A stretch of 35,287 bases of DNA from Arcobacter sp. (GTDB lineage: Bacteria; Campylobacterota; Campylobacteria; Campylobacterales; Arcobacteraceae): contig DQSS01000313.1 in the NCBI GenBank assembly GCA_015663165.1, forward strand, positions 1 through 35,287, given 5' to 3'. The translations under genes were made by a program, and so were the position numbers. Numbering within the stretch: the first letter of the stretch is position 1; each line of letters opens with the position of its first letter. Below, piece after piece: positions 1-35,287 of the stretch. The notes under the pieces are model-generated. The model made no database searches, was not told the DNA's origin, and worked only from the letters and a program-made list of their open reading frames with translations.

Positions 1-9
1 AAAAATAAA

Positions 10-1482
10 CTATATAAAGTTTACTATCTCTTTTTCTAAATCTTCAATATCTATAATAGTATTATGTATTATGTCTGCTGAAAATAGTTCTTGTATTTGT
101 TCTGGTACTTTAGCATCAAAATCATTAGATATTTTATCTAATGCTTCTTTATCAGAATAAGATATATTATCTTCCTTTAACGCATTTAATACAGTTGGAG
201 AAAACTTAGTCCATTCTGCTGTACTATAAATCACACATTTTAAATTCTTTTCTTTTAAATCTTCATAGGCTTTTATACATGTTGCTGTATGTGGCTCCAT
301 TAAGTATCCAGAATCTAAGTATTTTTTAATAGTTTGTTTTCCGTAAGTATCATCAGAATAAGTTGCTGAGAATATCTCTTGGATTTGTGCCATTTCTGAA
401 GCCGTTAATTGGAATTCATTTTTAGTATTTAAATCTTCCATTAACGCTCTTGTTCTGTCTGCCCCAAACATATCAAACATAATTCTTTCAATATTTGAAG
501 ACTTTAAGATATCCATTGCAGGAGATTTTGTCATGATAAGTTCTTTGTCATTAAGATTATATGAACCTTCATTTATCCAAGATGTTAAGATATTGTTTTC
601 ATTTGATGTAATCAGTATCTTCTCTATTGGAAGTCCCATTTTTCTTGCATAGTATCCACCAAGTGCATTTCCAAAGTTACCAGATGGAACTACAAGGTAT
701 ATTTTTTCACCCATTTTTACTTCGTTTTGTCTTAATAACTCTAAGTATGACCAGAAGTGATATACGATTTGAAATATAATTCTTCCAAAGTTTACAGAGT
801 TTGCAGCACTTAGATTTATACCTTTTTCAGCCAAGGTAGCTTTAAATGTATCACTATCAAGAAGTCTTTTTAGTGCATTTTGAGCATCATCAAAATTTCC
901 ATTTATTCCTAATACTTTAAGATTCTTTCCATCTTCTGTTACCATTTGAAGTCTTTGTACATCACTTGTTCCACCATTTGGATATAGACAAGCTACTTGA
1001 ATACCCTCTTTATTTTTAAATGTATTCAGTGCAGCTGGTCCTGTATCTCCAGAAGTTGCAGCAAGTATAAGGTACTTTTCTCCTCTTTTTTTAGCAATAG
1101 AAGAAAGAACTGAACCAAATGGTTGAAGTGCCATATCTTTAAATGCTCTTGTAGGACCGTGGTATTGTTCGTTTACAAATAAATCATCTTTTACTTTTAC
1201 TACTGGTGCAGGGTTATTTTCATCATCAAATTTGTCATATAAGTTTAATGCTTCATTTAAATCTTCAGCGTCAATATCTACATTAAAAGTACTTAAAATA
1301 TCAAATGCTAATTCTTTATAATTTTTATCTATGTGACTTGACATAAATTCTTCACCTAAAGCGGGTAATTCTTTTGGTATATAAAGTCCACCATGTGATG
1401 CTATTGGGTTTAAAATAGCATAAGAAAATTCTACTTCTTTTGCTCTTACGCCGTCGTTTCCTCTTGTTTCGATAAAACTCAT
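10..1482 (-). CDS. thrC: threonine synthase
   Basis: 490 aa ORF; N-terminal MSFIETRGNDG..YAILNPIASHGGLYIPKELP, PLP-lysine region GPTRAFKDMALQPFG, and AATSGDTGPAALNTF are typical of threonine synthase. Confidence 0.96.
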   Translation of the reverse strand: MSFIETRGNDGVRAKEVEFSYAILNPIASHGGLYIPKELPALGEEFMSSHIDKNYKELAFDILSTFNVDIDAEDLNEALNLYDKFDDENNPAPVVKVKDDLFVNEQYHGPTRAFKDMALQPFGSVLSSIAKKRGEKYLILAATSGDTGPAALNTFKNKEGIQVACLYPNGGTSDVQRLQMVTEDGKNLKVLGINGNFDDAQNALKRLLDSDTFKATLAEKGINLSAANSVNFGRIIFQIVYHFWSYLELLRQNEVKMGEKIYLVVPSGNFGNALGGYYARKMGLPIEKILITSNENNILTSWINEGSYNLNDKELIMTKSPAMDILKSSNIERIMFDMFGADRTRALMEDLNTKNEFQLTASEMAQIQEIFSATYSDDTYGKQTIKKYLDSGYLMEPHTATCIKAYEDLKEKNLKCVIYSTAEWTKFSPTVLNALKEDNISYSDKEALDKISNDFDAKVPEQIQELFSADIIHNTIIDIEDLEKEIVNFI

Positions 1483-1577
1483 ATTGTATATCCTATATTT
1501 TGTACATTTATTTGTACTTATTTTTTGAATTATAGCAAAATTATGTTTATAAATAGAAGTTTAGATATAATCCAACC

Positions 1578-2345
1578 ATGAAAATAATAGATTTTAAAAA
1601 ACATTCATCAATTAATATTGGTGGTAAACACAAAGTAAAAATTATCAATGATATGGGTGATTATAAAAAGTATACGATTATAGGTAGGGGAAACAATATC
1701 CTTCTATCAAACAAACCACCACAAATGGCAATGCTAGGTGATGATTTTGATTATATATTTTTAAAAGATGACAAACTAATTGTAGGTGCTGGTACTACCT
1801 CTGGAAAACTACTTACATTTTGTAAAAAGAATGATATTGCTAACTTTGAACTTTTAGCAAAGCTTCCTGGAAATATTGGTGGACTTACTAAAATGAATGC
1901 TGGTCTTAAAGAGTGGGAAATATTTAAATATATCACATCAATTAAAACTCAAGATGGAGAGATACAAAAAGAAGATGTAGAACACTCATATAGACATACA
2001 AAAATAGATGGTGTTATTTACGAAGTTACATTTAGTGTATCAAAAGGTTTTAGAAAAACTAAACAAGATATGTTTATACAAATGAGAAACAACCAACCAA
2101 ACCTTCCAAGTGCTGGTTCGTGTTTTAAAAACCCTGAAAAATACTCTGCTGGATATCTAATAGAACATGTTGGTCTAAAAGGATATAGCATAGGAAATAT
2201 GTCATTTTCATCTGTTCATGCAAACTTCCTTGTAAATCTTGGTGGTGGAACTTATGATGAAGCTATAAAGCTTATAAATTTAGCAAAAACAAAAGTACAA
2301 AAAGAATTTCATATAGACTTAGAACTTGAAATCATAGTTTTATAA
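1578..2345 (+). CDS. murB: UDP-N-acetylmuramate dehydrogenase
   Basis: 255 aa; FAD-binding GRGNNILLS, LAKLPGNIGGLTKMNAG, and PSAGSCFKNP..AGYLIEHVGLKG motifs of MurB. Confidence 0.95.
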   Translation: MKIIDFKKHSSINIGGKHKVKIINDMGDYKKYTIIGRGNNILLSNKPPQMAMLGDDFDYIFLKDDKLIVGAGTTSGKLLTFCKKNDIANFELLAKLPGNIGGLTKMNAGLKEWEIFKYITSIKTQDGEIQKEDVEHSYRHTKIDGVIYEVTFSVSKGFRKTKQDMFIQMRNNQPNLPSAGSCFKNPEKYSAGYLIEHVGLKGYSIGNMSFSSVHANFLVNLGGGTYDEAIKLINLAKTKVQKEFHIDLELEIIVL

Positions 2346-2355
2346 GTAAAAGTTT

Positions 2356-2685
2356 ATGAGTAAAAAAGGATTTGGACTTATAAGTGTACTTATACTTCTT
2401 GTAGTCTTTTCCTTTTTATCTGTAAATATAGTGCAATCACAAGCATACTCTTCGAAAATAGATACTTTAAAGTATTTATCTTTACAAGCTAATATCCATA
2501 TGTATACTGTAAAACAATTTATTATTGAAAATGATGATGTTGGAATAGATAATTTTAAACTAGATGATGAAAGATTTTCTTTGGATATTAAAAAAGAAGA
2601 TTTAACTGATACATCTAAGTATCATATTTATATTAAAACTGTTGATGACACTAAGGTGTCTAATTATGATAGTGTTGTGAAATAA
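2356..2685 (+). CDS. pseudopilin-like small membrane protein (type IV pilin-like N-terminus without the conserved Glu5)
   Basis: 109 aa; MSKKGFGLISVLILLVVFSFLSV resembles a short prepilin leader (KKG|F) followed by a hydrophobic helix; 10 bp downstream of murB. Confidence 0.6.
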   Translation: MSKKGFGLISVLILLVVFSFLSVNIVQSQAYSSKIDTLKYLSLQANIHMYTVKQFIIENDDVGIDNFKLDDERFSLDIKKEDLTDTSKYHIYIKTVDDTKVSNYDSVVK

Positions 2686-2726
2686 TTTTTTAGAATACTG
2701 ATTATTTAACTAATAATAAATAGTAG

Positions 2727-3332
2727 TTATAAAATAACATCCAATATTTTCATAGCTAAACTAACTGCTTTAGCACGATGTGAGATTGATTTCTTAACTT
2801 CATCATCCAACACACCCAAAGTATCCTCATATCCAATAGGAGTAAACAATGGATCATATCCAAACCCACCCTCTCCTATTTCAGCGACACCTACTTCTCC
2901 ATACATCCAACCATGTGTTGTATGTACTTCATTTTTATAAATCATTGCGATACATGCTGTATAGTATGCTTTTGATTTACTTAGATTTTTAGCTTTTAGA
3001 TTTGAGGTTAGTTTTTCGTTGTTTTGCTTGTCTGTAGCATTTTCACCTGCATATCTAGCACTATAAATATTTGGTTCATTATTTAACTCTTCTACACTTA
3101 TACCACTATCATCTGCTATTACTAAAAAATCGTTTTGATTTGGATACTTTAGTAATAACTCATCATATATAGTTCTTGCTTTTTTTATAGCGTTTCCTTT
3201 AAAGGTATTAGCATCTTCGATTATCTCGATATCCCCTAATAACTCTTTAAAGGTTTTTACATCATAAAGGGGTAAAAGCTTTTTAAATTCTTTTATTTTT
3301 CCTTTATTTCCTGATGCAATTACTACTGTCAT
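2727..3332 (-). CDS. rdgB: RdgB/HAM1 family non-canonical purine NTP pyrophosphatase
   Basis: 201 aa; IASGNKGKIKEFKKLL, VIADDSGISVEELNNEPNIYSARYAG, GGFGYDPLF, SHRAKA motifs. Confidence 0.95.
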   Translation of the reverse strand: MTVVIASGNKGKIKEFKKLLPLYDVKTFKELLGDIEIIEDANTFKGNAIKKARTIYDELLLKYPNQNDFLVIADDSGISVEELNNEPNIYSARYAGENATDKQNNEKLTSNLKAKNLSKSKAYYTACIAMIYKNEVHTTHGWMYGEVGVAEIGEGGFGYDPLFTPIGYEDTLGVLDDEVKKSISHRAKAVSLAMKILDVIL

Positions 3333-3334
3333 TT

Positions 3335-3817
3335 TTATTCTGCTTGAGCTTGTGCTTCTTCTTGTGCAGCGTTTGCAGCTTGTACTTCATTTACTATTTG
3401 TGTTAAAGCAATAAGTCCCATATGGTAACCAAATGGTCCAAATCCAGTAACAACACCTGTACTAGCAGTTGCTGTTAAAGATTTTTGTCTAAATTCTTCT
3501 CTTTTATAAATATTTGAAATATGTACTTCAACTACTGGTAATCCAACAGCATTTAAAGCATCTGTAATTGCAATACTTGTATGAGAATAAGCAGCAGGAT
3601 TTATAAGTATAGCATCAACTGTACCCATACATTCTTGAATTCTATCTACAATTTCACCTTCAAGGTTAGATTGAAAAAACTCTAATTCTGTTCCACTTTG
3701 TTCACCACTTGCTTTCATTTGATCATGAATTTGATCCATTGTCATTGGTCCGTATATATGTTGTTCTCTTGCACCTAGCATATTTAAATTTGGTCCTTGT
3801 ATAACTGCAATTTTCAT
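3335..3817 (-). CDS. aroQ: 3-dehydroquinate dehydratase, type II
   Basis: 160 aa; [64 protein letters not shown]. Confidence 0.95.
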
Positions 3818-3843
3818 TTTTTTCCTTTATTAATAATAATTTT

Positions 3844-3852
3844 TGCTATAAT
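3844..3852 (+). promoter_or_regulatory. predicted extended -10 promoter element (TGCTATAAT) upstream of the amidohydrolase gene
   Basis: TGCTATAAT 30 bp before the ATG, in the 65 bp divergent aroQ/amidohydrolase intergenic region; AAAGGAATACA supplies a Shine-Dalgarno. Confidence 0.6.
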
Positions 3853-3882
3853 ATCAAAATATAACCTAAAAAAAGGAATACA

Positions 3883-5112
3883 ATGCAGATATTACATGCA
3901 AACTGGCTTTTGACTTGTGATGAAAATTTTACTATTATTAAAAATGGAGCTATTGTATTTGATGAAAAAATAATACTTGTAGATTCTATAGAAAATGTAA
4001 AGAAAAAATATCCAATTGAAAATATAAAATACATGGGTGAAAATTCAGTTTTAATGCCTGGTCTTGTAAATACTCATGTTCACTTAGAGTTTTGCGCAAA
4101 TAAAACAACTCTATCTTACGGTAACTTTGTACAATGGTTGTTTTCAGTCATACAAAACAGAGAAGAACTTATTGAAAAAGCTACTGAAGAACTTATTGAT
4201 GCTGAATTAAAAAAGATGCTTCAAAATGGAACTACATCAATAGGAGCTATAAGTTCATATGGATTTGATATGAATTCATGTATAAAATCACCTTTAAATG
4301 TTGTTTATTTTACTGAAGCATTAGGTAGTAAAGCAGAGATGATAGATACACTATTTTTAGACTTTAAAGAGAAATTGAAAATATCTGAAGCAAATAAAAA
4401 TAGTAGATTTATACCTGCTATTGCAATACACTCTCCATATTCTACACATCCCTTTCTAATAAGAGAAATACTAAATATTGCAAGAGAAAAAGAGATGGTT
4501 GTATCAACTCATTTTCAAGAAAGCGTTGCAGAAAACGATTGGCTAAATTATTCAAGTGGTGAGTTTGAGTACTTTTTTAAAGATATGCTAGACCAACATA
4601 TTTCACTTACTAAACCAATTGCTTTTTTACATCAATTTAAAAATATTAAAAATCTTAGCTTTACTCACTGTGTACAAGCAAATAAAAAAGAACTAGCACA
4701 AATAAAAGAGCTTGGTGCATCTATAATTCACTGTCCAAATTCAAATAGACTTCTTAATAATAGCATTTTAAATCTATCATATATAGAAGATATTCCATTA
4801 GCTATGGGTACAGATGGTTTAAGTTCAAATCATACATTAAATATGTTTGAAGAGATAAGAAATGCCTTCTTTATGCATACAAATTTTAAGCCAAATATTT
4901 TAGCAAGAAAACTACTTCAGGCTGCTACAAATGGGGGAGCAAATACATTAGGGCTAAATACAGGTGCTTTAATAAAAAATAAAGATGCTGATATTATTTG
5001 CTTCAATCTTCCAGATACACTAAATAATCAAGAAGATTTACCAACAGCTATAATACTTCATACAAGCAAAGTAAATCATACATACATAAAGGGAAAAAAT
5101 GAACTTCTTTAG
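3883..5112 (+). CDS. mqnF: amidohydrolase of the aminofutalosine (6-aminodeoxyfutalosine) deaminase family, futalosine menaquinone pathway
   Basis: 409 aa; metal-binding LMPGLVNTHVHLEF, VSTHFQES, FTHCVQ, GTDGLSSNHTLNMFEEIRNA; located between aroQ and sppA, an arrangement I recall from Campylobacter. Confidence 0.75.
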   Translation: MQILHANWLLTCDENFTIIKNGAIVFDEKIILVDSIENVKKKYPIENIKYMGENSVLMPGLVNTHVHLEFCANKTTLSYGNFVQWLFSVIQNREELIEKATEELIDAELKKMLQNGTTSIGAISSYGFDMNSCIKSPLNVVYFTEALGSKAEMIDTLFLDFKEKLKISEANKNSRFIPAIAIHSPYSTHPFLIREILNIAREKEMVVSTHFQESVAENDWLNYSSGEFEYFFKDMLDQHISLTKPIAFLHQFKNIKNLSFTHCVQANKKELAQIKELGASIIHCPNSNRLLNNSILNLSYIEDIPLAMGTDGLSSNHTLNMFEEIRNAFFMHTNFKPNILARKLLQAATNGGANTLGLNTGALIKNKDADIICFNLPDTLNNQEDLPTAIILHTSKVNHTYIKGKNELL

Positions 5113-5971
5113 AATAATATTCTTACCAATAACGGCACCAATAAAATTTATACAAAATCACTTTAAAGCAACACTTCTTGTATTGCTTTTAATATTTACA
5201 TTTAAGAATGCTGATCCATCAGCAGTTGAAGTTGCTAACTTACAGCAAATAAATCTAACTGGAGCTATTATGGATGCTTCACTTATACTTGAAGATATAA
5301 ATAAAGCAAAACAAGACACTAATATAAAAGGTGTTTTACTTGTAGTAAACTCTCCAGGAGGTGCAGTTGCTCCATCTGTTGAAATAGCATATGCGATAAA
5401 AGAACTAAATGAAATAAAACCTGTAGTTGCATATGCAAGTGGTATTATGGCAAGTGGCTCTTACTATGCTTCAATTTGGGCAGATACAATTATTGCAAAT
5501 CCAGGTTCTATGGTTGGTAGTATTGGTGTAATTATGCAAAGTGTTGATGCTTCTGAACTTATGAGTAAAATTGGAGTTAAAACTCAAACTGTAAAAATAG
5601 GTGAATATAAAGAAGCAGGAACACCTACAAGAGCTTGGAATAAAAAAGAAACACAAGAACTAAATAAAGTTATTAAAAGTACATATGATATGTTTGTAAG
5701 TGATGTAGCAAATGCTAGAAAACTAAAAGTTTCAAATCATAAAGATTATGCAGATGCACACATTTTTACAGCTAGTCAAGCAAAAGAAGTAAGACTGATA
5801 GATGAAGTAGCAACTATATCTAAAGCTAAAACATTACTAGTTAAAAAGTCTAAAGTAACAAAAGCAGTATGGAATAAAAAAGATAAGATGGAAAAGTTTA
5901 TGGAAAAAGTAATTTCAACTACGATTAGTCAAATAGGAATGAACACGACAACTAGACTAAGTGCATTTTAG
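5099..5971 (+). CDS. sppA: signal peptide peptidase SppA (S49 family)
   Basis: 290 aa; N-terminal TM, VNSPGGAVAPSVEIAYAI, ASGIMASGSYYASIWAD, GSIGVIMQ; overlaps the upstream gene by 14 bp. Confidence 0.93.
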   Translation: MNFFRIIFLPITAPIKFIQNHFKATLLVLLLIFTFKNADPSAVEVANLQQINLTGAIMDASLILEDINKAKQDTNIKGVLLVVNSPGGAVAPSVEIAYAIKELNEIKPVVAYASGIMASGSYYASIWADTIIANPGSMVGSIGVIMQSVDASELMSKIGVKTQTVKIGEYKEAGTPTRAWNKKETQELNKVIKSTYDMFVSDVANARKLKVSNHKDYADAHIFTASQAKEVRLIDEVATISKAKTLLVKKSKVTKAVWNKKDKMEKFMEKVISTTISQIGMNTTTRLSAF

Positions 5972-6001
5972 TATAGCACTTACTCTAGATATAAAGGGAA
6001 G

Positions 6002-6388
6002 TTAGATATCTAACTCACCAATAAGGTTAATAAATTTGATAAAATCAAATGGCTTTAAAATATAGTCTTTTACATTTAATTCATCAGCACTTTTAAGATA
6101 TTCAGGTTCAGTATGTGCAGACATAATTACACACGGAATATCAGAACCATCTTCTCTAATTTTTTTAATCATATCTATACCATTTAGTATAGGCATATTA
6201 ATATCAGTTACAACTAATTGAATATCTGGATTATCTTTTAAAGCTTGTAATCCTTCTTCTCCATTGTTTGCTGTAACGAAATTTACCCCCAGTTTTGCTA
6301 GTGTATCACTTATAATTGTTATTAAATCTATTTCATCTTCAACAAATAATATTTTTATTTTTTTAAGCTTTGCAATTTTTTCTTGCAT
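6002..6388 (-). CDS. single-domain response regulator (CheY-like receiver)
   Basis: 128 aa; FVEDE acidic pocket, VVTDINMPILNG phospho-acceptor, MSAHTE, KPFDF. Confidence 0.93.
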   Translation of the reverse strand: MQEKIAKLKKIKILFVEDEIDLITIISDTLAKLGVNFVTANNGEEGLQALKDNPDIQLVVTDINMPILNGIDMIKKIREDGSDIPCVIMSAHTEPEYLKSADELNVKDYILKPFDFIKFINLIGELDI

Positions 6389-6404
6389 TTATTTTACCTT
6401 TTTC

Positions 6405-6884
6405 TTACGATTTAAGAAGTTCTTCTTTATGAACTACTGTTTCTATATCCATGATTACTAACATTTGATTATCTTCAAGTCTTACAAAACCTTTTAAATA
6501 TTTTGATGGAATTGCAGAACCCATATTAGATACCGGAGATAAATAAGTGATATCAATTTTTTGAACATCATCAACTTTATCAACAACTATACCAATCATT
6601 CTATTATCATCAGTAATTACAGCAATAACTGCAGTGTTTTCATCATATATGAGTTCACCTGTGTTAAATTTGATTCTTACATCTAAAATTGGTACAACTT
6701 CACCTCTTAAATTAATAAGACCTTTTACCCAATCAGTAGTATTAGGTAGTCCTGTTATCATCTCTGGGTAAGTTAGAATTTCTCTAATCTTAGGCAATTC
6801 TATTGCATATTTCATTTCTCCTAAGATAAATGTCATATACTCACTAGGGTTTGTGCTATTAATAACTTGTTCTTCAACTGCCAT
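6405..6884 (-). CDS. cheW: chemotaxis adaptor protein CheW-like
   Basis: 159 aa; YMTFILGEMKYAIELPKIREIL..GLPNTTDWVKGLINLRGEVVPILDVR is typical of CheW. Confidence 0.93.
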   Translation of the reverse strand: MAVEEQVINSTNPSEYMTFILGEMKYAIELPKIREILTYPEMITGLPNTTDWVKGLINLRGEVVPILDVRIKFNTGELIYDENTAVIAVITDDNRMIGIVVDKVDDVQKIDITYLSPVSNMGSAIPSKYLKGFVRLEDNQMLVIMDIETVVHKEELLKS

Positions 6885-6930
6885 AGTTATTCCTTTTTTT
6901 AGATACTTAATACTTGTATTATATCTTCTC

Positions 6931-8139
6931 TTAGCTTAATATTTTTTGTTTTTCTATGATTCTACACTCAAATTTGTATTTTGAAGTTTCTAAATTTACC
7001 ATATTGTCAATTTTTTGTAAGTTTATATCTATTATCTTGTTATTTTTTGTAACTTGAACTAATCCTATTTTATCTTTTTTGCTAGGTTCATTTATTTTAA
7101 AGTTGTTTTTTAAAAGATTCGCTTTGTTTTCATTGATAGTAATAATACTTTTAAAAGTTTGATTCAAGCTTTGTTTTACTTGATTTATATTTCTTTGTAT
7201 AAACTCAAATCTATTTTCAAGTGAGTGTTGAGAAAATGATTTTTTAAGATTATTTACTTCAATAGATTTATTACTTAATATTCTTTTATAAGTATTATTA
7301 AATTCATTTATCAAACTATCGTTTAACTGTCTTAAATCATTTATATTAGGTGTTGATATTTCAATTGCATTTGAAGGAGTACTAGCTCTGACATCAGCAA
7401 CTAAGTCTGTGATTACAAAATCACTTTCATGACCTACTGCACTTATAATTGGTGTTTTAGTATTATAAATTGCATCTGCTACTATCTCTTCGTTGAATGC
7501 CCAAAGGTCTTCAATACTTCCACCACCCCTACCTACTATTATGATATTAGATTCATCAATATTTTGTGCTAATCTATCTGCTATTTGAATAGAGTTTACT
7601 ATAGAATTTTTGGCATCACTTCCTTGCACTAAAGATGGAATTAAAATCATTTTTGAAAGTGGATATCTATTATCTAAAATCTTTTTCATGTCTTGTATTG
7701 CTGCACCTGTATTTGATGTGATTACATAGATATTTTTAGGATATAGGGGAAGTTCTTTTTTTAAGGCTTTATTAAAATAACCTTTTATTTGTAGTTTTGT
7801 TTTTAGTTGTTCATATGCTAAAGCTAAAGCTCCAACACCACTTGGTTCAATTTTAGAACATAGAAGTTGATATGTACCTCTTGGAGAATACACTGTAATA
7901 TTTCCACTTATTACTATCTTTGATCCTACTTCAAGTCTAAACTTTAAATATTGAGCATTTCCTCTAAACATAACACAAGAGATAGTTGATTTTGCATCTT
8001 TTATAGAAAAATAAATATGTCCACTATTATGATAAGTTAAATTAGAAATTTCACCTTCAACCCAAACAGAAGAAAATGTAGTTTCTAAGAGTCCATTTAT
8101 TTGTAGGTTTAGTTCATTTACACTAATTGGAGAATTCAA
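6931..8139 (-). CDS. xseA: exodeoxyribonuclease VII large subunit
   Basis: 402 aa; SVNELNLQINGLLETTFSSVWVEGEISN OB-fold, IIVGRGGGSIEDLWAFNEE, ISAVGHESDFVITDLVADVRASTPSNAIE. Confidence 0.96.
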   Translation of the reverse strand: MNSPISVNELNLQINGLLETTFSSVWVEGEISNLTYHNSGHIYFSIKDAKSTISCVMFRGNAQYLKFRLEVGSKIVISGNITVYSPRGTYQLLCSKIEPSGVGALALAYEQLKTKLQIKGYFNKALKKELPLYPKNIYVITSNTGAAIQDMKKILDNRYPLSKMILIPSLVQGSDAKNSIVNSIQIADRLAQNIDESNIIIVGRGGGSIEDLWAFNEEIVADAIYNTKTPIISAVGHESDFVITDLVADVRASTPSNAIEISTPNINDLRQLNDSLINEFNNTYKRILSNKSIEVNNLKKSFSQHSLENRFEFIQRNINQVKQSLNQTFKSIITINENKANLLKNNFKINEPSKKDKIGLVQVTKNNKIIDINLQKIDNMVNLETSKYKFECRIIEKQKILS

Positions 8140-8143
8140 ATAT

Positions 8144-8863
8144 TTACTTTGCTATTTTACGAGCTATAAAAGTAGTTGACATATCTAAAGAATAACCTTT
8201 TACAAATATTGGTTCTAAACCAACACTTTTAAGCTCTTCTTTCATTTGTTCAGTTGTAATAAATGCTTCAATTGATTCAGGTAAATAAGTATATGCATCT
8301 CTACTTCCTGAAACCAATCCCCCAATTATAGGCATAATATTATTCATATAGAACTTTGTAAGTTTTGCAGTTAGAGTATCTTTATCATTTTTAGTAAATT
8401 CTAATATAACCATAAGACCATTTGGTTTTAAGACTCTTGCAAATTCTTCTAAACCTTCTTTTCTTTTTACAACATTTCTAATTCCATAAGATATAGAAAT
8501 TATATCAGTAGATTCATTTTCTAAAGGCATATCTTCCGCACCAGCTTCTATAAATACACCATCTTCAATTTTAGTTTTACCAACTTCCATCATACCAACA
8601 CTTGGATCAACACCAACTATTTTATCTAATTCTATACTATTTTTCTTTGCAATTTTTTTCCAGTCAATCATCAAGTCACCAGTACCACAAGCAACATCAA
8701 CAATAGTATCTATGGAGGGTCTTCCATATAATGAAAAAGCCATATTACAAGCTTTATTTCTCCAAGTTTTATCTATTCCCATACTTAAAATTCTATTTGC
8801 CAAATCATATGTTTTAGCAATCTTATTAAACATAGTTATTATATCTTCTTGTTTTGTATCCAT
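8144..8863 (-). CDS. ubiE: demethylmenaquinone/ubiquinone methyltransferase
   Basis: 239 aa; FNKIAKTYDLANRILSMGIDKTWR, VDVACGTGDL, SYGIRNV..EFARVLKPNGLMVILEFT. Confidence 0.95.
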   Translation of the reverse strand: MDTKQEDIITMFNKIAKTYDLANRILSMGIDKTWRNKACNMAFSLYGRPSIDTIVDVACGTGDLMIDWKKIAKKNSIELDKIVGVDPSVGMMEVGKTKIEDGVFIEAGAEDMPLENESTDIISISYGIRNVVKRKEGLEEFARVLKPNGLMVILEFTKNDKDTLTAKLTKFYMNNIMPIIGGLVSGSRDAYTYLPESIEAFITTEQMKEELKSVGLEPIFVKGYSLDMSTTFIARKIAK

Positions 8864-8880
8864 TTTATATTCTTTCCCTT

Positions 8881-9129
8881 TTATAATAAATATTTTGTAA
8901 CTACTAATCCAATAATAAATCCAATATTTATTCCAACTAAAACTTTCATAGTATTTAGTTTGCTATCCATTTTTGGTATTGTTATTAGTATTTGTTTTTG
9001 TTCTTTTAGTGTTTCTTCAAAAAGCTTTGTTGCTTTTTCACTATTTGCTAGAAGAGCTGTTAGACTAAGCTCTGCAAGCTCTAATCTATCAGCAATCTCT
9101 TTTGCTTGTTTTAAACTCATATCTGCCAT
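8881..9129 (-). CDS. small predicted coiled-coil protein with C-terminal TM helix, coupled to the ParA-like ATPase gene
   Basis: 82 aa; heptad-rich helix, then VLVGINIGFIIGLVVTKYLL at the extreme C-terminus; start overlaps the upstream stop (TAATG). Confidence 0.7.
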   Translation of the reverse strand: MADMSLKQAKEIADRLELAELSLTALLANSEKATKLFEETLKEQKQILITIPKMDSKLNTMKVLVGINIGFIIGLVVTKYLL

Positions 9130-9917
9130 TACTTTATATCAATCCATCTATCAAGTTGCATAAAGATTGGATTTAAAGTTGTCAATACATAATCCTTAGC
9201 TTCATTTTGAATTCTTCTAAAAAATAAGAATTTTCTTGCACTTTCAACATCACCTAAGTTTTTAGCTTCTATCGCTTTTGCTGCAAAATCTGTATTATTA
9301 TAAGCCATTTCCCAAACTGTACTTCCAAGATATCGGCTCATTGTGATTACTTTGTCATTTTTAACAGCAAAGTATTTAGGGTCTTTTACAAAATCTGTTA
9401 TTGTAGAATTACTACCTAAATATTTATGTCCAAAAAAGTTTATAAATTGTTCTTCAAGATATTCATGGTCTGTTGATATAGCTCTATTTAATGCAAAAAA
9501 TAAATTATCTTGAGAGTTATTTTCAATTTTTTTAAGCTTTTTCATAGTTGCTATTGCATTTTTACCATCAAGTTCACCATCGCCCATAGGAACTATCCAC
9601 TTTACATTTCCAAATGTTCCTACTTTTGATATTTCATCTAGTACAAGTGATGATGTTTTATTTCCACCAACATCAACTATAACTTCATGGTTATCATCCA
9701 TAAGTATAAGCTCATCAAGATCTTTTAGTTTGTTTGTACTTAGCATTCTTTTGTTTACTATATCTGTTCTATTAAAACTTTGAGAATCGTTGTTCTCATC
9801 ATCTATTTCAATATATGTTATTTTTTTACCATGTTTTTTATAAAGATATGGAGCAATAACTTGCATTGCAACTGTTGATTTTCCAACACCACCTTTAGTT
9901 TGTGGGATAATTATCAT
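9129..9917 (-). CDS. ParA/MinD-like deviant Walker A P-loop ATPase
   Basis: 262 aa; MIIIPQTKGGVGKSTVAMQVIAPYL and VIVDVGGNKTSS; no ParB-like gene adjacent. Confidence 0.8.
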   Translation of the reverse strand: MIIIPQTKGGVGKSTVAMQVIAPYLYKKHGKKITYIEIDDENNDSQSFNRTDIVNKRMLSTNKLKDLDELILMDDNHEVIVDVGGNKTSSLVLDEISKVGTFGNVKWIVPMGDGELDGKNAIATMKKLKKIENNSQDNLFFALNRAISTDHEYLEEQFINFFGHKYLGSNSTITDFVKDPKYFAVKNDKVITMSRYLGSTVWEMAYNNTDFAAKAIEAKNLGDVESARKFLFFRRIQNEAKDYVLTTLNPIFMQLDRWIDIK

Positions 9918-10000
9918 TTAACTTCCTTGTAGAACTTTTCGATATTTTTATATAATTTTTAAGATTTTATCTAATTTATGATTTGGTTTAGTTTATTACT

Positions 10001-10813
10001 TTAGTTAATAATTGTTTGGGATAATACTTCTGCTTTATTATCATATAATTTTAACTTAAATGCATTACTTGCTTGACCATCTTCATCGATATCTATAATA
10101 GCAATTTGAAGTATAGCTTTACAGTTATTTGGTACATTAAAATGTCCACCTAAACCTGTAAGTGCTTTTTTGATTGGAACATCGCTTTCCATACCTATTA
10201 CATTGTCTCTACACCCAGTCATACCGATATCTGTAACATAATATGTACCATCACTTATTTCAGCATCATCAGTTCCTATATGGGTATGTGTACCACATAT
10301 AGCAGAAACTTTACCTTGTAATAATTTCATCATAACTCTTTTTTCAGCAGTAGCTTCCGCATGAAAATCTATAAATATATGTTTAATACCATCAATTTTA
10401 AGTTTTTCTACAAGCTCAACAGCATGAGTAAATGGATTTAAAACTTGTGGCATACAAAATAATCCCATAAGATTTACGACTGCAAGTTTTTCATATCCTA
10501 TTTGGACAACCTTTACTCCACTACCTTGAATCCCAACTGGGTAATTATCTGGTCTTAATACATCTTTTGTTTCAAGAAGTACCAACATATCTTTTTTCTT
10601 ATCCCAAGAGTGATTACCGCCTGTTATTAGATTGATTCCATATTTAAAAAGTTCATCTGCATTTTTAATAGTTAGACCAAAACCATGACTTGCATTTTCA
10701 CCATTTGCTATAACAAAATCAATATTATGTTTTTGTATTAAGTTCTCTAAATTGTGTTGTATTATTTTTCTACCAGGCCTACCAACAATATCCCCTATAA
10801 ATGCTATTCTCAA
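10001..10813 (-). CDS. YmdB-like (TIGR00282 type) metallophosphoesterase
   Basis: 270 aa; MRIAFIGDIVGRPGRKIIQHNL, ANGENASHGFGLT, GGNHSWDKKD, IFIDFHAEATAEK, GTHTHIGTDDAEI; TTG start overlapping the stop of the upstream small ORF. Confidence 0.92.
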   Translation of the reverse strand: MRIAFIGDIVGRPGRKIIQHNLENLIQKHNIDFVIANGENASHGFGLTIKNADELFKYGINLITGGNHSWDKKKDMLVLLETKDVLRPDNYPVGIQGSGVKVVQIGYEKLAVVNLMGLFCMPQVLNPFTHAVELVEKLKIDGIKHIFIDFHAEATAEKRVMMKLLQGKVSAICGTHTHIGTDDAEISDGTYYVTDIGMTGCRDNVIGMESDVPIKKALTGLGGHFNVPNNCKAILQIAIIDIDEDGQASNAFKLKLYDNKAEVLSQTIIN

Positions 10814-10980
10814 TTTTTCTTCTTTTCTTTTAGTTCTTTTTTTGTTTTTAATATATTACGAATAAGTAATCCTATAAAAAACACCGCAATTATACCATTT
10901 ATACTTGCATTTACAAAGTCATTTTCCATAAAAAACATATATGCCAAATATGTAAATACACCAGATATGATTAAGCACAT
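10810..10980 (-). CDS. small membrane protein (56 aa)
   Basis: Hand-translated, absent from the ORF track because it is short: MCLIISGVFTYLAYMFFMENDFVNASINGIIAVFFIGLLIRNILKTKKELKEKKKN; fits between the flanking genes with coupled starts/stops, two predicted TM segments. Confidence 0.65.
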   Translation of the reverse strand: MCLIISGVFTYLAYMFFMENDFVNASINGIIAVFFIGLLIRNILKTKKELKEKKKN

Positions 10981-10981
10981 A

Positions 10982-12037
10982 TTATATTGCTTTTATTTCA
11001 TTTGTACAGCATATAGCTGAAGAGAATGCCCATTGGAAATTATATCCACCAAGCTCTCCTGTCACATCTACTACTTCACCTATAAAATATAAATCTTTTT
11101 GTAGTTTACTTTGAAATGAATTTGTTAATTCATTTGTATTTATTCCACCTTTTGTAACTTCAGCTTTTGTATATCCAAAATTTCCAGCAGGTGACATAGC
11201 ATAGTTATGTACATCTATATCATTTGCTTTAATTGCTGCTCTTACTCTTTTTGGCAAATATGAATTTTTAGAAGGTAAGAAGTCTATAGTAAAATTACCT
11301 TTTTGCCAATATAAAGATGTAGATAAAATTACTGGTCCACTACAACCTTTATGAGTAAAAAGCATTTTTCCTTCTAGTATTTTTATATCTTGGTTTTTAT
11401 TTGAAATAGTAATTTTAGCATCAACTGATAAACCACTAAGTTCTTTGAACCAAAACTGATCTTTTTGTACGGTAAAGCCAACAAGTGCTGGATTTAGTTT
11501 ATTTATACTATGTCCAAAAAACTTAGCACAAGTAAAGCCAATATCACTAGCACCCAAACTAGCATAAGACAGTCCACCACTAGCAATAATAAGTTTTTTT
11601 GCTTGTAGTGTACCTTTATTTGTTTTTATTACATAGTGTTTATCGTAGCTTATATCACTTACTTTTGTATCTAATTTTAATGTACAATGTGAAATAAGAG
11701 ATGAAAACATATTTAATACATCTTCAGAGGAGTTACAGAAATATGTACCTTTTACAATTTTAGGGTTTATTTTTGGTTTTACATTATTTGAAGATAAGAA
11801 TTTTAGTAAGTCTTTGTTTGAAAAAGTAGTTAGTGTTTCTTTTATAAAAGCTTTATCGCCTAAATAGTATGACTCATCAAGGTATTCATTTGTGATATTA
11901 CATTTACTACCACCACTTATTTTAATCTTTTCACCAATTTTACTATTTGAATCTACTATACAAACTTTATGATTATATAGTTGAGAAGCAGCCATAATAC
12001 CACTTGCTCCTGCACCTAATACAAGAACATCATACAT
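10982..12037 (-). CDS. BaiN/HI0933-like NAD(P)/FAD-dependent oxidoreductase
   Basis: 351 aa; VLGAGASGIMAA, GEKIKISGGSKCNITN, ASGGLSYASLGASDIGFTCAKFFGH, FIGEVVDVTGELGGYNFQWAFSSA. Confidence 0.92.
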   Translation of the reverse strand: MYDVLVLGAGASGIMAASQLYNHKVCIVDSNSKIGEKIKISGGSKCNITNEYLDESYYLGDKAFIKETLTTFSNKDLLKFLSSNNVKPKINPKIVKGTYFCNSSEDVLNMFSSLISHCTLKLDTKVSDISYDKHYVIKTNKGTLQAKKLIIASGGLSYASLGASDIGFTCAKFFGHSINKLNPALVGFTVQKDQFWFKELSGLSVDAKITISNKNQDIKILEGKMLFTHKGCSGPVILSTSLYWQKGNFTIDFLPSKNSYLPKRVRAAIKANDIDVHNYAMSPAGNFGYTKAEVTKGGINTNELTNSFQSKLQKDLYFIGEVVDVTGELGGYNFQWAFSSAICCTNEIKAI

Positions 12038-12048
12038 AAAATAAATAC

Positions 12049-12822
12049 TTAGTAATATGCTCTTACAATTGTCCCTTTATTGTGAGACTTTGATGTAATA
12101 GTATAGTTTGTTGGAAATATATTTAGTTTAGTTTTTGAATTTTGATTTATGAACCATATTGTTTCTTCAACTCTTTTACTTGATAGTCCAACATCTGCAA
12201 ATTTTTCTAGTCTATCTATAATTGAAGGTGTAACATTTAGTTTCGTTAATACATCTAAATTTTTCTTAAATTTTTTCAAATATAAAAAGTCTTCATTTGA
12301 CAAAAGACCAATAACTTCAAAATATTTTGCATCTTTATTTTTATTCAAAAATGAAAGTATATCTTTTGCACAAGTGCTACTTAGTTGGTCATCATTTGTT
12401 TTCATATCGTAACATTTTGCTACATTGAATTTATTTACGTTAAAACTATTTGTTGATACTAATTTTGTTACTATGGTTGTATCTTTTACAACTTGAATAT
12501 CTTTTACGATTTTTGTATTTACAATAGTTTTAACTTTTTGATTTTTAAGTTTTGCATTTAAATTTTCAATTTGATTTATTAGCTCTTGTGTATTATTAAA
12601 AGGTATATTACTTTTTAAAGTGTATTCATCTTGCGTAGCATATGATAAATCATCAAAGTTAATAGTTGATTTTTGTTTGTAGTTGTTTTTAAAATCATCT
12701 TTAGAAATGATTTCGTAGCTAGTATAGAAATAAATTCCTACGCTAAAGAGAATAGCTGTCAATGCAGCTAAAGTATATGTAAGGTAACTATGAGCTTCAT
12801 TTTTATTTATATTTTCACTCAC
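12049..12822 (-). CDS. hypothetical membrane-anchored periplasmic protein
   Basis: 257 aa; single N-terminal TM (YLTYTLAALTAILFSVGIYFYTSY), then coiled-coil-like and C-terminal domains; compact position between two minus-strand genes. Confidence 0.7.
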   Translation of the reverse strand: MSENINKNEAHSYLTYTLAALTAILFSVGIYFYTSYEIISKDDFKNNYKQKSTINFDDLSYATQDEYTLKSNIPFNNTQELINQIENLNAKLKNQKVKTIVNTKIVKDIQVVKDTTIVTKLVSTNSFNVNKFNVAKCYDMKTNDDQLSSTCAKDILSFLNKNKDAKYFEVIGLLSNEDFLYLKKFKKNLDVLTKLNVTPSIIDRLEKFADVGLSSKRVEETIWFINQNSKTKLNIFPTNYTITSKSHNKGTIVRAYY

Positions 12823-12824
12823 AA

Positions 12825-14306
12825 TTATTTTCCTTGTCTACCTCTTGAACCGCCTCTTGAACCGCCTCTTGAACCACCGTCTCTGCTTCTTCCTCCGCCA
12901 GAACCACCTCGTCCGCCTCTGAAGTTTCCACCTCGTCCGCCTCTTCTGTTTCTTCCTCCGCCGTTTCCACCTCTATCATTTTTCATTCTTTCTAGTAAAA
13001 ATTCAATATCTTTTTGAGATTTACCGATATTATTCTTACCTTTAACTTTTTGTTGATTAGCTAAAATTGTAGCAAGTTTATATGCAATAGTAGATAAATC
13101 AAACTCTTCTTTTAAAGAATCAATTAAATCACAAACAGCATCATCTATATGTTGACCTTTGATTTGATTTATGAAACCATCTTGGTTTTTGTTTTTAACA
13201 TCATCAATTGTAGGGATGATTTTAGCTTCCATTTTAGCACCAACATCAGCTTGAATTTTCTTTAATGATCTAAATTCACTAGGAGTTACAATAGAAACAG
13301 CAACGCCAGTTTTACCACCTCTTCCTGTTCTTCCTATTCTATGTACATAAGGCTCAGCATCAAATGGTAACTGGTAGTTAAATACGTGAGATATATTTTT
13401 AACATCGAGCCCACGAGCAGCAACATCAGTTGCAACAAGTACTTCAATAGCATCAGCTTTAAATGATCTAATTACTTCTTCTCTTTGTCTTTGCTCCATA
13501 TCTCCATGAAGACCTTTTGCACTATAACCTTGAGATACAAGGTAAGTTGCTAATCTATCAACATCTCTTTTCATTTTACAGAACACGATTGATTTAGAAG
13601 GGTTTTTAAAATCAAAAAGTCTCATTAAAGCATCATCTCTTTCATATTCTTCTACAACATAGTATGACTGAGTAATATTTTCATTTGTGATATCTTTTTT
13701 AGCAATTGAAACATGCTTAGGATCTTTAAGAATCTTTTCTGCAAGTTTTTTAATTGGTGCCGGCATAGTTGCAGAGAATAATAATGTTTGTCTATCTTTA
13801 GGAACAAACTTGAAAATATTTTTAATATCTTCTAGGAATCCCATATCTAACATCTCATCGGCTTCATCTAAAATTACGAACTTTGGAGATATTTGGATTT
13901 GGTTATTTTTAAGTAAGTCTAAAAGTCTACCTGGAGTTGCTACAACGATTGAAGCACTTTGTATATGCTTAATTTGTCTTGAATATGATGTTCCACCATA
14001 AACTGTTGCTGTTTTGATATTTAAGTATTTTCCAAACTTAAATAATTCATCAGAAACTTGCATTGCAAGTTCTCTTGTAGGACAGATAACTAGAGTTTCA
14101 ACTGTACCATCACATTTCATTTTGTTTAAAACTGGTAATCCAAACGCTGCTGTTTTTCCTGTACCTGTTTGTGCTTGTGCAATGATATCATTACCTTCAA
14201 GAATAATTGGTATAGCATCAGCTTGTACTGGACTTGGTTCTGCAAAACCTGCTTTATTTATAGCTTGGTTAAGCTCATCTTTAAGATTAAAATCTTCAAA
14301 TTTCAT
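12825..14306 (-). CDS. DEAD-box ATP-dependent RNA helicase with C-terminal RGG/GGSR-rich tail
   Basis: 493 aa; AQTGTGKTAAF, PTRELA, DEADEMLDMGF, SATMP, HRIGRTGRGG; tail GGNGGGRNRRGGRGGNFRGGRGG..GGSRGGSRGGSRGRQGK. Confidence 0.96.
   Translation of the reverse strand: MKFEDFNLKDELNQAINKAGFAEPSPVQADAIPIILEGNDIIAQAQTGTGKTAAFGLPVLNKMKCDGTVETLVICPTRELAMQVSDELFKFGKYLNIKTATVYGGTSYSRQIKHIQSASIVVATPGRLLDLLKNNQIQISPKFVILDEADEMLDMGFLEDIKNIFKFVPKDRQTLLFSATMPAPIKKLAEKILKDPKHVSIAKKDITNENITQSYYVVEEYERDDALMRLFDFKNPSKSIVFCKMKRDVDRLATYLVSQGYSAKGLHGDMEQRQREEVIRSFKADAIEVLVATDVAARGLDVKNISHVFNYQLPFDAEPYVHRIGRTGRGGKTGVAVSIVTPSEFRSLKKIQADVGAKMEAKIIPTIDDVKNKNQDGFINQIKGQHIDDAVCDLIDSLKEEFDLSTIAYKLATILANQQKVKGKNNIGKSQKDIEFLLERMKNDRGGNGGGRNRRGGRGGNFRGGRGGSGGGRSRDGGSRGGSRGGSRGRQGK
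12840..12880. repeat. short 12-bp tandem repeat within the helicase tail (codes GGSR repeats)
   Basis: Repeated CCTCTTGAACCG on the + strand (three near-perfect copies plus degenerate flanks). Confidence 0.8.
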
Positions 14307-14466
14307 ATTTTTTCCTTTTTATACTGAACTGTGTAATAGAAAAGTATAAATTTAAAATTTAAATTTTGAAAGATTTATATTCGAATTTAGGAGGTAAGTT
14401 CTTTTCATTCTTCTATTGTGTTATTCAGATTAATCGCATTTTAGCTAAGTTATACTTAATATTAGA

Positions 14467-14472
14467 TATAAT
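14467..14472 (+). promoter_or_regulatory. predicted -10 element TATAAT upstream of the DUF234 gene
   Basis: TTAGATATAATTATC upstream of the AAAGGGATACTTC ATG context at 14502. Confidence 0.5.
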
Positions 14473-14501
14473 TATCTCATTACATGATAAAGGGATACTT
14501 C

Positions 14502-15386
14502 ATGATACTTAATCAACTATCAATAACAGACCAATTTAAATCATTTTGTACACACAATCATATTACAGATATGGGAAAGGCAATTGAATACTTTGCTGTT
14601 TTTGGTGGAATAAAAATTGCTGCTAGAATTGAACAACCAATAGAAGAGCAAATAGAAGATAAGATATTTGCCAAATATAAATACTTACGAAATGATATAG
14701 GTGAAATAACAATGGGGAATAATGAACACCATGCTATTTTATCTGCAATTGCCCAAGGTGATAGAAGAACAAATTCTGCTTTTAGAAAACTAAAAATATC
14801 ATTCAACGATGGAATTGAAGCAGTTGATAAACAATGTTCAAGAAGAATGTTAAAGCTTGAAAAATCAAGATTTGCATTAGCAAATCAAGAGTTCAACGAA
14901 GCAATTTCAGAAAAACTATTTTTCACTACTCCATTTGCACATTTTTGGTTTGCATTTGTATCTCCTGTATTTAAAGGTATAAGAGATGGAAACTTTGAAG
15001 AAGCATTAAAAGCTTGGGAAAATAACAAAGCAGAATTTACATCAACTGTATTTAATCAACTAAGCCATGAAGTTCTAAAAAATGTAATAGCAAAAAGTGA
15101 TGATAGAATTGTAAATATAGGAAGATATTGGGATGAAAAAATTTCAATAGATTTAATAGCAACGACAAAAGAAAATAAACTTATACTAGGATCTACAAAA
15201 TTTACGAACTCTAAAGTTAAAAAAAGTGAATTAACAAAACTTAAAGAGATAGCAAAACAACTAAATTTAGAAGTTGATACTTATGTATTATTTTCTAAAA
15301 AAGGTTTTTCAAATGAACTTAAATCTTTAAAAGGTGAAAACCTAAAGCTATTAACACCTAGAAATTTTTCTGTTATTTCTCAATAG
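14502..15386 (+). CDS. DUF234-domain protein lacking the usual N-terminal AAA ATPase domain
   Basis: Track ORF begins at 14484, but ATG 14502 has a better RBS (AAAGGGA). C-terminal NIGRYWDEKISIDLIATTKENKLILGSTKF and VDTYVLFSKKGFSNELK match the DUF234 pattern known from archaeal/bacterial ATPases. Confidence 0.75.
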   Translation: MILNQLSITDQFKSFCTHNHITDMGKAIEYFAVFGGIKIAARIEQPIEEQIEDKIFAKYKYLRNDIGEITMGNNEHHAILSAIAQGDRRTNSAFRKLKISFNDGIEAVDKQCSRRMLKLEKSRFALANQEFNEAISEKLFFTTPFAHFWFAFVSPVFKGIRDGNFEEALKAWENNKAEFTSTVFNQLSHEVLKNVIAKSDDRIVNIGRYWDEKISIDLIATTKENKLILGSTKFTNSKVKKSELTKLKEIAKQLNLEVDTYVLFSKKGFSNELKSLKGENLKLLTPRNFSVISQ

Positions 15387-15916
15387 TTAGTTTACGTTAG
15401 CACAAGCAATTGGTGCTTCTAAAGATGTTTCATTTTGAACATAATCATATAAGAAAAAAGAATTTCTATATTTATCTGCTTGAAAGCCTCTAACATACTT
15501 ATCATTTGCTACAGGATATACAGAACTTATTTTTGATGTTGCTTTATCCTTATCTAATGCATTTGTACCTATCCATACTATAAAAGCATCGTTTGTGCAA
15601 ACAATAACTTTTACTAATTTTAAAGACCCATCTAGGGTATCAAAATTTGGTATAGTTACACCCAGTTTTAGCCTTAATTTTTCCTCTTCAGATGGAGTCA
15701 TAGAATGACTAATAGCAAGATATTTTCCATGAACTGCGTGATATAATATCTCACCTCGAATAATACTTTTTATAAGAGTTATTCCCTCAACTGTTTTACT
15801 TTTTCTGATATATTTATCATATTGAGGTACTGCAACCCCCAGCAAGAACAGCTATAATAGCTACAACTATCATCATTTCAACTAATGTAAATGCTTTTTT
15901 ATTAGCAATATTTCAT
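15387..15916 (-). pseudogene. type IV prepilin-like gene with disrupted reading frame at the 5' end
   Basis: Main frame 15387..15845 (LLGVAVPQYDKYIRKSKTVEG..). Immediately upstream in another frame is KKAFTLVEMMIVVAIIAVLAG, a class III prepilin leader/helix. One extra G in GGGGG at 15836-15840 would explain the shift. The coupled ATG at 15916-15914 is also out of frame with the leader. Confidence 0.75.
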
Positions 15917-16656
15917 TATCCTAGAACTTTATCCAAAGTATATTTCATATCTTCATCTAAGTCTTTCATATTTGACCTCATCCAGTTTAAATATCCAGAA
16001 TCTTCTTTTGCAACTTCTGCTACTTTTCGACCTTTATGTTTGCCAAACTTAAACTCTTGAATCAGTACAGGTGTTTTTGTAAGTTCACATAGTTTTTGCA
16101 TAGGATTATACTCTGGGTATTCTTCCATAACTCTTTTTACTAACTTAGATAAAAATAGTTTCATTACAAGAACATCACCTATTGCATCGTGTGCTTTTAT
16201 AGTTATACCTAATGTACTAGCTTCTGCTTCTTCTACTTTATATAAATCAAGAGCATATCGTAAATATTGAAGTCTATGATAAGGCATATCGGGGTATAGA
16301 TGCTTAGCACATCTTAAAGTATCTATTAAAGAATAGTTATTTACAAACCCTTCTTTTTCTAACATAGTTAAATCAAAATTTATATTATGCGCTATTAAAT
16401 AATTTGACACCGAATTTAATTCTAAAATTTTACGATAGCAAGATGTTTGTATAAAAGGAACTTTTCCTTCTAGTTGAGTAGGTACTATATTATGAACTTC
16501 CATTGCTTCTATTTTAATAGCTACTTCACAAGAACACATCTCATCATAAACTTCAATATCTGTTTTACTATTTACAACCATCGCTCCAATTTGAATAATT
16601 CTATCTTCAGCTGAAGCTCCTGTTGTTTCTGTATCAAATAATACATATTTTGCCAT
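15916..16656 (-). CDS. DnaQ-like 3'-5' exonuclease with C-terminal DUF3820-like domain
   Basis: 246 aa; VLFDTETTGASAEDRIIQIGA, IAHNINFDLTML, AHDAIGDVLVMK; C-terminal FKFGKHKGRKVAEVAKEDSGYLNWM. Confidence 0.9.
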   Translation of the reverse strand: MAKYVLFDTETTGASAEDRIIQIGAMVVNSKTDIEVYDEMCSCEVAIKIEAMEVHNIVPTQLEGKVPFIQTSCYRKILELNSVSNYLIAHNINFDLTMLEKEGFVNNYSLIDTLRCAKHLYPDMPYHRLQYLRYALDLYKVEEAEASTLGITIKAHDAIGDVLVMKLFLSKLVKRVMEEYPEYNPMQKLCELTKTPVLIQEFKFGKHKGRKVAEVAKEDSGYLNWMRSNMKDLDEDMKYTLDKVLG

Positions 16657-16669
16657 TTAATTTATCCTT

Positions 16670-18175
16670 TTAAATATCTGGTATTTCTACAATTGGTTGA
16701 TCAAAATCTACTGGTATATCTATATGAGTTTCTTCAAATTCAGCTGGTATATCAATATGTGTAGCAACTTCAACATCTGAAACACTATCATATGTAGTAA
16801 CAACAGGTGCTGCACCATGAGGAGCATCTTTATCTACAAATTTAGTAAGCTCTTTATGGAAGTCCAGTTTAACTGTACCTGTTGGTCCATTTCTTTGCTT
16901 TCCAATTATAATTTCTGCTTCTTCTATTGGTTTATCTATAAAGGCACTTTTATAGTCTTCACCCTTATCTTTTGATTCTTTTTCTTTTCTTTGCTCATCT
17001 CTTTCTTTATATACATCATCTCTATATACAAACATAATAATATCAGCATCCTGTTCAATAGAACCAGACTCCCTAATATCACTAAGCATTGGTCTTTTAT
17101 CTGGTCTTGCTTCAAGCCCTCTATTTAGCTGAGAAAGTGCTAAAATAGGAACATCCATTTCTCTTGCTAAAAGCTTAAGACCCCTTGATATTTCAGATAC
17201 TTCTTCATGTCTTGCTTTATTTCCTGTACCTTGCATAAGTTGAAGATAATCTATTATTATCATCTTTACATTATTTTGTGGGTTTCCTGCAATTTTTCTA
17301 ACCCTTGCTCTTAGTTGATTTATATTAACTGAACCACCATCATCTACAAATAGCTTTTTTGTATTTAAGTCTTCAAAGGCTTGTGTTACTTGACTCCATT
17401 GTTTATCATCTAAGTCACCTTTTCTTACATTTTGTAAAGGTATTCTAGTCTTAGATGATATCAATCTCATCATAAGTTGTTCTGCTGGCATCTCTAAAGA
17501 AAAGAATATAACTCCCGCTCCATTTTCAATATTTTGTAATGCTGTATTTAATACAAAAGATGTTTTTCCCATAGCTGGACGTGCCGCAATAATAACTAAA
17601 TCACCAGCATTAAACCCAGTAGTTTTACGGTCAAGTGCATCAAATCCTGTAGTTTCTCCTATTAAGTATGCATTTCCTTGGGCTTTCATCTTTTCCATAT
17701 GTACTAAAGTATCTGTTGTGATTTTATACATATCTTTAAGTTCACTACTAGCACTATCTGTAGTTATCTTATATAAAGCATTTTGTACATAATCAATAGC
17801 TTCAGCAGCTGGTAATTCTTCTTCTATTGTTACTTTCTTAATTTGAGTTGCTAATCCTATTAGTTCTCTCTTAACTGATGAATCTTTTATCTCTTTTGCA
17901 TAAGCCATTGTATTAGTAATAGCGTTTGCAGATAATATTTCAATAAGTATAGAATCATCTACATCTTTTTGATCTACTCTTTTTCTAATAAACTCTTCAT
18001 CTATAGGTAAATCTTGTGAATTTAAAAGTTCCATAATTTCAAATACTTTTTTATGCGCAGGCAAATAAAAGTCTTTTGGTTTTAAAACTCCAAGCAAATC
18101 TTCTATAATTTCTGGATTAAAAAGTATTGAGCTTAGTACTGCTCTTTCAATATTCAGTGCATAAATGTTATCCAT
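16670..18175 (-). CDS. dnaB: replicative DNA helicase DnaB
   Basis: 501 aa; N-terminal NIERAVLSSILFNPE, AARPAMGKTSFVLN, FFSLEMPAEQLMMRLIS, IIIDYLQLMQG, LALSQLNRGLEARPDKRPMLSDIRESGSIEQDAD. Confidence 0.97.
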   Translation of the reverse strand: MDNIYALNIERAVLSSILFNPEIIEDLLGVLKPKDFYLPAHKKVFEIMELLNSQDLPIDEEFIRKRVDQKDVDDSILIEILSANAITNTMAYAKEIKDSSVKRELIGLATQIKKVTIEEELPAAEAIDYVQNALYKITTDSASSELKDMYKITTDTLVHMEKMKAQGNAYLIGETTGFDALDRKTTGFNAGDLVIIAARPAMGKTSFVLNTALQNIENGAGVIFFSLEMPAEQLMMRLISSKTRIPLQNVRKGDLDDKQWSQVTQAFEDLNTKKLFVDDGGSVNINQLRARVRKIAGNPQNNVKMIIIDYLQLMQGTGNKARHEEVSEISRGLKLLAREMDVPILALSQLNRGLEARPDKRPMLSDIRESGSIEQDADIIMFVYRDDVYKERDEQRKEKESKDKGEDYKSAFIDKPIEEAEIIIGKQRNGPTGTVKLDFHKELTKFVDKDAPHGAAPVVTTYDSVSDVEVATHIDIPAEFEETHIDIPVDFDQPIVEIPDI

Positions 18176-18176
18176 A

Positions 18177-20621
18177 TTAGTCCTCTTGATTTAGTATTTC
18201 GTTTATTACTTTTGATGAATCATGGCTTTTATTATCACCCATAAAAGGTAAAAAAGGTGTACTTAGTGTTCTTTTAATCATACCAAAAATCCCTTGACTT
18301 AAGTTCTTAACCGTATGTGTTGTAAAACTTTGTTCATCTAAAGTACCATCTATATCTATATTTGTAACAAAATTTCCATTTTCACCAACGACAATATATC
18401 CAAGTATTGGTATATGCTTGATAAATTTCGAATAATCTTTTAGAAATATTGCATCAACTTTAAAATTTACAGTTTTTTTATTTGTATTAACTACTCCATA
18501 TCCTCTAAAATCAGTAAGATTACTTTTTGTATAAATATCAGTTAAATACAAATTCTTATTTTCTATATTATACACAAAATCAACATGACCTTTTTTAATA
18601 TAATACTTACTTGCATCAAAAGATGTTTCTCCCATTCTTAGAAGTATAGGAAGTGCAAGGAGTGGATTTATAATAGCAGGAGTTGTATTTATAAACGTTA
18701 TTAAGTTATTTAAGACTCTAACATCAACTATGTATGTTTTGTTAAACTTAAGTCCCCCTACAAAGTTATGCTTATCTCCTTGGATGGATAAGTCAATGCT
18801 ACCATCTTTAAATACTGTTTTATTAGCAAGCTTATTTATAAAATCTTCACTTAGCTTTTTAGCATCTATATATATTTTATCGCTCTTTATCAATATGTTA
18901 ATCTTTGATTTTTCATTTCTTGGTTGTAATTCTAGAATCATCTCATCTTTATGTGCCATAAAAATACTATAGTCTGTATTTAAAACTCTATTTTCATATT
19001 CTATTGAACTTTTGTGTATAACGATTTGTGTTTTTGGAAAATAAAATTTTGATTTTTCTTTTATCTTTTGTTTATCTTCATTTGAAAATAACTTATCATC
19101 AACTTTAATATTTAAATTACTAAGTAATATATTTGTATTTTCAAAATTATTAGAAGAATATAAATCAATCTTAGAGTTGATATTCCATGTTTTTATTTTC
19201 AGAAATTTAAAATGTACTAATATTTTGTTGAACTTACCTATGTGTAATACATTTGTATTATCTTTTTTATTATACTCAAAATCAAATTCATTTATATATA
19301 ATTTAAACCCATCACTATACTTAGCAGTAAAATCAAAGTTCCTTATGTTTAAATCTATAATATTTTTATATTTATATTTATTTATTAAGAAGTTACCATT
19401 GATTGATTTTTGGTTTAAATCTATAGTATTACTTAAGGTAAAAGTATTATTCTCATCATCTTTTATTACTGTATTAAAATATACTTTATCATTCTTATAA
19501 AATACATTTGTATTTGAGAATACTAAATTTTGATTTTGTATGTTTATATTGTCATTTGAAAATAAGTTTATTTCAATATCTTTTTTAAAGTCAATATTTA
19601 AATCAAATATTTCATCTTTTAATATTATGTTATTTTCAAAATTATAATACTGGACAAGTATAGTTCCAGAAGAAGTATTATTATCTTGGTTAACTATTTG
19701 ATTTATTTTAAATAAATTTTTATCTTCATCTTCTATATTTGAATTTATGTTTATAATTTTATCATTTAATGTTAGTTCTAAATCACTTAACTTATATATT
19801 TTATCAAATGCATTTAGCTTAATTTTTTGAGATTTTATTTTTAATATCTCTTTTTCAAAAACTATATGTAATTTTTTAGATTTTAATTTAAAGTCATCAT
19901 ATTTAAATACTGCATTATCAATAGTAAAATCAAGGTTTGTGTGAATCTCTTGATTTACTAAAGACAATATAAGTTCTAAAGATATATCATTGCTTCCTTC
20001 TACTTGACTTATTGGTATATCAAAACCATAATACGAAATAATATCTAATAACTTATCATTTAAAAAATGCTTTGTTTTTAAATTTAGTTCTAGTATGGGA
20101 TGTGAAGATATTGATTTTATTTTCACCGTTGTTCCATCTAACTTGATATTGTTCATATGTGGATTTAAAAATGTAAGAGATAAAGTATCATCAACAAAAT
20201 CTAAATAAACTTTTGAAGCAACAATATCAGGTAAATTAGAATCATAATTAAAATAAACATTATTTGCAATTAGTTCTTTTTTATTTGATGATATTATTTT
20301 CTTGATTTCTTCATAGCTTAGAATTGTATTTGCTTGTAATGTAATACCTAAGCTTTGATAATTAAATTTATTTATATTTATTTTATATTTGTCTTCATAT
20401 TTTTCTACAGATATTTTGATATCATCAATCTTATCTTGGCTTGCTACTTTTAAATCTTTTATATGTAAAATTAGTTCTTTATCATATTTTAAATACAATT
20501 GCGAAATACTAATATCATTATAAGAAAGATTAAATAAAGTGATTCCATACATCAAAGATGCAATAAATAAAATAACAATAAAAAATATAGCTTTTAATAA
20601 AAAGATGCTTGCTTTTAACAC
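18177..20621 (-). CDS. AsmA-like C-terminal domain/YhdP-type large envelope protein
   Basis: 814 aa; N-terminal TM, long beta-rich periplasmic region; C-terminal GHVDFVYNIENKNLYLTDIYTKSNLTDFRGYGVVNTNKKTVNFKVDAIFLKDYSKFIKHIPILGYIVVGENGNFVTNIDIDGTLDEQ is AsmA/YhdP-like; GTG start. Confidence 0.8.
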   Translation of the reverse strand: MLKASIFLLKAIFFIVILFIASLMYGITLFNLSYNDISISQLYLKYDKELILHIKDLKVASQDKIDDIKISVEKYEDKYKININKFNYQSLGITLQANTILSYEEIKKIISSNKKELIANNVYFNYDSNLPDIVASKVYLDFVDDTLSLTFLNPHMNNIKLDGTTVKIKSISSHPILELNLKTKHFLNDKLLDIISYYGFDIPISQVEGSNDISLELILSLVNQEIHTNLDFTIDNAVFKYDDFKLKSKKLHIVFEKEILKIKSQKIKLNAFDKIYKLSDLELTLNDKIININSNIEDEDKNLFKINQIVNQDNNTSSGTILVQYYNFENNIILKDEIFDLNIDFKKDIEINLFSNDNINIQNQNLVFSNTNVFYKNDKVYFNTVIKDDENNTFTLSNTIDLNQKSINGNFLINKYKYKNIIDLNIRNFDFTAKYSDGFKLYINEFDFEYNKKDNTNVLHIGKFNKILVHFKFLKIKTWNINSKIDLYSSNNFENTNILLSNLNIKVDDKLFSNEDKQKIKEKSKFYFPKTQIVIHKSSIEYENRVLNTDYSIFMAHKDEMILELQPRNEKSKINILIKSDKIYIDAKKLSEDFINKLANKTVFKDGSIDLSIQGDKHNFVGGLKFNKTYIVDVRVLNNLITFINTTPAIINPLLALPILLRMGETSFDASKYYIKKGHVDFVYNIENKNLYLTDIYTKSNLTDFRGYGVVNTNKKTVNFKVDAIFLKDYSKFIKHIPILGYIVVGENGNFVTNIDIDGTLDEQSFTTHTVKNLSQGIFGMIKRTLSTPFLPFMGDNKSHDSSKVINEILNQED

Positions 20622-21639
20622 TATTGATATTTTCCTTATTTTAACTATTATTTTCTCATATTACTTTACATTAACTGTAGATTCAAAAAGGGTATTATTT
20701 ATACCAAAAGGCTCTACAAACTATATTATAGCATATTTAGATAAAAAAAATTATAGTCTTAATATTATGGATAAATGGCTGATAAAATCTTTTGGATATC
20801 CACAAAGTGGTTGGATTGATTTAAAAGATACAAAGATGACTAAGTATGACTTTTTATATAAACTTACAAAATCAAAAGCTGCATTGATAAATATCACACT
20901 TATACCTGGGGAAACTTATTATTTTTTCTTAAAAGAATTAAGTAATAAACTGAAAATAAAAGAAAAACTTCTTTTTGATACATATAATAGTCTTGCATAC
21001 AAACAAGATGGAAATATCATATCTCAAACTTACTTTTTACCAATTGGAATGAGTGCAAATGACACTATTAAATACCTATTTGAATATACAAATAATCAAT
21101 ACAAAAAATATTCAATGAAAATATACAACAATTATAATAAAGAAAATTGGTATAAATACATAAGAATAGCATCTATTATTCAAAAAGAATCAGCTTCAAA
21201 AAAAGAGATGCCAAAAATTGCAAGTGTTATTTATAACAGACTTGCTGAAAATATGAAGCTTCGAATGGATGGAACTTTAAATTACGCAGAATTTTCGCAT
21301 ACTAAGATAACTAGCAAAATGATTAGAAACAACAAAACAACATACAACACATATAAATATAAAGGTATTCCTAAAGATCCAATATGTGCTGTTGAGTTTA
21401 GTTCAATAAAAGCTGCAATTCATCCTTTAAAAACTGAGTATCTATATTTTGTAAAATCCAAAGATGGAACTGGTCATATATTTTCAAAAACATATACGTC
21501 ACATAAAAAATATATTAAAAAAATACAAAAATATAATAAGCAAAAAAAGTATAAAAAGAAAAAGCTTTTAAAAAAGAAGAAAAGAGTATATAAACCTAAA
21601 AAGAAAAATACAAAAGACCTCTGGAAATCTGTATATTGA
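20605..21639 (+). CDS. mltG: endolytic transglycosylase MltG (YceG-like)
   Basis: Track ORF starts 20539, but ATG 20605 gives MLAFNTIDIFLILTIIFSYYFTL (signal anchor). YKYIRIASIIQKESASKKEMPKIASVIYNRLAENMKLRMDGTLNYA and KGIPKDPICAVEFSSIKAAIHPLKTEYLYFV are MltG motifs. Confidence 0.93.
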   Translation: MLAFNTIDIFLILTIIFSYYFTLTVDSKRVLFIPKGSTNYIIAYLDKKNYSLNIMDKWLIKSFGYPQSGWIDLKDTKMTKYDFLYKLTKSKAALINITLIPGETYYFFLKELSNKLKIKEKLLFDTYNSLAYKQDGNIISQTYFLPIGMSANDTIKYLFEYTNNQYKKYSMKIYNNYNKENWYKYIRIASIIQKESASKKEMPKIASVIYNRLAENMKLRMDGTLNYAEFSHTKITSKMIRNNKTTYNTYKYKGIPKDPICAVEFSSIKAAIHPLKTEYLYFVKSKDGTGHIFSKTYTSHKKYIKKIQKYNKQKKYKKKKLLKKKKRVYKPKKKNTKDLWKSVY

Positions 21640-21646
21640 TAATTAG

Positions 21647-21666
21647 AAAAAGTTACAAAAAGTTAC
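21647..21666. repeat. tandem direct repeat of AAAAAGTTAC (two copies)
   Basis: AAAAAGTTACAAAAAGTTACAAAAAA in the mltG-icd intergenic region. Confidence 0.7.
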
Positions 21667-21800
21667 AAAAAACAATACTAGAATCCATTATATTTTAATA
21701 ATTATACATTTTGTATCAAAAAGAAACATCATATTATTTATTTTACAATTTTATCAGTGCATAAAACACTCTAAAATCAAATTCTTGCTAAACTCAAAGT

Positions 21801-21806
21801 TATAAT
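21801..21806 (+). promoter_or_regulatory. predicted -10 element TATAAT upstream of icd
   Basis: AAAGTTATAATAATAAATAAGGAATAAATATG; TATAAT about 18 bp before the ATG with AAGGA Shine-Dalgarno. Confidence 0.5.
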
Positions 21807-21824
21807 AATAAATAAGGAATAAAT

Positions 21825-23996
21825 ATGTCAAAAATCATATGGTCAAAAATTGATGAAGCTCCAGCTTTAGCAACTTACTCGCTTTTACCAATCGTAAATG
21901 CATTTACAAACGCTGCAGGTGTTGAAGTTGTAACTTCTGATATCTCTTTAGCAGGTAGAGTTTTATCTGCAATGGGTTTAGCAAAAGATGAATTATCTGA
22001 ATTAGGTAAAGTAGTTTTACAAGATGATGGAAATATTATCAAACTTCCAAATATCTCTGCTTCTGTTGGTCAATTAAAAGATTGTATTGCTGAACTTCAG
22101 GGTCAAGGACATGATATCCCTAACTATCCTGAAAACCCAGCTAATGATTCTGAAAAAGAAATCCAAGCTAAATATTCTACATGTCTAGGTTCAGCTGTTA
22201 ACCCAGTATTAAGAGAAGGGAACTCAGACAGAAGAGCTGCTGTTGCAGTTAAGAAATTTGCACAAAATAATCCTCATAAACTAAGAGCATTCCCTGAGAA
22301 TCCTAAATCATATGTTGCACATATGGAAGGTAATGGAGATTTCTTTGGAAACGAAAAATCTGTAACTATTGAGAAAAATCAAAAAGTTACTATTGCACTT
22401 AATGGTAAAGAATTAACAACTATTGATGGTATTGCAGGTGAAATACTTGATGGTACATATATGTCAATTTCTGCATTAAATAACTTTTATGCAAAAACAA
22501 TTGAAGATGCTAAATCAAATGATGTTTTATGGTCATTACACCTTAAAGCTACAATGATGAAAATATCTGATCCAATTATGTTTGGTTATGGTTTCAAAGC
22601 ATTTTTCCCAGAAGTATTCGCTAAATATGCAGATACTTTTGCTTCATTAAATGTAGATGCAAATCAAGGTATGTCAGATTTAGAAAAGAAAATTTCTGGT
22701 CATCCTGATGAAGCTGCTATTAAAGCTGCATTTCAAGGTGTAGTAGAAGCTGATTCTCCTGCGATTGCGATGGTTGATTCTGATAAAGGAACAACTAACT
22801 TTAATGCATCAAATGATGTAATTATTGATGCTTCTATGCCAGTAGTGGTAAGAGAAGGTGGTAAACAATGGGATAGAACTGGTGCTGCTGTTGAATGTGT
22901 AGCTGTTATTCCTGATTCTACTTATGGTATGTTCCATGCTGAAATGTTAGCTGATTGTGTTAAAAATGGTCAATATGATGTAACAACTATGGGTACAGTG
23001 CAAAATATCGGTCTTATGGCTCAAAAAGCTGAAGAATATGGTTCTCACCCAACAACATTTGAATTAGCTGAAGCTGGTACAGTTACTGTTACAGGTGAAG
23101 ATGGTATTCTTATGAGTTTTGAATGTGAAGCTGGTGATATTTGGAGAATGTCTAGAACTAAAGATATTCCAATTAGAGACTGGGTTAGATTAACTGTAGA
23201 AAGATCAGGACTTGAAAAAGTTCCTACAATTTTCTGGTTAGATAATACTAGAGCTCACGATATTGAAATCAAGAAAAAAGTTGATGCTTATCTTGCTGAA
23301 TTTGATACTGCTGGTTTAGATATTCAATTTATGAATGTTACTGATGCGACTAGATTTACAAATGCTAGAGTAAGAGAAGGTAAAGTTACTATTGCAGTTA
23401 CAGGAAATGTTCTTAGAGATCACCTTACAGATATGTACCCAATTTTAGAGCTTGGAACATCTGCAAAAATGTTATCAATCGTTCCATTAATTGCTGGTGG
23501 TGGATTGTATGAAACTGGTGCTGGTGGATCTGCTCCTAAACATGTTGATCAATTCTTAAAAGAGGGTCACTTAAGATGGGATTCGCTTGGTGAAATTCTT
23601 GCACTTGCTGAATCTTTAAGATTCTTAGGTAACAAACATTCAGATGCTAAATTAACTGCACTTACTGCTGCTCTTGATATTGCAAATGATGCATACCTTG
23701 ATAACAATAAAGAGCCATCAAGAAAATGTGGAGAGCCAGATAATAAAGCTTCTCACTTTTTTGTAGCACAATATTGGGCTAAAGCATTAGCCCAAGGTGA
23801 AAATGCTGAATTAGCTGCTAAATTTGCACCAGTTGCGAAAGCATTAGTTGATAATGAAGCAACAATTATTTCTGAGTTATTGGCTGTTGAAGGTAAAGCT
23901 CAAGATATCGGTGGTTACTTCAATCCAGATGAAGCTAAAGCTGAAGCTGCGATGAGACCATCTGCAACATTAAATAATATTATTAATAGTATATAA
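21825..23996 (+). CDS. icd: isocitrate dehydrogenase, NADP-dependent, monomeric type
   Basis: 723 aa; IIWSKIDEAPALATYSLLPIVNAF, LPNISASVGQLKDCIAELQGQGHDIPNYPENP, YGSHPTTFELAEAGTV, WLDNTRAHD typical of monomeric IDH. Confidence 0.97.
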   Translation: MSKIIWSKIDEAPALATYSLLPIVNAFTNAAGVEVVTSDISLAGRVLSAMGLAKDELSELGKVVLQDDGNIIKLPNISASVGQLKDCIAELQGQGHDIPNYPENPANDSEKEIQAKYSTCLGSAVNPVLREGNSDRRAAVAVKKFAQNNPHKLRAFPENPKSYVAHMEGNGDFFGNEKSVTIEKNQKVTIALNGKELTTIDGIAGEILDGTYMSISALNNFYAKTIEDAKSNDVLWSLHLKATMMKISDPIMFGYGFKAFFPEVFAKYADTFASLNVDANQGMSDLEKKISGHPDEAAIKAAFQGVVEADSPAIAMVDSDKGTTNFNASNDVIIDASMPVVVREGGKQWDRTGAAVECVAVIPDSTYGMFHAEMLADCVKNGQYDVTTMGTVQNIGLMAQKAEEYGSHPTTFELAEAGTVTVTGEDGILMSFECEAGDIWRMSRTKDIPIRDWVRLTVERSGLEKVPTIFWLDNTRAHDIEIKKKVDAYLAEFDTAGLDIQFMNVTDATRFTNARVREGKVTIAVTGNVLRDHLTDMYPILELGTSAKMLSIVPLIAGGGLYETGAGGSAPKHVDQFLKEGHLRWDSLGEILALAESLRFLGNKHSDAKLTALTAALDIANDAYLDNNKEPSRKCGEPDNKASHFFVAQYWAKALAQGENAELAAKFAPVAKALVDNEATIISELLAVEGKAQDIGGYFNPDEAKAEAAMRPSATLNNIINSI

Positions 23997-24012
23997 TTTA
24001 ATTTCAAAATAT

Positions 24013-24039
24013 AAAAAGTAACCAATTGGTTACTTTTTT
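24013..24039 (+). terminator. near-perfectly palindromic intrinsic terminator after icd
   Basis: AAAAAGTAACCAATTGGTTACTTTTTT: long inverted repeat followed by T tract. Confidence 0.8.
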
Positions 24040-24050
24040 AGGTTATAATT

Positions 24051-24087
24051 AAAAATAAAATTGCTATTTTATAGCAGTTTTATTTTT
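24051..24087. terminator. second hairpin in the icd-mdh intergenic region
   Basis: AAAAATAAAATTGCTATTTTATAGCAGTTTTATTTTT forms a long stem (TGCTAT/ATAGCA plus A/T arms). Confidence 0.55.
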
Positions 24088-24171
24088 AGTTTTAACACTA
24101 AGAAGTTTTAAAACTATTTAAAACACCCTAAAGATATTTAAAATATCCATACTCATTTAAAGGAATACAAT

Positions 24172-25146
24172 ATGGCGAAAGGAAAAAAAGTAACAGTAAT
24201 TGGAACTGGTAATTTTGGATCAACAGTAGCATTTATACTTGCAACAAGTGGTTCATGCCACAATATAATCTTAAGAGGAAGAAACTATGATGTAGCTAAA
24301 GGTAAAGCACTTGATATGTCACAAGCTGCAAATGCAGGAAGAAAACACTCAATAGTTAGAGCTGGTAAAGATGCTGAATCTATGCAAGATAGTGATATAG
24401 TTGTTATCACTGCAGGTGCTCCTAGAACACCAGGTATGAATAGAGATGACTTACTTCTGAAAAATGCAGAAATTGTAAGAGGATATGCAAGAGAGATAAA
24501 AGAACATGCTCCTGATTCAATTGTTATTGTTGTATCAAACCCTCTTGATGCTATGACTTATGTTGTACTAAAAGAGACAGGATTCCCAAGGGAAAGAGTT
24601 CTTGGAATGGCTGGTATTTTAGATAGTGCTAGAATGGCTCACTTTATTTATGAAAAACTTGGATATGGTGCAGGTCAAATAAGAGCAACTGTTATGGGTG
24701 GACATGGTGATACTATGGTTCCACTTCCTAAATTCACAACAATTGCGGGTGTTCCTTTAGATGATTTACTTGATTCTGAAGAGATTGGGGAGATTGTAAA
24801 ACTTACTAAAAATGGTGGAGCACAAATTGTAAACTTGCTTGGTGATGGAAGTGCATATTATGCACCTGCAAAATCAACTGCTGTTATGGTAGATGCAATA
24901 CTGGGAGATACTAAACAAATACATTCTTGTGCTGTATCTTTACAAGGTGAGTATGGTTATGAAAATATAGTTTCAGGAGTACCTTCTATGATTGGTGCAG
25001 GTGGAGTTGAAAAAATCATTGAAATGACACTAAAACCTTTACAAAAAGAAAGATTTAAAAATTCTGTAGGATCTGTAAGAGAACTTATTGATTCTTTATA
25101 CGATTTAAATTTCTTTGATGATGAAAAACCATCACAAGAGAAGTAA
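24172..25146 (+). CDS. mdh: malate dehydrogenase (LDH/MDH superfamily), copy 1
   Basis: 324 aa; GTGNFG Rossmann motif, ITAGAPRTPGMNRDDLL, VSNPLDAMTYV, MGGHGDTMVPL; MDH-type Arg in the substrate loop. Confidence 0.93.
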   Translation: MAKGKKVTVIGTGNFGSTVAFILATSGSCHNIILRGRNYDVAKGKALDMSQAANAGRKHSIVRAGKDAESMQDSDIVVITAGAPRTPGMNRDDLLLKNAEIVRGYAREIKEHAPDSIVIVVSNPLDAMTYVVLKETGFPRERVLGMAGILDSARMAHFIYEKLGYGAGQIRATVMGGHGDTMVPLPKFTTIAGVPLDDLLDSEEIGEIVKLTKNGGAQIVNLLGDGSAYYAPAKSTAVMVDAILGDTKQIHSCAVSLQGEYGYENIVSGVPSMIGAGGVEKIIEMTLKPLQKERFKNSVGSVRELIDSLYDLNFFDDEKPSQEK

Positions 25147-25149
25147 TAC

Positions 25150-26094
25150 ATGTCAGGTAGAAAAGTAGGAATAATTGGAGTAGGAGCTGTTGGAGCAACT
25201 GCTGCATATACTCTAAGTATGATGGGTACTTGTCATGAGATTGTTTTATTTGATATTGCAACAGGTGTTGCAAAAGGTAAAGCTATTGATATAGCTCAAG
25301 CTTCATACTACTCACCACTTGGAACTATTATAAATGCAGTAGATGATATCAAAGATGTAAAAGATTGTGATATTATAGTTATCACTGCAGGAGTTCCAAG
25401 AAAAGGAGATATGACAAGAGCTGACTTACTTTTAATAAATGCAAAAATTATTAAAGAAGTGACTACTAGTATAAAAGAAACTTCTCCTAATACTATTATT
25501 ATTTGCGTATCAAATCCTTTAGATGTTATGACTTATGTAATATCTCAAATCACAGGTTGGGATACAACTAGAATCATCGGTATGGCTGGAGCTTTAGATG
25601 GATCTAGAATGGCATATCAAATTCAAAAAAAGACTGGATACTCTGCAACTCAGACAGGTAATTTAGTTATAGGAGATCACGGGGAACATATGATTCCAAT
25701 GCCACAAAATATCTCTGTAGGTGATATACCTTTAAAAGATTTAGTATCAACTAAAGATATGGAAGATATAATTTCAAGAACTAAAAATGGTGGAGCTGAA
25801 ATAGTTTCTCATCTCGGAACTAGTGGATACTATGGACCAGGTCGTGCAATTGCACATATGGTTGAAGCTATTTTAAATGATAGCAAAGCAATAATGCCTT
25901 GCTCTGTTATATTAAATGGACAATATGGACATAAAGATGTAGCGGTTGGCGTTCCTGTAGTTTTAGGACTAAATGGTTGTGAAAGTATTATTGAGCTACC
26001 TTTAGATGAGAATATAGAAGAAAAATTCTCTAAATCTGTACAATCTATCAAAGATGGTATAAATATATTAGAAGAAAATAACTTTTTCAACTAA
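25150..26094 (+). CDS. malate dehydrogenase family protein, copy 2
   Basis: 314 aa; GVGAVG, VLFDI, ITAGVPRKGDMTRADLL, VSNPLDVMTYV, IGDHGEHMIPM; starts 3 bp after copy 1. Confidence 0.9.
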   Translation: MSGRKVGIIGVGAVGATAAYTLSMMGTCHEIVLFDIATGVAKGKAIDIAQASYYSPLGTIINAVDDIKDVKDCDIIVITAGVPRKGDMTRADLLLINAKIIKEVTTSIKETSPNTIIICVSNPLDVMTYVISQITGWDTTRIIGMAGALDGSRMAYQIQKKTGYSATQTGNLVIGDHGEHMIPMPQNISVGDIPLKDLVSTKDMEDIISRTKNGGAEIVSHLGTSGYYGPGRAIAHMVEAILNDSKAIMPCSVILNGQYGHKDVAVGVPVVLGLNGCESIIELPLDENIEEKFSKSVQSIKDGINILEENNFFN

Positions 26095-26099
26095 TAGTC

Positions 26100-27023
26100 T
26101 TGAACTTAGATATACAAGAAGTAAAAAATAAACTTTTACAAAATTCTTTAAATTTAACACAAGAATTCAAAAGACTTTTCCACGGTCGTGGAGGTCTTTA
26201 TCCAAATTTTAAATTTTTAACAATTGATTCTATTGATACTATAGTTAGTATTGCTTTTTATAAAGAATGTTCAAAAGAACTAGAGCTACAGATACTTAAT
26301 ATGATAAAAGAATTTATCAAGACATCTAGACATAATGAAATTATTTTACAAAGAAGATATCAAAGTAACAATTCAACTGAAATAATTTATGGAAATATTA
26401 ATGATGAATTATATGTTATAGAAAATGGCATAAAATTTAAACTAAATATATTCTCAAACCAAAATAATGGATATTTTCCTGATATGAAAAATGGACGTGA
26501 ATATATCAAAAGTATTGCTAAAGATAAAAAAGTATTAAATTTATTTTCATATACTTGTGGTTTTTCTCTTGCAGCTGCAAGTGGTAATGCATCTGAAGTT
26601 ATAAATATAGATATGGCAAAAAATGCTTTAAATACAGGAAGAACAAATCATCATATAAATAACATATCAACATCAAATATTAAGTTTTGGCCACACAACA
26701 TTTTAAAGTCATTTGGAAAAATCAAAAAAAATGGACCATATGATATCATAATCATAGACCCACCTACTTTCCAAAAAGGAAGTTTTGAGGCAACAAAAGA
26801 TTATAATAAAATAATAAAAAGACTTGATGAAATAACAAATGATAATTCAATTATTTTGGCATGCCTAAATTCTCCTTATTTACAAAGTTGTTTTGTAATT
26901 GATATATTTAAAGAAGAAAACTCAAAATTTAGATTTCACAAAAGACTAAAAAATGTAAAAGAATTTGAGTCTATAAATGAAGAAAAAACATTAAAAAATC
27001 TTATATTTCTTAAAAGCAAATAA
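26100..27023 (+). CDS. class I SAM-dependent methyltransferase, RlmI/RlmK-like rRNA methyltransferase
   Basis: 307 aa; NQNNGYFPDMKNGREYI, VLNLFSYTCGFSLAAASGNASEVINIDMAKNAL, IIIDPPTFQKGSF; TTG start uncertain. Confidence 0.85.
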   Translation: MNLDIQEVKNKLLQNSLNLTQEFKRLFHGRGGLYPNFKFLTIDSIDTIVSIAFYKECSKELELQILNMIKEFIKTSRHNEIILQRRYQSNNSTEIIYGNINDELYVIENGIKFKLNIFSNQNNGYFPDMKNGREYIKSIAKDKKVLNLFSYTCGFSLAAASGNASEVINIDMAKNALNTGRTNHHINNISTSNIKFWPHNILKSFGKIKKNGPYDIIIIDPPTFQKGSFEATKDYNKIIKRLDEITNDNSIILACLNSPYLQSCFVIDIFKEENSKFRFHKRLKNVKEFESINEEKTLKNLIFLKSK

Positions 27024-27052
27024 TATTTACTATATATTAACTCAAAATTTAA

Positions 27053-27058
27053 TATAAT
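27053..27058 (+). promoter_or_regulatory. predicted -10 element TATAAT upstream of the TonB receptor operon
   Basis: AATATAATAATAAATTAAAGGATTAAAAATATG with good Shine-Dalgarno (AAAGGA). Confidence 0.5.
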
Positions 27059-27080
27059 AATAAATTAAAGGATTAAAAAT

Positions 27081-28970
27081 ATGATTAAATATTTATTATT
27101 TTTATTATTGAGTACATCTTCTGTTCTTTTGGCTAGTGATGATTTATCATCTTTGCTTGATGATTATGAAGATAAGAGCCAATTACATAATAAAACAAAA
27201 GCAGAAAGTGCTGGACATTTAATAATATATTCAAGAGATGATTTAGATAAAATGAAAGCATATACATTAAACGATATTTTAAAATCTACAAGATCATTTT
27301 CTTTACAAGAAACATCATTCGGACAAACTGGATTGCAAAGAGCTGGTGCAACATGTACATATGCAGGTTGTGTTAGATTATACATAAACAATCAAGAATT
27401 ATCTTCAATTACAAATGCAAGTGCTTTAATGATATTTAAAAACTATGACTTATCATTAATAGATCATATTGAATTATATATTAGTGGAAATGCATTTAGT
27501 TTTGGAAATGAATATGGTTTTATTACAATAAAGCTTTATACTAAAACACCTAGTAGAGAGAAAGGTACACTTATTACTACATCAATAGATAAAGATAGTA
27601 ATAAAAAATTTAATTTTTTAAATGCTGGTATATTGTATAATGATTATGAATATTTACTATTTGGAAATACTAATAAAAATACTTATGATAGCATATACAA
27701 TAATAATCATGAAATAAAAAGATTTGATGATATATCAAATGTTTACCTAACAGTAAGTAAGAAAAATGACTTTAATATTGAGTTATCTAAGTATAAAACA
27801 AATAATGATATTTTAACAGGTGCAGGAGTATTTAATACCCCTATTGATAGTTATCAAGAAGCTATTTATAGTTATTTTACATACACTAAGTACTATAACA
27901 ATACAAAAATAGAAGCATCATATGCCAAAGAAGAAAACTATACACAAAGCTTAGATAATGGGGGAATAGTATTAGCTGACAATAAAGGTACTATTAATAA
28001 AATGGTGCAAGAGTTTAAAAATAGTGTTACAAAGTTAAGTATTCAGAATAATTCAATAATCAATAATCATAGCTTGCTTTATGGAATAGACTATCAAAAT
28101 AAAAAACTTAACTTAGTTAGACTAGAACATGATGACAGTGATTTAAAAGATACATTTCAAAGTGCAAATCAGCTAAAACTATATTCTGTATTTTTGGAAG
28201 ACTCTTACAGTATAAATAGCGATAATATTATAATTGCTACAGGAAAATATGAATTATATGATCATATAGGGGTAGACAAAAAAGATGAGATTTCACAAAC
28301 TAGACTTGGATTTGTTTCACTATTGAATAATAATGTAACTTTAAAAGGTTTTGCAACAGATAACTACGTATATCCTTCTGCTAAAGAATTTAGTTTATAT
28401 TCAAGAGTAGTTGATGGCAATCCTGACTTAAAACCTATACATGTAAATAACTATAGTACAGAATTAATATACAAAAAAAATAAACACAAAGTAAACTTAC
28501 TATATATGAAAATGGTAATTCAAGATCCTATTAAAATTAACCCACAAACAATGCACTATTTTACACCTGCTAATATAAATGCAAAATTTTATGATACTTC
28601 TATCGATTATCAATATAAATTAAATAACAACCATAAAATTAAACTACAATATTATTGGACTCATCATAATAGAAGTTTTAATGCAAGCCCTTTAGCTGGT
28701 GGCTTCATACAACTTAGCAATTCTTTTGGTAAATTTGATTTTTACAATGAAATTATTTATAAAAAAGGTTATACTTCTCAAAAAAACATAATAATAAAAA
28801 ATGGGTATGATTATACATCTGCTATTACATATAAATTATCTAGAGCATTAACAGTAACATTAAAAGGAGAGAATTTACTAAATAAAGCAATTTCTTCTCC
28901 TGTAAGTGGAATAGAACCAGTACAAACAAGTCAAAAACAAACTAATCTAAGAATTGAGTGGTTCTTTTAA
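27081..28970 (+). CDS. TonB-dependent receptor/outer membrane plug-barrel protein
   Basis: 629 aa; signal peptide; plug GHLIIYSRDDLDKMKAYTLNDILKSTRSF..VRLYINNQEL..IDHIELYISG; barrel with terminal aromatic LRIEWFF. Confidence 0.88.
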   Translation: MIKYLLFLLLSTSSVLLASDDLSSLLDDYEDKSQLHNKTKAESAGHLIIYSRDDLDKMKAYTLNDILKSTRSFSLQETSFGQTGLQRAGATCTYAGCVRLYINNQELSSITNASALMIFKNYDLSLIDHIELYISGNAFSFGNEYGFITIKLYTKTPSREKGTLITTSIDKDSNKKFNFLNAGILYNDYEYLLFGNTNKNTYDSIYNNNHEIKRFDDISNVYLTVSKKNDFNIELSKYKTNNDILTGAGVFNTPIDSYQEAIYSYFTYTKYYNNTKIEASYAKEENYTQSLDNGGIVLADNKGTINKMVQEFKNSVTKLSIQNNSIINNHSLLYGIDYQNKKLNLVRLEHDDSDLKDTFQSANQLKLYSVFLEDSYSINSDNIIIATGKYELYDHIGVDKKDEISQTRLGFVSLLNNNVTLKGFATDNYVYPSAKEFSLYSRVVDGNPDLKPIHVNNYSTELIYKKNKHKVNLLYMKMVIQDPIKINPQTMHYFTPANINAKFYDTSIDYQYKLNNNHKIKLQYYWTHHNRSFNASPLAGGFIQLSNSFGKFDFYNEIIYKKGYTSQKNIIIKNGYDYTSAITYKLSRALTVTLKGENLLNKAISSPVSGIEPVQTSQKQTNLRIEWFF

Positions 28971-29389
28971 TGTTAAAAATTATATTTAGTCTTCTATTTA
29001 TTACTAATTTTGCATTTTCATCACAAATAATAATCTCTACAAAAATTATATCTAAAATAATTTCAGCTATTCATAGTGATGCTAAAATATGGATTGATAA
29101 TAAAGAAGACTATTTAAATATAATAGATATAGAAAAACTAAATATTGTAAGTAACTGCTATATAGCTGATGTATTTATTACAAAAGGAGATGTTTCTCTA
29201 CCTAGTAATTGTAAAAATAAACCTACATTAGTATTTGACTATGATTTACTATATACCAATAAAAATAGTGTTTCTGCATTCTTTTGGAAAAAAGGTAGAC
29301 CTCATATTGTATTTGTAAAAGAAAGATTAGATAAATTTAATATTACAATTCCAAGCAAATACAACTCATATTTAATTGAGAAGCTATAA
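28970..29389 (+). CDS. small exported (periplasmic) protein, unknown function
   Basis: Track ORF starts GTG 28958, but ATG 28970 overlaps the receptor stop (TAATG). Signal peptide MLKIIFSLLFITNFAFSSQ; C-terminal AFFWKKGRPHIVFVKERLDKFNITIPSKYNSYL. Confidence 0.75.
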   Translation: MLKIIFSLLFITNFAFSSQIIISTKIISKIISAIHSDAKIWIDNKEDYLNIIDIEKLNIVSNCYIADVFITKGDVSLPSNCKNKPTLVFDYDLLYTNKNSVSAFFWKKGRPHIVFVKERLDKFNITIPSKYNSYLIEKL

Positions 29390-29390
29390 A

Positions 29391-30956
29391 ATGTCTATTG
29401 TAAACTTATTTAATAACCTAACTATAAAAAAGAAGTTAATTCTATTTTCTTTTACTGTTGTATTATTTGCAGTTGTGATTGCAACATATATATATAATTC
29501 TTCAGTACAGGCAACATTAAGTTTAAAAAGTATTAAGCAATATCAATTAAACTTAATATTTTTTGCACAAAATATCAAATCAAAAATATCAAATGTTGAA
29601 AGTTTAATAGTGCAACAATCACTACTAAAAGCTACAAATAAAGAATTTAGTTTCCAAGATACAAAAAAAGAACTTGATATTATCTCTAAAGAGTTAAATA
29701 AGCTAGAAGCTTTTGCCAAAACAAAAAAAGACAAGAAACTTATAGAAGTAGCAAAAACTATTAGTTTACATTATTTATTATATTCTCTTGCTAGTTTTGA
29801 TTTCTTTTTTGAAGATTTTAGTAAAGAGAATTCTGAAGTTTTTTATACTGCACTAAATGAAGTTATAAATTCTGCTAATTCAATAAACTTAGAGCTAACT
29901 AAACTAACTAGATATTCAAGAGAATCACTTGATAATTCTATCTATAAACTTCACTCAGATATTATAAAAAATGATATGACTATAAGGTATATTGGAGGTA
30001 CATTACTTATTTTAATTTTATTATTTTTACTTATGTTTTCTAAAGAATTAGTAAATCAAATTTCAGTACTTACAAAAGGTATGGAAGAGTTTAAGAAAGG
30101 TAATTTATCTTATCGAATTCATAACAAATATAAAAATGATTTATCTATTTTAGGAGAGTCATTAAACAATATGGCTCATTCGCTAAATAACTCAAATAAA
30201 GAAAAAGAAGATAATCATCACTTACTTGTTCAATCATCAAAAATGGCTGCAATGGGTGAAATGATAGGTAATATTGCACATCAATGGAGACAGCCACTTA
30301 GTTTAATATCTACAGTTACAAGTTCTATGCTAGTTCAAAAAGAGATTGGAATACTAAAGGATACTGACTTTTATGACAACTCAGAAAAAATTCTTAGCAC
30401 TGTCTCTCATTTATCTCAAACAATAGAAGACTTTAGAAACTTCTTTAAAGAATCTAAAGATACTATTGATTTTGGAGTAAACGAAGTAATAAATAAAAAC
30501 CTAATACTTATAGGTTCTACTTTAGATAGCAATAATATAAAACTACATAAAGAATTCCAAAATGAAATAAAGACACATGGTTTGGAAAATGAACTAACCC
30601 AAAGTATTTTAAATATCTTAAATAATGCAAAAGATGCTCTTCTAGCAAAGGAAGATCTAAAAGAAAAACTAATTTTTATCAATACTAGTACCCAAACAAT
30701 TGGAGATAAAGAATTTGCAAGAATAGAAATAATCGACAATGCAGGTGGAGTACCTAATAAAATAATTAATAATATTTTTGAACCATACTTTACAACAAAA
30801 CATCAATCTCAAGGTACGGGTATAGGATTATTTATGACAAGACAAATTATTGTTGGTAATATGCATGGATATTTAGATGTAGAAAATATATCTTATACTC
30901 ATGAACAACAGCACTATACAGGTGCACAATTTACTATAAACATACCTATTTTATAG
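29391..30956 (+). CDS. membrane sensor histidine kinase (HAMP-HisKA-HATPase)
   Basis: ATG 29391 follows the upstream stop by 1 bp. Two TMs flank a ~170 aa periplasmic helical region; H-box GEMIGNIAHQWRQPLSLIS; N-box NILNNAKDALL; G-box IIDNAGGVP..GTGIGLFMTRQII. Confidence 0.93.
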   Translation: MSIVNLFNNLTIKKKLILFSFTVVLFAVVIATYIYNSSVQATLSLKSIKQYQLNLIFFAQNIKSKISNVESLIVQQSLLKATNKEFSFQDTKKELDIISKELNKLEAFAKTKKDKKLIEVAKTISLHYLLYSLASFDFFFEDFSKENSEVFYTALNEVINSANSINLELTKLTRYSRESLDNSIYKLHSDIIKNDMTIRYIGGTLLILILLFLLMFSKELVNQISVLTKGMEEFKKGNLSYRIHNKYKNDLSILGESLNNMAHSLNNSNKEKEDNHHLLVQSSKMAAMGEMIGNIAHQWRQPLSLISTVTSSMLVQKEIGILKDTDFYDNSEKILSTVSHLSQTIEDFRNFFKESKDTIDFGVNEVINKNLILIGSTLDSNNIKLHKEFQNEIKTHGLENELTQSILNILNNAKDALLAKEDLKEKLIFINTSTQTIGDKEFARIEIIDNAGGVPNKIINNIFEPYFTTKHQSQGTGIGLFMTRQIIVGNMHGYLDVENISYTHEQQHYTGAQFTINIPIL

Positions 30957-30969
30957 GTCAAGGAAAACA

Positions 30970-32403
30970 ATGCAATATATAGAAATATTTACAAATATTA
31001 TTTTAATTATAAGTTTAGGATGGTACTTAATCACCAACCTACAATGGTATAACTACAAACTTGATAGAGTAATTTTAAAACATCACAAACAACAATGGCA
31101 TATTATATATTTCTTATCTCCTATTGCATTATTTTATTTACTTGAATTTGAGTATTTCTTAGTTTATTTTTATCTTTTATATCTTACTAGCTTTATTTTA
31201 TGGAATAGAAATCTTAGTAAATCTTTAGTTTTAACTTCAAGAGTTAAAAGATTTTTAGGAATATTGTTGTTTACTATTTTTATTATTGATGGACTATGTT
31301 TTTTAACACCATCATGTTCATATGGTGTATTTATACCTTTATTTTTAACTTTTGGTATTACAACAGCTTTAGAAAAAATATTTTTTCTTAGTTTCAAACA
31401 TAAAGCCAAGCAAAGAATAAAAGCAATAAGAGATTTAAAAATCATAGCAATTACAGCTTCATACGGAAAAACATCTATTAAAAACTATTTATATCAAGTA
31501 TTAAATAAGAATTTCAATACCTATATGACACCAAGAAGTGTTAATACAATTGGTGGTTTATGTAAAGATGTAAATGATGACCTACCTCTTGATACACAGA
31601 TTTATATAGCTGAAGCAGGTGCAAGACAAAAGGGTGATATTGAAGAAATTACAAATTTTTTAGAACCGCAATATACTATAATAGGAAGTGTTGGGGAACA
31701 ACATATAGAATACTTTAAAACTTTAGATAACATTATACATACAAAAATGGAGATACTAAAATCTCCAAGATTAGAACATGGATTTGTACATGATAGTGTA
31801 CCAATAAAAGAGTATGAAACTATTACAAAATTTCCACATAATTTACACATAGTAAGAAGTGATTTACAAGGCATTTGGTTTGATATTGAAATAAATTCTG
31901 TCGTTGAACATTTTCATGCACCGATTCTAGGAAGTTTTAATGCTATAAATTTAACAGCAGTTATTTTAACTTCTCATAAATTAGGACTTAGTATTGATGA
32001 GATAAAAATAGCACTTGATACAATTAAACCTGTAGAACATAGACTACATTTAAGTAAAGCTGGTGGTAAACTTATACTTGATGACAGTTTCAATGGGAAC
32101 TTAGAAGGTATGCTTGAAGCTATTAAAATATCTTCAACACATGAAAAAAGAAAAGTTATTGTAACTCCAGGGTTAGTTGAAAGTACAATTGAGGCAAATA
32201 CACAACTAGCAAAGATGATTGATAAAGTATTTGATTTAGTTATTATTACAGGTACATTAAATAAAAAAGTATTAGAAGAAAATATATTAAGTACAACTAT
32301 CATTATCTTAAAAGATAAATCAGATATGGAAAATACTCTTTTAGAAAATACTCATATAGACGACTTGATACTTTTTGCAAATGATGCACCAAGTTTCATC
32401 TAA
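30970..32403 (+). CDS. murF: membrane-anchored Mur ligase, MurF-like (UDP-MurNAc-tripeptide:D-Ala-D-Ala ligase)
   Basis: 477 aa; N-terminal multi-TM region, then IAITASYGKTSIKNYL, TPRSVNTIGGLCKDVN, EAGARQKGDIEEI, EHRLHLSKAGGKLILDDSFNGN. Confidence 0.88.
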   Translation: MQYIEIFTNIILIISLGWYLITNLQWYNYKLDRVILKHHKQQWHIIYFLSPIALFYLLEFEYFLVYFYLLYLTSFILWNRNLSKSLVLTSRVKRFLGILLFTIFIIDGLCFLTPSCSYGVFIPLFLTFGITTALEKIFFLSFKHKAKQRIKAIRDLKIIAITASYGKTSIKNYLYQVLNKNFNTYMTPRSVNTIGGLCKDVNDDLPLDTQIYIAEAGARQKGDIEEITNFLEPQYTIIGSVGEQHIEYFKTLDNIIHTKMEILKSPRLEHGFVHDSVPIKEYETITKFPHNLHIVRSDLQGIWFDIEINSVVEHFHAPILGSFNAINLTAVILTSHKLGLSIDEIKIALDTIKPVEHRLHLSKAGGKLILDDSFNGNLEGMLEAIKISSTHEKRKVIVTPGLVESTIEANTQLAKMIDKVFDLVIITGTLNKKVLEENILSTTIIILKDKSDMENTLLENTHIDDLILFANDAPSFI

Positions 32404-32415
32404 CAAGGAAATATT

Positions 32416-32913
32416 ATGGAAAAACTATACGCTCCTTGGAGAACAGAATATGTATCAACAAATAAAGAAAAAATAGAAGGTTGTGTATTTTGTCATATTG
32501 CTACAAATCCATTAGAAGAAGATGAATTAGGTGTACTGTATGCAAATGATGATTTTTTCATAGTTATGAACAAATACCCCTATTCCCCAGGACACATTAT
32601 GATAATACCGAATTATCATACCGATAAACTAGAAGATTTAGACCCTGCTATCTGGGTAAATATGAACTTATATGCGCAAAAAGCTGTATCTTTACTAAAA
32701 GATGTTCTTAAAGCTCAAGGAATGAATATAGGGATGAATATAGGACAAATAGGTGGTGCTGGAATTGCAGAACATATTCACTTACATTTAGTTCCTAGAT
32801 GGATGGGTGATACAAACTTTATAACAAGTATTGCAAATACAAGAGTATATTCTAGTGACTTTAATAAGATATATAAAAGTCTGAAAAAAGAAGCCCCAAA
32901 ATACTTTAAATGA
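32416..32913 (+). CDS. HIT family hydrolase
   Basis: 165 aa; GCVFCHIA, NKYPYSPGHIMIIPNYHTD, GIAEHIHLHLVPRW (HxHxH motif). Confidence 0.94.
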   Translation: MEKLYAPWRTEYVSTNKEKIEGCVFCHIATNPLEEDELGVLYANDDFFIVMNKYPYSPGHIMIIPNYHTDKLEDLDPAIWVNMNLYAQKAVSLLKDVLKAQGMNIGMNIGQIGGAGIAEHIHLHLVPRWMGDTNFITSIANTRVYSSDFNKIYKSLKKEAPKYFK

Positions 32914-33602
32914 TTGTATTTTTAGATGAGCATCAGTATGAGATAGTACATCATACAAATAAAAAAATAAAAAGAATATCTTTAGTTTTAGAAAATAAAA
33001 ATATAATCGTAGTGAAAACTCCTCTTAAGTTCAAAGCTCACAATTTAAAAGAAGTAGTTTTTCATCATAAAGATTGGATTCTTAAAGCAAATACAAGGGT
33101 ACCCGCTAAAAATCAATTTGATTTTGTATGTGGCGGCAATATGCCTTTTATGGGAGAAAATTACCCCTTAGAACTTATATCAAATGAAAAAATTAAGAAT
33201 ATAAAAGTAGAGTTTAAAGATGATATTTTTTATTTCCATCATAATCCTAATATAAAAGATTATGATGATTTCATAGAAGCTCTTAAAAAGTTTTACAAAA
33301 AAGTAGCTCAAAAATATATTGACCCATTATTTGACGAATGGTGTTTTAGAACTAAACTCAATCCACAAAATATATCATATAGATTTGCAAAAAGAAGATG
33401 GGGCAGTTGTAGTTTTGAAAATAATATATCTATAAACTATATGCTTTTACAATTTCCAGTAAAAGCCATAGAATATGTTGTATTACATGAACTTTGCCAT
33501 ATAGAAGAAAAAAATCATTCAAAAAGATTTTATAATTTATTATCTTTATATATGAGTGATTATAAAGTTCAAGAAGATATCTTAAAGCATAAAACTTTTT
33601 AA
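32910..33602 (+). CDS. YgjP-like (DUF45/M48 type) zinc metallopeptidase
   Basis: 230 aa; RWGSCSFENNISINYMLLQFP and VVLHELCHIEEKNHSKRFY. Confidence 0.92.
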   Translation: MIVFLDEHQYEIVHHTNKKIKRISLVLENKNIIVVKTPLKFKAHNLKEVVFHHKDWILKANTRVPAKNQFDFVCGGNMPFMGENYPLELISNEKIKNIKVEFKDDIFYFHHNPNIKDYDDFIEALKKFYKKVAQKYIDPLFDEWCFRTKLNPQNISYRFAKRRWGSCSFENNISINYMLLQFPVKAIEYVVLHELCHIEEKNHSKRFYNLLSLYMSDYKVQEDILKHKTF

Positions 33603-33658
33603 TAGATTAATTTTTTACTTTATATGCTAAGTAAAATTATTAAATATGATTTGCACTG

Positions 33659-33664
33659 TATAAT
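33659..33664 (+). promoter_or_regulatory. predicted -10 element TATAAT upstream of msrB
   Basis: TTTGCACTGTATAATCTC, then AACTAGGAAAAATT ATG. Confidence 0.5.
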
Positions 33665-33691
33665 CTCAAAATAAAATAACTAGGAAAAATT

Positions 33692-34051
33692 ATGAACTAT
33701 AATGAACTAAATGCAGAAGAGCAAAGAGTAATATTAAGAAAAGGTACAGAAGCACCATATAGTGGTAAGTTTTATGAACATAAAGAAGATGGTGTTTATA
33801 CTTGTAGACAATGTAATACACCTTTATATACATCAAGTGATAAATTCAACAGCGGTTGTGGTTGGCCTAGCTTTGATGATGAAATCAATGGAGCAATCAA
33901 AAGAAATACTGATGCAGATGGAAGAAGAGTTGAAATCGTATGTGCTAAATGTAAAGGTCACTTAGGTCATGTATTTGAAGGTGAAATGCTTACGGCTAAA
34001 AATACTAGACATTGTGTAAACTCTGTGTCTATTGATTTTAAGGCTAACTAA
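33692..34051 (+). CDS. msrB: peptide-methionine (R)-S-oxide reductase
   Basis: 119 aa; [61 protein letters not shown]. Confidence 0.96.
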
Positions 34052-34545
34052 TGGAAAATCTTAAAAAAGCATATTTCGCTGCTGGTTGTTTTTGGGGTGT
34101 GGAATATTACTTTGCAAAAGTTAATGGTGTAAAAAGAGCAATTAGTGGCTATATGGGTGGAGGTATGCCTAACCCTGGATATAGAGATATTTGTACTGGT
34201 ACTACTGGTCATCTTGAAGTTGTAGAAGTACATTATGATCCTAGTGTTGTAGAGTTTAGTGAACTTGCAATGTTATTTTTTGAAATCCATGACTTTACTC
34301 AAACAAATGGTCAAGGTCCTGATATAGGTAGTCAATATTTATCAGCAGTATTTTACAATGATAAAGAAGAAAAAGAGATGATGAAAGATATTATTAAAGA
34401 ACTTACACAAAAAGGTTACAGCGTAGCAACATCACTGATTTCTACTTTAAACACACCATTTTTTAGAGCTGAAGACTATCATCAAAATTATTATTTAACT
34501 ACTGGTAAAACTCCTTATTGTCATACTTACAAAAAGATATTTTAA
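34051..34545 (+). CDS. msrA: peptide-methionine (S)-S-oxide reductase
   Basis: 164 aa; AYFAAGCFWGVEYYFAKVNGV, GYMGGGMPNPGYRDICTGTTGHLEVVEVHYDP; overlaps the msrB stop (TAATG). Confidence 0.96.
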   Translation: MENLKKAYFAAGCFWGVEYYFAKVNGVKRAISGYMGGGMPNPGYRDICTGTTGHLEVVEVHYDPSVVEFSELAMLFFEIHDFTQTNGQGPDIGSQYLSAVFYNDKEEKEMMKDIIKELTQKGYSVATSLISTLNTPFFRAEDYHQNYYLTTGKTPYCHTYKKIF

Positions 34546-34559
34546 TCACTTTAAAACAT

Positions 34560-34584
34560 ATGATTTGGTATAATGCCAAATCAT
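34560..34584. promoter_or_regulatory. perfect 9-bp inverted repeat enclosing a TATAAT -10 box at the start of the pepD-like gene
   Basis: ATGATTTGG-TATAATG-CCAAATCAT; right arm overlaps the ATG at 34583. Confidence 0.6.
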
Positions 34585-35287
34585 GATAATCAAACTATTT
34601 AAAGAAATCACAAAAATCCCACGATGCAGTGGAACTCATAAACCATTTATAACATATATACAAGAATTTTGCAAAAAATACTCTTATGTATGTTCTGTAG
34701 ATGAAGCAAATAATATTTTATGCTACAAAGAAAATAAAACACCCCTTGTATGTCTACAATCACATTACGATATAGTATGTCTAGAAGATAACAAAATACC
34801 ACAAATCATAGAAGAAAATGGAAGCTTAAAAGCCAAAGATTCAACACTTGGTGCAGATAATGGTATGGGTTGTGCATATATGCTTGCACTTATGATGAAA
34901 AATGAAGAATGTGAATATTTATTTACTTGTGATGAAGAGATAGGTTTAATAGGGGCAAACAATATAACACTTGATATCAAATCAACAAAAATGCTAAACC
35001 TAGATAGTGAAGAGATGGGAAATATCTGTATAGGTTGTGCAGGTGGAATTGATATCTTTGCAACTACCACAAAAAGTAAACTTATAGCAAATACACAAAA
35101 CAAAGATTTGTATGAAATAGAGATAAAAGAACTAGATGGCGGACATAGCGGTGTAGATATAAATAAAAATATTCCAAATGCAATCAAACTAATAATTCAA
35201 ACTATAAAAGAATGTGATGGAGATATCATAGATATAAATGCAGGGGAGAGAATAAACTCTATTCCTAAAAATGCAAAAGCAATCATA
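34583..35287 (+). CDS. pepD: M20-family aminoacyl-histidine dipeptidase (PepD-like), truncated by window end
   Basis: Hand-translated (open to window edge): MIIKLFKEITKIPRCSGTHKPF..VCLQSHYDIVC..STLGADNGMGCAYMLALM..YLFTCDEEIGLIGANNI. Confidence 0.88.
   Translation, partial: MIIKLFKEITKIPRCSGTHKPFITYIQEFCKKYSYVCSVDEANNILCYKENKTPLVCLQSHYDIVCLEDNKIPQIIEENGSLKAKDSTLGADNGMGCAYMLALMMKNEECEYLFTCDEEIGLIGANNITLDIKSTKMLNLDSEEMGNICIGCAGGIDIFATTTKSKLIANTQNKDLYEIEIKELDGGHSGVDINKNIPNAIKLIIQTIKECDGDIIDINAGERINSIPKNAKAII

Follow-up and report, generated by a model that had tools for sequence, protein, structure and literature searches.

Gene content and borders of the locus

A stretch of 35,287 nucleotides from an Arcobacter sp. 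assembly (here called the window) carries three consecutive genes for an outer-membrane receptor (P0001), a small periplasmic protein (P0002) and a membrane histidine kinase (P0003; Table 1). A sequence-only reading of this DNA had described them as a three-gene operon in which the small protein connects the receptor to the kinase, and the locus raises the question of whether these genes belong together and what kind of signalling they could serve. The three ORFs and their junctions were found as described, with the receptor stop codon and the start codon of the small gene sharing one base (TAATG) and the kinase ORF beginning one base after the next stop. The N-terminus of P0002 is hydrophobic. 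The stated lack of a response regulator near the genes was also borne out, the closest one seen being a CheY-like gene at positions 6002-6388, approximately 21 kb away. The promoter predicted ahead of the set did not hold, as the region contains 59 promoter-like sites against 53.8 ± 6.6 in shuffled sequences, which is the level of chance.

Table 1. Positions of the features of the three-gene block within the window
Feature	Position	Strand	Basis
TonB-dependent-type outer-membrane receptor P0001, 629 aa	27081..28970	+	ORF; Plug in relatives; AF2/Foldseek match to BtuB
Conserved N-terminal segment of mature receptor, residues 22-45, LLxxYxxxSxLSxxTKxExxG	27144..27215	+	26 receptors
CTYAGC cysteine pair in plug	27354..27371	+	private to P0001, 1/95 receptors
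Small periplasmic YfiR-like protein P0002, 139 aa (predicted fold)	28970..29389	+	ORF, family alignment, AF2 and Foldseek
Small-protein signature, residues 102-115, consensus GAFFWxKGRPNIxF	29273..29314	+	alignment of 105 sequences
Membrane histidine kinase P0003, 521 aa	29391..30956	+	HAMP, HisKA and HATPase_c above Pfam cut-off
Kinase periplasmic sensor region, approximately residues 37-198	29499..29984	+	unrelated to Cache-like sensor
HisKA dimerisation/phosphoacceptor domain (IAHQWRQPL)	30252..30449	+	Pfam
HATPase_c catalytic domain	30585..30947	+	Pfam
Three-gene block missing between the same flanking genes in sister genome G003	27024..30969	+	genome comparison; exactly three genes

Spacing alone does not make these genes an operon, because the neighbours on either side lie on the same strand with gaps of 57 and 13 bp. 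The borders of the set are instead backed by the nearest sister genome (G003), nearest as judged by its flanking Mur ligase (87% identity), where the flanking methyltransferase and Mur ligase genes adjoin with a gap of 153 bp and without trace of the three genes. This empty site makes the three genes, kinase included, a single unit of presence or absence; they come or go together, and both gain and loss are compatible with the comparison. Contamination of the MAG was rejected as the source of the block, with the flanking Mur ligase being 72-87% identical to those of its own genus and the base composition of the block equal to that of its neighbours.

Distribution and co-inheritance of receptor and small protein

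A profile search detected the small-protein family in 87 of 397 Campylobacterota genomes, representing 24 of 68 genera, and relatives of the small protein were present in 23 of 60 sampled related genomes. On public contigs 126 places were confirmed to encode the small protein, of which 80 were kept, containing 81 small genes and including loci of Aquificota (Aquificaceae and Hydrogenothermaceae). Immediately upstream of 77 of these 81 genes stands the gene of a related TonB-type receptor; of the remaining four, one is at a contig edge and one is preceded, at a greater distance, by a receptor gene with a disrupted frame. Profile searches for the receptor and for the small protein identified exactly the same 23 of the 60 relative genomes, with presence being patchy even within the genus of the window. 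Co-occurrence in relatives, on which the reading of the genes as a system had been made to depend, is thus not rare for receptor and small protein.

When both sets of loci were taken together, the ORFs for receptor and small protein overlapped or abutted in 101 of 105 cases and in 98 of 105 no more than 5 bp separated the small gene from the third gene. Pairwise distances were also correlated (receptor with small protein r = 0.84, receptor with sensor r = 0.90; all pairs 0.82-0.90), a level reached in none of 500 permutations and due in part to the common ancestry of whole units. This co-inheritance supports the view that receptor and small protein constitute one unit together with a membrane signalling protein.

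The third gene and the probable origin of the window kinase

The third gene encodes a membrane GGDEF or GGDEF-EAL protein in 68 of the 81 cases, a histidine kinase in ten, and is lacking or unclear in three. One periplasmic domain (alignment A3), weakly dCache_1/PDC in Pfam, is common to the GGDEF proteins and to the majority of the kinases. All 25 hits to this Cache-like sensor stronger than 1e-29 in the 60 relatives sit at small-protein loci, which makes it a dedicated partner. The proposal of the kinase as the partner was therefore correct in that the unit contains a membrane signalling protein, but the partner that is kept is usually an enzyme for c-di-GMP that bears the Cache-like sensor. 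In three loci (L081, L084 and L088) a gene with an N-terminal receiver directly follows the kinase, the one scanned (L081) being receiver-PAS-EAL, so the pathway of the kinase variants may lead to c-di-GMP as well.

P0003 is a two-component histidine kinase by its Pfam domains, with HAMP, HisKA including the phosphoacceptor His, and HATPase_c. No hit for the A3 sensor was obtained in the genome of the window (G000). The sensor that P0003 carries in its place has relatives in just four other genomes of the 60, none of them in its own genus; these belong to other families, three lying downstream of DUF3373 outer-membrane proteins, and one of these three is a SpoIIE phosphatase with a gene of the SiaC family next to it. 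A receptor tree, built by a quick method and uncertain in its deep branches, placed the other kinase-bearing units within one clade of 12 rows (ten with a kinase and two with an unknown third gene). The window receptor was placed as sister to that of a Sulfurimonas GGDEF-EAL unit (approximately 40% identity, support 100) within a clade that is otherwise GGDEF. As the window receptor stands among GGDEF units and apart from the kinase clade, the tree suggests a second, separate exchange of output in the window, and the window kinase appears to be a later, derived replacement with an unrelated sensor. Two members of the same genus have kinases in this slot with yet another sensor. It should also be noted that the sensor of the window kinase lacks homology to the usual one, so that an identical contact surface should not be taken for granted, and that with 44 receiver, GGDEF or EAL matches in its own genome as candidate cognate regulators the partner regulator of this kinase cannot be named.

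Predicted fold and conservation of the small protein

The small protein had no family match in Pfam, NCBIfam or PHROG, and its own family is absent from Pfam. The earlier suggestion of a YfiR/DUF4154 protein was not matched by sequence, with no Pfam hit to PF13689 (DUF4154) in P0002, in 26 family members or elsewhere in the genome of the window; this family is rarely annotated in Campylobacterota (4 of 121 genomes). The predicted structure is closer to the suggestion. The AF2 model is confident (pLDDT 87.6, 26 sequences), and its best Foldseek matches against the PDB were the substrate-binding protein 3LKV and a single-domain substrate-binding protein (SBP) of Rhodothermus marinus (E 3e-4 to 1e-3), with 3LFT and many YfiR chains also being matched (the latter with prob 0.63-0.99, E 0.013-0.16 and TM (query) 0.46-0.57). 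The Dali neighbours of YfiR itself are 3LFT and 3LKV (Protein Data Bank entries; PMC4655355), and these common structural neighbours indicate the same fold family. Alignment by hhalign with 13 DUF4154 proteins gave a score of 30.1, with 60 column shuffles reaching no more than 15.7; the probability was 39-41%, or 55% with the Campylobacterota DUF4154 subset and below 1% against proteobacterial YfiR alone. Overall, the modelled fold indicates a YfiR-like protein, and membership of PF13689 fails the Pfam test. Sequence hits in the PDB to GTP cyclohydrolase were discarded as chance (E 0.2), and a 515-aa endonuclease-like ORF of the same genome (C78), found with the small-protein profile at E 3e-4, was considered a weak match and not a family member.

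Within the signature of the family, K108 is present in all 105 sequences, R110 in 104, and W106 and P111 in 103 each. The signature spans two strands predicted in the AF2 model (residues 100-107 and 110-116), which, allowing for some two residues of uncertainty in the register, match the strands at the C-terminus of YfiR, in the region around Phe162. This region of YfiR takes part in binding both YfiN and YfiB (PMC3375315; PMC4655355). Cysteines are frequent at C63 (77/105) and C81 (79/105), which are places other than those of the structural disulfide of YfiR, Cys145-Cys152, a pair that the small protein lacks. The small protein and the receptor of the window carry other residues at positions that are nearly invariant (S102 in place of G; K59 in place of Q), and this might point to a loosened system in the window.

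The receptor

Taken alone, P0001 has a sub-threshold match to Plug (15.3 bits against a cut-off of 23.9). Plug was matched in 24 of 26 receptor relatives, and the AlphaFold (AF2) model of P0001 (pLDDT 84.4) matched BtuB in Foldseek with an E-value of 2e-28 and also resembles the structures of FepA and FecA. The identification of a plug/barrel protein was thereby confirmed, and the protein belongs with the TonB-dependent receptors. Visual inspection of the sequence ahead of the plug revealed no clear TonB box in the window receptor. The N-terminal segment of the mature protein has near-invariant L25, L26, S36, T39 and G45 among the 26 receptors, S36 being replaced by H in the window; it is predicted with low confidence to be helical, and it is a candidate docking segment. 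The cysteine pair to which attention had been drawn in the plug is no feature of the system, as it occurs in a single one of the 95 family receptors; being private to the window receptor, it was also ruled out as a redox or metal site.

Comparison with known systems

In the YfiBNR c-di-GMP system (yfiR-tpbB/yfiN-yfiB) of Pseudomonas aeruginosa, YfiR acts as the repressor in the periplasm. Like that system, the relatives of the window combine an outer-membrane part with an inner-membrane GGDEF protein and have, between the two, a small periplasmic protein for which the same fold is predicted. However, the outer-membrane part here is a TonB-type receptor in 77/81 units and not an OmpA-like lipoprotein such as YfiB, and the small protein is shorter than YfiR, lacking both the PF13689 match and the cysteine pair. 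The sensor differs from the PAS domain of YfiN, being Cache-like in the relatives and different again in the window, and the GGDEF partner present in 68/81 relatives has a kinase in its stead in the window. Pairs of YfiR and YfiN are known to be modular, divergent pairs being found without YfiB and with either a GGDEF-EAL or a kinase output, and the 2012 paper on YfiBNR describing this makes no mention of TonB (PMC3375315).

The same gene order was also found with true YfiR proteins on annotated proteobacterial plasmids, as receptor-YfiR-HK in Sphingobium and Indioceanicola and as receptor-YfiR-EAL in Pseudoalteromonas and Paraburkholderia, and the YfiR hint is backed by this order together with the fold match. 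The sets of Sphingobium indicum pSRL1 and Paraburkholderia sp. D15 resemble the present units in order, in a kinase or EAL output and in similar overlaps (13 and 4 bp in pSRL1), but differ from them in that their small proteins are true DUF4154 members and their receptors are of the SLEEL type. A search of the open literature gave no paper that treats YfiR together with TonB-dependent receptors as one system, and none that names these proteobacterial gene sets as such.

The FecA/FecR/FecI system likewise ties an outer-membrane receptor to a cytoplasmic response, and FecA-type signalling had been invoked for this locus. This was not upheld: the Pfam hits of 26 receptors include no STN domain, and inspection of the ORFs beside the window genes revealed neither FecR nor a sigma factor. 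A further resemblance is to NspS-MbaA, in which a periplasmic protein controls a membrane GGDEF-EAL protein; NspS, however, is a full two-domain binding protein without an outer-membrane partner receptor.

Proposed mechanism and alternatives

On balance, the block is probably a transferable unit of the YfiR kind that signals from the outer membrane to the cytoplasm, with the receptor in place of YfiB as the gate. What was observed is the co-inheritance, the gene order, the privacy of the sensor and the predicted fold, and from these we infer the steps of a relay. An extracellular ligand would bind the BtuB-like receptor, the periplasmic face of which, possibly through the conserved N-terminal segment, would capture or release the small protein. 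The latter would carry this state across the periplasm, where its C-terminal signature face may hold the inner-membrane sensor in one state by analogy with the action of YfiR on YfiN. In most relatives the relay would set a GGDEF or GGDEF-EAL enzyme and hence a c-di-GMP output, and in the window, with the enzyme exchanged for a HAMP histidine kinase, phosphotransfer would go to a response regulator encoded elsewhere. The sign of control could be either, with the small protein as repressor or as activator.

The main rival to this relay takes the small protein for a substrate-binding protein of one domain: the receptor would import a ligand, as a transporter and not a transducer, and the loaded protein would then switch the kinase or cyclase as in NspS-MbaA or LuxP-LuxQ. 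With 3LKV and the R. marinus protein as the top Foldseek hits, a ligand-binding role is also possible, and it fits with the BtuB-like transporter fold of the receptor model and with short single-domain SBPs reported near chemoreceptor genes (PMC10805632). These hits do not discriminate, however, as YfiR has the same structural neighbours, and the strongest conservation is found in one contiguous C-terminal motif and not in a scattered pocket; a substrate-binding role is considered doubtful. It could also be that the kinase is an unrelated neighbour and that just receptor and small protein are paired, as a remnant after loss of the usual cyclase. This would agree with a sensor that is not the Cache-like one of the module, with the kin of that sensor occurring elsewhere without receptor or small protein, and with the grouping of the window among GGDEF-EAL units in the receptor tree. 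Such a chance neighbour is nevertheless unlikely, given the kinase start 1 bp after the small gene, the presence or absence of all three genes as a unit relative to G003, and the kinases that occupy this slot both in a separate clade of ten receptors and, with a different sensor, in two members of the same genus.

Many TonB receptors are regulated by adjacent two-component systems, and with its BtuB-like fold the receptor might simply take up a metal or cobalamin with the help of a periplasmic accessory protein, in which case the kinase would do no more than regulate expression of its own operon. This is very unlikely, as the unit is without transporter, permease or response regulator genes and its usual partner is a c-di-GMP enzyme, which would be untypical as a dedicated local regulator.

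Implications

The signalling relay may have a wider bearing. It is tentatively put forward, as a possibility that falls short of an even chance, that these receptors represent a widespread and undescribed class, which signals without an STN domain or sigma factor by passing a private YfiR-like protein to exchangeable outputs (a c-di-GMP enzyme or a kinase), with a second swap in this lineage to a kinase with an unrelated sensor. The small protein would then be a versatile adaptor.

The unit itself is real, widespread and apparently undescribed, with a core of receptor, YfiR-like protein and an exchangeable output that is usually c-di-GMP, the window kinase being derived. If so, about one fifth of the sampled Campylobacterota genomes (87/397) would set a c-di-GMP or kinase output through dedicated outer-membrane receptors, a route that would be new to the open literature searched. 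A function would be assigned to an uncatalogued protein family, and YfiR-like control would extend into a phylum with scarce PF13689 annotation (4/121 genomes). These loci would also provide natural experiments, in which a cyclase, one kinase lineage and a second, independent kinase are each joined to the same receptor and relay protein.

Variation and decay of the unit

Broken copies of the three-gene unit were found at four loci (L023, L032, L037 and L045), with the receptor gene of L023 being interrupted by a transposase-like insertion. The other damage among these copies consisted of stop codons in the receptor gene and an internal stop in the gene of the small YfiR-like protein. Pseudogenisation of the units seems to be common. 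At the empty site of the sister genome, the 153-bp gap contains an imperfect, MITE-like inverted repeat of approximately 30 bp.

Small-protein genes were also detected outside full units (see table). Two paralogues, from two genomes of one genus, lack both receptor and output gene and are flanked by a gene for a 248-aa protein on one side and a HAD-type phosphatase gene on the other. At L025 a GGDEF partner is present without an upstream receptor, the same genome also holding a full unit (L043). DUF4154 occurs in other arrangements, as a domain fused N-terminally to a histidine kinase with receiver beside a TonB-type receptor gene in a Campylobacterota genome (L052), or followed by a GGDEF protein gene (L054).

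It should also be noted that a public contig titled as Helicobacter pylori PMSS1 isolate (L091) is apparently one and the same as the 13,396-base contig G001:C73 of the window's genus; its organism label looks wrong.

Coordinates of features outside or beside full units
Locus	Positions	Feature
L081	7714-9717	Receiver-domain gene
L084	7712-9706	Receiver-domain gene
L088	4294-6294	Receiver-domain gene
L048	5469-5870	Small-protein paralogue
L160	3962-4381	Small-protein paralogue
L025	3865-4311	Small-protein gene
L173	1117-1269	Empty-site gap

Associated signalling genes

The three receiver-domain genes lie directly 3' of the unit kinase, with a receiver-PAS-EAL architecture where domain-scanned. 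At three further loci (L155, L157 and L158), a DUF3373 outer-membrane protein gene is followed, directly or one gene later, by that of a membrane signalling protein whose sensor region resembles that of the window kinase. In L155 this protein is a HAMP-SpoIIE phosphatase, with a Tll0287-like gene upstream and DUF6272 and SiaC genes following. These DUF3373-adjacent genes could possibly represent a second signalling set linked to an outer-membrane protein.
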